From: a virus
Virus record (IMG/VR): IMGVR_UViG_3300033153_001498
Span: 1 to 45,262 of that record
Direction: 5' to 3' (one strand)
Length of the DNA stretch: 45,262 nucleotides
The notes under the pieces were generated by a model. That model was not told the origin of the DNA. It did no database searches and saw only the letters and a program-made list of their open reading frames with translations. Positions 1 to 45,262 of the stretch are shown one piece after another (positions within the stretch are counted from its first letter, which is position 1; each line of letters begins with the position of its first letter). The translations under genes and the position numbers were made by a program.

Positions 1-114
1 GCAGAAAATGCTAGGGCCGCGGAGTCACAGGGATTTTATAAGGTGACAAAAGTGGTGCATAGGGGTGATAATCGTACTGGGGAATACGTGACTGAAATTA
101 TAGCGAGTGAATTA
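1..114. repeat. Terminal direct repeat, left copy
   Basis: The first 114 bases are identical to 45149-45262. The repeat lies inside a coding sequence that reads through the junction without a frame change. This fits a circular or circularly permuted genome whose assembly was cut at an arbitrary point. A true short terminal repeat used for packaging would more usually lie between genes. Confidence 0.95.
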
Positions 115-132
115 AATGAGCAATCTGAATGA
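1..132 (+). CDS. Baseplate hub protein, C-terminal end (continues from 44420-45262)
   Basis: This is the last part of the tail hub gene that starts at 44420. Reading frame 1 (starting Ala-Glu-Asn-Ala) runs to a TGA at 130-132. When joined to 44420-45148 the gene is 861 nt, 286 residues. Its 3' end overlaps the start of the spike gene at 116 by 17 nt, which suggests translational coupling. See the entry at 44420 for function. Confidence 0.9.
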   Translation, partial: AENARAAESQGFYKVTKVVHRGDNRTGEYVTEIIASELNEQSE

Positions 133-775
133 GGAAATAGACTACGGTGATTTGACAACCGTTTTAAAATTCGCATTTGAGCAGATGCTTAAAGGTGTCT
201 ATACCGCTATGCCAGGAGTTGTTGAGTCTTATAATTCTACAACAAAGCGCGCTAGGGTTGTCCCAGCTATAAATGTTAAGCGCACTGATGGCACGACAAC
301 AGCCAGGCCCGCAATTGCAAACGTTCCAGTTGTTCATCCTTCTGGTGGCGGCTTTGTAGTATTGCTGCCAATAAAGGCAGGCGACACAGTTTTATGCGTA
401 TTTTCACAGCGCGGCCTAACTAAATTTAAAGAAGCATTTGGAACAGCAGACCCTGACGAATCACTTTTGGATATCAAGGATGCAATTATAATTCCAGGTT
501 TTGGAGGTTTAGAGGTTACACCATCAACAACAGACGGAGTATCAATGCAAAATGAAACAGGCACTAATTACATTAACGTTACTGATGGCGCTATTAACAT
601 TACTTCGACTGGACCAGTTAATGTATCTGCACCAACAGTGGAAGTGGAAGCGGACATAAACGTTACAGGTGACATTACCGTAACTGGCAAGGTAACATCA
701 AACGGCATTGAATTAGACACACATACACACAGCGGCGTACAATCAGGCGGCAGTAACACAGGAGGGCCAAACTAA
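116..775 (+). CDS. Baseplate spike protein (Gp138_N / gpV-like)
   Basis: The 219-residue product is the likely membrane-piercing spike at the tip of the contractile tail. Residues about 25-125 look like the OB-fold Gp138 N-terminal domain: a hydrophobic, beta-rich stretch with 'MPGVVESYN', 'ARVVPAINVKR' and 'GDTVLCVFSQRGL'. From about residue 145 the sequence turns into short repetitive beta strands rich in Thr, Val and Asn, typical of a beta-helical spike. It ends in 'THTHSGVQSGGSNTGGPN', and the His-x-His near the tip resembles the metal-binding apex of P2 gpV-type spikes. Its position between the hub and the gp25-like gene fits. Family call by motif; individual domain limits are inferred. 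Confidence 0.85.
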   Translation: MSNLNEEIDYGDLTTVLKFAFEQMLKGVYTAMPGVVESYNSTTKRARVVPAINVKRTDGTTTARPAIANVPVVHPSGGGFVVLLPIKAGDTVLCVFSQRGLTKFKEAFGTADPDESLLDIKDAIIIPGFGGLEVTPSTTDGVSMQNETGTNYINVTDGAINITSTGPVNVSAPTVEVEADINVTGDITVTGKVTSNGIELDTHTHSGVQSGGSNTGGPN

Positions 776-1122
776 TGGCAAAGACAATTAACTTTACAGA
801 CGGCGATATACAGCTTGTTGACGGAAATTTCACAACGGCAGTGGACCTTGAAGGGTTGCGACAAAAAATAATACAGAAGCTGCAATTTTTTATAAGTGAG
901 TGGTTTTTGGACAATACAGACGGCATACCGTACTTTCAGGACGTGCTTGTTAAGCCTGCTGACACAGGTTTAGTTGCAAGTATATTCAATGCTGTTATAC
1001 TTGACGAAGTAGAAGTGACAAGCGTTGGTGAAGTTGAGGCCGACCTTGACCCTAACACAAGAGTTTTTACATATAGAGCGCAAATACAAACAATTTTCGG
1101 CGACATGGAGGTTACAGTTTAA
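775..1122 (+). CDS. Baseplate wedge protein, gp25/gpW-like
   Basis: The 115-residue protein is probably the small wedge subunit that links the sheath and baseplate, as T4 gp25 and P2 gpW do. Visible features are the pattern 'DLEGLRQKIIQKLQFFISEWFLD' followed by 'GIPYFQDVL', which is typical of this family, and a C-terminal strand-rich half. The start ATG overlaps the spike stop codon (TAATG), and the next gene begins directly after the stop, so the three baseplate genes are translationally linked. No unusual features. Confidence 0.85.
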   Translation: MAKTINFTDGDIQLVDGNFTTAVDLEGLRQKIIQKLQFFISEWFLDNTDGIPYFQDVLVKPADTGLVASIFNAVILDEVEVTSVGEVEADLDPNTRVFTYRAQIQTIFGDMEVTV

Positions 1123-2322
1123 ATGGCTACAGTTTCAGGAACAGGTATAACACCAACAACTTTAGATCAATATATTGCGTTGCTTGAGACAGCGTTTAAA
1201 AATGTTTTTGGGCAGGACCTTGACGTATCAAGCGAGACGCCACAAGGGCAGCTTATAGGTATTATTGCCTTTTCATTAACGCAAACTGACGAAGGTCTTG
1301 TGAGCGCATACAGTGCCACCAGCATTTTTGCAGGTTTTGGGCAACAGCTCGATGCTTTATTTTCAACACTTGGCGTTCCGCGTAATGCTGCACAGCGTTC
1401 AGTTGTTAACGTTGACCTTACTGGTGTTGCGACAACACTTATACCAGCTGGCACTCGCGCAAAAACAATAAACGGCGACGAGTTTCGTTTAATTGAGGAT
1501 GCACAGCTTGACGGTTCAGGTAATTTAAGCACGTCAATGGAGTCAGTTGTTACTGGTGCTATACCTGCAGAAATAGGTGAGCTTACAAGTATTGTTGACA
1601 TTGTTGTTGGCTGGGAAACAATTACAAACCCAACAGCTGCCGTTTTAGGTGTGCCAGAGGAAACAGATTCAGATTATCGCGCACGCTACCAGCGCGAGCT
1701 ATCAAAGAACGCTATTGCACCGATTGAGTCTATTGTTGGGCGCGTTTCAACAGTTACTGGTGTCAGTGATGTTGCAGCTGGCGAAAACGATACATCGGCA
1801 CCACTTGCTGTAAATGGCGTTACAATTCCACCGCATTCAGTTGCAGTCGTTGTTGAGGGTGGAACGGACCAAGAAATTGCAGAGCAAATTCAAATAGCCA
1901 AGACTGGCGGTACTGGTACAGATGGCGACGTTACAGTGCCTATTACATACACTGGCGGCATGATTGATATTAAATTTTACCGCTCAACAGATATACCTTT
2001 TGAGTTAGATCTTAACGTTACATTTAGTCCTACGGCCCCAGGTAACGCCGTTGCACTTATTAAAGAGCGCATTGAGGAATATGTAAACGGATCACTAGAA
2101 GGTTTTGACCAAAATATATTTGAAACTGACGGCATTAACATTGGTGAGACGCTTTACGAGGCAAGATTATTTACGCCTATTAACTCGGTCCCAGGTGTAA
2201 TTGTAAACACAATTTCCCTAAAATTAAAAAGCGGCGGTGGCGGCATTCCTTCTATAGCGGCAAAACTAAACGAGAAAGTTATACTCGAAAGCCAAGACGA
2301 TATTAACATAACGGTGGTGTAA
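1123..2322 (+). CDS. Baseplate J-like protein (gp6/gp47-like wedge)
   Basis: At 399 residues this matches the usual size of Baseplate_J proteins, the wedge component that forms the baseplate periphery in contractile tails. The region 'GVPEETDSDYRARYQRELSKNAIAPIESIVGRVSTVTGVSDV' (about residues 178-219) contains the family hallmark, where residues after a Tyr-Arg-x-Arg motif lead into a 'V..V.GV..V' segment. The second hallmark, 'PPHSVAVVVEGG', follows. The gene sits between the gp25-like and DUF2612-like genes, the standard order. Confidence 0.93.
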   Translation: MATVSGTGITPTTLDQYIALLETAFKNVFGQDLDVSSETPQGQLIGIIAFSLTQTDEGLVSAYSATSIFAGFGQQLDALFSTLGVPRNAAQRSVVNVDLTGVATTLIPAGTRAKTINGDEFRLIEDAQLDGSGNLSTSMESVVTGAIPAEIGELTSIVDIVVGWETITNPTAAVLGVPEETDSDYRARYQRELSKNAIAPIESIVGRVSTVTGVSDVAAGENDTSAPLAVNGVTIPPHSVAVVVEGGTDQEIAEQIQIAKTGGTGTDGDVTVPITYTGGMIDIKFYRSTDIPFELDLNVTFSPTAPGNAVALIKERIEEYVNGSLEGFDQNIFETDGINIGETLYEARLFTPINSVPGVIVNTISLKLKSGGGGIPSIAAKLNEKVILESQDDINITVV

Positions 2323-2323
2323 T

Positions 2324-2965
2324 ATGAGCGGTGTTTTAAACAATAGCGATTTGCTGATACAGCAATATAAAAACAGTCCAAACCTTGTAGGGCTTCTCGA
2401 TGAAATAAATGCAATCATTGAGGTTGAGCTGTGTGTACCTGGGTCCGAATTTGAAGGGCAAGCGTCTGTTTTTGACGCCGATGGGATATTCCTTGACCGT
2501 ATTGGTGAAAAGTTTGGCCTGCCTAGACCATTTCTACCAGCCGAGGATGTAACCGTTTTAGGTTTTGAAGGTAGTGAAAACTTTGGCTTTGATCAGGCGC
2601 CATTCACAAACAGGCTCGGTTCTGTTGGTGTGCCTATCGCAGACGACTTTTACAGGCAGTTAATTATTGCAAAGGCAGCGCAGCGATTAACCGACGGCAC
2701 GGTGTCGTCAATGGATAATGTATTGACAGCGGCATTCGGTTCGGGTCATTATATTGATAATCAAGACATGACAATGGACGTTGTTATCGAGGGAACGCTA
2801 ACCGACGATGAAATAACAATATTGCTTGATACAAAATTACTTACAAAACCGAGTGGCGTGAGACTTGTTAATTTATACAATGTACACGACGAGGATTCAT
2901 TTGGCTTTGATGATAACGGCATCAACTTTGACAATGCACCGTTTGTAAAAATTATTAGTTTATAG
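2324..2965 (+). CDS. Baseplate protein, DUF2612-like (gpI role)
   Basis: The 213-residue product follows baseplate J with a one-base gap, the position of P2 gpI. Its first half contains 'GEKFGLPRP', 'FYRQLIIAKAAQRLTDGTVSSMDNVLTAAFG', the DUF2612 pattern. Two copies of a short 'FGFDxxxxxFxxAPF' motif occur (near residues 78-88 and 192-205), framing the folded core. It probably connects the wedge to the tail fibres. The family call is from memory of motifs, not from a search. Confidence 0.75.
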   Translation: MSGVLNNSDLLIQQYKNSPNLVGLLDEINAIIEVELCVPGSEFEGQASVFDADGIFLDRIGEKFGLPRPFLPAEDVTVLGFEGSENFGFDQAPFTNRLGSVGVPIADDFYRQLIIAKAAQRLTDGTVSSMDNVLTAAFGSGHYIDNQDMTMDVVIEGTLTDDEITILLDTKLLTKPSGVRLVNLYNVHDEDSFGFDDNGINFDNAPFVKIISL

Positions 2966-2977
2966 GGAAAAAATGAC

Positions 2978-3949
2978 ATGGCTAGAGATGCTGACTCACT
3001 GTTAATTGAAAAATGGGCTGCAACAGGTGAAACTGAAACGCCTGAAACTGCTGGCATGGACCGTGACAAAGGTTGGGATGCTGCTTATTCTGTATCAGGT
3101 GGGCCGCGACCGCAGCGTAAAGTTTTCAACGAGCTTTTTAAAGAGCATACAGCTATGCTTGACGAACTTAACAAAGCAGGCGCACTGCTTGAATGGGATG
3201 GCACGGTAATTGACTACGCTATCGGTTCTGTTGTTAAAGGCTCTGACAATGTTATATACTTTGCAACAGCCGCAAGCGGCCCTGCAACAACTGCAAAAAA
3301 CCCTACGACTGGCGGAAACCGTCCTGACTTCTGGGTTAGCTTCGACGAAAAAGTTTTGGCCATTGGACCGCTTGAAAAGCTTGACGCAACTGTTGATCCA
3401 GATGCAGATAATGACGACACAGAGGGTTACAGCGTCGGCAGTAAATGGGTTAATGTAACAGATGATACCCTATGGTTTTGTGTTGATGCCACCGAGGCGG
3501 CTGCTGTGTGGACTCAAGTTGGCGCTGGCGGTGGTAAGATGCTACAATCGGTGTTCACAAAAATCACAACTGGCTCTAACGACATTACCTCTACATCATA
3601 TACGGATATATCAGGTCATTCTGTAGTTATTACACCGAAGTCAACAACAAGTAAGATACATGTAAAGGTGATGACAAGATCATTTTTCATCAATACATCG
3701 GGTAGAACAGATACTATTGGTAAAATTATTGAAGGGGCTAGTAACACTTTGTCTTGGATGACTAGAGGGCAGGTAGATCAAAACACACAACTCGACTTTA
3801 CTCAGCTCGGTGTTTATACAAACACAACACTGGCTGCTAAAACATTTAAATATGCAGCAAACAGAGCCTTTGGTCCAATGACTGTTAGATTTAGTATGGA
3901 CACTACAAATAATACTCATTACATTATAGCAACAGAAATAGAGGACTAA
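2978..3949 (+). CDS. Receptor-binding/tail fibre protein 1
   Basis: This 323-residue protein has two parts. Residues 1 to about 125 are closely similar to the first 125 residues of the protein at 4413 ('FNELFKEHTAML' versus 'FNELYKEHSAML', 'GSVVKGSDNVIYFATA' versus 'GASVKGSDDNLYFATA'), so this is a shared tail-anchoring domain. The C-terminal half (about 190-323) is Thr/Ser-rich and strand-rich, and differs completely from its partner, as expected for a receptor-binding head. A shine-dalgarno-like GGGAAAAAATGAC precedes the start. The receptor cannot be inferred. Confidence 0.75.
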   Translation: MARDADSLLIEKWAATGETETPETAGMDRDKGWDAAYSVSGGPRPQRKVFNELFKEHTAMLDELNKAGALLEWDGTVIDYAIGSVVKGSDNVIYFATAASGPATTAKNPTTGGNRPDFWVSFDEKVLAIGPLEKLDATVDPDADNDDTEGYSVGSKWVNVTDDTLWFCVDATEAAAVWTQVGAGGGKMLQSVFTKITTGSNDITSTSYTDISGHSVVITPKSTTSKIHVKVMTRSFFINTSGRTDTIGKIIEGASNTLSWMTRGQVDQNTQLDFTQLGVYTNTTLAAKTFKYAANRAFGPMTVRFSMDTTNNTHYIIATEIED

Positions 3950-3950
3950 C

Positions 3951-4403
3951 ATGAGCTTACAAAGATCAGCAGCGTTACATAAAATTATGCCACTTGGCGG
4001 ATATAGCGACGATGGCACCGCAGTAACAGTTCATGCGGATGGTCAAGGATTTGGCTATACCGCGCCAACACCACAGGAAATTGCAGCGGCTATACTGTCA
4101 CTGGATCCACCAACGCCGTACCACCTTTTTGATGGTACCGCTTGGGTTGAAGATCTTGCACATGCAAAAACAATTCGCATGGCAGAATTTAGAGAGGCTC
4201 GTAAAGAAATTTACAACACAATTGGCATTGAGCATTTAAAGGCGTATGACAACAATGAGCTGGACAAGGTAAATGTAATTAAAGCCAAGCGTCAGGAGCT
4301 GCGCGATATACCGCAAGCCGAAACATGGACAGGGTGTACAACAATTGACGACATTGCCAATTACACGCCAGCAATTTTAACAGAAGACTTTTCACAGTTA
4401 TAA
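3951..4403 (+). CDS. Probable tail fibre assembly/chaperone protein
   Basis: The 150-residue product lies directly between two fibre genes, where fibre-assembly chaperones usually sit. It has an N-terminal fold-like segment with 'YTAPTPQEIAAAIL', a central 'YHLFDGTAWVED' (a short motif common in phage fibre-associated proteins) and a helical C-terminal half with many Lys, Arg and Glu. I recognise the general type (tail fibre assembly or DUF4376-like), but not a specific family, so the assignment rests partly on context. Confidence 0.5.
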   Translation: MSLQRSAALHKIMPLGGYSDDGTAVTVHADGQGFGYTAPTPQEIAAAILSLDPPTPYHLFDGTAWVEDLAHAKTIRMAEFREARKEIYNTIGIEHLKAYDNNELDKVNVIKAKRQELRDIPQAETWTGCTTIDDIANYTPAILTEDFSQL

Positions 4404-4412
4404 GGGAGCAAC

Positions 4413-5240
4413 ATGGCTAGAGATAGTGATTCATTACTAATAACAAAATGGGCTGTGTCAGGCGACACTGAAACACCTGAGTCAGCAGGACTTGACCGTG
4501 ACGAGGGGTGGCCAGTTGCATATTCACAGCCAGGTGGTAACAACCCTGAGCGTGAAGTGTTTAACGAGCTTTACAAAGAACACAGCGCAATGCTTGTTGA
4601 ACTTAACAAGGGCGGTGGCTTTTTAGAGTGGGATAGCACCACTATTGATTATGAAATTGGCGCCAGCGTAAAAGGCTCCGACGATAACTTGTATTTCGCA
4701 ACCGCTGTAAGCGGACCGGCAACGGCTACAAAGGATCCTACAACTGGCGCTAACCGCCCTGGATTCTGGCAAAGTTTTGAGGAAAAAGCTGCGAGCGGTG
4801 GTTTCCCAGTAGGTGGCGTTGTTGCATTCCCTACACTGGCAGCTATACCAGCAAGCTTTTTGATTTGTAACGGTGCAGGGTTTAGCGGAATAACATACCC
4901 ACTACTTGAAACGGCTCTAGGTGGCACAACGCTGCCAGAAACAAGGGGCGAGTTTATACGTGGTGCTGACCAAGGTCGTGGCGTTGACAGCGGTCGTGTT
5001 ATCGGCAGCTCACAAACAGACCTAGTTCGAGGACATAAGCACGAAACTTCTGTTGTGGGTACGTCTAAAATCGTGAAAACATGGACTCACGGTACAGGCA
5101 CGAGCATGTCTACAGCTAACGAGGGTGGCGCAGGATCTTCATCTGGTGCAGTTCGTTTAACTGGCCCAGTTACATCATTAGACAGCACAGAAACAAGACC
5201 AGTAAACATAGCATTTGTTTATGCAATTAAGGCGGAGTAA
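4413..5240 (+). CDS. Receptor-binding/tail fibre protein 2 with tail-collar domain
   Basis: This 275-residue protein has the same roughly 125-residue N-terminal anchoring domain as the protein at 2978. It then carries a phage tail-collar type domain: 'GGVVAFPTLAAIPASFLICNG', 'YPLLETALGGTTLPETRGEFIRGADQGRGVD' and 'GHKHE' (about residues 133-215). The end 'TRPVNIAFVYAIKA' is the typical last strand of such fibres. The pair of fibres with one anchor suggests either two receptors or alternative copies on the same baseplate. Confidence 0.85.
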   Translation: MARDSDSLLITKWAVSGDTETPESAGLDRDEGWPVAYSQPGGNNPEREVFNELYKEHSAMLVELNKGGGFLEWDSTTIDYEIGASVKGSDDNLYFATAVSGPATATKDPTTGANRPGFWQSFEEKAASGGFPVGGVVAFPTLAAIPASFLICNGAGFSGITYPLLETALGGTTLPETRGEFIRGADQGRGVDSGRVIGSSQTDLVRGHKHETSVVGTSKIVKTWTHGTGTSMSTANEGGAGSSSGAVRLTGPVTSLDSTETRPVNIAFVYAIKAE

Positions 5241-5244
5241 TAAA

Positions 5245-5673
5245 ATGGCAAAAAAATCAGCACAAAAATCAGCACATGAATTTGTACAAGCATTCTCGTT
5301 TGACGATGATGGAGTTTTTGCAGGTATAACAGAGGCGCAAAAAGACAAAACTGGTAACATTTTACTGCCAAACATGGCAACCCTCAAAAAGCCAGAGTTT
5401 AAAGACGGCTACAACTGCCGCTTTGATGGTAAAAAATGGGCGCAGATAGAAATTATTGTGCCAGAGCCAGAGCCAATTGTAGAGCCAACAGAAAAAGAGT
5501 TAGCCCTGGAAGAGGTAACAAAACTTGAGGGCATGATGACAAAGCGTGCTGCGCGTGAAATGAAACGCCGCGGCGACAACAAGCTTATCGGCTATAACGA
5601 GGACGGTACTGTTTACTGCCCAGATATTGAGGCGGAAATGGATCGCCTTGAACTTGAAATTTTAGGGAGATAA
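5245..5673 (+). CDS. Hypothetical fibre-associated protein
   Basis: The 142-residue product starts with a lysine-rich stretch (Lys-Lys-Ser-Ala-Gln-Lys) and has a proline/glutamate linker, 'VPEPEPIVEPTEKEL', followed by a helical basic segment. I chose the ATG at 5245 over an upstream in-frame ATG at 5215, because GGCGGAG at 5231-5237 sits at the right distance and the upstream start would overlap the fibre gene. 'NCRFDGKKW' resembles the conserved 'FDGxxW' element of fibre assembly proteins, which together with position suggests a second chaperone. Function unproven. Confidence 0.6.
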   Translation: MAKKSAQKSAHEFVQAFSFDDDGVFAGITEAQKDKTGNILLPNMATLKKPEFKDGYNCRFDGKKWAQIEIIVPEPEPIVEPTEKELALEEVTKLEGMMTKRAAREMKRRGDNKLIGYNEDGTVYCPDIEAEMDRLELEILGR

Positions 5674-5676
5674 GTT

Positions 5677-6240
5677 ATGGCTATTTGGGGTCCTGGAAGA
5701 GGTGGCGGCGGTGGCGGTGGCGGCGGTGGGTATGCCATAGAGGCTGTTTTAGAAATTACGTCTGCCACAGCTCTGATAGAGTTCACCTTAAACCCTGATA
5801 AAGATTTTCACGAGTTTGAATTTTGGTTTGAAACTAACACCAACGGCGACAGAATGGTTTACACGTTTAACAGCGACCATGTAAACGGCCATTACCTTAT
5901 ACAACGTGCAGGGGCAAATAATGGGTCGGCTCTAGTGTCCGAATCGTCGTCGACCAACTCTATCGACATATGCGACCAGAGTACAATTCTGAAAATTTTA
6001 AACGGTAAAATTGTCGTTAGAAATCCCCTTGAAAACCCAGAGAACGCCGTTCGTATGACAAGCGTTCAAGCTGTAAATGCTACTGGTACAACTTCGGCAG
6101 AGGTAACAAATACGCAGGGGATGTATAAATTTGCAGGTGATATAACCACTATACAAATAGGATATAGAGGTTTTATTCTAAGTGGCACGGCTGGCAGAGA
6201 AGTGCTTAAAGGTAAAGTAATTTATAGGACGGAGGCGTAA
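5677..6240 (+). CDS. Glycine-rich virion-surface protein, putative adhesin
   Basis: The 187-residue product begins 'MAIWGPGRG' and runs into ten glycines in a row, followed by a strand-rich domain. A polyglycine N terminus followed by a compact beta domain is seen in tip adhesins and fibre-end proteins, and the position among fibre genes agrees. No catalytic motif is visible. A collagen-like or sandwich packing is inference only; I do not recognise a named family. Confidence 0.55.
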   Translation: MAIWGPGRGGGGGGGGGGYAIEAVLEITSATALIEFTLNPDKDFHEFEFWFETNTNGDRMVYTFNSDHVNGHYLIQRAGANNGSALVSESSSTNSIDICDQSTILKILNGKIVVRNPLENPENAVRMTSVQAVNATGTTSAEVTNTQGMYKFAGDITTIQIGYRGFILSGTAGREVLKGKVIYRTEA

Positions 6241-6241
6241 T

Positions 6242-6625
6242 ATGCCACAAGCTGCATATGTAAAAAAAGGCAAGTCTGTTTTTAAAGAAATAGAAGTAAC
6301 GCAAGAGCAGATAGACTATGCCAACAGTATTGACCCTTTAGTGGAGTTGATTGAAAGTAAACTAATGGATGTTAAACGTGGATTTAAACGCGACTTAGCT
6401 GCCTTGGGTGTAACTAACGAGGACCAGCTAAACCATAACAACCCAAACATAAAAACAACGCCAGAAGAAAAAGCAGCAATGGCAAAATTTGAAGCGTTGA
6501 GGTTAAAGCTGTATGATATTAAAAGGCTCATACGATCAAGGACGGATATTGAAAAGTTAAATACCATTGAGTGGGAAACATTTACACGAAATAGATGGCT
6601 CGCATTTTTCGGTATATCATATTAA
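6242..6625 (+). CDS. Hypothetical protein in the fibre cluster
   Basis: This 127-residue product is mostly helical, with basic and acidic residues mixed, and ends in the aromatic stretch 'WETFTRNRWLAFFGISY'. It begins one base after the stop of the glycine-rich gene, so the two are likely co-translated. It could be a chaperone for that protein, by analogy with other adhesin/chaperone pairs. No family is recognised. Confidence 0.5.
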   Translation: MPQAAYVKKGKSVFKEIEVTQEQIDYANSIDPLVELIESKLMDVKRGFKRDLAALGVTNEDQLNHNNPNIKTTPEEKAAMAKFEALRLKLYDIKRLIRSRTDIEKLNTIEWETFTRNRWLAFFGISY

Positions 6626-6646
6626 AAACAACTAGAGGTAAAAAAA

Positions 6647-6919
6647 ATGGCTACACAATTTGAAGATATAGACAACAACTGGAAAGACATCAAGGACACA
6701 TTGACGCTGGTTGATGAAAGCACTTACAGTGTGCAAAACCTTGGCTCTAGTCAAATTTATTTAAACGAATCTGTTGCGCAACCTGCAGCGGATGCACGCG
6801 GCCACATTATTGCACCATTAAAATGGGCAAATGCAAAAATTGAAGTCGGCGTCAATCTTTGGGTGCGCAGTGCTGTTAAAAAAGAGTCGGAGATATCGGT
6901 TACAGAAGGGGTCTCATAA
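6647..6919 (+). CDS. Hypothetical virion-associated protein
   Basis: The 90-residue product is soluble and beta-rich ('YSVQNLGSSQIYLNESVAQP', 'GHIIAPLKWANAKIEVGVNLWVRS'). A clear AGAGGT ribosome site lies at about 6633-6638. The stop overlaps the next start by one base, coupling it to the 328-residue structural protein at 6919. This type of small protein often accompanies tail or head decoration proteins. No family is recognised. Confidence 0.5.
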   Translation: MATQFEDIDNNWKDIKDTLTLVDESTYSVQNLGSSQIYLNESVAQPAADARGHIIAPLKWANAKIEVGVNLWVRSAVKKESEISVTEGVS

Positions 6920-7905
6920 TGGCTATAAGCGAAAATACTGTAATGTCACGACCAGGTGAGGTGATAAAGCAGATAAATCAGGCCAGCAGTACGACGTTCA
7001 TTGATGGTGGTGTTATTTCTATAAACGGTGGCGATAACACAAAATTTGACCACACTGAGCTTATAGGTGTTGTTGTTGATAACAGTAACCCACAAGATAT
7101 AAAACGCTACCCTATTGTCATTCCAGCAAAAACTGCTGTAACAGTTGAGCATTTAGCTACTGCACCCACATCTTTTATGGGTTACGATAAAGATGGTTTA
7201 CTTGTGCAACAGCTGGCATTCCCTACAGGTGAAGAATTAAGAACATTACTCCAGTTCGGCTCTGTTGTTCATGGTAATAATGTTAATTTATCAAGCGTTT
7301 CAAACTTCACATCTGCATCAGCACTGAATATGGCTGCCTCATTAACTGATCTAACTCAGGTTTTAGGTGCTTTAAATAGGGACGGTAATGTCTTTTCTGG
7401 CGATCCAGCTGGTAATTTACAGTTCTCTGTTTCAGAAGGCCTTGCATTTTATTTAGGTATAAACACAAAGAATAACCCGTTAGACCCTAATAACAAAACA
7501 ACTGGCGTAAAAACTGGACAGCCAATAAACTTCACGTGGCAAGATGGTATTGGAGGTTTTAAATCTTCTTTTATTGCCGCTATAACTGGTGCGGTCTATG
7601 ATAATAATTCAGGTGGTGGGGCTTCTGCTCCAGATGGTGTTGTCACAACCAACAGATGGGTAAATTGTCTACTTCAGAAAAGTCCAGACGCTGAACAAGA
7701 GGTTATACAGTATGGTCAAACTACATATAATAGTGACACATCAGCAGTCGCTGCCGTGGCTCTTGATGCAAGAACAATGAACAGGAATCCAGCTTTTGCA
7801 GGCGTTCCAGTAAGAGGGATGCTATCCATAAGGGGTGCAGCATTAGATTTAACACTAGCAGGTGACGCAGTGTTTACACCAGCTGATAAATTCGGAGATT
7901 TTTAA
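6919..7905 (+). CDS. Hypothetical structural protein, probable fibre/tail surface component
   Basis: The 328-residue protein contains no catalytic motif, transmembrane segment or signal peptide. Its composition (Gly, Asn, Thr, Ser; many short strands) and place at the end of the fibre block suggest an extracellular virion component. The region about 190-270 ('TKNNPLDPNNKTTGVKTGQPINFTWQDG') is loop-rich. Its last residues contain a 'RGMLSIRGAALDLTLAGD' strand pair. I do not recognise the family. Confidence 0.5.
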   Translation: MAISENTVMSRPGEVIKQINQASSTTFIDGGVISINGGDNTKFDHTELIGVVVDNSNPQDIKRYPIVIPAKTAVTVEHLATAPTSFMGYDKDGLLVQQLAFPTGEELRTLLQFGSVVHGNNVNLSSVSNFTSASALNMAASLTDLTQVLGALNRDGNVFSGDPAGNLQFSVSEGLAFYLGINTKNNPLDPNNKTTGVKTGQPINFTWQDGIGGFKSSFIAAITGAVYDNNSGGGASAPDGVVTTNRWVNCLLQKSPDAEQEVIQYGQTTYNSDTSAVAAVALDARTMNRNPAFAGVPVRGMLSIRGAALDLTLAGDAVFTPADKFGDF

Positions 7906-7906
7906 T

Positions 7907-8152
7907 ATGAGATGTATATGGGACTATGTAACAAATGGAAGGTTTATGACGATTCAAATCGGACTAAGCCACTCGAACACTGATAGGGCGCTTTGCATTA
8001 AAGATAAAGACGCAAACGAAACTGCAAGCATCAGAGGTGATGGTGAGATTAAGGCTCAAAAAATGAACCTTGGTAATTTACCAACGTCTGCAACGGGCCT
8101 GACTACAGGTGATTTGTGGAATGACGCTGGAACAATTAAAATAAAAGGATAA
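7907..8152 (+). CDS. Small tail-associated protein with fibre-type C-terminal motif
   Basis: The 81-residue product starts at the ATG at 7907, with GGAG at 7894-7897; an upstream in-frame start at 7862 would overlap the previous gene by 44 nt. The C terminus 'LPTSATGLTTGDLWNDAG' is a motif that recurs at the ends of phage fibre and decoration proteins ('GLxxGxLWNDxGxxKI'). It probably forms a small beta domain at the virion surface. Confidence 0.6.
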   Translation: MRCIWDYVTNGRFMTIQIGLSHSNTDRALCIKDKDANETASIRGDGEIKAQKMNLGNLPTSATGLTTGDLWNDAGTIKIKG

Positions 8153-8156
8153 GATA

Positions 8157-8282
8157 ATGCCAAAACAAACAAAAGCTGTTAAAGTACAAAACACTAAAAC
8201 AAAAACATCTACGGATGGCAGGGGTAGAAATAGTGTTAAAGCAAAGGCAACAATGCCTGCGAGGGCGAAAGCCAAAAAATAA
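8157..8282 (+). CDS. Small basic protein, 41 residues
   Basis: This short reading frame runs from ATG at 8157, four bases after the previous stop, to TAA at 8280-8282. The product is extremely rich in lysine and threonine and ends in 'ARAKAKK'. The start sits close behind AAAAGGATAAGATA. A nucleic-acid-binding role would fit the charge, but this is inference. It partly overlaps in another frame with the possible early start of the next gene. Confidence 0.5.
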   Translation: MPKQTKAVKVQNTKTKTSTDGRGRNSVKAKATMPARAKAKK

Positions 8283-8304
8283 AACTCTAATCCCACTGGT
8301 GATA

Positions 8305-8652
8305 ATGTATTTTATTGCCAGCGGTTTTTCTTTCTTTGAAGGTATGGACGACTGGTTTTATATAATTCAGTCACAAACCGAAATATTTTTAATGTCCTCC
8401 ATTGCGTATTATATTTGCCCTAACGATTATAAGGCTAAAAGCGTCCTCATGTCCGTTATGTTATATAATGGGTATATCTTATCCACCGACTGGGCAATGC
8501 TTAATGTAACGCCGTTACAGTGGTTTTGTGAAATTCTTTTGTTTTCATTGCTAGCAATTTTTCAAATAATAAAAAATTATGACCTGCAAAGTGATGCGTT
8601 CAATCACGACAATGTGTTCATTTTATTTTACAGGCCAAAAAAAGCTAACTGA
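8305..8652 (+). CDS. Membrane protein, first part of a possibly frame-split gene
   Basis: The frame is open from 8215, but I place the start near the ATG at 8305 because the earlier ATG lacks a ribosome site and lies inside the 41-residue basic gene. The product is strongly hydrophobic: segments near 'MYFIASGFSFF', 'TEIFLMSSIAYYICP' and 'FCEILLFSLLAIFQII' look like three membrane spans. It ends at 8652 immediately after a run of seven A at 8638-8644. Loss of one A would join it to the frame at 8653-9094; see the next entry and the finding. Confidence 0.55.
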   Translation: MYFIASGFSFFEGMDDWFYIIQSQTEIFLMSSIAYYICPNDYKAKSVLMSVMLYNGYILSTDWAMLNVTPLQWFCEILLFSLLAIFQIIKNYDLQSDAFNHDNVFILFYRPKKAN

Positions 8653-9094
8653 TTATTTTACAACGATTTTTGGAGTGTCAGCCTCGTCAATGTCGATTGC
8701 CACTGGTAATAAATGGTATATGTTTAAAAGAAATAGGCACACGCTACAATGTATAAAAACTATTGAACGCAAGTTTTCCGATTATGTTTTGATTGACACA
8801 CACGTAAAAATATCCAAGAATATTAGTAAGGAACTCGACGGCCTTGTAGGCAGTCAAGCCAGAACACCAAGCAGTTTATTTATAAGGTGCAGGTGTGTTA
8901 GGGTGTTCAGGGAATTTTTAACAGGGTTAGGTGATAGTTGGAAACCAAAAGGTTTTGATTTTATACCGTCCATATACATATTGAGAAGAATAAATGACAG
9001 TAAAGCAAACAATAAGCGAAGTTGTAATGACAACTGCAAACGCAAAGGTAGCAGCACTGACAGGGGTAGGAATAACAGCGCCAGCATGGGTTGA
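8579..9094 (+). CDS. Hypothetical protein, possible second half of the frame-split gene
   Basis: This frame encodes a globular-looking protein from about 8645 onward ('LTDYFTTIFGVSAS', 'GNKWYMFKRNRHTL', 'KELDGLVGSQARTPSSLF'). No convincing ribosome site or start is present, and the first 20 codons overlap the upstream gene. The simplest reading is that it continues the 8305 gene after the A7 run, with either a sequencing indel or true frameshifting. The last 34 codons overlap the holin-like gene at 8994, which is unusual. Function unknown. Confidence 0.4.
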   Translation: MTCKVMRSITTMCSFYFTGQKKLTDYFTTIFGVSASSMSIATGNKWYMFKRNRHTLQCIKTIERKFSDYVLIDTHVKISKNISKELDGLVGSQARTPSSLFIRCRCVRVFREFLTGLGDSWKPKGFDFIPSIYILRRINDSKANNKRSCNDNCKRKGSSTDRGRNNSASMG

Positions 9095-9245
9095 ATATTT
9101 AGAACTTGTTATAAACCCTATTGCAGCAGGTATAACCGCAATCGCTGCAGCACTTTACATGATATTTAAAGCTATTAACGCATTTTGCGAATGGTATTTT
9201 ATAGATTGGAAGCGCAGAAAAGAACAAATAAAACGCAGGAAATAA
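8994..9245 (+). CDS. Holin-like small membrane protein
   Basis: The 83-residue protein has a hydrophobic centre, 'VEYLELVINPIAAGITAIAAALYMIFKAI', long enough for one or two membrane spans, and ends in a strongly basic tail, 'DWKRRKEQIKRRK'. Length, topology and position just before the amidase match phage holins that form pores in the inner membrane to release the endolysin. A sequence of 'GAGAAG' precedes the start at about 8981. The holin class cannot be decided by eye. Confidence 0.65.
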   Translation: MTVKQTISEVVMTTANAKVAALTGVGITAPAWVEYLELVINPIAAGITAIAAALYMIFKAINAFCEWYFIDWKRRKEQIKRRK

Positions 9246-9249
9246 TACC

Positions 9250-9660
9250 ATGCGAGATATAACACAACACATAATTCACTGCTCCGACACACCAGAGGGG
9301 CGCCACACAACAGTTGAAGATATTAAAAAATGGCACACAGATCCAAAGCCTAAAGGCAACGGATGGAGTGACATTGGTTATCATTTTGTAATATACGTTG
9401 ACGGCTCTTTGCACGCTGGGCGAAACATCCAGGCCCCAGGTGCGCACGCTTATGGGTTTAATAAAAACAGCATTGGCACATGTATCGTTGGCAACGGCTA
9501 CCCAAACCCTGCACAGTTGGTGGCATTGAAACAACTGGACAAAGCTGCTAGAATGTTCTTTGGACCTATTGAAACTTTAGGGCATTGCGATTTAAAAGGC
9601 GTGAAGAAAACCTGCCCTAACTTTGATGTACGGAAATTTTTTATAAAAGAAGGTGTTTAA
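9250..9660 (+). CDS. Endolysin: N-acetylmuramoyl-L-alanine amidase (T7 lysozyme type)
   Basis: The 136-residue protein cuts the amide bond between muramic acid and the stem peptide of peptidoglycan. Zinc-ligand positions of the amidase_2/T7 lysozyme family are visible: His10 in 'IIHCSDTP', His112 in 'GHCDLKG' and Cys122 in 'KKTCPNF', with Tyr44 in 'GYHFVIY' and Lys120 as likely catalytic residues. There is no signal peptide, so it depends on a holin. T7 lysozyme also inhibits its own RNA polymerase, but no such polymerase gene is present here. Confidence 0.93.
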   Translation: MRDITQHIIHCSDTPEGRHTTVEDIKKWHTDPKPKGNGWSDIGYHFVIYVDGSLHAGRNIQAPGAHAYGFNKNSIGTCIVGNGYPNPAQLVALKQLDKAARMFFGPIETLGHCDLKGVKKTCPNFDVRKFFIKEGV

Positions 9661-9662
9661 TT

Positions 9663-9830
9663 ATGAAAACAATTTTAAACTTACTACGACAAAAAACAAC
9701 ATGGACCGGTATCGTTGCTATAGCGACAGCACTTGGTGCAACAATCAAGCCTGAGCTTGCAGTAGAAATTTCTGCAGCTGGTATGTCTGTTGCAGGTGCA
9801 TTGCTTATTGCATTTGATGAGAAAAAATAA
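9663..9830 (+). CDS. Small hydrophobic protein, probable second holin/antiholin
   Basis: This 55-residue frame runs from ATG at 9663 to TAA at 9828-9830. The sequence has a short basic N terminus, 'MKTILNLLRQKTTW', then two hydrophobic stretches ('GIVAIATALGATI', 'AAGMSVAGALLIAF') with a charged end, 'DEKK'. Small two-span proteins like this often lie next to endolysin genes and act as holins or antiholins. Its stop overlaps the next start (TAATG). Two holin-like genes flank the amidase. Confidence 0.6.
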   Translation: MKTILNLLRQKTTWTGIVAIATALGATIKPELAVEISAAGMSVAGALLIAFDEKK

Positions 9831-10039
9831 TGTGGGTTAAACTCATATTAGCTTTTAAAGATTATTTTGGTCTTTTGTTTGTATCTATATCAAAGGACCT
9901 GCAAAAACGTGGGGTGATAAAACGTGCTAGAAAATCTGTTGAAATACGTGAGGCTGTTGAGCTTCTGTCTGATGATGAGCTTGATAAGCAGTTGCTCAAG
10001 CATACAAGGGTGCGAAATAGTAAGAAAAATAATTCTTGA
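9830..10039 (+). CDS. Probable inner-membrane spanin-like protein (Rz role)
   Basis: The 69-residue product starts with a hydrophobic segment, 'MWVKLILAFKDYFGLLFVSI', and continues as a charged helical tail. The reason to consider an Rz-type role is architectural: a lipoprotein gene of Rz1 type is nested within it in another frame. It is shorter than usual for an inner spanin and lacks an obvious long coiled coil, so the assignment is uncertain. Confidence 0.45.
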   Translation: MWVKLILAFKDYFGLLFVSISKDLQKRGVIKRARKSVEIREAVELLSDDELDKQLLKHTRVRNSKKNNS

Positions 10040-10118
10040 CTATGACGACGTGCTAACACGGCGCACCAAAGAGCAAATATTATCGCACAATAAAACAATC
10101 GAAAAGCATTGCGAATAG
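9924..10118 (+). CDS. Outer spanin-like lipoprotein (Rz1 type)
   Basis: This 64-residue product is read from GTG at 9924 (GGGGTGA at 9911-9917 upstream). It has a lipoprotein signal: charged start, hydrophobic 'LLSFCLMMSLISSC' and the lipobox Ile-Ser-Ser-Cys. The mature part contains 'DDVLTRRTKEQILSHNKTIEKHC', which matches a segment common to Rz1-like outer spanins (Asp-Val-Leu-Thr-Arg-x-Thr-x-Glu-Gln-Ile). It would sit in the outer membrane and help fuse the two membranes at lysis. It is nested out of frame in the 9830 gene and extends beyond it. Confidence 0.8.
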   Translation: MLENLLKYVRLLSFCLMMSLISSCSSIQGCEIVRKIILDYDDVLTRRTKEQILSHNKTIEKHCE

Positions 10119-10120
10119 TA

Positions 10121-10142
10121 AAAAGCCCCAGCAGGGGCTTTT
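10121..10142. terminator. Bidirectional intrinsic terminator
   Basis: The perfect stem AAAAGCCCC / GGGGCTTTT encloses the loop AGCA, so both strands present a GC stem followed by T residues. It sits exactly between the rightward lysis genes (ending 10118) and the leftward recombination operon (ending 10145), and stops transcription from both sides. Confidence 0.93.
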
Positions 10143-10144
10143 GT

Positions 10145-10657
10145 TTATTTAATTTTTAAATTTTCCTGCAACTGTTCAAATGTAACAGCCGCCTCAATTT
10201 CACCAGTGTGTATTTTACGGTGACAAGCAGGGCAGCACCAAATAACATCAAGTGGCTTTGTGTAGTCGTAATGGTGGCCATGTATTCTTTTATTGCCTAC
10301 AAGGCATTGACTGCACAATATTGGTTTAAATAACTTGCCGTCACGTACAGCGTTGTTTAGCATGTTTTTAGCCTTAGTTTTCGTTGGATTTATCTTTGCA
10401 TACTTTAACTTTGACCTTTTAACAGCATCCGCACCAGCGTGTGTTTTTTGATATTCGGACCTTGCTTTAACTCTATGAGGTAGCATAGCCCTTTTTCTGT
10501 CGTATTCTTTTATATTATCTATGTTAGATTTATAATTCTCCTGAACATCAGATTTATTACAAGACTTACACTTATTTACACGTCCGTCTTTCATTTGTTT
10601 ATGCTTGTAGAACTCTGTTAGCGGTTTTTCTATATCGCATTTAAAACATTTTTTCAT
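10145..10657 (-). CDS. HNH endonuclease with zinc-finger N terminus
   Basis: The 170-residue protein carries Cys-x2-Cys pairs at the N terminus ('KKCFKCDIEK', 'NKCKSCNK'), a basic middle and a C-terminal HNH domain. The HNH core is 'CSQCLVGNKRIHGHHYDYTKPLDVIWCCPACHRKIH': two more Cys pairs bind zinc, and His-His followed by Asn/Asp-type and His residues forms the active site. It is the last gene of the leftward operon and its start lies next to a hairpin (10659-10693). It is probably a self-propagating homing-type nuclease, or a DNA-processing helper; context alone does not decide. Confidence 0.85.
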   Translation of the reverse strand: MKKCFKCDIEKPLTEFYKHKQMKDGRVNKCKSCNKSDVQENYKSNIDNIKEYDRKRAMLPHRVKARSEYQKTHAGADAVKRSKLKYAKINPTKTKAKNMLNNAVRDGKLFKPILCSQCLVGNKRIHGHHYDYTKPLDVIWCCPACHRKIHTGEIEAAVTFEQLQENLKIK

Positions 10658-10658
10658 A

Positions 10659-10693
10659 AAAATAGGGTACCTTTCATTTTGATACCCTATTTT
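10659..10693 (-). terminator. Hairpin that may terminate or hide the HNH ribosome site
   Basis: AAAATAGGGTA at 10659-10669 pairs perfectly over 11 bases with TACCCTATTTT at 10683-10693, with a 13-nt loop. On the leftward transcript the loop contains AAAGG, the only ribosome site for the HNH gene, and the stem ends one base before its ATG. The A/U-rich ends also resemble a terminator. It should reduce HNH expression relative to the upstream operon. Confidence 0.7.
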
Positions 10694-10719
10694 AACATAT
10701 CTATATAGTAAGTGCCATT

Positions 10720-11034
10720 TTAAAATGGTATTTCACTATCAAACGCTGCATCATCTGCAGGGGCTGGTGTTTTCTTTTTGGCAGGAGCCGATTGTTGATC
10801 ATCATTGCCTTTAGGTTTAAACAATGAAACCATTACATTTGAACGTCCGTCAGGGCTTACAACACCTGCTGGGTTAAATGTACGGTCAAGCAACATGTAG
10901 CGGTTTTTGCTACCGTCGTCTTTTTCAGTTTCAAGTATGGCACCAACATTAAGGAATTTACCTTTTGTGTTACCTTCCTTGTCTGTAAATTCGCCAGTTC
11001 GTACTGCCATGTCGTAAAGTTTTTTTGTACCCAT
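10720..11034 (-). CDS. Single-stranded DNA-binding-like protein
   Basis: The 104-residue product has an OB-fold-like N-terminal half ('GKFLNVGAILETEKDDGSKNRYMLLDRTFNPAGV'), a linker rich in Pro, Ala and Lys, and an acidic C-terminal tail 'AAFDSEIPF'. That acidic tip with terminal Pro-Phe is the hallmark of bacterial and phage SSB proteins, which use it to recruit partner proteins. The gene lies next to recT and the exonuclease, as expected. It is shorter than E. coli SSB. I call it SSB-like rather than a proven SSB. Confidence 0.7.
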   Translation of the reverse strand: MGTKKLYDMAVRTGEFTDKEGNTKGKFLNVGAILETEKDDGSKNRYMLLDRTFNPAGVVSPDGRSNVMVSLFKPKGNDDQQSAPAKKKTPAPADDAAFDSEIPF

Positions 11035-11056
11035 AGTATTTTATTCCTTTATTTTT

Positions 11057-11827
11057 TTAAAATAGATCGTTCGGATCTTCTTGGTTTTTGTTTTCTGCTG
11101 GTGTCTCAACGACCTCAGCTTCCACAATCTCAGCCTCAACCACTACGGTTTCAACCTCAGGCTCGCTTGTAACAGCTTCCTTAACTATTTGTGACGCCAT
11201 AGTGCTGCCAGCCTTTTTAACTGGCTTAGGTTTGGCCTCATTGGCTGCAATATCACGCATTTCATCGTCAGTTTGCATACCCATTAAAATGTCAGGTGCA
11301 TACAGGCGCCCAAAGAACGCTGCAGCACGATACATTATCATAAGTTCTGGCATGGTTTTCCACTTGGATCCAGACTTGCTTATCCAGCCCTCGGCTTTCG
11401 CCATGGTCATTGTTACGGTCGGGCCTTCTAACACGTCGCCAGTTTCCTTGCAATATGTCCAAGCCTGACATGTGTTGCCAGTTTCTTTGCTGTGGCCCTT
11501 TTTAAAGCGCAACGATTTAAACCTACCACAACTGTTAAGCGCGCCAATAATAAACGAGCTTGACCAGCTAGGGCGTCCGTGGATAATGTTCAGGCTTTGC
11601 ATAACCGCAATAGGTGTTGCACCGATACGCTGTGCCATTTCAAGCGCAAGCATAGTGTCACCGATATTGTTTTTATACGATGCTGGTACAATACTTGATG
11701 CACACAACGCCTTTGCCATGCGCTGCGCATCTTCAAAGCACTGTATATTAGTAAATACAGACGCATTTGTTGACGTTAACGCTGGTTTTGTTTCCTCAAC
11801 CGTTTGTATTGCTGTTTTTTCAGACAT
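11057..11827 (-). CDS. recT: RecT family single-strand annealing protein
   Basis: The 256-residue protein anneals complementary single strands during phage recombination. The RecT family core is visible: 'MALEMAQRIGATPIAVMQSLNIIHGRPSWSSSFIIGALN', 'KGHSKETGNTCQAWTYCKETGDVLEGPTVTMTMAKAEGW' and 'MIMYRAAAFFGRLYAPDILMGMQTDDE'. The last 50 residues are a low-complexity Glu/Val-rich tail, which is common in these proteins. The start overlaps the preceding gene and it is followed by the SSB-like gene, giving the classic exonuclease-annealase-SSB set. Confidence 0.93.
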   Translation of the reverse strand: MSEKTAIQTVEETKPALTSTNASVFTNIQCFEDAQRMAKALCASSIVPASYKNNIGDTMLALEMAQRIGATPIAVMQSLNIIHGRPSWSSSFIIGALNSCGRFKSLRFKKGHSKETGNTCQAWTYCKETGDVLEGPTVTMTMAKAEGWISKSGSKWKTMPELMIMYRAAAFFGRLYAPDILMGMQTDDEMRDIAANEAKPKPVKKAGSTMASQIVKEAVTSEPEVETVVVEAEIVEAEVVETPAENKNQEDPNDLF

Positions 11828-12111
11828 TATTTTACCTCCAATATTTTAGTTGCTTGTCGCTCAAGCTGGTTTAAGGCACCAGAAAATCCAGGCCAGCCAA
11901 TATCATTCTTGAGCATTGTTATAACCTTTATAGGGTTTATATGGCTATTTTTCAGGTTTAGCGTTGTAACGCCTGCATGCACACCGTGATCAAAATGAAA
12001 CTGCCATTTCTTTTTATCGCTATCGTAAGTGTAATTATCAGCAACCTTAATAAGATGCCTTAACGCAACCTGCTTTGGATTTGGCCATGTGTTTACAAAT
12101 GTTGGTAACAT
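11827..12111 (-). CDS. Hypothetical protein between exonuclease and annealase
   Basis: The 94-residue product is basic and soluble, with several aromatic residues ('YTYDSDKKKWQFHFDHGVHAG'). It overlaps the stop codon of the exonuclease and the start of recT by one base each, so the three are translated together. A role as a partner of exonuclease or annealase is likely from position. I do not recognise a family, and no nuclease or zinc motif is present. Confidence 0.65.
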   Translation of the reverse strand: MLPTFVNTWPNPKQVALRHLIKVADNYTYDSDKKKWQFHFDHGVHAGVTTLNLKNSHINPIKVITMLKNDIGWPGFSGALNQLERQATKILEVK

Positions 12112-13118
12112 TAGTCGTTCTCCTTAATTAGCAGGCGCCTTGAACCAGAGCGGCCTTTTGATTTAACAACGGTTGCACTTTCACCTTGCAGGACAATAAT
12201 CGAGTCCTTGCCATCGTTGACAATTATCTCACCATCATCACCATGCTCAACCACAAACACTTTATCAACACCATCCTTGCTGCGCTTGGCGCTAACATTA
12301 AAGCCAGCTGTAAATGCCTTAGCGTGGTCACCAACAGCCTCAAGTATTTCAGCTTTAAGTGCTTTTTCTTCTTTTTCAGCTTCCTTACGGACACTATTAA
12401 CATCGAAATAATCAGCGCACAACGTAGAAAATGATTCGTTTTCCATCATGTCAACATCTGTGCCGTCGTCCTTGCTGTACATTTCAATAAGAAAGTCAGC
12501 ATCGTCATGGTAGTCTGCTGGTGGCACTTCGTCTTTTTCAATGCTTTCCCAGAACTCGTTAACTTTTTGCTCAATGGCTTTACACATTTCAACATCATAG
12601 TCACGAATAAACACACCAGCATCGTTACCACCTTTAAGGTACCCAACGGCGCCCCATGTTGAGCCAGTTACGTGCAGCTGGTCTTGCAGCTGTATTTCAA
12701 TGTGTGCTGGGGCTTCGTCGTCTTCCCACTTGTCATTATGTACAAACCAGTCAACGTTTTTAATTTCAAGTATGCCAAGGCCACGCTCAGGACACATTAT
12801 AAAAAAGTCAGGTGTTGCACCCATGCGACACTTGACATGTCTAAAGTAGGCGCCTTGGTGTTCTGGGTTTACAATTTCCCAGCCGTTGTCTTCACAGATA
12901 CCCTCGGCAATTGTGCGCTCTAGGCGGCGACCCCACAACATGCGGTCGTTGTCTTCTAATTCATCAATTTCTTGGTTTTTCTTTTGATGCCATAGCTTAA
13001 ATGGTGTGCAGTATGGACTTGCACCAAACAACGCAGCGGCCTCGGTTGCGGTTACGTCTTCCAGACGCAGCCCCAGCCATTCAGCTTTTGTTGCAGGTTT
13101 ATGTATGAGTTGTTTCAT
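12111..13118 (-). CDS. YqaJ-type / lambda exonuclease-like recombinase nuclease
   Basis: The 335-residue protein digests one strand of double-stranded DNA to give single-stranded ends for RecT. The N-terminal YqaJ domain shows 'WLGLRLEDVTATEAAALFGASPY', 'WGRRLERTIAEGICEDNGW', 'MGATPDFFI', 'LGILEIKNVDWF' and 'IQLQDQLHVTG', which supply the Glu, Asp, Glu-x-Lys and Gln of the PD-(D/E)xK site. The C-terminal third is a helical Lys/Glu-rich extension. It is the first gene of the leftward operon, expressed from the promoter at 13155-13183. Confidence 0.92.
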   Translation of the reverse strand: MKQLIHKPATKAEWLGLRLEDVTATEAAALFGASPYCTPFKLWHQKKNQEIDELEDNDRMLWGRRLERTIAEGICEDNGWEIVNPEHQGAYFRHVKCRMGATPDFFIMCPERGLGILEIKNVDWFVHNDKWEDDEAPAHIEIQLQDQLHVTGSTWGAVGYLKGGNDAGVFIRDYDVEMCKAIEQKVNEFWESIEKDEVPPADYHDDADFLIEMYSKDDGTDVDMMENESFSTLCADYFDVNSVRKEAEKEEKALKAEILEAVGDHAKAFTAGFNVSAKRSKDGVDKVFVVEHGDDGEIIVNDGKDSIIVLQGESATVVKSKGRSGSRRLLIKEND

Positions 13119-13147
13119 ATTGTTTTCCCTTTATTAAAATTACCAAC

Positions 13148-13165
13148 TTTGGGGATAATACCAAA
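13148..13165. promoter_or_regulatory. Operator site 1, TTTGG-N8-CCAAA
   Basis: TTTGGGGATAATACCAAA is an 18-bp partial palindrome with arms TTTGG and CCAAA. It covers the -10 region of the leftward promoter, so a bound regulator would block the recombination operon. A second copy lies exactly 100 bp to the right (13248). Confidence 0.75.
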
Positions 13166-13183
13166 AACAAAACAACAGAGCAA
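13155..13183 (-). promoter_or_regulatory. Leftward early promoter for the recombination operon
   Basis: Read on the minus strand, TTGCTC (13183-13178) and TATTAT (13160-13155) are separated by 17 bases, close to the sigma70 consensus. Transcription would run into the exonuclease gene starting at 13118. The -10 element lies within operator 1. Confidence 0.8.
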
Positions 13184-13220
13184 GTCCTAAATAGGATAAA
13201 AAAATGAATAACAAATGATG

Positions 13221-13249
13221 TTGACATTTAATATTATATTATGTAAGTT
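13221..13249 (+). promoter_or_regulatory. Rightward early promoter for the regulator-helicase operon
   Basis: A perfect -35 element TTGACA (13221-13226) is followed at 17 bases by a weak -10 TAAGTT (13244-13249). The -10 overlaps operator 2. It would transcribe the HTH gene at 13284, then the helicase and methyltransferase genes. Confidence 0.65.
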
Positions 13250-13265
13250 TGGGGAATAAACCAAA
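13248..13265. promoter_or_regulatory. Operator site 2, TTTGG-N8-CCAAA
   Basis: TTTGGGGAATAAACCAAA matches operator 1 at most positions and overlaps the end of the rightward -10 region. It lies 18 bp upstream of the HTH gene start, the expected place for self-repression. Confidence 0.75.
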
Positions 13266-13283
13266 AACAAAGGAGAATACTTT

Positions 13284-13508
13284 ATGACACCTGCAGAAAG
13301 GATTGTCGAACTATTTGGCGGCATTAAAGAAACATCTGCTGCGCTGGGTCTATCAGAGTCGTCTGGTACTGTTTACCGCTGGCTTGGAAACAGTAAAAAA
13401 GACAAGCAAACACGTAGTGGCAGCATTCCAATGAAACACCGCGACAGAATTTTAGAAATTTCTGACGAAAAGGGCTGGGGTCTTAAATACGAAGACCTGC
13501 GAGGCTAA
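13284..13508 (+). CDS. Small HTH transcriptional regulator (Cro/YdaS-like)
   Basis: The 74-residue protein has a helix-turn-helix pattern near residues 5-35: 'AERIVELFGGIKETSAALGLSESSGTVYRWL'. The wording 'ALGL..S.TVYRW' is typical of short Cro-like, YdaS-like or carph-isopro phage DNA-binding proteins. A good ribosome site AGGAG lies at 13271-13275. It is the first gene of the rightward operon and has a palindrome immediately upstream, so it probably binds TTTGG-N8-CCAAA and regulates itself and the diverging operon. No second, CI-size repressor was found. Confidence 0.8.
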   Translation: MTPAERIVELFGGIKETSAALGLSESSGTVYRWLGNSKKDKQTRSGSIPMKHRDRILEISDEKGWGLKYEDLRG

Positions 13509-13544
13509 AAATAAAAACAAGTTGGTAAATATTAAGGGGTTTAA

Positions 13545-15002
13545 ATGACAGAGTTAACGACCAGTAAAGGTTATTGTGCAGGTAGCATTTCTGTAAAATT
13601 AAGGGATGAGCAAAACGATTTTGTAGATGGTATTCGGCATTCTGTTTTTGCGCACAAAATTACACTTGCCGTCGCATCACCTGCATTTGGTAAAACATAT
13701 TGTGCAGGATTTATTGCAGCAAGCGCAATAGAAAAAAAACGCACTGTCATGTTTTGCGTACACAAAAGGCAGCTGCTTATACAAACAGCAAACAGTTTTA
13801 AAAATCTAGGCATTAAGTATGGCTTTATTGCTGCAAAGTTTCCAAAGAACCCATACGCATCTATGCAAATTGCAATGATTGGCACGTTAAATAATAAATA
13901 CCTAGACTTGCCAGTGCCTGATATTTTTATTGCAGATGAGGCGCATTTAAGTATGTCACCAACTTGGCAAAAAATTATACGCCATTACCTAGACAACGGC
14001 TGTTATGTTATCGGCCTGACTGGTACGCCGATACGTTTAAGTGGTCAAGGCATGGGTGAGCTATATAACGACATGGTTTTAAGCAAGTCACCTGAATGGT
14101 TGATTGAAAATAAACGCCTATCTGATTATAAACTTTATGCGCCAGTTAAGCCTGACATGAGTAAAGCTAAAATGTCTCGCGGCGATTATACAATTGACAG
14201 CGTGCTTGATGTTATGGATAACGGATCCGTTTTAGGTAACGCTGTAAAATACTGGAAAAAATTCGCACAAGGTAAGCGCACAGCTATTTACTGTGTTGAT
14301 GTGGCCCACGCGCAAAACACCGCAATGATGTTTAACGCCCACGGCATACCAGCTGCTTATATCACAGGTGACTCAACAGACGCTGAAATCAGAAAAGCAA
14401 TCATGGACTTTGCCGATAATAAAATATTGGTACTGTGTAGCTGTAACATGATATCAGAAGGTTTTGACCTATCCGCTACCGTTGGCAGGGATGTAACCAT
14501 TGAGGCTGCCATATCGCTGCGCCCAACGCAATCACTGGCATTATATCTGCAACAGATATTCAGGGCGTTACGTTATAAACCATTCCCTGCAATATTGATT
14601 GACATGGCTGGTAATACAGCACGTCACGGCCTGCCTGACCATGACCACCAGTGGACACTTGAAGGGCAGAAAAAAAAGAAACGTAGAAAAAAAGACGATG
14701 AAGAGGAAGACATTAAAATTAACACATGTCCCAAATGCTTCATTTGCCATGAGCCAGCGCCAGTATGCCCTGACTGTGGCCACATTTACGAAATTAAAGA
14801 GCGTACACTTGACGAGGTTGACGGTGACGTTGAAGAAATTGACAAGGACGAAATTAAACGCCAGCTTGCAAAAATTCGCAACACGGAAGAGTCCAAGTGT
14901 CAAACAGAAGAGGACTTTAAAGAGTTAGGTAAACAAAGAAACTATAAACCAGGCTGGGCGAGAAAACGCTGGCAGCTTAGAATGCAAAGGAAAAGCAACT
15001 AA
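13545..15002 (+). CDS. DEAD/DEAH-type superfamily 2 helicase
   Basis: The 485-residue protein uses ATP to unwind nucleic acid. Motif I is degenerate, 'ASPAFGKTYCAG' (residues about 44-55), motif II is 'IADEAH' (about 128-133), motif III-like 'GLTGTPIR' (about 160-167) and motif VI 'QQIFRALRYKP', where the usual Gly is replaced by Phe. The C terminus has 'CPKCFICHEPAPVCPDCGHIY', a zinc-binding ribbon, after a run of Lys and Asp/Glu. Position after the regulator suggests a role in early DNA replication or recombination, similar to UvsW/RecG-like phage helicases, which is inference. Confidence 0.88.
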   Translation: MTELTTSKGYCAGSISVKLRDEQNDFVDGIRHSVFAHKITLAVASPAFGKTYCAGFIAASAIEKKRTVMFCVHKRQLLIQTANSFKNLGIKYGFIAAKFPKNPYASMQIAMIGTLNNKYLDLPVPDIFIADEAHLSMSPTWQKIIRHYLDNGCYVIGLTGTPIRLSGQGMGELYNDMVLSKSPEWLIENKRLSDYKLYAPVKPDMSKAKMSRGDYTIDSVLDVMDNGSVLGNAVKYWKKFAQGKRTAIYCVDVAHAQNTAMMFNAHGIPAAYITGDSTDAEIRKAIMDFADNKILVLCSCNMISEGFDLSATVGRDVTIEAAISLRPTQSLALYLQQIFRALRYKPFPAILIDMAGNTARHGLPDHDHQWTLEGQKKKKRRKKDDEEEDIKINTCPKCFICHEPAPVCPDCGHIYEIKERTLDEVDGDVEEIDKDEIKRQLAKIRNTEESKCQTEEDFKELGKQRNYKPGWARKRWQLRMQRKSN

Positions 15003-15610
15003 TGAATAAATCAAACAAAAGTAAATACTACATAGTCGAAGGTGGTCAATTTTTAGCATGGGCTGCAGGCGTAAGAACAAGAACAATAAAAACTTATAAA
15101 GATATGAGTGATTATTACAAATCTATTGGCGGCACAAATGCAAATGAAATTGGCGGCAGTATGGTTGAGATACAATTTGAACAAGGCGAGGCTCCTAAAG
15201 GTTTCAATAAACAAGACCGCGACGGTTTTTGCGCGCCACGTAAAGGCAGCAAGTACGATAAAGAAATGTCAAAAATTAAGTTGCCAAACGAATGCCTTGA
15301 ATTTGTTAAAAAGACTGGTTTAAGGACATGGATATCTTACGACCGCAAAGATGGTGTGCGTGGCGGCGGCGGCTTTAGAATTGGATCAGGTATATATCCA
15401 GTACGTGTTTGCTGGTTATCACCAGAAAGCCCATTACTGCTAGTTGTGCCAGACGTTGCAGGCTGCACAGAACATCTTGACAATGATGTTTACGATATAA
15501 AAAACAATGACCACCTATGGCGCATTGATGAGGACGGCCTAAAAGAGGTTTTACTGGAAGAATGGAGGCTTATGGAAGCCAAACACAAACAAGCTAAGGA
15601 TGCAAAATAA
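15002..15610 (+). CDS. Hypothetical protein between helicase and methyltransferase
   Basis: The 202-residue product begins at the base that ends the helicase stop and ends at the methyltransferase start, so three genes are coupled. It is soluble, with a Gly-rich turn 'DGVRGGGGFRIGSGIYP' and a basic tail 'EAKHKQAKDAK'. No motif for a nuclease, kinase or zinc finger is evident. It could modulate either neighbour. No family recognised. Confidence 0.6.
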   Translation: MNKSNKSKYYIVEGGQFLAWAAGVRTRTIKTYKDMSDYYKSIGGTNANEIGGSMVEIQFEQGEAPKGFNKQDRDGFCAPRKGSKYDKEMSKIKLPNECLEFVKKTGLRTWISYDRKDGVRGGGGFRIGSGIYPVRVCWLSPESPLLLVVPDVAGCTEHLDNDVYDIKNNDHLWRIDEDGLKEVLLEEWRLMEAKHKQAKDAK

Positions 15611-16563
15611 TGAAACCATTAAATGTACTCAGCCTTTTTGACGGTATCAGCTGCGGTCGCCTAGCCCTTGAAAGGGCTGGGATACCAGTTGCCAACTATT
15701 ACGCAAGTGAAATTGACGGCCATACAATGAAAGTCAGCAAGCAGCACTGGCCTGATATTATACAGGTTGGTGATGTTACAAAGTGGAACACCTGGGACCT
15801 GGATTGGTCACAAATTGATTTAATTATAGCAGGCAGCCCATGCCAAGGTTTCAGCTTCTGTGGTAAGCAGCTGGCTTTTGATGATCCACGCAGTAAGCTA
15901 TTTTTTGAATTTGCAGAAGTTGTTGCACGCTGCAGAATTGACAACCCTGATGTTAAATTCATGCTTGAAAATGTAAAGATGAAGAAAACAAACCTACAAA
16001 TAATTGACCACGTAACTGGCGTTAAAGGTAAACTTATAAATGGCAACCTAGTATCAGCGCAAAACCGCCCACGTTATTATTGGGCCAATTGGGATTTTGG
16101 TATGCCAGAAGACAGGGGTATTACATTTGCTGATATTGAAGATCATGGCGACATGGTTAATTTTGTTGTTGCTGCAGATAAAATTGACAGCAATGTTGTA
16201 AAAACTATAAACAACAACATCAAGTCTGCAGCATTTACAGAGCGCCGTACAGAAGAGGCTAAACGGATCCGCAGGGAACACATGAAAAAACACGGTGTTG
16301 ATTTTAGCCCACGCCGCGCCAAAGAGCTGGTTGCACGCACAGACGGTAAACTTAACTGCCTAACTGCCACATACTCAAACAAAGAGCATAGGGTTATAGA
16401 CAGGAGAGGCCACTATAGAGATACAACGCCGCTTGAGTGGGAACGTGCGCAAACGCTGCCAGATAATTACACTGCAGCTATGCCAAAGACAGAGCGTTAC
16501 AAAGCTATCGGTAATGGCTGGAACATTAACAAAATAGCACACATATTTGAGGGTTTGAAATAA
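15610..16563 (+). CDS. DNA (cytosine-5)-methyltransferase
   Basis: The 317-residue enzyme transfers methyl from S-adenosylmethionine to carbon 5 of cytosine. Family motifs appear in order: motif I 'LNVLSLFDGISCGRLAL' (about 4-20), motif IV with catalytic Cys in 'AGSPCQGFSF' (about 76-85), motif VI 'MLENVKM', motif VIII 'QNRPRYYWANW' and motif X 'YKAIGNGWN' near the end. The target sequence cannot be read. No cognate restriction gene is nearby, so it most likely protects phage DNA from host restriction. A short variable region suggests simple specificity. Confidence 0.95.
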   Translation: MKPLNVLSLFDGISCGRLALERAGIPVANYYASEIDGHTMKVSKQHWPDIIQVGDVTKWNTWDLDWSQIDLIIAGSPCQGFSFCGKQLAFDDPRSKLFFEFAEVVARCRIDNPDVKFMLENVKMKKTNLQIIDHVTGVKGKLINGNLVSAQNRPRYYWANWDFGMPEDRGITFADIEDHGDMVNFVVAADKIDSNVVKTINNNIKSAAFTERRTEEAKRIRREHMKKHGVDFSPRRAKELVARTDGKLNCLTATYSNKEHRVIDRRGHYRDTTPLEWERAQTLPDNYTAAMPKTERYKAIGNGWNINKIAHIFEGLK

Positions 16564-16991
16564 TGGCAACAGAAGAGTCAAACAGAACAAAGCGAATAAT
16601 GCTAGGCGTTAACAAACTTTGCAAATTATTTAGAAACAACACTGGCAGGGCTTATCAAGGGAGTGGTAAGCCAATCAGAGTTCAAAAACCAACTAAAATG
16701 TTAATGGTCCCAGGTGATGTACTTTTAAAGTGCGCGCGCATTATTGATTTTGGTTTAATGAAGGGGTCCGGTGATACTATTGGTATCACCACAAAAATTG
16801 TCGATGATGCTTTTATTGAAAAATACAGGGATAAACCTATCGGCATTCTTACAACAATCGAAGTTAAGACACCAACTGGTAAATTATCACCAGAACAAAA
16901 ACACTGGATAAAACGCATAAAAGAACTCGGTGGACTTGCTGGGATGGCAACGGACGTTGAGGGCGCGCTTAAAATAATAAATGACGAATAA
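16563..16991 (+). CDS. VRR-NUC domain nuclease
   Basis: The 142-residue protein has the VRR-NUC pattern: 'GSGDTIGIT' (the Gly-Ser-x-Asp loop), 'ILTTIEVKTPTGKLSPEQKHWI' (Glu-x-Lys) and 'LGGLAGMATDVEGALKII'. VRR-NUC enzymes cut branched DNA structures, and stand-alone phage copies often serve as Holliday junction resolvases. It is the last gene of the operon and overlaps the methyltransferase stop codon. The preceding basic N terminus (residues 1-45) probably helps DNA binding. Confidence 0.85.
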   Translation: MATEESNRTKRIMLGVNKLCKLFRNNTGRAYQGSGKPIRVQKPTKMLMVPGDVLLKCARIIDFGLMKGSGDTIGITTKIVDDAFIEKYRDKPIGILTTIEVKTPTGKLSPEQKHWIKRIKELGGLAGMATDVEGALKIINDE

Positions 16992-16993
16992 AA

Positions 16994-17021
16994 AAAACCT
17001 CTGTTAAAAACAAAGGTTTTT
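16994..17021 (+). terminator. Intrinsic terminator after the VRR-NUC gene
   Basis: AAAACCT / AGGTTTT and TGTT / AACA form a stem with one mismatch and a three-A loop, followed by T residues at 17017-17021. It starts two bases after the stop codon and ends the operon begun at 13284. Confidence 0.8.
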
Positions 17022-17169
17022 AGGTGTTGTTGGTAATAATATTAAGGGTTTAATACTATCGAATACATTTTTAACACACACCCACCTCGTTTGTCAAAAA
17101 AAATACTTTGGGGTTTTCCCCAAACCGTGCTAACATACTTTCATAATAAAAATAACGAAGGTTTAAAGT
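17022..17169. promoter_or_regulatory. Control region upstream of the small-gene operon
   Basis: This 148-bp gap holds no gene. It contains operator 3 (17107-17124) and a possible extended -10 promoter: TTGGGG at 17108-17113 and TG-C-TAACAT at 17128-17136, spaced by 17 bases. The -35 element would be inside the operator. A later CATAAT at 17142-17147 has no matching -35. Confidence 0.5.
17107..17124. promoter_or_regulatory. Operator site 3, perfect 18-bp palindrome
   Basis: TTTGGGGTTTTCCCCAAA is a perfect palindrome with the same TTTGG-N8-CCAAA arms as sites 1, 2 and 5. It is the strongest copy by symmetry and precedes the gene at 17170. Confidence 0.85.
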
Positions 17170-17514
17170 ATGTATGACAACGTAGAGTTTAGCGAAATTG
17201 TGAAGCCACCAATATTGTTTCACAAAATGGCAGTAAGATCCGTATACGAGATGCCAGAAACTAAACTTTATTTAGCTGTTATATCGCATGCAATAAAAGA
17301 TGCGTTTTTAGGAAATGAATTGGCACAAAATTCTGCTATTACATTTTTAAAGAGCAAAGGCTTTTGTATTACATGTGGAAAAATTGGAATAGATTTTAAC
17401 TACGCTAAAATACTTGTTAAACAAAATATAAAAGCGTTAGTAAAATGGAAGCATAAAACTGGCTCAAAAAAAGGTGATGCACAGTTATATATTAAAATGT
17501 ATGGTAATAAATAA
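17170..17514 (+). CDS. Hypothetical early protein with phage 'IDFNYAKI' pattern
   Basis: The 114-residue product starts with a ribosome site GAAGG at 17157-17161. The middle and end resemble a recurrent phage family in which helical 'ETKLYLAVISHAIKDA' is followed by a ten-residue spacer, 'FLKSKGFCITCGKIGIDFNYAKILVKQ' and a basic end. That pattern resembles an HTH-like unit seen in small early phage proteins, but I cannot give a name. It is the first gene of its operon and is controlled by operator 3. Confidence 0.6.
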   Translation: MYDNVEFSEIVKPPILFHKMAVRSVYEMPETKLYLAVISHAIKDAFLGNELAQNSAITFLKSKGFCITCGKIGIDFNYAKILVKQNIKALVKWKHKTGSKKGDAQLYIKMYGNK

Positions 17515-17531
17515 AACTAAGGGAAAAGACA

Positions 17532-17663
17532 ATGATGCTAACTTACAAACAAATACAGGCGCGTGATGCAGCCTTTGAAGATGAAAAAATAATTGCCGAC
17601 TGGGTTATATGCGCAGTAATGGTTACATGTATTATTGCAGTTGCATTTGTGGAGGGCATGTAA
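17532..17663 (+). CDS. Small membrane protein, 43 residues
   Basis: ATG at 17532 follows GGGAAAAGAC, and the frame ends with TAA at 17661-17663 next to the GTG start of the next gene. The first half is hydrophilic and the second half is a single hydrophobic span, 'WVICAVMVTCIIAVAFV'. Small single-span proteins are common in phage early regions and often affect host functions; the role here is unknown. Confidence 0.6.
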   Translation: MMLTYKQIQARDAAFEDEKIIADWVICAVMVTCIIAVAFVEGM

Positions 17664-17852
17664 GTGAGTAACGTAATTTATTTCGACTTCAAAAAAGACC
17701 GCGAGCAAAAAGAAACGCTTGAAAAAATCAAGGCGCAAAACCAAGAAGCAACTGGCCTGGATCTAATTATGGATCATCCAATGCAGATGTTGGAGAATTT
17801 AACGGTAAAACCTTATGCTTTAAACGTAACAGTGCAGGGGTTTGAACAGTGA
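17664..17852 (+). CDS. Hypothetical protein, 62 residues
   Basis: It starts at GTG 17664, directly after the previous stop, with GGAGGG at 17651-17656 as ribosome site. The product begins 'SNVIYFDFKK', a hydrophobic strand followed by charged residues, which is a frequent opening of small phage proteins. The last bases overlap the next start by four bases (GTGA). No function can be assigned. Confidence 0.55.
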   Translation: MSNVIYFDFKKDREQKETLEKIKAQNQEATGLDLIMDHPMQMLENLTVKPYALNVTVQGFEQ

Positions 17853-18247
17853 GTAAAATAATAAACAGCGAGTCAACCGTGCTTATGAAGCATACAGAAA
17901 ACACGCTCGAAAGCGATTTACTTTGGGTGTCGAATAACTTTGGCTACATTCATAAGGACATGGCTAAACAGTTCTTTTTTGACCACTTTGACGAAATAAT
18001 CGGCATGCAGATTGAAACAAAGATTTTAAAGGATGCTATCGCTGCAAAGGGTGGGAATGAGCATGCTCCAACACAGTTTGCATACGACAAGGTGTGTGAA
18101 ATTGCTAAAATAGAAAAGGCCAAGGTTAAAATTTTGCAGATGTTCCTTGAGGAAATAACAAGTCTAAATGGTAAGTACCCTGAGCTTAACGGTACACAAA
18201 TTGTTGCAGACGCAAATCATCTTTTAACGGAGGTGGTCAATGGCTGA
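17849..18247 (+). CDS. Hypothetical helical protein, 132 residues
   Basis: It starts at GTG 17849, overlapping the previous stop by four bases, after CAGGGG. The product is acidic and helical, with a central 'EIAKIEKAKVKILQMFLEEI' that could form a coiled coil. No cysteine motif, membrane span or signal is seen. Its last eight bases overlap the next gene. Position in the early operon suggests a regulatory or host-takeover role. Confidence 0.6.
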   Translation: MSKIINSESTVLMKHTENTLESDLLWVSNNFGYIHKDMAKQFFFDHFDEIIGMQIETKILKDAIAAKGGNEHAPTQFAYDKVCEIAKIEKAKVKILQMFLEEITSLNGKYPELNGTQIVADANHLLTEVVNG

Positions 18248-18524
18248 TTTAACCAGACTCGCAGCATTGCTGCCAGCCCTTGAACATTGCAAGCGCAGAC
18301 ATTTTTGGGCCGGTATTAAGTTTGGCGTCATTATGACACTTGTGTTTTTGCTGGTGGGTAATTTGGCGCGCGCAGCAACTGCAGACGTTGACGCAACGGC
18401 CATGTTTGTTAAAAGAGCTTGCCCAGTGGGCCTTGTTGTTGTGCGAATTGATTGCACTGGCTTAACTAGGCCATACAAGGCAAGTGACTGCAAAAAAATA
18501 TGTGGGGTGAAAAATGCCAACTGA
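18240..18524 (+). CDS. Small membrane or exported protein
   Basis: This 94-residue product starts at ATG 18240 with GGAGG at 18230-18234. A hydrophobic segment, 'FGVIMTLVFLLVGNLARAA', near residues 28-46 could be a membrane anchor or signal sequence with cleavage after Ala-Arg-Ala-Ala. The outer part contains four cysteines ('RACPVG', 'IDCTG', 'DCKKICG'), which suggests disulfides in the periplasm. No named family. Confidence 0.55.
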   Translation: MADLTRLAALLPALEHCKRRHFWAGIKFGVIMTLVFLLVGNLARAATADVDATAMFVKRACPVGLVVVRIDCTGLTRPYKASDCKKICGVKNAN

Positions 18525-18681
18525 TAGCGAAAGCTGGAGAAAGCACCTGTGCAAAATAGGATGGCACAAGTGGACTTATTACATGGGCGGTGGGATGTTT
18601 AGCTGCAAATGTGATAGATGCGATAAATTTGAACTCCTGGGACCGGTACTCCCAGAACTACATAAGGGTATAAAAAAATGA
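18514..18681 (+). CDS. DUF1660-like small zinc-ribbon protein, 55 residues
   Basis: The frame runs from ATG 18514 to TGA at 18679-18681, after GTGGGGTGA. The pattern 'LCKIGWHKW' followed by 'FSCKCDRCDKFEL' matches the small phage DUF1660 type (Cys, Gly-His-Lys-Trp, then Cys-x2-Cys), which should bind one zinc. These are usually nucleic-acid-binding accessory proteins. It overlaps both neighbours. Confidence 0.65.
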   Translation: MPTDSESWRKHLCKIGWHKWTYYMGGGMFSCKCDRCDKFELLGPVLPELHKGIKK

Positions 18682-18893
18682 CATTAAACGCAAAGTTTCT
18701 ATATGAGCAAACCTGCAAAGATATTAACACCAAGATTGGGTTTATAAATAACAACGTCAAAACAAGGCGCCTAAATAAAGATGTTGGGCAGGCGATAATT
18801 GGCAACCTTGAGTACGCCAGGGACCGCATGACTGAAACATGGGAGTGTATGCTTGAAAATGAAAAAGAAAAATCAGATAAAACTGGGTGGTAA
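18678..18893 (+). CDS. Hypothetical protein, 71 residues
   Basis: This ATG overlaps the preceding TGA (ATGA). The product is charged and helical, with no membrane segment. 'NNVKTRRLNKDVGQAIIGNLEYARDRMTETWE' forms a probable long helix. The end is lysine- and glutamate-rich. Nothing in it points to a function. Confidence 0.5.
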   Translation: MTLNAKFLYEQTCKDINTKIGFINNNVKTRRLNKDVGQAIIGNLEYARDRMTETWECMLENEKEKSDKTGW

Positions 18894-18894
18894 A

Positions 18895-19095
18895 ATGAAA
18901 AAAGACTTAATATTATTCGCAATAGCAGCTGTTATGTACGCTGGACTTATAGGATACATTGGCTATCATTATGTGGAAGAAAACAAAACAATCACAGCTG
19001 AAAAGGCGGAGCTGCAAAGGCAGCTGGCTGGACTTAACGGCATTTATGCGCAGAAAAACGAATTTTGTGGAGTAAATAAAAATGAAGGTCCATAA
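18895..19095 (+). CDS. Small membrane-anchored coiled-coil protein
   Basis: The 66-residue product starts at ATG 18895, with GGGTGG at 18886-18890. It has a short basic start, one hydrophobic span 'LILFAIAAVMYAGLIGYIGYH' and a helical tail 'ENKTITAEKAELQRQLAGLN'. This topology (inner-membrane anchor plus periplasmic coiled coil) resembles Rz-like proteins, but the gene is far from the lysis cluster. It overlaps the next gene by 14 bases. Confidence 0.5.
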   Translation: MKKDLILFAIAAVMYAGLIGYIGYHYVEENKTITAEKAELQRQLAGLNGIYAQKNEFCGVNKNEGP

Positions 19096-19327
19096 TTTAA
19101 AAATACATGTAAGTTTTTTGCACGCTATTTTAACTGGTCACAAAACATTTGAAGTAAGAAAAAATGACAGGGACTTTAAGGTAGGCGATCAATTTAAGCT
19201 TTATGCTTACGACGAAGGTATCGACCGCGTTGAGAAAAACTACGCATTTATTGGGGTGATAACATATATCACAGATTTTGAACAAAAAGACGGATATATA
19301 GTATTCGCATTTGATGGAGTTGAATAA
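19082..19327 (+). CDS. DUF3850 / ASCH-like RNA-binding domain protein
   Basis: The 81-residue product has the small-domain pattern 'LKIHVSFLHAILTGHKTFEVRKNDRDFKVGDQFKLYAYD' and 'ITYITDF...GYIVFAFD', which matches DUF3850, a relative of the ASCH/PUA-like fold. Members are thought to bind RNA or modified bases; here it may help translation or host control. Single-domain length is normal for the family. A start at ATG 19082 overlaps the previous gene end. Confidence 0.8.
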   Translation: MKVHNLKIHVSFLHAILTGHKTFEVRKNDRDFKVGDQFKLYAYDEGIDRVEKNYAFIGVITYITDFEQKDGYIVFAFDGVE

Positions 19328-19328
19328 C

Positions 19329-19883
19329 ATGTACTTTTTACTTTTAGCAATAATTTTTGGAACAATGTGGCGCCACGCTGATGGGCGAGACGGCAGGCCG
19401 ATGCAATGGAATGTTTATTTATATACAGGTCTGAGTGTTGTATGTCACCACAGTTTAGGATTTAACTGGGCATCATTCGCAGTATATGTATTGACGCTTA
19501 TAAACTTACTCAGCGGATACAAAAGCTTCACGTGGCCCTGGATTGCCTATGGCATTAAACAAGCTATAGTTTGGACAGCGCACAAATGGGGTTTAAACCA
19601 TGCAGGGCATACTTACGAATTTGACCACGGCATTGTTAAAAAATTCTACGAGAAAAATAACGGTTTCCATACGTGGCACACGGCTTACAGGTTCCTTGTT
19701 CCAAGTTTAATTATATGTGCCATAGTCGGTAATTATAACCTTTATTGGCTTGCTTCAATTGTTGCAGCAGGTGCATTGTTTCCTTTAACAAATAAATACT
19801 GGAGTACAGAGGCTGCAGCACAGTTGCGTGAAGCAATCCTCGGCGGCGTTGTGTTTGGAGGTACGGTATACCTTCTAATGTAA
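19329..19883 (+). CDS. Multi-span membrane protein, unknown function
   Basis: The 184-residue protein has about five hydrophobic segments ('MYFLLLAIIFGTMW', 'VYLYTGLSVVCH', 'WASFAVYVLTLINLLSG', 'PSLIICAIVGNYNLYWLASIVAAGALF', 'ILGGVVFGGTVYLLM') and several conserved-looking His residues ('HADGRDGRP', 'CHHSLGF', 'HTWHT'). I place the start at ATG 19329 after GGAG at 19317-19320; an earlier in-frame ATG at 19311 overlaps the previous gene. Similar His-rich membrane proteins occur in phages of this kind without a known role. Confidence 0.55.
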   Translation: MYFLLLAIIFGTMWRHADGRDGRPMQWNVYLYTGLSVVCHHSLGFNWASFAVYVLTLINLLSGYKSFTWPWIAYGIKQAIVWTAHKWGLNHAGHTYEFDHGIVKKFYEKNNGFHTWHTAYRFLVPSLIICAIVGNYNLYWLASIVAAGALFPLTNKYWSTEAAAQLREAILGGVVFGGTVYLLM

Positions 19884-20068
19884 TTAAATTCCCAACGGAT
19901 AATGTTAATGCAGATGATTTGCTAGAGGAATGTAAAGGTCAATTTGATCAGGTTTTTGTGGTGGGGTTTGATAAAGACGACAACCTTGTAACAATAACAA
20001 ATATGAAACTAAAGTCTGATGCAATGTATGCTATGGAAATGGCAAAATACGACATGATGAAATACTAA
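19868..20068 (+). CDS. Small conserved phage protein with an apparent ATA start
   Basis: This frame reads 'PSNVIKFPTDNVNADDLLEE' and 'VVGFDKDDNLVTITNM', matching a small phage family that normally begins Met-Ser-Asn-Val-Ile-Lys-Phe-Pro. No ATG, GTG or TTG precedes that conserved opening. GGAGG at 19857-19861 sits six bases before an ATA codon at 19868-19870, which would supply the exact N terminus. The frame ends with TAA at 20066-20068. It overlaps the membrane protein by 16 bases. I infer an AUA start; a start at ATG 19998 would lose the conserved part. Confidence 0.6.
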   Translation: MPSNVIKFPTDNVNADDLLEECKGQFDQVFVVGFDKDDNLVTITNMKLKSDAMYAMEMAKYDMMKY

Positions 20069-20092
20069 AACCAGTCTCCGAACTGACACACA

Positions 20093-20116
20093 CCCCAATT
20101 TATTTTGGGGTTTTTT
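20093..20116 (+). terminator. Intrinsic terminator after the small-gene operon
   Basis: The stem CCCCAA / TTGGGG with a six-base loop is followed by TTTTTT at 20111-20116. It closes the operon that begins at 17170. Confidence 0.8.
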
Positions 20117-20157
20117 CTTGTGTTATTTAATTTGTCGGATTAACCTGTGTCTGTTGA

Positions 20158-20185
20158 TTGGTAAATAATAATAATGTGGTATAAG
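20158..20185 (+). promoter_or_regulatory. Possible promoter for the primase-helicase gene
   Basis: TTGGTA (20158-20163) and TATAAG (20180-20185) are spaced by 16 bases. The -10 ends only five bases before the ATG at 20191 and no ribosome site is visible, so transcription would begin at or near the start codon. A leaderless mRNA is possible. Confidence 0.4.
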
Positions 20186-20190
20186 AAATT

Positions 20191-22890
20191 ATGTATGATT
20201 TTCACGAAATAAAATCATCAGTTAAATTATCTGATGAAGTATCAAAAAGAGTTGACCTCAAAAAAGACGGTAAAGAGTACCGCGGCTGCTGCCCATTCCA
20301 TAACGAGCGCACTGCCAGTTTTACGGTAAGTGACGATAGTGGTTTTTACCACTGCTTTGGCTGTGGCGCACATGGTGATGTTATCGACTTTGTTTCACAA
20401 TTCGACGGTGTAAAGCCGATAGTGGCGTGTGAAATTTTAGGCGGTAAAAAACAGGCCAATATACCAAAGGACCGACCGCAGCGTGAATCTGTTAAGCAGG
20501 ATATTTATGAGGGCATAGTTCCAAATACAACATTGCCAGAAGATGTAAGGGCAATATTTCAGCCAAAGCAGCGCACCAAACAAATCTATAACCCTAAGCG
20601 TGAAACTTATGCAACGTACACACCAGAAATGGTACACGTCTGCAGACAGCTTAACGGCACCATATTTGGCTTTGTTTTGCGTGTAAACTTTAACGGCAAA
20701 AAAGTTACCTTCCAAACAATGGCCTGCACAAACCTGCCAGAGGGCGCAAAAGGTGGTTGCTTATATCCATTTGCCAAAGCATTTGATGATGCAGTGCCGC
20801 CATACCGCGGCCAGGAGCTTGCAGATAGCCCAGATAAGCCAGTGCTTATTGTAGAGGGTGAAAAGTGCGCAGATGTTGCTGCGCCAGTATTAACGGACTA
20901 TGTTGTTATTTCATGGCACGGTGGTACAAACTCAGTTGATAAAACTGACTGGACTTGTTTAAAAGGCCGCGAGGTCTATGCAATGCCAGATAATGACGAC
21001 GGCGGATATAAAGCCGTACAAAAAATTAAAGAGATTCTTGAAACCAACGGAACTAAGGTGCAGACACTGCCAATCAGGCAGGACTTACCGAAGGGCCACG
21101 ATATCGCAGACGATATTGAGGGCGGTTGGGGTCAAGAGGAGTTTAATAGCTGGCTTGGGGACCACGTTGACCAGTCAACAACTAAGCCAACGCCCAGCCA
21201 GCCGTTAAACCGACAAATTGAAGATGGCCCATTCAGCGACATGCCCTTTAGGCAGCTTGGTTGCGGATATGATGGCCGTTATAGCTACTTTTCAAAATCA
21301 AGTGGCACCATACACAGCTTTACAGCATCAGAACACACAGAAAAAAATATGTTTTACCTATGTGCGAGGCAATACTGGGTTGATTATTTGGCCAGCAATA
21401 ACTATGCGGACAACGAAAACCCATTTAAAATATTCAAATTCAAGCCTGAACATGTCAGCGTTATAACCGACAGCTTAATGCAAACAGCCAACCGCCTACC
21501 ATCATTTGACATGCACGGTGGGTCGGTTAGATCACACGGGGCCTGGAAGGACGGCGATAATGTGGCAATTAACCTTGGTGATAAAGTTGTTATTGGTAAA
21601 GAAATTTACGACAACTACGAGGCACCATCTGAGTTTATTTATGAAAAATGCTCACCGCTGGGCATTACACCAAAGAACGGCATGCGACAAACAGAGGCCG
21701 CAAAGCTGCTGGAAATTTGCAATCAAATTACATGGGGCGCTGAATCATCGGGGATTTTACTTGCAGGTTGGATAACAACGTCAATTATTTGTACTATGAT
21801 GAACTGGCGCACACACTTATTTATTTTTGGTGACAAAAACAGTGGTAAATCCACAGTTGCCAAGCGCATTGTTGGTGGCGCCTTAAAAGGTTTGCAAAAA
21901 GATTTTGCAGGGAATACGACAGAGGCTGGTATACGCCAAGAAATTGGTAACCTTGGATTGTCCGTGCGATTTGACGAGGCAGAGGGTGATAGCCAGCGCG
22001 AGCGTGACCAGCAGCAGGCCATTTTGGATTATTTCAGGCTTGCAACAGACATGTCATGTGTTGTTAAAGGCTCCATTGGCGGTACGGCACAAAAGTTTTA
22101 TGCGAGGTTCCAGGGCCTTATGCTTGGCGTTAACCCTCAATTACAACGTGCAACAGATACCACCCGATTTTTAAAGATGGAAGTTGTTGAGGATAGACGC
22201 GACGACTGTGCAGAACGTTATGCGGATCTGCTTAAAAAGTGCAGCGATACGTTTACAGATGAATGGACCGGCAAATTCTTAATGTATGTTGTAAACAACA
22301 TTGACACCATAACACATAACGAAGGTGTATTTAAGCTGGCATGGATGAAAACGCTACCATCAGCACGTATGGCCGACACGTTAGCAAACCCAATGTCTGG
22401 TTATGCACTGCTAAAGGACCCAGGTAAGAAATACACAGTAAAAGAAGCTGAACAGCTACTAAAAACCGTTAAGTGGGAAGACTACATGCCGCAAAACGCC
22501 ACAGCTAGAAACAGCGGCGACTTTATGGACTACTTAATGTCACAGATGATTAACGTGGAAAACAAGCGCATATCAATCGGTAAGGCTGTTATAATGGCAA
22601 CCAAGGCCAAAGGCGGTGAACGTTACCAAGACGAGTTTAAAGCTTACGAGCGCCTGCTAGAGATTGGCATCAAGGTTGATGTTATGTCCAGCAATGTGTT
22701 TTTCCACCCACGCTCAGAAAATTTACGCAAGGTTTTACGTGATACACCTTGGGGCGCAGGTTACGACAGGCTTATTGAAAGCAGGTTTAAAATTGAAAAG
22801 CGCAGCCAGCCAGTACGATTTATTGCAGGTACCAACCCGACACGATCAATTGCGGTGCCATTAAAAGAGTTTACATTAGGATTGGTTTAA
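20191..22890 (+). CDS. Fused DNA primase-helicase
   Basis: The 899-residue protein combines primer synthesis and strand unwinding. Residues 31-65 hold a CHC2 zinc finger: Cys34-x2-His37 in 'CCPFHNE' and Cys55-x2-Cys58 in 'HCFGCGAHGDVIDF'. A Toprim core appears near 218-230 ('VLIVEGEKCADVAA'), with 'DNDDGGYKA' about 40 residues later. The helicase half has a Walker A 'GDKNSGKSTVAKR' near 548-560 and acidic motif 'RFDEAEGDSQRERD' near 590-605. The architecture matches phage primase-helicases of the DUF927/bifunctional type; there is no DNA polymerase gene in the window, so host polymerase must be used. Confidence 0.93.
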   Translation: MYDFHEIKSSVKLSDEVSKRVDLKKDGKEYRGCCPFHNERTASFTVSDDSGFYHCFGCGAHGDVIDFVSQFDGVKPIVACEILGGKKQANIPKDRPQRESVKQDIYEGIVPNTTLPEDVRAIFQPKQRTKQIYNPKRETYATYTPEMVHVCRQLNGTIFGFVLRVNFNGKKVTFQTMACTNLPEGAKGGCLYPFAKAFDDAVPPYRGQELADSPDKPVLIVEGEKCADVAAPVLTDYVVISWHGGTNSVDKTDWTCLKGREVYAMPDNDDGGYKAVQKIKEILETNGTKVQTLPIRQDLPKGHDIADDIEGGWGQEEFNSWLGDHVDQSTTKPTPSQPLNRQIEDGPFSDMPFRQLGCGYDGRYSYFSKSSGTIHSFTASEHTEKNMFYLCARQYWVDYLASNNYADNENPFKIFKFKPEHVSVITDSLMQTANRLPSFDMHGGSVRSHGAWKDGDNVAINLGDKVVIGKEIYDNYEAPSEFIYEKCSPLGITPKNGMRQTEAAKLLEICNQITWGAESSGILLAGWITTSIICTMMNWRTHLFIFGDKNSGKSTVAKRIVGGALKGLQKDFAGNTTEAGIRQEIGNLGLSVRFDEAEGDSQRERDQQQAILDYFRLATDMSCVVKGSIGGTAQKFYARFQGLMLGVNPQLQRATDTTRFLKMEVVEDRRDDCAERYADLLKKCSDTFTDEWTGKFLMYVVNNIDTITHNEGVFKLAWMKTLPSARMADTLANPMSGYALLKDPGKKYTVKEAEQLLKTVKWEDYMPQNATARNSGDFMDYLMSQMINVENKRISIGKAVIMATKAKGGERYQDEFKAYERLLEIGIKVDVMSSNVFFHPRSENLRKVLRDTPWGAGYDRLIESRFKIEKRSQPVRFIAGTNPTRSIAVPLKEFTLGLV

Positions 22891-23023
22891 TATAACATAC
22901 CTATATGGTTACTCAGAGCAAATGCTAAGTGCGTAATTAGCAATTATACGATAAATATAAATGCAAAATCAAACGTACAGTATGTTGATTTCGGGCTTCA
23001 AAACCTGAAAGCAGCAGCTTAAC
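22891..23023. other. Non-coding stretch with hairpins downstream of primase
   Basis: No gene is seen in these 133 bases. TGCTAA and TTAGCA (about 22923-22950) can form a hairpin, and TTTCGGG / CCTGAAA near 22990-23010 can form another. The stretch then runs into the terminator at 23024. It could be a 3' untranslated region or a small RNA; no promoter was found for it. Confidence 0.35.
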
Positions 23024-23060
23024 AAAAAAAGAGGCTTGCTTTCAGCAGGTCTTTTTTTTT
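23024..23060 (+). terminator. Strong intrinsic terminator after primase-helicase
   Basis: AAAAAAGAGGCTTGCT pairs with AGCAGGTCTTTTTT, allowing G-U pairs, around a TTC loop, and a run of nine T follows. Transcription from the primase gene should end here. Confidence 0.9.
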
Positions 23061-23071
23061 GTGTCATATCG

Positions 23072-23100
23072 TTGACGCCAACAAAACGATATTGTAATAT
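23072..23100 (+). promoter_or_regulatory. Promoter of the isolated lipoprotein gene
   Basis: TTGACG (23072-23077), 17 bases, TAATAT (23095-23100). It lies just downstream of a terminator and upstream of the lipoprotein gene only. Confidence 0.75.
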
Positions 23101-23145
23101 ATTTATACGGTTAACTTGGTAAAACATATAGGGATTTATATTAAA

Positions 23146-23451
23146 ATGTTAAAGCGAATAAAATTACTTATTCTAAGTGCGACATTTACAATGATTATGT
23201 TGACGGTGTTGATGGGATGTTCAAAACCCACGGCAAAGGATGTTGTCGTATCCACCGAACATTACAGCCACAACAAAATAGATGGACTTAAACAGCTAAA
23301 AACTTCGGATGAAACCTTAGCTGGCTATTTTGAACTATCAGTCAGTGCGACTGAAACACACGAGGCAGGTTATGGTTGCGAAAATATAGTACCAACTAAG
23401 CATGCACACAAATACAAGGGGGTTGGTACAAACGTACTTAATCGACTGTAG
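23146..23451 (+). CDS. Phage-encoded lipoprotein, stand-alone moron-type gene
   Basis: The 101-residue product has an N-terminal 'MLKRIKLLILSATFTMIMLTVLMGCSK': basic start, hydrophobic core and the lipobox Leu-Met-Gly-Cys, so it should be lipidated and exported. The mature part is about 77 residues without known domains, with one more Cys near 'GYGCEN'. I chose ATG 23146 (GGGA upstream at 23131) over TTG 23116, because the signal peptide then has normal length. It has its own promoter and its own terminator. Phages T5 (Llp), T1 and phi80 (Cor) use similar small lipoproteins to block their receptor; that role here is inference. Confidence 0.75.
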   Translation: MLKRIKLLILSATFTMIMLTVLMGCSKPTAKDVVVSTEHYSHNKIDGLKQLKTSDETLAGYFELSVSATETHEAGYGCENIVPTKHAHKYKGVGTNVLNRL

Positions 23452-23485
23452 TATTGGGTTGAACCCCATAAATTAAAGCAAAATT

Positions 23486-23517
23486 AAAAACCATTCTTGC
23501 ACAAGGTGGTTTTTTTT
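23486..23517 (+). terminator. Intrinsic terminator of the lipoprotein gene
   Basis: AAAAACCA at 23486-23493 pairs with TGGTTTTT at 23507-23514 and leads into a run of T. Together with the upstream terminator it isolates the lipoprotein unit. Confidence 0.8.
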
Positions 23518-23537
23518 ATTTTTATGTCATTTTCTTC

Positions 23538-23566
23538 TTGCATCTATTTTGGGGATAAACTACAAT
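23538..23566 (+). promoter_or_regulatory. Promoter of the large RNA, with operator-like site 4
   Basis: TTGCAT (23538-23543), exactly 17 bases, TACAAT (23561-23566) is a near-consensus sigma70 promoter. Its spacer contains TTTGGGGATAAACTACAA (23548-23565), whose first 11 bases are identical to operator 1 but whose right arm is degenerate. No reading frame of useful size follows, so the product is probably RNA. Confidence 0.8.
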
Positions 23567-24244
23567 CCTTTTATTAGTTAATTAGAACCTTATAACTACA
23601 AGAAATTTATATACATATATAAAAGCGCAGTCAGCGCCGCAAGACATAAAACAGCGGCAATTTATTGTAAGAGGTTCCGCTTTGGCTTGCGTAGGGACTC
23701 GGTTAAATTTAAAACCGTACCGCTATTATTCGTAATAGTTGGGAATTAAAATCGGCCACGTATTACGACGTAATCTACGCACCACAGCGAGACGTGGGGC
23801 TGTTAACCATGCCAGAGTGAGGTTACAGAAAGGACTGCAAGGTAAAACTGTAAATAACGTAGATGTTCGAATTGTTTGACTGAACACAAAACATTAACAT
23901 GACAGCTGGAAAGACAGCACCTTTAAAGAGAGGTTTGTGTTAAGTGACACGCGTATTTGGTGAAGGCTAGGCATAGCTAAGGTGGTTCGATCCCACAACG
24001 ACTGGTGCAGGTGCAAAAACAAATTCGGTTCGAGTCCGTAAGATACCAGAAGCAAGAGTAACGCCTTGCACCTCTCTTTAAGGGTTAGCCGTAAGGCGAA
24101 ATAAGGCAAGCCATGTTTACCGAACTTAAACTTTCAAATGAGTAAATATGGTTTTGAACTGCTACGTCTATAGTTGTTGCCGATACATTAGATTAACCTT
24201 TAATTGATAACATTTTATTGCCCTAAGTGTTATCTATTAAGGGT

Positions 24245-24274
24245 TTGCCCAAACCCTGTGAACATCGTTAAAAT
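24245..24274 (+). promoter_or_regulatory. Possible second promoter near the 3' end of the large RNA
   Basis: TTGCCC (24245-24250), 18 bases, TAAAAT (24269-24274) could start a short transcript of about 50 nt ending at the terminator 24309-24331. It overlaps the hairpin GGGTTT-GCCC-AAACCC, so it may be coincidental. Low confidence. Confidence 0.3.
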
Positions 24275-24308
24275 ATGCCCTATTTTTTACCCCCGATGTT
24301 CTTCTCCG

Positions 24309-24331
24309 AGCCTCCGCAAGGAGGCTTTTTT
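24309..24331 (+). terminator. Intrinsic terminator at the end of the large RNA
   Basis: AGCCTCC (24309-24315), loop GCAA, GGAGGCT (24320-24326), followed by six T. It is the first strong terminator after the 23538 promoter. Confidence 0.93.
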
Positions 24332-24338
24332 ATGTCCA

Positions 24339-24367
24339 CCCAGGCCCCAAAACTCCCCCGGACCCCC
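24339..24367 (-). other. G-quadruplex motif on the minus strand
   Basis: The plus strand has C runs at 24339-24341, 24345-24348, 24355-24359 and 24363-24367. The minus strand therefore carries four G runs of 3 to 5 with loops of 3, 6 and 3 bases, a canonical quadruplex pattern. It stands out in otherwise AT-rich DNA and lies between the large RNA and the repeat block. Confidence 0.75.
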
Positions 24368-24502
24368 TCGTAAATAAATTAGCAACACTGGTGCATATTT
24401 GGTACATGTAACAATGCTGCAACAGTGGCCGCCTCATTTATACAACAGTCACTGTAACGTGTAACGCCGCTGTTACAAAATCTGTAACAAATTCCATCAA
24501 CG

Positions 24503-24516
24503 AAATCAATGGCTTA
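24503..24516 (+). repeat. 14-bp inverted repeat, left arm
   Basis: AAATCAATGGCTTA is the exact reverse complement of TAAGCCATTGATTT at 24795-24808. The arms frame about 280 bp of the repeat cluster and could form a large cruciform or bind a dimer. Confidence 0.8.
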
Positions 24517-24626
24517 TAAATTCCTGTAACGCTTGTAACAGCCGTGTAACAGGCTACAACGTACAGTGGCTAACAGTTACAGGCTAAAAACGCAAAAAAT
24601 GCGTTACAAAAAAAATGCTTTACATG

Positions 24627-24677
24627 ATGCGTGCGTATGCGTAGGCGCGTGTGCGCGTGTGCATGCGCATACACGTA
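24627..24677. other. Alternating purine-pyrimidine (Z-DNA-prone) tract
   Basis: 24645-24677 alternates purine and pyrimidine without a break for 33 bases, mostly GC, GT and CA steps, and 24627-24643 does so for 17 more. Such tracts form left-handed DNA under negative supercoiling. It sits in the middle of the TGTAAC cluster. Confidence 0.8.
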
Positions 24678-24794
24678 GTTTGTTTTTATTATTTTGTTAC
24701 AAATATAGATAATATATAATAAGACGTTGAAAAATAAAGAAAAACCCCTGTAACACGGCTGTAACATTTGTTACAAACTGTAACATTTTGCTCG

Positions 24795-24808
24795 TAAGCC
24801 ATTGATTT
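24795..24808 (-). repeat. 14-bp inverted repeat, right arm
   Basis: TAAGCCATTGATTT, the exact reverse complement of 24503-24516. Pairing stops at both ends of the arm, so the identity is limited to these 14 bases. Confidence 0.8.
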
Positions 24809-24838
24809 TACACTGTAACATTTGTAACAGGCATTATT

Positions 24839-24856
24839 TTTGGTTAAAACCCCAAA
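24839..24856. promoter_or_regulatory. Operator site 5, TTTGG-N8-CCAAA
   Basis: TTTGGTTAAAACCCCAAA has both arms intact. It lies eight bases upstream of the -35 element at 24864, at about position -51 relative to the predicted start of transcription, where a bound protein could activate as well as repress. Confidence 0.8.
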
Positions 24857-24863
24857 AAAGGAC

Positions 24864-24892
24864 TTGCATCGTTTTTTTATAGGAGGTAGGAT
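24864..24892 (+). promoter_or_regulatory. Promoter of the early small-gene cassette
   Basis: TTGCAT (24864-24869), 17 bases, TAGGAT (24887-24892). The -35 is identical to that of the large-RNA promoter. It drives the rightward cluster that begins at 24930. Confidence 0.7.
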
Positions 24893-24929
24893 GATCTCGT
24901 TGGTAAAAAATAAATAGGGAAATAAAACT

Positions 24930-25148
24930 ATGAAAATAGCAATTACAATTACAACTCACAATAACAACACGTACAGTGTTGACACAGCGGTGCATGACGA
25001 GCGTATCGTACTTGAAGGCCCAATAAATGCTAAGAATGTTTTTAAGGCGCTTGGTTGGGATTACATACTCACACGTAAAATTGGATATCTGACAGCGGTC
25101 TTGCCAAATGGTGACCTTGTGCTTATATGCCAAAATGAGGCGATGTAA
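24930..25148 (+). CDS. Hypothetical early protein, 72 residues
   Basis: This is the first gene of the early cassette, with AGGGA at 24917-24921. The sequence 'MKIAITITTHNNNTYSVDTAVHDERIVLEGPINAKNVFKALGWDYILTRKIGYLTAVLPNGDLVLICQNE' forms alternating strands with one helix. No motif identifies it. First genes of such cassettes often code for host-takeover proteins. Confidence 0.55.
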   Translation: MKIAITITTHNNNTYSVDTAVHDERIVLEGPINAKNVFKALGWDYILTRKIGYLTAVLPNGDLVLICQNEAM

Positions 25149-25149
25149 A

Positions 25150-25506
25150 ATGAACAAAACACAAAAAACTCGAATCAAATCAAAAATTGCATCACTTGTT
25201 AAGTTGTCAATGCAAATAACAGAAGATACTGACCATGACATGTTTTTCGATTATAGTGGCCACGTCAATCAGTTTTCAGTCGATATCCATATTGGAGGTT
25301 GGGACACTAACCGAAATAGAAAAGAAATTTTCCAAAGATACATACGCGGTGCAGATGCTGACGAAAGTAATAGCGCGGTTTTTGACGACATGTTTTCTAA
25401 ATTATCTTTAACAGAAATTACACTTAAAGGTATTTTGGAGATCGGTAATGATGATGTTGAAGTGAAAGATCTTATAAGCGATCACTGGAGGGCTTACTAT
25501 GTCTAG
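25150..25506 (+). CDS. Hypothetical early protein, 118 residues
   Basis: I place the start at ATG 25150, immediately behind the previous stop; an upstream in-frame ATG (25108) would overlap. A lysine-rich N terminus, 'MNKTQKTRIKSKIASLVK', is followed by 'DHDMFFDYSGHVNQFSVDIHIGGWD' and acidic regions. The stop codon overlaps the next ATG. No family is recognised. Confidence 0.55.
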   Translation: MNKTQKTRIKSKIASLVKLSMQITEDTDHDMFFDYSGHVNQFSVDIHIGGWDTNRNRKEIFQRYIRGADADESNSAVFDDMFSKLSLTEITLKGILEIGNDDVEVKDLISDHWRAYYV

Positions 25507-25738
25507 GCAGTCAATGCGCGAACAGGCCGAGTTTAAACACTCACCTGAGTCAATATACGAATTGGGCAAGGAACGCATTCAGGAGGCCACACAGCCAGCC
25601 CAGCTAATGAAATTAATCAGTAACCAGAACTTTATAGAACTTGGAATGACTTTACCTGACGACATGAAAGACGATTTAATCGTACTTTGGAGTGATAAAT
25701 TTAAAAAACTGACTGGCCACAACGGCTGCAGTTCATAA
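25499..25738 (+). CDS. Hypothetical early protein, 79 residues
   Basis: The product overlaps the end of the previous gene by eight bases. It is soluble, helical and nearly neutral, with 'SIYELGKERIQEATQPAQLMKLISNQNF'. No hydrophobic span, cysteine pair or catalytic motif is visible. Nothing suggests a specific function. Confidence 0.5.
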   Translation: MSRQSMREQAEFKHSPESIYELGKERIQEATQPAQLMKLISNQNFIELGMTLPDDMKDDLIVLWSDKFKKLTGHNGCSS

Positions 25739-25757
25739 CGGATAAGGAATAATAAAA

Positions 25758-26147
25758 ATGTTAAAAAGTACAATAGTAGCAGCTGGCGAATCAGCTGTGG
25801 CGATCAACAACTCACCAGTATTTGAATATATGTTGATGGGAGGCTCAGTGTTAACAATAATAATGCTGCTTAACTTAGTACACCAATGGAAAAAAATTGC
25901 AGAAGAGCGTGAGCGTATTATTTGCACGTTAAGGGGCAATGCTATGGGCTTATTGGTACGTGTATCTCTAGCACACAATGTTAATATTGGCTTTAACATT
26001 ACCAAGGACGGTGTGATTTACACAAAATGGTCCCGTATTGGTAAGCAAAGGTCTGCAGTTACTGGTAAGTTTATTACACCAGCACCAGCGTGTGACCAAA
26101 ATGGCGGACTTGGTATGAACAATGAAAAATACCAGGAGGCAAAATAA
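25758..26147 (+). CDS. Membrane-anchored hypothetical protein
   Basis: The 129-residue product begins with a stretch of neutral residues and then a hydrophobic span, 'FEYMLMGGSVLTIIMLLNLV', near residues 23-42. The rest is cytoplasm-like, basic and partly helical ('HQWKKIAEERERI'). A ribosome site AAGGA at 25743-25747 precedes the ATG. The stop overlaps the next start by one base. Confidence 0.5.
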   Translation: MLKSTIVAAGESAVAINNSPVFEYMLMGGSVLTIIMLLNLVHQWKKIAEERERIICTLRGNAMGLLVRVSLAHNVNIGFNITKDGVIYTKWSRIGKQRSAVTGKFITPAPACDQNGGLGMNNEKYQEAK

Positions 26148-26470
26148 TGTCAAACTGTTCACCAAAAGAATTAGAGCGCATAAATAACGCTGTAAAAATG
26201 CACATGAGAAAATGTGACAATTTTGAAACCTTTCAAATGGATCATAACTTTCTCGGTATACTGGCAAACCGTGTAAGGCACAACAGCTCAATTACATCGC
26301 CGTTTGAACCGCATGACGTTACAGTACACGACGGCATAATTGAAGTTGATGGCTCGGCCCTGGCCAAGATATTGCCCGATGCTGATCCACATGCAGTAAG
26401 TAAATTTAAAACATTAATCGGCGACCGCAGCGGTCTTAGCCATATTGAAGGAGGGTTTAAAGTTGGCTAG
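26147..26470 (+). CDS. Hypothetical early protein, 107 residues
   Basis: The product starts at ATG 26147, overlapping the previous stop. It contains helical and loop segments ('ELERINNAVKMHMRKCDNFETFQMDHNFL', 'IIEVDGSALAKILPDADPHAV'). The gene ends inside the next gene's start region. No family is recognised. Confidence 0.5.
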   Translation: MSNCSPKELERINNAVKMHMRKCDNFETFQMDHNFLGILANRVRHNSSITSPFEPHDVTVHDGIIEVDGSALAKILPDADPHAVSKFKTLIGDRSGLSHIEGGFKVG

Positions 26471-26924
26471 AACATATAAAATCAATCAAATTGGTACTGG
26501 GTTTCAAGCTCAGTTTTCCATAAAAAAATATAATGATGATCAGTTGGTTTACACAAACTATCGCGCAAACATGGAAGAGGCCGAAAAAGAAGGTCAAGGC
26601 TGGGTTGATGGTAAGTCTATTATTAAAACTACCACTAAAGAGGTAGGCGATAAAAAGGTCCCAGGTGCAGACAAACCAAAAAATGGTGACTTTGATAAAC
26701 ACATGCACCAAGTACACAAAGAGCGTTGGCATGAGCTTGAAAATGAAATAGGCGACCTTGCTGATATATCTTGGTGGTTGAAAGGCCGCCGCACAAATGG
26801 TGATGAGTCGTTTGAAAGCCGACACATGGGTACACTTGAGGGCGTTATTGGCGACCTTAAACAAAAACAATATGAAGCTGGCGAAAAATGCGGCATGAAT
26901 CAAGATAAGGAGTTACCGTTTTAA
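26463..26924 (+). CDS. Hypothetical protein with SSB-like acidic C terminus
   Basis: The start is TTG 26463, eight bases after GGAGG at 26450-26454; no ATG fits. The 153-residue product has a beta-rich N terminus ('YKINQIGTGFQAQFSIKKYNDDQLVYTNY'), a linker and a helical C-terminal half that ends 'NQDKELPF'. That acidic Pro-Phe end resembles SSB tails, which suggests it may bind the same partners as SSB, but this is only a resemblance. Confidence 0.5.
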   Translation: MARTYKINQIGTGFQAQFSIKKYNDDQLVYTNYRANMEEAEKEGQGWVDGKSIIKTTTKEVGDKKVPGADKPKNGDFDKHMHQVHKERWHELENEIGDLADISWWLKGRRTNGDESFESRHMGTLEGVIGDLKQKQYEAGEKCGMNQDKELPF

Positions 26925-27151
26925 TGAATAAGTATGCAATAACCAATGACACGTTGAAAGAGCTTGGGCTTGGTCGTGACGAGGTCAGGAAAATGATAGA
27001 AACAACAATATCAGCGAGGGTTGATGATATGCTGAGTAATGATACTACGTTAAAAAGAATTGTGACTATGGTATTGTCTAAAAATCCTGGCGTAAAATCT
27101 AATATTTGCGATTCTGTAAAAAAAGAATTATTAAAAAGAATGGGGATCTAA
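26924..27151 (+). CDS. Hypothetical helical protein, 75 residues
   Basis: It overlaps the previous stop (TAATG) and the next start. The sequence is helical and basic toward the end ('DSVKKELLKRMG'), with a possible DNA-contacting helix 'RDEVRKMIETTISARVDDML'. No family is recognised. Confidence 0.5.
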   Translation: MNKYAITNDTLKELGLGRDEVRKMIETTISARVDDMLSNDTTLKRIVTMVLSKNPGVKSNICDSVKKELLKRMGI

Positions 27152-27372
27152 TGGCTAAAGAATTAAACGCAAAAGGCTATAGGGCAGTGCAAAGGGTTAA
27201 GGCTCTATGCGAAATGCTGGAAGAGTATAACGACAATATCAGACGCAATGGTATTGAGGACGTTGTTGGCGATAAAAATATAGCTGGGATTAAACGTGTG
27301 TCCCTTGAGCTTTACAAGCAAACTCGCATTTTTAGTGAAAAACAAGAAATATCATCAGGGAGGGAGTTTTGA
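27151..27372 (+). CDS. Hypothetical helical protein, 73 residues
   Basis: The start at ATG 27151 overlaps the previous stop (TAATG). The product 'MAKELNAKGYRAVQRVKALCEMLEEYNDNIRR' is mostly helical. Its stop codon overlaps the next ATG by a base. No motif suggests a function; the gene is one of a chain of coupled small genes. Confidence 0.5.
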   Translation: MAKELNAKGYRAVQRVKALCEMLEEYNDNIRRNGIEDVVGDKNIAGIKRVSLELYKQTRIFSEKQEISSGREF

Positions 27373-27575
27373 TGAAAACATTTAAAAAAATATTTCTAAT
27401 TATACTTATGACCATAAGGGTGCCAATGATGATTGCGGCTGTTATACCAATAATTTTGCTGGCAATTGCCACGTCACTAATCAGTTTGGGGGCTGCTTGT
27501 AAGATTTTTGATATAGCAACAGCTTGGTTTAATGAATTTGTCGAAATGAAGAAGGAGTACAAGGACCTTGGATAA
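27372..27575 (+). CDS. Small membrane protein, 67 residues
   Basis: Start at ATG 27372 after AGGGAG. The product is basic at the N terminus, and then has one long or two short hydrophobic spans, 'IFLIILMTIRVPMMIAAVIPIILLAIATSLISLGA', with a charged helical end. It could act on the host membrane or exclude competing phage; no family is recognised. Confidence 0.55.
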   Translation: MKTFKKIFLIILMTIRVPMMIAAVIPIILLAIATSLISLGAACKIFDIATAWFNEFVEMKKEYKDLG

Positions 27576-27576
27576 A

Positions 27577-27771
27577 ATGGATAAAAAAACAGCAATGGCA
27601 ATTGAAACGCAGGTTAATGAGCTTGCTAAAACGCTGCAGCCAAAGCTATGTGAAACACAGGACTGTGTACTCGGGCCGGTATTGATCAATATGCAAGCAA
27701 GGGTAATGTGCAAAAACTGTGGGCAGTTTAAACTGGAAATGCCTAAGCAACATATTTTGAGGGTAGTGTAA
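27577..27771 (+). CDS. Small zinc-ribbon-like protein, 64 residues
   Basis: Start at ATG 27577, with AAGGA at 27561-27565. Four cysteines are arranged as 'CETQDC' and 'MCKNCGQ', a pattern that suggests a zinc ribbon. The rest is basic with helical parts. Zinc-ribbon mini-proteins of phages often bind nucleic acids or host RNA polymerase, which is inference here. Confidence 0.5.
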   Translation: MDKKTAMAIETQVNELAKTLQPKLCETQDCVLGPVLINMQARVMCKNCGQFKLEMPKQHILRVV

Positions 27772-27971
27772 TGAGTGAGCCAAGAGATATTTTTGTTTCA
27801 TTAACCTTTACGGATGAAAACAATTTAACCATGGGCGACATAAACAAAGTTATTGTGGATGCGCTAAATGCTAAGTTTAAAGATGTTTGTCCTGAAATTT
27901 ACAGAATTGATGTGCAGGAGCTTTCGCAAAAGCACCCAGAGCATCACGAAGTAAAAAGGCACAGGCCATGA
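27771..27971 (+). CDS. Hypothetical protein, 66 residues
   Basis: The start overlaps the preceding stop (TAATG). 'MSEPRDIFVSLTFTDENNLTMGDINKVIVDALNAKF' reads as alternating strand and helix, and the tail is rich in His, Lys and Arg. The last bases overlap the next ATG. No family is recognised. Confidence 0.5.
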   Translation: MSEPRDIFVSLTFTDENNLTMGDINKVIVDALNAKFKDVCPEIYRIDVQELSQKHPEHHEVKRHRP

Positions 27972-28126
27972 ACGTTAAACAATCCGACATATACGCCGTA
28001 CTGAGTCACAGGTGTAAAACAAACCCTCACAGGTTTAAGCTGGAGGTGGGCAAGCATGGACTCGTTAATGTTTGCCGCCACTGTGGGTTTAAAAAGATCA
28101 AGGGGCATGCTATAATAAAAAAATAA
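27968..28126 (+). CDS. Small zinc-finger-like protein, 52 residues
   Basis: The frame runs from ATG 27968, overlapping the previous stop, to TAA at 28124-28126. It has a 'Cys...His...Cys-x2-Cys' layout ('HRCKTNPHRF', 'NVCRHCGF') that suggests a zinc knuckle, and a basic tail. It is the third such mini-protein in the genome. Confidence 0.5.
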   Translation: MNVKQSDIYAVLSHRCKTNPHRFKLEVGKHGLVNVCRHCGFKKIKGHAIIKK

Positions 28127-28145
28127 CAATAAGGGGTGCCACAAC

Positions 28146-28334
28146 ATGATGAACTGCAGCCAAGAATTAAAACAAGACCTTGCAGAAACAGTTTCGTTTA
28201 TCGAAGCAATCAGAAACGCAAACGTTGAATTGCAACAAAACGTCAAGGACCTTTCCAAAAAACATAACGTTGATATTGATGTGCTAGCTGACTTTTTAGG
28301 TCACTTTACAAACGATGATGACAAGACCAGTTAA
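28146..28334 (+). CDS. Hypothetical small protein, 62 residues
   Basis: The start ATG 28146 follows AAGGGG at 28131-28136. The product is soluble and acidic, with helices in 'CSQELKQDLAETVSFIEAIRNANVELQQNVKDL', and could be a helical adaptor. It is the last gene of the early cassette; the next gene has its own promoter. Confidence 0.5.
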   Translation: MMNCSQELKQDLAETVSFIEAIRNANVELQQNVKDLSKKHNVDIDVLADFLGHFTNDDDKTS

Positions 28335-28346
28335 ATTATGTATTAT
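28318..28346 (+). promoter_or_regulatory. Promoter of the methyltransferase gene with operator-like site
   Basis: ATGACA (28318-28323), 17 bases, TATTAT (28341-28346). At 28345-28362 ATTGGGTTAAATAACAAA matches operator 1 at 13 of 18 positions, with one mismatch in each arm. The promoter would drive the methyltransferase and possibly the packaging genes. Confidence 0.6.
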
Positions 28347-28376
28347 TGGGTTAAATAACAAATTTAAGGTGTTGAT

Positions 28377-29567
28377 ATGAAAATTCACAAACAGGAGACA
28401 CGAGCTGTCTCAGATTTAATCGAATACGCTCAAAATTCTAGAACCCACTCAGACAAGCAGGTTAGCAAAATATGCGCAAGCATTACAGAGTTTGGCTTTA
28501 CTAACCCAGTGCTTGTTGATGAGAATAATACAATCATTGCAGGACATGGCCGTATCTTAGCTGCTAAAAAGCTTGGCATGGAAGAGGTGACAGCTGTCGT
28601 TCTTGTAGGTTTAACAGAGGCCCAGAAAAAGGCATACGTGATTGCTGATAACAAACTTGCACTAGATGCAGGCTGGGACGAAAAAACACTTGTGCTTGAG
28701 CTTGAGGCTATCAAAGAGCTTGACCTTGACTTAACGCTTACAGGTTTTGACACAGACGAGCTTTCAGAACTTATGAACATGGAAATAACAAGCTGCGAGC
28801 CTGGCCTTACCGATGAAGACAGTGCGCCAGAGTTACCAGAAACACCAACAACTGTACTTGGTGATATTTGGACCCTGGGCAAACACCGTTTAATGTGTGG
28901 CGACAGTACCAGCATTGACGCAGTTGACAAGCTTATGGACGGCAACAGTATCGACATGTTGTTTACGGATCCTCCTTACAACGTAGGCTTTAACGGTCGC
29001 AGCGGTAAGCATGACGTAATTAAAAACGACGACCTTAGTGACGACGACTTTAGTACATTCATTGACGACGTGCTTGCAACCATCCAGGCCCTGAACATTG
29101 AAACTTATTACATCTGGTGTAACTGGGACTTTTTCGGCATCTTACATGGCCGCATGGAATACAAAAGCTGCATAGTGTGGGCCAAGAATAACTTTGGCAT
29201 GGGTATCGGCTACAGGCACCAGCACGAGTTTTGTTTGTTCAATGGTAAAGTTGACAGCGATATTAAAAACGAGTCTGACTTATGGGAAGTTAAAAAAGAC
29301 ACCAAGTATGTCCACCCAACACAGAAGCCAGTCGAACTTAGCAAGCGCGCATTAAAAAACCACCGCGATGTTAAAAACGTACTCGATTTATTTGGAGGTT
29401 CTGGCTCAACACTTATTGGCTGTGAAGAATCTAAACGCAGCGCATTTGTAATGGAGCTTGACGAGAAATATTGCGACGTAATTATTAAGCGTTGGCAGGA
29501 ATTTACAGGCCAGTCTGCAGTTCATGCTGAAACAGGGGCAACATATAGCGAAGTGAAAGGGGCATAA
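28377..29567 (+). CDS. ParB-domain DNA adenine-type methyltransferase
   Basis: The 396-residue protein has two parts. Residues about 1-115 form a ParB-like N-terminal nuclease-type domain ('TDKQVSKICASITEFGFTNPVLVDENNTIIAGHGRILAAKKL' near 20-60, with the ParB G-H-G-R motif). Residues about 155-390 form a beta-class DNA methyltransferase: motif IV 'TDPPYN' near 196-201 before motif I 'LDLFGGSGST' near 335-344. Asp-Pro-Pro-Tyr is typical of N6-adenine or N4-cytosine enzymes. The gene sits just before the terminase, a common phage arrangement. With no restriction enzyme here, anti-restriction or packaging control is the likely role. Confidence 0.93.
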   Translation: MKIHKQETRAVSDLIEYAQNSRTHSDKQVSKICASITEFGFTNPVLVDENNTIIAGHGRILAAKKLGMEEVTAVVLVGLTEAQKKAYVIADNKLALDAGWDEKTLVLELEAIKELDLDLTLTGFDTDELSELMNMEITSCEPGLTDEDSAPELPETPTTVLGDIWTLGKHRLMCGDSTSIDAVDKLMDGNSIDMLFTDPPYNVGFNGRSGKHDVIKNDDLSDDDFSTFIDDVLATIQALNIETYYIWCNWDFFGILHGRMEYKSCIVWAKNNFGMGIGYRHQHEFCLFNGKVDSDIKNESDLWEVKKDTKYVHPTQKPVELSKRALKNHRDVKNVLDLFGGSGSTLIGCEESKRSAFVMELDEKYCDVIIKRWQEFTGQSAVHAETGATYSEVKGA

Positions 29568-30001
29568 TGTCGGAAAACAAAGGGGGCCGCCCAACGGTCA
29601 TGACACCAGAGGTTTTAAAGATGCTCAAAGAAGCATTTTCCATTGGTGGGGATATAACAGAGGCATGTGCGTATGCTGAAATTTCAAGGGACGCTTATTA
29701 TGATTACATAAAAAAGAACCCTGAGTTTTCCGACAAAGTTGAGCTATGGCAGTCAAAGCCTATATTGTTGTCTCGTCAAACTATGATGACAAGCATCAAA
29801 GGTGGCAACACTCAAGACGCTAAATGGATGCTTGAGAAGAAGCGAGCTAAAGAATTTAGAAACAATAAAGACATCACCTCCGACGGTGAGAAAATTGAGC
29901 CAAATGATGTGCCTCGTTTTGCTATTGAGTTTATAAATAGCGCAGACGAAATTGACAACGGTGAAGATGATAATAACGGTAAGGGTGAAGACAGTGAGTA
30001 A
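29567..30001 (+). CDS. terS: Terminase small subunit
   Basis: The 144-residue protein should recognise the packaging site and present DNA to the large subunit. It starts with 'GGRPTVMTPEVLKMLKEAFSIGGDITEACAYAEISRDAYYDYIKKNPEF', a helix-turn-helix unit seen in many small terminases, followed by a helical oligomerisation part and an acidic tail. Its position directly before the large subunit supports the call. Start ATG overlaps the methyltransferase stop. Confidence 0.85.
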   Translation: MSENKGGRPTVMTPEVLKMLKEAFSIGGDITEACAYAEISRDAYYDYIKKNPEFSDKVELWQSKPILLSRQTMMTSIKGGNTQDAKWMLEKKRAKEFRNNKDITSDGEKIEPNDVPRFAIEFINSADEIDNGEDDNNGKGEDSE

Positions 30002-30497
30002 AAAATACGAATACGAAATGAAGACAATTAAATTCCAGGATCTGCTTGATGCAATGGACGTTGAATTTAACAGGGATCAGGAACTTATTGTGTTGGAGGA
30101 TCAGCACACAAATGAGATTGTTGTTATTGGTGGTCACGAAGGCAAAAACATACTTGAAGCCCAGCGAATTATTAAAGGCGTAAACAAAGCGCCGCGCGTT
30201 GACCAGATTGACGACCGCGACCCCTACAGGCACGGCCACCTTATTATATGCGCAGCTGTTAAATACGGCGACGAGGTTATTTTAGGTTTAAGACATGCTG
30301 ATTGTTTTAGAAGCGGCAAGGATGTTGAAGGTATACACGGCTTCCTTGATAACAAAAATGAATTTTTAAACCGCGAGGAAGCCTACAAGGTTGCAGATGC
30401 TGCAGGCCAAATACGTGTTTACCCTCCAAAAAACAATTTAGATTGGCACAAAGAGCGCGGCACGGAGCCTGGATTGTTTAGTGAATTGGTTTGGTAG
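29994..30497 (+). CDS. Conserved phage protein between terminase subunits
   Basis: The 167-residue product starts at GTG 29994 (AAGGGTGAAGAC upstream, overlapping the small terminase end). The C-terminal half contains 'GHLIICAAVKYGDEVILGLRHADCFRS' and 'GFLDNKNEFLNREEAYKVADAAGQI', which resembles a recurrent phage family found near packaging genes. A role in packaging or virion assembly is suggested only by location. Its stop is three bases before the large terminase start. Confidence 0.65.
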   Translation: MSKKYEYEMKTIKFQDLLDAMDVEFNRDQELIVLEDQHTNEIVVIGGHEGKNILEAQRIIKGVNKAPRVDQIDDRDPYRHGHLIICAAVKYGDEVILGLRHADCFRSGKDVEGIHGFLDNKNEFLNREEAYKVADAAGQIRVYPPKNNLDWHKERGTEPGLFSELVW

Positions 30498-30500
30498 TTA

Positions 30501-31871
30501 ATGAAAAAAACAATTGTACCGCGTAAGATACAATTCCCTCGGTGGACCGAGCCTTTTTTCCATCCTATGCGTTACAAGGTTGCACACGGTGGACGTGGTG
30601 GCGGTAAGACCACTGATTATGCCCTCATACTTGTTTTGCGTGGTTTCCACAATACTTTGAGGGTGATGTGCTGCCGTGAGTTTCAAAACTCAATGGAGGA
30701 ATCTGTAAAGCCTGCCATTGAAAAGGCAATCGTTATGCTGGGCCTGGAGGAATTTTACACGGTACAAACCAGCAGAATTGTTGGCGTTAACGGCACCGTA
30801 TTTAATTTTAAGGGTATTGCCCGAAACATTATGTCGATTAAAGGTTGGGAAGACTACGACGTATGTTGGATTGAGGAAGCAAACACCACCAGTGCTGAGT
30901 CATTGCGCCTGCTTAAACCTACTATCCGTAAGCCTGGGTCCGAGATTTGGTTTTCATTTAACAGGCATAACCGTAACGATGCTGTTGATGAAATGTTTTT
31001 AGGCATAAACGGCGCACCAAAAAATGCAATTGTTGTGCATGTTAACTATGATCAAAACCCATTCTTTACCAAGGAGCTTGACGACGAGCGTTTGCTTGAC
31101 CTTGAAACAGAGCCTGCACGTTACAAGCACATTTGGGAAGGTGAACCCGACGACAACGGCCACGAAAAAGTTATATTACCATTTGAGTGGTTGGTTAAAG
31201 CTGTTGACGCACACAAGAGGCTTGGCTTAGATATATCTGGCCGCATACATACAGGGCTTGATGTTGCCGACACTGGTGGCGATACAAACGCCTTTGCTAC
31301 ACGTCACGGCTCGCTGCTTAAAGATGTTGTTGAATGGAATAAAGAATTTTTACACCAAACATCAACAGAGGCCGACGAACGCAACAGAGATAATGGATCC
31401 AGCCGCATGTTTTACGATGCAACAGGCATGGGTGCTGGTATTAAGTCCGATATGGATAAGATTGAAAACAGGCCGTACAAAGCCAAGCCGTTCGTTTTTG
31501 GTGGTGAGGTAAATGGTAAAGAGCTTGAGTTTAGCCGCAAGCGTAAAAATAAAGACATGTTTGCACGCCAAAACATACAAGCTGGGTGGAATTTACGCCT
31601 CCGTTTGCGTAATACAATGTATTTGCTAGACGGCAGAACTGACATAAACCCAGACTCATGCTTGTTTATTGACGGTAAAATAAAAGATATAAATGGTTTG
31701 TTGAAAGAACTGTCCCAACCGTTGTATGATAAAGACAACGCTGGTAAGCTGATAGTTATTAAGGCCCCACACAAACCGGGCCAACCTAAAAAAGAATCGC
31801 CAAACAGATATGATGCTTGTATCATGGCGTTTGCATATGACATTAGACGAGGATTGAAGGAAAAACGATGA
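30501..31871 (+). CDS. terL: Terminase large subunit
   Basis: The 456-residue enzyme packages DNA using ATP and cuts it with a nuclease domain. Walker A is 'HGGRGGGKTTDYAL' near residues 30-43, Walker B 'YDVCWIEEA' near 119-127, and the C-terminal nuclease contains 'GLDVADTGGDTNAF' near 252-265. Length and motif order match the PBSX/terminase_3 type. The end-formation type (cos or headful) cannot be told from the sequence. Confidence 0.95.
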   Translation: MKKTIVPRKIQFPRWTEPFFHPMRYKVAHGGRGGGKTTDYALILVLRGFHNTLRVMCCREFQNSMEESVKPAIEKAIVMLGLEEFYTVQTSRIVGVNGTVFNFKGIARNIMSIKGWEDYDVCWIEEANTTSAESLRLLKPTIRKPGSEIWFSFNRHNRNDAVDEMFLGINGAPKNAIVVHVNYDQNPFFTKELDDERLLDLETEPARYKHIWEGEPDDNGHEKVILPFEWLVKAVDAHKRLGLDISGRIHTGLDVADTGGDTNAFATRHGSLLKDVVEWNKEFLHQTSTEADERNRDNGSSRMFYDATGMGAGIKSDMDKIENRPYKAKPFVFGGEVNGKELEFSRKRKNKDMFARQNIQAGWNLRLRLRNTMYLLDGRTDINPDSCLFIDGKIKDINGLLKELSQPLYDKDNAGKLIVIKAPHKPGQPKKESPNRYDACIMAFAYDIRRGLKEKR

Positions 31872-33271
31872 GCAGAATTAAACAATTTTTTGGTATTAAA
31901 GACACAACGGCACTTACGCCAGTCAAAGATAACAACCTTTCAAGTCGTGGTTACGGCAGCCTCGCTGGTGGCGGTGGTGTCAGAAACGATACAACTGGCC
32001 TTGGCGTGTCGGGCCTGGATAAATCCGAGGACACATTCTTTGTAGCAACACGCCTTATTGACCGCATGTCACTTGAAACTGTTTATAACGAGTCATGGGC
32101 TGCAGCAAAATTTATTAACATCCCAGTTGACGACATGTTTATCCGCTGGCGCAAATTTACAGATATGTCTGAGCGTGGCGTTGACGTTATGACGCAGCAA
32201 GAGAAAAAACACAAAGTACGTGAGCGTTTAGCGCGTGCAATGAAAGCTGGCCGCTTATACGGTACTGGCTTATTGGTCCTTATGACAAAAGAGGCGCCGC
32301 TTGATTTTCCGCTTAACGTTAACCGCATAAGACCTGGCGACCTTACAAACATTTTGGTTGTTGACCGCTTCGACGCAAGTATTTACACACGCGATACGGA
32401 TCCGTTTAGCGAAAACTTTGGTAAACCTTCGATGTATCACATTAACATAAAAGGTGGCGGCACTATATTGGTGCATGCTAGCCGTGTACTTCGTTTTGAC
32501 GGTAAGACCCCACTATCATCAACAGGCTGGGATACTTACGATCAAGATTGGGGTGTAAGTGAAATTATTCCAGTTATGACGTCAATCAAGCAGGACTCTG
32601 TTGTTGCCAGCGGCGTTGCACACCTAACACAAGAGGCGTCAATACCAGTTGTTAATATTGAAAACTTCCAAGAGGCACTTGAGGGCGAGTGCGACGCAGC
32701 AAACGGTGTAACAAACAGCGACGCTGACACAACACTTTCACAATTGGCCAATACATTCACAAGTACCAAGTCAATTTTTAGAACTGTATTCCTTGGCGCC
32801 AATGATAAATTTGAACGCCAGCACGTTAACTTTGCAAACATACCTGATTTAATGGATCGTTATGCTAAACGTTTATCTGCTGCAGCTGACATTCCAGCTA
32901 CACGCTTCTGGGGCCAATCACCAGTTGGTATGAATGCCACAGGCGACAGCGATCTTGAAAACTATGCTGCACACGTTGCAAGCATGCAAAACGTAAAACT
33001 TCCAGGGCCGCTTGAGCTTTTGGATACTGTGCTTGCTAAGGATGCTGGTTTGAAAGAGGTTATTTCTTACGAGTTTTTATCTCTTATGGATATTTCAGAA
33101 AAAGAGCAGGCTGATATTGCTAAAACTAAAGTCGAGGCAGCAGTGCTTGCCGTGGGCGGCCCTATCCTTGATGAGGAAGAGGCACGCAAAATGCTTGACG
33201 GCGACGCATGTATTGGCAACATTGAGGTTGACGCATTCGAGGCTGCCGTTGAAGAAGAGGAGGGCGTTTAA
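31868..33271 (+). CDS. Portal protein, DUF1073 type
   Basis: The 467-residue protein forms the dodecameric ring through which DNA enters. The DUF1073 pattern appears: 'VYNESWAAAKFINIPVDDMFIRWRKF', 'RLYGTGLLVLMTKE', 'HASRVLRFDG' and 'PVGMNATGDSDLENYA'. The start overlaps the large terminase by four bases. Some database models call the N terminus Acb1-like, but there is no separate anti-CBASS gene here, and the context is clearly portal. Confidence 0.93.
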   Translation: MSRIKQFFGIKDTTALTPVKDNNLSSRGYGSLAGGGGVRNDTTGLGVSGLDKSEDTFFVATRLIDRMSLETVYNESWAAAKFINIPVDDMFIRWRKFTDMSERGVDVMTQQEKKHKVRERLARAMKAGRLYGTGLLVLMTKEAPLDFPLNVNRIRPGDLTNILVVDRFDASIYTRDTDPFSENFGKPSMYHINIKGGGTILVHASRVLRFDGKTPLSSTGWDTYDQDWGVSEIIPVMTSIKQDSVVASGVAHLTQEASIPVVNIENFQEALEGECDAANGVTNSDADTTLSQLANTFTSTKSIFRTVFLGANDKFERQHVNFANIPDLMDRYAKRLSAAADIPATRFWGQSPVGMNATGDSDLENYAAHVASMQNVKLPGPLELLDTVLAKDAGLKEVISYEFLSLMDISEKEQADIAKTKVEAAVLAVGGPILDEEEARKMLDGDACIGNIEVDAFEAAVEEEEGV

Positions 33272-33498
33272 TGTTTAAAGTTTTTTTAGCAGTGTTTATT
33301 TTAATTGTGGTTCTAATTGATATGAACAAGGCCCCATCTTTCAGTAATAAATGTTTTAGCAAAGCCTGCGAACAAGGCAAGCTTTATGACGGTGCTAAGA
33401 AAAAGGGTAGCTCTATGTTTAAACACGACGGTGCAGCCTACTATCCACTATCTCCAATGAATGGACTTGGCGGCGGACTATCAGGGATGGGCTTGTAA
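33271..33498 (+). CDS. Small protein with hydrophobic N terminus in the head module
   Basis: The 75-residue product has 'MFKVFLAVFILIVVLIDMN' at the N terminus, which can be a membrane anchor or signal sequence, and a Gly-rich end. Start and stop overlap the flanking genes by one base. It is an unusual insertion in a head module, where soluble proteins are expected. No family is recognised. Confidence 0.55.
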   Translation: MFKVFLAVFILIVVLIDMNKAPSFSNKCFSKACEQGKLYDGAKKKGSSMFKHDGAAYYPLSPMNGLGGGLSGMGL

Positions 33499-34244
33499 TG
33501 GCTAGGGCGCCAAAACCTATAAGGCCGCTCCGTAGACAAGAGCGCCGTTATGATAAAGCTATACGCAAACGTGTGTTGCGCCCATTGTATAACAGTATGC
33601 TTGGTCCTTTTAGGCGTGCAGAACAATTGCAAGGCGAACTCATTCAAGAAATTGACCAGCGTTTTAATAAATTTATCCAAGGGCCGCTGCAGCAAACATC
33701 AACTGTGCTGGCAACTGCACAAATTACAGATTTAAATGCCTACCACAGAAAAGCAATGGTGGCCAGTTTCCGCTCTGCGCTTGGCGTAAGCATCAACCCA
33801 CTATTTATTGACGGTCAAATAAATGTGCTAATGATGATGGCAATAAAAGAAAATGTTGAACTTATAAGGTCAATTCCGTTACAATTGCAGGGAGATTTAA
33901 TAAAGCACGTCACTGAGACAATCGAAAAGCACGGCTTTAATGAACAAAAACTTATAAAAACGCTAAACAACCGCTTTAATGTTGCAGGTAGTAGAGCCAA
34001 ACTTATCGCCAGGGACCAAACGTCAAAAACGATTGGGGCGCTAACAAAAGCAAGGCACCAGCAAATAGGCATAACTGAATATGTTTGGATAACTTCAAAC
34101 GACGAGCGTGTAAGATCGAGCCACGCAAGCTTGAATGGATCTAAACAGGAATGGGCAACGCCGCCACCAGTTTCAGGACATCCGGGCCACAGCATTCAGT
34201 GTCGTTGTGTAGCACAGGCGGTAATAGAAGGGGTTGACTTTTAA
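33498..34244 (+). CDS. Head morphogenesis protein (Mu gpF / SPP1 gp7-like)
   Basis: The 248-residue protein is a minor head component that joins portal and capsid assembly. Characteristic parts are 'ARDQTSKTIGALTKARHQQIGITEYVWITSNDERVRSSHASLNG' and 'GHSIQCRCVAQ' near the end, which form the conserved C-terminal minor-head domain. The N terminus is basic and helical. Position between portal and protease is standard. Confidence 0.88.
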   Translation: MARAPKPIRPLRRQERRYDKAIRKRVLRPLYNSMLGPFRRAEQLQGELIQEIDQRFNKFIQGPLQQTSTVLATAQITDLNAYHRKAMVASFRSALGVSINPLFIDGQINVLMMMAIKENVELIRSIPLQLQGDLIKHVTETIEKHGFNEQKLIKTLNNRFNVAGSRAKLIARDQTSKTIGALTKARHQQIGITEYVWITSNDERVRSSHASLNGSKQEWATPPPVSGHPGHSIQCRCVAQAVIEGVDF

Positions 34245-35365
34245 TGATTAAATTTACAGGTTCAGATGTACTTGAGCTTAAATCATCACGCAACAAAACG
34301 CGTGAGGGCTTCTTAGAAGCTACCGCGGCACTTACATGTGTTGGTGTGCAGTATTACAGCGGCAAGCAGTTTGGCTTGGACACTAACGACCTTGTTGGCG
34401 TGTTCAGGCCAGCAGAGACAGTTTTTCATAAAGACACAATTGCATCTGCAAAATTAAAACCTATTACGCGTGAACACCCAGACGAAGATGTTACAGCTGA
34501 AAATTACAAACATTTGACAGCAGGCACGATTGGTGAGACAGTTGAACCAATAGATAACACGCGCCTCGGTGCAAAGGTCATTATAAATGACGCAAATGTT
34601 ATAAAAGAAATTGAAGACGGTACCGTAGAAACGAGTGCAGGCTACCTCGCAACATTAGTTGAAGAGTTAGGCACACATGAAGGAAATGAGTACCAATTCA
34701 AGTTTGATGGCCCGATGATTATAAATCACCTTGCTATCGTAGACCGTGGTCGATGTGGCCCAAATGTAAAAATCCTAGATAAAGGAAATGACATGACTAA
34801 AGAGCAAATAATTAAGCTTCTTACAGACGCTGGCATCATCGACGCTGATGGTAAAAAGGTTGCTGTAGAACTTAAAGCAGAGGACCTTGTTGAAAAACTT
34901 GCCGCTGTAATGAAGAAAAATGACGAAGCCGAAAAAGACGCTGAAAAAGCCGCTGCTGAAAAAGCTGAAAAAGAAGCTGCTGACAAAAACGAAGACGATA
35001 ACGACGACGAAGATAAAGGCGACAAGGAAGAGTCTAAAAAAGACGCTGCTGAAACTGCCCTTAACGACGCTGTTAACGTACGCGTTAAGTTGGTTACCGA
35101 CTGCCAAGTGCATCTAAAAGACACAGACGTTAGTAAAATGACGAACCGTGAAATTTTAGAAACAGCACTTAAAGACGATGTTGAAAACATCGAAACTAAG
35201 TCGGATGGTTACTTGATGGGCGTACTTGACACAATCAATGTCGACCGTAAAGCGGCTGCTGATAAAGCGGCTGAAATGGCAAGTGTTAAAGACAGCAGTA
35301 AAGGTAGCCTTTCAGCTCCTATGACTGGTCTTGAAGCGCGTGAACTTGAAAATGAAGGAAAATAG
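34244..35365 (+). CDS. DUF2213 head maturation protease with scaffold-like tail
   Basis: The 373-residue protein carries a DUF2213 domain at about 1-180. Candidate catalytic residues are His in 'ITREHPDEDV', Ser in 'VETSAGYL' and His in 'IINHLAIVDRGRCG', arranged as in phage prohead serine proteases. From about residue 220 to 270 it becomes a highly charged Lys/Glu/Asp/Ala helix, then a helical domain to the end; this resembles an internal scaffold fused to the protease. It stands just before the capsid genes. Confidence 0.85.
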   Translation: MIKFTGSDVLELKSSRNKTREGFLEATAALTCVGVQYYSGKQFGLDTNDLVGVFRPAETVFHKDTIASAKLKPITREHPDEDVTAENYKHLTAGTIGETVEPIDNTRLGAKVIINDANVIKEIEDGTVETSAGYLATLVEELGTHEGNEYQFKFDGPMIINHLAIVDRGRCGPNVKILDKGNDMTKEQIIKLLTDAGIIDADGKKVAVELKAEDLVEKLAAVMKKNDEAEKDAEKAAAEKAEKEAADKNEDDNDDEDKGDKEESKKDAAETALNDAVNVRVKLVTDCQVHLKDTDVSKMTNREILETALKDDVENIETKSDGYLMGVLDTINVDRKAAADKAAEMASVKDSSKGSLSAPMTGLEARELENEGK

Positions 35366-35368
35366 AAT

Positions 35369-35884
35369 ATGACTATTCAAAGCGTATATAACAAGTATCA
35401 GCAAAAAGGTTTTGTTGGTGATCTTGCACGTCCTATCGCCCCTTACGCATTCGACACTGGCATTGCTGGCGTTGAACTACGTCCAGGCGAAGGTGTGTAC
35501 TACGATTCAACTACAAACAAATTTATCAAACCAGTGGATGCTGCAACTCGCTTGCTAGTAACTCACATTGTTGGTACTGATAAAGGTACACTACAAACAA
35601 CAATCAGCACGCCTGCAGGCGCTAACTCAAACCAGGAAGTTGTTATCGCAGCTGACACGGTTGGTAAGTTCCTACTACTTGGCGCAATGTATGTTGTTGC
35701 TGGTGAAACTCTAGAGTTCGGCGATGCACTTGTATTCGACGAAGCTGCTGGCGACTGGATTAAGGCTACTGCCGTAACATCAGACGCTACTACTCTACCT
35801 CGCGCAAGCATTATCTGCATCGACGTTCAAGGCGCTGCTGATGGTGAAATTGTTGAAGTTCGTAACAACGGACAAATCCGTTAA
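35369..35884 (+). CDS. Capsid decoration protein, DUF2190-like
   Basis: The 171-residue protein is beta-rich with alternating hydrophobic residues. 'AGVELRPGEGVYYDSTTNKF' and 'DALVFDEAAGDWIKATAV' fit the DUF2190/structural cement pattern, where each copy strengthens capsid contacts. Position between the protease and the major capsid gene is usual. GGAAAATAG precedes the start. Confidence 0.8.
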   Translation: MTIQSVYNKYQQKGFVGDLARPIAPYAFDTGIAGVELRPGEGVYYDSTTNKFIKPVDAATRLLVTHIVGTDKGTLQTTISTPAGANSNQEVVIAADTVGKFLLLGAMYVVAGETLEFGDALVFDEAAGDWIKATAVTSDATTLPRASIICIDVQGAADGEIVEVRNNGQIR

Positions 35885-35906
35885 ACCCTAAAAGAAAGAC
35901 AAAAAA

Positions 35907-36998
35907 ATGCCAGATATTTTCGGTAAGTCTCAAAAAGACTATGGGCATCTAGTAGCTATCCAAAAGGGTGGTTTCATGGACGCACACAACAAAGAGCTAG
36001 CAGTACGTGGTAAAACACACAGCTTTAACGCTCTATGTGATAGCCACAACCCAGTTGCACAGCCTCTTAATGATGTTGAAGCAGTTGCGCAAGCAGTTGG
36101 TTTTGTAACTAACAACTTGCAGGCTATCCAAGCACAGGTTGAGGAAACACTTTACTTAGACTTCCGTCTAAACGAGTTGATCCCAATCGTGACAAACGTA
36201 CCAGAAGGTGCGACAACATACAGCTATCGCGTAACAGATAAAGCTGGCCAAGGTTCATTCATCGAGAACAACGGTACAAACGCTTCTGGCGCTGGTATCT
36301 CTGCTCGTAACGTTCCTTACTCTATCGAGTACGCTGGTATTGTTGCCAAGTGGAGCATTGAAGACCTGCGTCGCGCAGCCTTTACTGGTATCCCACTTGA
36401 CAGCGAAACTATCGACGCTGCTGCAACTGGTGCGATGGATCACATCGAAAAAGTTGGTTTAGTTGGAGATGCTGCACGCAACTTCGTTGGCTTAACTAAC
36501 CTTTCAGGTATTCCAACATCAACAGCTGCTGCTAACTGGTCAACATTGTCTGCAGAGGCACTTGTTAAAGTTATCCAAGCGGAAATTACAGCTGTAATTA
36601 AATCAACAAACGAAATTGTTGGTCGCGTTATTAAGAAAGGTCTAACGATCTATCTTCCTATCGATCAGTTTGCACTTGTTACGGAAACTAACATTGCTGC
36701 AGACGCTAACAAGACTGTTTGGGACTTTGTTTCACAGTACAACACTTGGACGCAAATGACAGGCCAAAAGCCTATGATTAAGCAGGTTGCTGAACTTGCA
36801 ACGGCTGGTGCTGGTAGCACTGCTCGTCTGCTAGTTGGTTTCAATGACGTTAAAGTTATGGAAATGGCTATCCCGATGATGCCTCGCGTTATCACAACTA
36901 TCAACCACGGTTACACAGTTGATGCTCCTCTTGAGTATAAAGTGTCTGGCCTTAACGTTAAACGTCCTGGCACTATGCGCTACGTTGACGATATTTAA
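35907..36998 (+). CDS. Major capsid protein, DUF2184 type
   Basis: The 363-residue protein is the main shell subunit. DUF2184-like segments include 'LYLDFRLNELIPIVTNVPEGATTYSYRV', 'IEYAGIVAKWSIEDLRRAAFTGIPLDSE' and 'YKVSGLNVKRPGTMRYV' at the end, with the HK97-like pattern of an extended loop and a peripheral domain. Codon use is less AT-rich than in flanking genes, as expected for a highly expressed protein. No cleavage site is evident. Confidence 0.9.
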   Translation: MPDIFGKSQKDYGHLVAIQKGGFMDAHNKELAVRGKTHSFNALCDSHNPVAQPLNDVEAVAQAVGFVTNNLQAIQAQVEETLYLDFRLNELIPIVTNVPEGATTYSYRVTDKAGQGSFIENNGTNASGAGISARNVPYSIEYAGIVAKWSIEDLRRAAFTGIPLDSETIDAAATGAMDHIEKVGLVGDAARNFVGLTNLSGIPTSTAAANWSTLSAEALVKVIQAEITAVIKSTNEIVGRVIKKGLTIYLPIDQFALVTETNIAADANKTVWDFVSQYNTWTQMTGQKPMIKQVAELATAGAGSTARLLVGFNDVKVMEMAIPMMPRVITTINHGYTVDAPLEYKVSGLNVKRPGTMRYVDDI

Positions 36999-37012
36999 TA
37001 GGAGGTATAAAG

Positions 37013-37462
37013 ATGGCTTTAGTAACAAATACATCTGAAACACCACTTATTATTGATGGTGTTACGATTAACCCTAGACGTACGGAAGAAATTTCTACTG
37101 AGGCGCTTGAGCGCTTCGGTAGCCGTGCGGCTGGTAAATATTACCTTGAACACTCACTTAAAGTGACTGGCATGGGTAATGATGCTCAAGACGCTGACTT
37201 CGAAGTTGTTGACGGCGACAACGTTGATCTTGATGATCCTGAAACTGAACAGTTAAGCGATGCTGAAACAGCTGAACTTACTGGCGGTGAAGGTGACTCA
37301 GACGAAGTTGAAAAACTTGACTTGTCTAAACTGAACAAGGATGAACTAAAGGTCGAAGCTGATAAGCTTGGCGTTAAGTACAACTTTGCTATCGGTGAAG
37401 ATACACTGCGCACACGTATCGAGGAGCATTTAGCTGACCTCGAAGACGAAGCGGAGGCGTAA
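37013..37462 (+). CDS. Head-associated protein with HeH/LEM-like C terminus
   Basis: The 149-residue product starts after AGGAGG at 37001-37006. It has a beta-rich start, a long acidic middle (Asp and Glu from about residue 60 to 105) and the C-terminal fold 'LNKDELKVEADKLGVKYNFAIGEDTLRTRIEEHL', which matches the HeH/LEM or SAP-like DNA-binding helix-extended loop-helix type. It may sit at the head-DNA interface. Confidence 0.7.
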   Translation: MALVTNTSETPLIIDGVTINPRRTEEISTEALERFGSRAAGKYYLEHSLKVTGMGNDAQDADFEVVDGDNVDLDDPETEQLSDAETAELTGGEGDSDEVEKLDLSKLNKDELKVEADKLGVKYNFAIGEDTLRTRIEEHLADLEDEAEA

Positions 37463-37467
37463 GTCAC

Positions 37468-37836
37468 ATGGCATGTAGCGTTGAAGATATTTTAGCAGAA
37501 TTTCGTATCAGGTTCCCAGAGTTCGCCTCTGTGCCTGATGCTACGGTTGAGCTTTATATTGGAGACGCTCTCGCTATCTTTTGTGGGTGTTGCAAAGCAG
37601 TGGTGTTCTTAACGGCCCACCTTTGCGCGCTTGCTCAAGATCAAGACGGCGTTGATGGTATCGACGGCGGTATGGGTGAAGTAGCGTCCGAGAAAATTGG
37701 ACAAAAAACAGTTACCTACAAAACACAGGCAGGAAAAGCTGCCGACACATTCTACACGACGACAAAATACGGTCGTTTATTTATTCAATTCAGAAACAAG
37801 TGTGCATCCAGGGCCTTTACAGCAAGGGTCTACTAA
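37468..37836 (+). CDS. Head-tail adaptor, DUF4054 type
   Basis: The 122-residue product has 'EFRIRFPEFASVPDATVELYIGDALAIF' and 'VVFLTAHLCALAQDQ', the DUF4054 layout of an all-helical adaptor beneath the portal. A short Gly/Asp loop, 'DGVDGIDGGMGEVASEKIGQKTV', follows. Its stop overlaps the start of the next gene. The gene order matches other DUF4054 phages. Confidence 0.85.
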   Translation: MACSVEDILAEFRIRFPEFASVPDATVELYIGDALAIFCGCCKAVVFLTAHLCALAQDQDGVDGIDGGMGEVASEKIGQKTVTYKTQAGKAADTFYTTTKYGRLFIQFRNKCASRAFTARVY

Positions 37837-38285
37837 TGGCCAGAAACGTTAAATTTAAAGGCGGCAAAGAACTTAACAAATTGCTTAAAACAGCTTTAAA
37901 AGGCGGCAAGCAAAGCGTAGAGGTTGGCTTCTTTGAGGACGCAGCATACGACGACGGCACACCAGTTGCACATGTTGCAGCAATTCAAGAGTTTGGTTAC
38001 GCAGAGGGCGGCATACCAGAACGTCCATTTTTTCGCATGGCAAATAAACTTGTAAAAGCAAAGCTGCTGCGCATGTTAAAATTTAGCATAGATCCAAAAA
38101 ATATGATTATTACAAGTACAATCGCCGACCGGTCCGGCATACTATTTCAAGGTGAGGTGCAAAAATCTATTACGGATATGACATCACCAGCAAACAAAGC
38201 TGCCACCATTGAGAAAAAAGGCTCCAGCAGTCCACTTATTGATAGCGGTAAAATGAGACAATCAGTAACGTATAAGGTGAAATAA
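37836..38285 (+). CDS. Neck/head-closure protein, HK97 gp10-like
   Basis: The 149-residue protein starts at ATG 37836, which overlaps the previous stop (TAATG); an earlier in-frame start at 37800 would overlap further. 'VEVGFFEDAAYDDGTPVAHVAAIQEFGY' and 'IPERPFFRMA' are hallmark phrases of HK97 gp10-like or related tail-completion proteins. 'LIDSGKMRQSVTYKV' closes the domain. It likely forms part of the neck. Confidence 0.82.
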   Translation: MARNVKFKGGKELNKLLKTALKGGKQSVEVGFFEDAAYDDGTPVAHVAAIQEFGYAEGGIPERPFFRMANKLVKAKLLRMLKFSIDPKNMIITSTIADRSGILFQGEVQKSITDMTSPANKAATIEKKGSSSPLIDSGKMRQSVTYKVK

Positions 38286-38704
38286 TGACAACACGTTTAG
38301 GTATAATTTCAGCAAGGCGCATGATGCGCAACGGTTTACTTACAGAATCAATTGTAATTAGGCAGGAAGCTGCAGGCGGTCGTAACACTTTTGGTGAATA
38401 TGTACCTGGGGCCACAGGCGACACGCCGTATGATGCAAGTGTTGAGCCTTTAACTTTGGCGGATGGCAACGAGGTGCGTCAAATATTGCCAGCAGGTAAC
38501 CGCATTACTGACAGTATACGTGTATTTGTAGCCACCACCGACGATAATGTTGCAAAAGCATTGCGAGTTGGGACAAACCAAACAAATGCTGATATAGTTA
38601 TATATGACGGTTTGGAATACATTATTGTTGATGTAACGGACTTTGCCAGACATGGGCATTTAAACATAGTAGCCGTAAGGTTAGGGGGCCAAGATGACAG
38701 TTAG
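38285..38704 (+). CDS. Head-tail connector/stopper protein
   Basis: The 139-residue product is beta-rich with 'ESIVIRQEAAGGRNTFGEYVPGA' and 'RITDSIRVFVAT', reminiscent of phage head-tail stoppers that seal the portal. The stop overlaps the next gene by 11 bases. The position between the gp10-like and tail-terminator-like genes supports this role; the family is not certain. Confidence 0.7.
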   Translation: MTTRLGIISARRMMRNGLLTESIVIRQEAAGGRNTFGEYVPGATGDTPYDASVEPLTLADGNEVRQILPAGNRITDSIRVFVATTDDNVAKALRVGTNQTNADIVIYDGLEYIIVDVTDFARHGHLNIVAVRLGGQDDS

Positions 38705-39245
38705 TCCAACAACACAGGAACTTGAGCGAATTATGCGAGCCTTCGTTTCTGAGGGTTCTGGTATTGCTTCTGACGCAGTTATTCCAGGAAACGATAACGC
38801 ACCAGCTCCAAAGGGCCTATACGCAACAGTGCTGCAAATGGCAAATGCGCAGGTAGGAATTGACGCCAAAAAATATATAACAGTTGACGGAGACGACACT
38901 GTAATAGACACTAAAGTAAATGGCTGGCGCATTGCCACCTATTCGGTTCAGTTTTACCGTACAGGCGCGCGCGACGCAGCAAAAGCTTTTAGGCAATATG
39001 CACATACACCGCTTGGTGAATTGTTTTTGCAAAAAAATAACCTTGGCTGGAAACAGTCAGGGGATGTAATACAGCTTGATAACAAAATAAATGGCAAGTA
39101 CGAAGAGCGTGCAGCCTTAGAAATTGAAGTCAGGTTTAACGAAACGCTCACACAACAGGTCAATAAAATTGGCGCGGTTGAGATCGGTGTAAGGGAATCT
39201 GCAGAGGAAGACCTCGAATCAGATTTAACAGTGGATGATCAATAA
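38694..39245 (+). CDS. Probable tail terminator/neck protein
   Basis: The 183-residue protein has 'RIATYSVQFYRTGARDAAKAFRQYAHTPLGELFLQKNNLGW' and 'ALEIEVRFNE', resembling the LIC12616-type or gp12-like neck proteins that cap the tail tube. It lies directly before the sheath gene, the usual place for the terminator of a contractile tail. Start ATG overlaps the upstream gene. Confidence 0.65.
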   Translation: MTVSPTTQELERIMRAFVSEGSGIASDAVIPGNDNAPAPKGLYATVLQMANAQVGIDAKKYITVDGDDTVIDTKVNGWRIATYSVQFYRTGARDAAKAFRQYAHTPLGELFLQKNNLGWKQSGDVIQLDNKINGKYEERAALEIEVRFNETLTQQVNKIGAVEIGVRESAEEDLESDLTVDDQ

Positions 39246-39261
39246 AGTTGAAAAACTTTTT
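39244..39261 (+). terminator. Weak terminator-like hairpin before the sheath gene
   Basis: AAAGTT (39244-39249), GAAA loop, AACTTT (39254-39259), with further T residues. It overlaps the end of the previous gene by two bases. It may lower or separate transcription of head and tail genes; a clear promoter for the sheath gene was not found. Confidence 0.45.
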
Positions 39262-39302
39262 GTGTTGTCTTAGAATTAAAACAAATAATAGGATTTTAAA
39301 AA

Positions 39303-40802
39303 ATGTCATTAGATGTAAATAGCATTGTAAGAGTAAGTGCAAGTATTACTCCACAGGGGTTGCTACGACGTGTGTTTGGTATTCCGCTGTTTTTAACAAC
39401 GGACACAACATTGTCAACAGGCCCTGGCCGTGTAAGCGTTAACACTCAGTTTTCTGACGTGTCTAGCGTTTTTGGAACAGCAACAGAGCCATACAAGGCG
39501 GCAAACGTGTATTTCCAACAAGTACCATTCCCACGCAATTTAATTATTGCACGTTGGATTGATGCTGATGCACCAGCTATCTCAAACGGTGGCACAACTG
39601 GTTTGCTTACTGCTTTGCAGGCAATCACAACAGGCTCACTACAAATTAACGGTGAAGACTTTACAGGGCTTGATTTTTCAAGTGCAACATCATTTGCAGA
39701 CGTAGCAACAGCATTACAAGTAGTATTGCGCGCTGGTGCCGATGCAAGTCTTACAGACTGTATCGTAACTTTCAACGTTCTTTCTGGTGGCTTTGACATT
39801 ACAACAAACTCAGTGGTTGGTGCCGTTGCAACACTTACTGTTGCCTCTGCAGCAGGTTCTGGTACGCCAGTTGAGGACTTAACTGGTCTATCTACAGCAG
39901 CAGGCGCTATTGTATTCCAGCAAGGTGCTGATGCAGAAACAGTTGAGGAAGCTTTAAACGCCATCCTACTACTAAACGCTGACTGGTACTTCATTACACT
40001 TGAAGCTGCTTTGAACGATACGCAAACTGTTGAAGATGTTTCAGCATGGGCTGCTCCAAACCCTTATATGTTTAGTGCTGAGTCTAACGATGCAGCGGTA
40101 TTAACAACAGGTGAGTCAGCATCAACATTTGCTGAATTAGCAGCACTTGCACCAGAGCGCACATTCGGAACGTACTCAGCGACAGAAGATTATAAATCAC
40201 TGTCAATTGCTGGCCGTTTCTCAAGTGTTAATTTTGCTGGCCGCAACACAATCATCACAGGTAAATTTAAAGAACTACCTGGGACCTTGGCTGATAACAT
40301 TACACCAACACAGCAAACAGAGCTTGACCGTAAATTAGTAAACTTTTACGCACCATTTTCTGGCGACAATATTTATGTTGAAGGTTACACGTTTAAGCCG
40401 TCAGTATTTATTGATGTACGTTACGGCCTTGACTGGTTTGTTAACGCTGTACAGGTTGAAGTTTATAACCTACTACGTCAATCACCTACAAAGGTTGCAC
40501 AGACAAATGACGGTATGACTTCAATTCAAAATGCTATGGATATTGTTTGTCAGTCTGCAGTGCGCAACGGCATGATTGCACCTGGCCAACTATCACCAGC
40601 ATTAACTGATGATGTTCAGAACACTACTGGCAACCAAGACTTTGACGGCTTCCTTCCAAAAGGTTACCTAATCTTTGGCAACCCATTGAGTGAGCAATCA
40701 CAGTCCGACCGTAACGAACGTAAATCACCTCCTTTCCGCATTTGGTTAAAAGGTTCTGGTGCTATACACTTCGTTGACATCGATATTAACTTTGAAAACT
40801 AA
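39303..40802 (+). CDS. Tail sheath protein, DUF3383 type
   Basis: The 499-residue protein makes the contractile sheath. Typical DUF3383 parts are 'VSASITPQGLLRRVFGIPLFL', 'ANVYFQQVPFPRNLIIARW', a central beta domain (about residues 100-210) and the C-terminal 'YVEGYTFKPSVFIDVRYGLDWFVNAVQVEVYNLL' and 'IWLKGSGAIHFVDIDINFE'. This confirms a contractile tail. Size is normal for the family. Confidence 0.93.
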   Translation: MSLDVNSIVRVSASITPQGLLRRVFGIPLFLTTDTTLSTGPGRVSVNTQFSDVSSVFGTATEPYKAANVYFQQVPFPRNLIIARWIDADAPAISNGGTTGLLTALQAITTGSLQINGEDFTGLDFSSATSFADVATALQVVLRAGADASLTDCIVTFNVLSGGFDITTNSVVGAVATLTVASAAGSGTPVEDLTGLSTAAGAIVFQQGADAETVEEALNAILLLNADWYFITLEAALNDTQTVEDVSAWAAPNPYMFSAESNDAAVLTTGESASTFAELAALAPERTFGTYSATEDYKSLSIAGRFSSVNFAGRNTIITGKFKELPGTLADNITPTQQTELDRKLVNFYAPFSGDNIYVEGYTFKPSVFIDVRYGLDWFVNAVQVEVYNLLRQSPTKVAQTNDGMTSIQNAMDIVCQSAVRNGMIAPGQLSPALTDDVQNTTGNQDFDGFLPKGYLIFGNPLSEQSQSDRNERKSPPFRIWLKGSGAIHFVDIDINFEN

Positions 40803-40812
40803 GGAATAAATT

Positions 40813-41238
40813 ATGACATTTTCATTAGAACAAACAAGCGTACAAATCAATGGCCACACTGTTACAGGGTGGTCTGACGATACGGACGCGCTATCACTAC
40901 CAAACATCGACCTTGCGGTTGTTAAGCGTGGTGCCGACGGTAAAATGGTTGCTGCAACCACAGGTGAAAAAGGCGGGCCGGTAGTTTTCAAACTTCTGGC
41001 TAACAGCCCATCTGTTAAATTTTTCCAAAACCTTGTGACTACAATCCTTGATGGTGGTAAAGTGGAATTAAGCGGAATTATTGTTGATCAAACAAACAAC
41101 ATTTCTGTTTCACTTGAGCGTGGAGTTATTGTAAACTCACCTCTAGGACAGACACTTGGTAAAGGTGAAGTTGGTAATCGTGAATACACAATTGAATTTG
41201 AGCGCGTTGTAGAAGACCAATCAGGTTCAAACATTTAA
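40813..41238 (+). CDS. Tail tube protein, DUF3277 type
   Basis: The 141-residue protein forms the inner tube. The pattern 'TVTGWSDDTDALSLPNIDLAVVKRGADGKMVAATTGEKGGPVVFKLLANSPSVKF' is typical of DUF3277 tube proteins. It follows the sheath gene by ten bases with AAGGAATAA upstream, the invariable gene order of myophages. Confidence 0.92.
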   Translation: MTFSLEQTSVQINGHTVTGWSDDTDALSLPNIDLAVVKRGADGKMVAATTGEKGGPVVFKLLANSPSVKFFQNLVTTILDGGKVELSGIIVDQTNNISVSLERGVIVNSPLGQTLGKGEVGNREYTIEFERVVEDQSGSNI

Positions 41239-41263
41239 AAAATAAAATATTAAGGGGTTTATT

Positions 41264-41698
41264 ATGATAGAACTAGGAAACATTAAAGATTTTAAACAAG
41301 CAGAATTTACAATAAAAGATGTAAAGTTCCGCGTGGATAAAATGAACGCTATGGCTGGGTTTAAAGTTTTAGAAAGCATTAGACACGAAATAGCAACAAC
41401 CAAGTCTACAGATAAACCTCTAAATATTAAAGACAAAGAAAACATTGCATCAGACGCAATTAAATCAGTCCTTTCATTAAACCCAGAGTTTATTGACGAC
41501 CTGCGTTTGAAGTTATTTAAAAATACAAAATTTAAAGGCAACGGTGCGCAATCGTACATGGACCTGCTTGACGCAGAGGACATGGCATTCCAAAACCTTG
41601 AGCCAGTTGCTATTTACGAGGTTATTGCAAGGGCGCTAGCTGTAAATTTTATAGGTTCATTCACCGCACTAATGTCAAAACTTCAGGCTCCAGCATAG
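41264..41698 (+). CDS. Tail assembly chaperone, short form
   Basis: The 144-residue protein lies between the tube and tape-measure genes and is mostly helical: 'KMNAMAGFKVLESIRHEIATTKS' and 'DLLDAEDMAFQNLEPVAIYEVIARALAVNF'. Such proteins coat the tape measure during tail assembly. An A-AAT-TTT slippery heptamer at 41644-41650 lies in this frame, allowing a -1 frameshifted longer product. Confidence 0.88.
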   Translation: MIELGNIKDFKQAEFTIKDVKFRVDKMNAMAGFKVLESIRHEIATTKSTDKPLNIKDKENIASDAIKSVLSLNPEFIDDLRLKLFKNTKFKGNGAQSYMDLLDAEDMAFQNLEPVAIYEVIARALAVNFIGSFTALMSKLQAPA

Positions 41699-41895
41699 AC
41701 TTTAAGGCAACGGAAACGTTGAATATACCTCCGTTTATAGCTATGCCAATCGATGCAGGTTTGTGTACATTTTCTGATATGTACAAACTTAACATTGACG
41801 ACTTTGCAGATATGAATGAAATCTTAACGGTTAGATACGAAAACAAAAAGAAGGCCCATAAATCGGCAGAGGCGAAACAAAAAAGGAATAGATAA
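41650..41895 (+). CDS. Tail assembly chaperone, -1 frame extension
   Basis: This second frame has no start codon and is open from the slippery site at 41644-41650 to TAA at 41893-41895. It encodes about 81 further residues, including 'IPPFIAMPIDAGLCTFSDMYKLNIDDFADMNEILTVRY' and a basic tail. A -1 shift in about the last third of the short form would give a fusion of about 210 residues, as for lambda gpG-GT. The tape-measure gene begins three bases later. Confidence 0.82.
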   Translation, partial: YRFIHRTNVKTSGSSIDFKATETLNIPPFIAMPIDAGLCTFSDMYKLNIDDFADMNEILTVRYENKKKAHKSAEAKQKRNR

Positions 41896-41897
41896 CG

Positions 41898-43493
41898 ATG
41901 GCTACAGTTCTAGACAGGCTTGTTACGATACTCGGTTATGAGGTTGACGATAAAGGTTTAACTGACGCACAAAAACGCGTTGAGAAATTTAAGGGCGACT
42001 TAGATAAAGTTGCTGGACAAGTTGCTATGGCTGGCGCTGCATTAACGGCTGGCTTGGCTCTTGTAGGTAAAAACGTCCTTGACTTTGAAAAGCAAATGAA
42101 CGCATTGGGTGCCGCAACAAACGCCACCGATGAGGATATGTTAAAGCTGCGCAACCAAGCAAAAGAACTTGGGCGCCAAACTGCATTTAGTGCATCACAA
42201 GCTGCCGAGGCTCAAACGGAACTTGGTAAAGCTGGTTTATCTACCACAGAAATTTTAGGCACCATGAATAGCGTTCTGGCCCTGGCCGCTGCTGGTCAAT
42301 TAAGTATGGGCGAGGCCGCTGGTATTACAACATCCATTATGGCCGCCTTTAAACTTGAGACAGAAGACTCAGCCGTCGTTGCTGATGTGCTGGCCGCTGC
42401 TGCAGCATCCGCAAAAACAACCGTATCAGAAATGGGCTTTGCCTTATCCAAGGCAGCACCAACTGCAAAAGCGTTGGGCTTATCACTTGAAGAAACTGCA
42501 GCTGCGTTGGCTGTAATGCAAAACAACGGCCTAAAAGCTGAGGTTGCTGGTACTGGTCTACGCACCATGCTGTTGAAATTATCCAAACCTACAAACGAAT
42601 CTAAAAACGCCCTGCAGGAAATGGGCATCAGTGCAAAGTTTGTTGCTGATAAAATGAAAGAGGGCAAGCTTAACGAGGTTATGGAACGCCTTGGCAAAGC
42701 TAACATGAGTGCCGCTCAAGCATCTGCCATTTTTGGTATGGAGGCAACATCACAAGCACTTATTCTTGCAAGTAACACTGAGGAACTTGCCAAGCTAGAG
42801 GACGCATACGAAGGTGCAGGCGGTGCCGCTCAACGTATGGCTGACAGACAATTGAAGGGTCTACCTGGGGCCGTGGCGCGTGTTATATCCAAATTTGAGG
42901 GCTTATTGCTTGCACTTGGTGACGCTGGTTTAACTAAGTTCCTTGAAAGAGCTGCTGACGGCCTTGGAGCGTTTCTTGATATGCTGACAAATGCAAACCC
43001 AATAATACAAGGCATGATGGCATTTGTGCTTGCGCTTGGGCCTGCATTGTTAGGTCTTGCTGCAATTATAAAAGTTGTGGCTGTTGCCGTCGGGATCCTT
43101 AACGCTGCATTTTTCGCAAGCCCACTTGGTTTAATAACACTTGGAGTGCTTGGACTTATAGCAGCTATCACGGCCCTTGCTGTGTTCTGGGATGATATTA
43201 TAGAAAGCTTCACAAACGGCTTTAAAATTATTGGCGGCATATTTGGCAAGGTTAGCGACTTCCTTGGTTTTGGTGATACAGATATTATTGCAAACAACAC
43301 AGCACCAGCTGGCGCAACAACAGCATCGCCAATTATTTCAAGTAACCAGCAGACAAACACGGCCAGTGTTGGTAAGATTGAAATAAACGCACCTGGGGCC
43401 GACAGTCGAGAGATTGCACAAAACGTGAGTGGCGCAATGCGTGACCAGCTCCAAAACACGGCACAGGATTTAGATAGCAACTTTTCGAGGTAG
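41898..43493 (+). CDS. Tape measure protein
   Basis: The 531-residue protein sets tail length. The N-terminal 330 residues are helical with the TP901-type core: 'FEKQMNALGAATNATDEDMLKLRNQAKELGRQTAFSASQAAEAQTELGKAG', 'VAGTGLRTMLLKL' and 'AASAIFGMEATSQALI'-type segments. Two hydrophobic spans lie near 375-430 ('MMAFVLALGPALLGLAAIIKVVAVAVGILNAAFFA'). By the usual relation of length to tail size, a tail of about 80 nm is expected, which is estimation. Confidence 0.93.
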   Translation: MATVLDRLVTILGYEVDDKGLTDAQKRVEKFKGDLDKVAGQVAMAGAALTAGLALVGKNVLDFEKQMNALGAATNATDEDMLKLRNQAKELGRQTAFSASQAAEAQTELGKAGLSTTEILGTMNSVLALAAAGQLSMGEAAGITTSIMAAFKLETEDSAVVADVLAAAAASAKTTVSEMGFALSKAAPTAKALGLSLEETAAALAVMQNNGLKAEVAGTGLRTMLLKLSKPTNESKNALQEMGISAKFVADKMKEGKLNEVMERLGKANMSAAQASAIFGMEATSQALILASNTEELAKLEDAYEGAGGAAQRMADRQLKGLPGAVARVISKFEGLLLALGDAGLTKFLERAADGLGAFLDMLTNANPIIQGMMAFVLALGPALLGLAAIIKVVAVAVGILNAAFFASPLGLITLGVLGLIAAITALAVFWDDIIESFTNGFKIIGGIFGKVSDFLGFGDTDIIANNTAPAGATTASPIISSNQQTNTASVGKIEINAPGADSREIAQNVSGAMRDQLQNTAQDLDSNFSR

Positions 43494-43498
43494 GCAGC

Positions 43499-44098
43499 AT
43501 GACAACAGAAAGACAATTGGCAAACAGTAAGTTTGCACTATACGGAACAGGGACAACGTTCATTACTGGGCTTTTAAATATTGTCGATGCTATACCAGAC
43601 GAGGCACATAGCCTGAGCATATCAAAGACAGAATTTCCTATTGAAACAGGTGGCGCACAAACTGATAACGCAGTTAAAAACCCCGACCGTTTAGTCCTTG
43701 AGGGTTGGGTTTCAAACTTACTTATAAACAATGATGCGCTTGTTGATTTACCAGCGCCGGGCCGACCGATTGAAGCATGGGGCCGCATACGCGCGCTTGC
43801 AGAAGACCGTGAGCCGATAAGTGTTGTTACAACGCTGCAAACTTATGACAACATGCTTATTACAAGCGTTACTGCCAGAAAAAACAAAGACACTGGTGAC
43901 GCTTTAATATTTAAAATAACATTTGAAGAGGCTTTGATTGCTGAAACGCAGCTAACACGCCTGCCTCCATCTAGGGTTGATCAAGATGGACCGGCAGCGA
44001 ACAACACAAGCCAAGTTAATGGTGGCCGCAAGCAGGCAAACCAGCCAACCGCAGAGCAAAACACACTTATTAGCGATACAATAAGGATACAAAAATAA
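43499..44098 (+). CDS. Baseplate hub-proximal protein, Dit-like N-terminal type
   Basis: The 199-residue product has a beta-rich N-terminal half with 'DEAHSLSISKTEFPIETGGAQTDNAVKNPDRLVLEGWVSNLL' and 'RPIEAWGRIRAL', a pattern seen in the Dit-like N-terminal domain of contractile phage baseplates. The C-terminal 45 residues are disordered and Gln/Asn-rich. It lies between the tape measure and plug genes, as in compact myophages. Confidence 0.72.
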   Translation: MTTERQLANSKFALYGTGTTFITGLLNIVDAIPDEAHSLSISKTEFPIETGGAQTDNAVKNPDRLVLEGWVSNLLINNDALVDLPAPGRPIEAWGRIRALAEDREPISVVTTLQTYDNMLITSVTARKNKDTGDALIFKITFEEALIAETQLTRLPPSRVDQDGPAANNTSQVNGGRKQANQPTAEQNTLISDTIRIQK

Positions 44099-44433
44099 TG
44101 CAAATTATACCCATAACAAACGATGCGAGCCAAATTTTTACCGTTATACTCAACAACCAGTTGATGCGTGTAAGTTTTTGGTACCAAACAATTGGCTCTG
44201 GCTGGTATATGACACTTGAGTTTGCAAACAGCACAAAGGTTGTGCAAGGTACGCGCATCAATTCAAACTCGCCAGTGCTACAAAACAAACTTACAGCATT
44301 TGAGGGTGATATTATTGCTGTGCCTAATGAGTCACCAGTTACAGAGCCTGGCCGCAACGCTTGGAACTCTACGCATTCCCTTGTATATCTAACACCCGAA
44401 GAGTTGGAGGATTTAGGATTTGCGACTGTATAA
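44098..44433 (+). CDS. Baseplate plug protein, Pam3 gp18-like
   Basis: The 111-residue protein is beta-rich: 'QIFTVILNNQLMRVSFWYQTIGSGWYMTLEFANSTKVVQGTRI'. Its size and position after the Dit-like gene match the 'plug' component described in the cyanophage Pam3 baseplate. It overlaps the hub start by 14 bases. The family assignment is from motif memory. Confidence 0.65.
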   Translation: MQIIPITNDASQIFTVILNNQLMRVSFWYQTIGSGWYMTLEFANSTKVVQGTRINSNSPVLQNKLTAFEGDIIAVPNESPVTEPGRNAWNSTHSLVYLTPEELEDLGFATV

Positions 44434-45262
44434 AAGAACCCTTGAGGTTGTTGTAGGCGAGGACGATGGTTCTGCGGTTTCTATAAAAAGCCTTTACATG
44501 CAGCTTGAAATAAAAAAAGAAGCACACTCAAAGCCGTCAGAGGGCTTTGTGCGCATTTATAACCTTAACGAGTCCAACGAGACACTTATACGTGAAAAGG
44601 GCGTGAGGTTGCGTATTACAGGCGGCTATGAGGGCAGCGAGGCGTTATTGTTTGATGGCGACATCAGAAAAGTTGAGCGTGACAGAGAAAACCTTGACCG
44701 TGTAACTGTTATTACACTGGGTGGCAATGTAACAAAAATTACAAATGCTGAGTTTATACGTTCATACGAGGGCGCCGTAACAGTGCGACAAATCGTACAG
44801 GATATTTTGCCAGCATTTAATTTAGATGTAACAGGCGTTGACAGAATACCTACAAGTGAAGTGCTTAACGACTTTGCGTGGTCTGGCCGTGCATCCGATG
44901 TGCTTGATAGAATACTTGAGCCAATTGGCATACAGTGGTTTGAGTCGGACGGCGTTATATCATTCAGCAAGCTTGGTGAAGCGTCAGAGGACACTATTTT
45001 TGTTATTAGAGCAGGCACAGGAATGATTGGATCCCCTTCTGTAACTGATAGCGGTGTAAAGGCTCGTATGCTTTTAAATCCACGTATTATTGTTGACGCA
45101 AAGGTGCAAATTATAAGTGATGTATTGACCAGTACGGCGTCTGGTAACGCAGAAAATGCTAGGGCCGCGGAGTCACAGGGATTTTATAAGGTGACAAAAG
45201 TGGTGCATAGGGGTGATAATCGTACTGGGGAATACGTGACTGAAATTATAGCGAGTGAATTA
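44420..45262 (+). CDS. Baseplate hub protein, Mu gp44/P2 gpD-like, 5' portion
   Basis: The start is TTG 44420, with GGAGG at 44406-44410 and no closer ATG. Counting the overlap once, 44420-45148 joined to 1-132 gives 286 residues. The sequence contains 'VVVGEDDGSAVSIKSLYMQLEIKKEAHSKPSEGFVRIYNLNE', 'TVRQIVQDILPAFNLDVTG' and 'ILEPIGIQWFESDGVISFSKLG', typical of the gp27/gp44-like hub that surrounds the spike. It overlaps the plug gene and, at the window junction, the spike gene. Confidence 0.85.
   Translation, partial: MRLYKRTLEVVVGEDDGSAVSIKSLYMQLEIKKEAHSKPSEGFVRIYNLNESNETLIREKGVRLRITGGYEGSEALLFDGDIRKVERDRENLDRVTVITLGGNVTKITNAEFIRSYEGAVTVRQIVQDILPAFNLDVTGVDRIPTSEVLNDFAWSGRASDVLDRILEPIGIQWFESDGVISFSKLGEASEDTIFVIRAGTGMIGSPSVTDSGVKARMLLNPRIIVDAKVQIISDVLTSTASGNAENARAAESQGFYKVTKVVHRGDNRTGEYVTEIIASEL
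45149..45262. repeat. Terminal direct repeat, right copy
   Basis: These 114 bases are identical to 1-114. The hub gene reads through here in the same frame, so the two ends overlap in a circular map rather than mark separate gene edges. Confidence 0.95.

Follow-up and report, generated by a model that had tools for sequence, protein, structure and literature searches.

What kind of element occupies the gene-free stretch at positions 23573-24331 of a 45,262-base IMG/VR virus record? The record, whose whole length is called the window here, is that of a myophage, with clear genes for terminase, portal, capsid protease, major head protein, sheath and tape measure. The stretch has on one side a small lipoprotein-like gene (ORF 23116-23451) and on the other noncoding sequence rich in repeats. 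Its longest ORFs are 71, 57 and 53 aa long, and its ORFs had no match in PHROGs at E<=0.1. The initial annotation of about 700 bases without a credible gene is thus upheld, and the search for a conserved protein reading frame gave no coding evidence. The lipoprotein-like gene just 5' of the stretch (23147-23451, + strand) encodes a short protein with a lipoprotein-type signal (LMGC), for which a family search found no confident family match. On the other side, the segment 24407-24828 has 17 TGTAAC/GTTACA motifs in 420 nt, where about 0.3 would be expected from the window-wide rate. This array, with long imperfect inverted repeats and an iteron- or operator-like appearance, lies directly after the terminator of the stretch and near the primase gene.

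The upstream boundary of the unit is probably set by a terminator-like stem, read from the sequence, that would end the preceding lipoprotein-like gene. The strong terminator that had been claimed to follow the gene-free stretch was recovered by the terminator scan (Table 1). With terminators on both sides, any transcript made between them would be a unit of its own, and we infer that about 740 nt of the + strand form a single noncoding transcription unit. A near-consensus promoter had also been proposed. Its letters, TTGCAT-17-TACAAT, are present exactly, but the site is not near-consensus, with eight of 12 positions matched overall and three of six in the -35 element. It was not among the sites listed by the promoter scan, and promoter-like sites around the region are no more frequent than chance predicts (12 sites, with 9.4 +/- 3.1 expected). 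The weakness of this promoter counts against the reading preferred below.

Table 1. Boundaries and predicted structural elements of the RNA, in window coordinates.
Feature	Position	Strand	Basis
Putative terminator-like stem and T-run, AAAAACCA..TGGTTTTTTTT	23486..23517	+	read from sequence; absent from terminator scan list
Candidate promoter TTGCAT-17-TACAAT	23538..23566	+	weak; 8/12 consensus matches
5' domain	23636..23830	+	pair probabilities 0.54-0.98
5' domain hairpins	23636-23658, 23700-23717, 23805-23824	+	base-pair probabilities
5' domain stacked helix, carrying 23725-23737/23761-23774	23678-23694/23775-23789	+	base-pair probabilities
Long-range helix closing the central domain, 24 pairs	23841..23870/24154..24181	+	predicted, p 0.92-0.98
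Conserved hairpin UGACA-GCUG-GAAAGA-CAGC-A	23900..23919	+	exact consensus match, variable pair U-A
16-bp helix holding the tRNA-like domain	23919..23934/24070..24085	+	predicted, p 0.98
tRNA-like domain	23956..24050	+	pair probabilities 0.79 and 0.90
Acceptor-like helix UUUGGUG/UACCAGA	23956-23962/24044-24050	+	base-pair probabilities
Short arm GGCUA-GGCA-UAGCU	23965-23978	+	base-pair probabilities
T-arm 1, GUGG-UUCGAUC-CCAC	23982..23996	+	motif search, R1 model match
T-arm 2, CGG-UUCGAGU-CCG, 43 nt after T-arm 1	24026..24038	+	motif search, R1 model match
Hairpin GCAAG..CUUGC, between tRNA-like domain and closing helix	24052..24069	+	p 0.92
Hairpin, 13 pairs	24109..24153	+	p 0.93
3' domain hairpin, 20 pairs	24195..24245	+	p 0.87
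3' domain hairpin GAACAUCG/CGAUGUUC	24260..24301	+	p 0.98
Intrinsic terminator	24308..24331	+	terminator scan; pair probability 0.97

The stretch is structured beyond chance. The 759 nt of the + strand fold with a z-score of -3.96, which is 32 kcal/mol below their shuffles, compared with -2.08 for the reverse strand and +0.61 for an upstream coding sequence used as control. The best 400 nt start at 23841 and reach z -4.8 on the + strand and -1.24 on the - strand; in the genome background, 400-nt windows have a mean z of -0.37 (sd 1.38, lowest -4.2, n=78). The 5' domain folded alone is not significant (z -1.15), which also counts against that reading. The longest uninterrupted Watson-Crick helix in the region has 12 bp, a length reached by three of 150 dinucleotide shuffles; this single helix is suggestive only, and the whole fold is the stronger sign. 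Elsewhere in the window, unusually strong folding of both strands (z -4.2 and -3.5) was seen at 16966-17366, a segment that takes in a hairpin-bearing intergenic gap and has no Rfam match at gathering level.

Three domains are predicted for the RNA: a 5' domain, a central one enclosed by a long-range helix, and a 3' domain that has the intrinsic terminator at its end. Within the central domain, the conserved hairpin would be followed by a 16-bp helix that holds the acceptor-like stem, a small arm and two T-arms. Two helices of this fold had been named before, and both proved longer than described: the 14-bp helix given at 23920-23934/24070-24083 extends to 16 bp (23919-23934/24070-24085, mean p 0.98), and the 16-bp hairpin given at 24197-24243 extends to 20 bp (24195-24215/24225-24245). 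The helix 23841-23870/24154-24181, both T-arms, the conserved hairpin and the stem at 23486-23517 had been overlooked.

Relatives of the whole RNA were sought in several ways. An exact-pattern search of IMG/VR with a 32-nt piece of the RNA found nothing, and blastn against phages and plasmids at E 10 returned chance-like fragments and no whole-RNA homologue. The primase used as bait in a viral scan recovered no relative, and TerL recovered 23 remote relatives; blastn and nhmmer searches of the RNA against the collected loci, including these, gave essentially hairpin-level matches only. One such locus (L279, nhmmer E 0.08) was rejected as a homologue, as its alignment runs through an opposite-strand gene and is anchored on the hairpin. 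In Bordetella phage PY223, which has a related primase, no large RNA gap is annotated at the corresponding position. The proposed check by homologues and covariation is thus answered in part: the T-arms and the hairpin covary in other phages, but no full-length homologue of the RNA was found, and for this reason the named long helices stay predictions from folding.

At the centre of the RNA, two copies of a T-arm were found, each with a TTCRANY loop that a G-C pair closes and a stem whose strands are complementary. The whole 45 kb, searched on both strands, has the motif GGTTCGANNCC at these two places only, against an expected count of 0.09. Enforcing both T-arms together with the conserved hairpin costs 1.8 kcal/mol over the minimum and gives a cloverleaf-like fold. 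T-arm 2 has just three pairs and lies 5 nt from the acceptor-like helix, which is counted against the preferred reading. ARAGORN reports no tRNA in this genome record and does not detect the tRNA-like domain as one, and the Rfam tRNA model (RF00005) has no match in the stretch at E<=10. Since the window seeded the first scan, the two T-arms in it are non-independent evidence; unlike their mere presence, the spacing, the covariation and the hairpin count as independent.

That starting scan covered viral contigs with two close T-arms, from which tRNAs were then removed, and led to two recurrent elements. The double-T-arm RNA family described by the R1 model has the architecture T-arm, CUCG-YUNR-CCGAG hairpin, GGUG element and T-arm, with T-arms 42-46 nt apart. 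T-arm 1 with the CUCG pattern is found in 99 viral contigs, against 22 matches in a collection of bacterial and archaeal genomes. Many of those 22 were discounted, being apparently one repeated coding sequence of Acidimicrobiia and similar MAGs. Bacterial genomes, among them those of Variovorax soli and Hyphomicrobium, also have copies of the double-T-arm RNA, possibly in prophages. Forty-five non-redundant members, recruited via T-arm 1 and the adjoining CUCG hairpin, were aligned (alignment A1); their T-arm stems covary, with 106 double changes versus 30 in shuffles, and 97.6% of cells are paired versus at most 58% in slid controls. Outside the double-T-arm core, the flanks have no general conserved sequence, and most matches there look like tRNAs.

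The R1 covariance model, built without the window, matches it once (23979-24042, 30.3 bits, E 3e-8). True members score 66-78 bits, and weaker second matches, several of which resemble neighbouring tRNAs, score 16-36 bits. The window was kept out of the family because of this lower score and the absence of the CUCG hairpin, and its RNA appears to be a cousin of the R1 RNAs and not a member. The R1 RNAs (L118, L120, L410, L387, L505 from phage Touem01, and others) share with it T-arms at the same spacing, a GGUG element before the second T-arm and often a GACAG-type hairpin in the same RNA; this hairpin lies upstream of the T-arms in the window, whereas in R1 RNAs it lies downstream. No Rfam entry was found for the double-T-arm module.

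The conserved hairpin, UGACA-GC(C)nG-GAAAGA-CnG(G)C-A in consensus, has a single copy in the window and at least about 230 distinct places in other phages, as recovered by two pattern scans of viral contigs (at least ~120 contigs each; loci L144-L381). Covariation of its stem is near-perfect: among the 230 distinct matches listed, 229 can form the variable pair (224 as Watson-Crick, five as G-U) and one leaves it unpaired. Among the matches listed, the hairpin prefers sites outside long ORFs, is sometimes located just 5' of tRNAs, and often has an A followed by a U-rich stretch on its 3' side. The order hairpin, T-arm, T-arm was matched in 11 viral contigs by pattern scan, in several of which the hairpin is followed by tRNAs or by tRNA-like RNAs that have an additional T-arm; in L491 and L495, two T-arms are inside one tRNA-like RNA. 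The hairpin has no Rfam entry that we could find, and a literature search, mainly of open-access papers, found no description of either the hairpin or the double-T-arm module.

Taken together, the region is probably, with modest confidence, one large noncoding phage RNA with a tRNA-like domain, a scaffold that would display a mimic of the tRNA elbow. The initial interpretation is partly supported: a large structured phage RNA outside Rfam is the best reading, with long helices that are predicted. Another reading, which we regard as unlikely, takes the stretch for the remnant of a phage tRNA cluster, in which decayed tRNAs have left their T-arms, the hairpin is a leftover 5' leader and the fold has no function. 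No part of a tRNA is better conserved than its T-arm, and the hairpin is often just 5' of tRNAs in other phages among the matches listed. However, the ARAGORN and tRNA model searches were negative, the loops of both T-arms are still perfect and their stems complementary with nothing else of a tRNA present, and a strand-biased long-range structure surrounds them. Their spacing is also too short for two tRNAs and equals that of the covarying R1 family.

The location between the primase gene (20191-22890) and the iteron-like array of 17 TGTAAC motifs would suit a replication-origin RNA, either a primer or its regulator. Such a role is improbable, as the strong terminator separates the RNA from the array, which the transcript should then not enter, and we know of no part played by T-arms in replication-origin RNA systems. 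Similar size, phage origin and a large ornate fold, with a tRNA-like insert at the position that tRNAs take in some GOLLD RNAs (PMC12286853), are in favour of a very divergent GOLLD or ROOL missed by the Rfam models. This is quite improbable given that neither GOLLD (RF02032) nor ROOL (RF03087) is matched at gathering level or by cmscan at E<=10 with permissive filters. HEARO (RF02033) and the other Rfam large-RNA models likewise have no match at E<=10, so the covariance-model check assigns the RNA to none of them. HEARO has an associated HNH endonuclease ORF, and the HNH endonuclease family had no match among the neighbouring proteins scanned. On other viral contigs, Rfam matches include a tmRNA (L083 8864-9133) and a HEARO RNA (L158 657-896). 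The resemblance to GOLLD and ROOL noted initially, with membership left undecided, thus persists in a large structured phage RNA and does not extend to membership. Very improbable is a spacer, untranslated or without function, that owes an inflated structure score to a few strong hairpins. In its favour are the weak promoter and some other 400-nt windows of the genome that reach z -4.2 to -3.3; against it, two rare T-arm motifs and an exact copy of the conserved hairpin share one strand within 140 nt, and compact phage genomes do not usually contain large spacers.

Other giant phage RNAs were found with no match to the large RNA families of Rfam. L118 has a large noncoding stretch of about 840 nt with the double-T-arm module (z -4.8), and L061 has one of about 1,300 nt with the module and a tRNA inside (z -4.8). 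In Pseudomonas phage Touem01 (PP179325; L505 1754-2697), 945 unannotated nt (z -3.3) contain a double T-arm, a third T-arm and a terminator, which likely makes this a giant noncoding RNA in a cultured phage. L118 also has a 74-nt stretch in common with Achromobacter phages. In the Steinhofvirus phages of Achromobacter Axy06, AMA2, SE2, 83-24 and JWX, the 590-860 nt that separate a conserved gene from the DNA polymerase reach fold z-scores of -7 to -8, and an alignment of six phages has 31 pairs with compensatory changes. These RNAs (L502 2497-3188, L504, L506-L510) have a tRNA-Pro inside, a further tRNA-like insert, about 70-90 nt long, is present in SE2 and 83-24, and several annotations place doubtful short ORFs in the region. 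The Steinhofvirus RNA resembles that of the window as a giant noncoding phage RNA with tRNA-like modules and a strong fold outside Rfam, but it has a true tRNA-Pro and no direct sequence similarity, and the two are linked only through L118. The tRNA-like RNAs at L035 404-540, L083 8290-8430 and L140 12270-12500, in phage tRNA clusters, are about 130-230 nt long and have three T-arms; they share a conserved AATAGGG..CCCGCC motif, and the differences between loci in their acceptor-like stem are compensatory.

It is possible, though doubtful, that the window RNA is part of a broad group, absent from the catalogues, of modular giant RNAs of phages, 600-1300 nt long, that serve as tRNA-mimicking scaffolds or cages during infection, with double T-arms, the UGACA-GAAAGA hairpin and sometimes real tRNAs as their modules. 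Phage noncoding RNA is poorly catalogued, cultured phages included, and the hairpin with its many phage places and the covarying double-T-arm module, both outside Rfam, make such RNAs searchable. As for function, a stable scaffold would most likely show the tRNA-elbow mimic to host tRNA-binding factors, with T-arm modification enzymes, RNase P, EF-Tu and tRNA-cutting host nucleases as candidate partners, by analogy with GOLLD and ROOL, which carry or adjoin tRNAs. It may thereby engage or occupy such factors or tRNA-cutting defences. Alternatively, it may form a GOLLD/ROOL-like assembly in which a tRNA mimic replaces the tRNA.

GOLLD is a giant phage noncoding RNA of 700-900 nt that forms a homo-oligomeric cage (14-mer), and ROOL forms a homo-octamer nanocage. 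To our knowledge, the use of these cages and their link to tRNAs are unexplained. Both RNAs form cages, tRNAs can sit in the GOLLD linker, and ROOL is a large ornate RNA of phages and prophages, often near tRNA islands (PMC12286853). The predicted window RNA would agree with GOLLD in size and lack of ORFs, and GOLLD too lies near or carries tRNAs; in contrast, the window's element is a double T-arm without an anticodon arm and not a tRNA, and the record has no tRNA genes. ROOL is likewise similar in size and ornateness, and the window lacks a match to its model. Functionally, the window RNA may be read as closest to GOLLD and ROOL while being a member of neither, and a giant phage RNA in which a tRNA mimic replaces the tRNA would offer a handle on the link between these cages and tRNAs.
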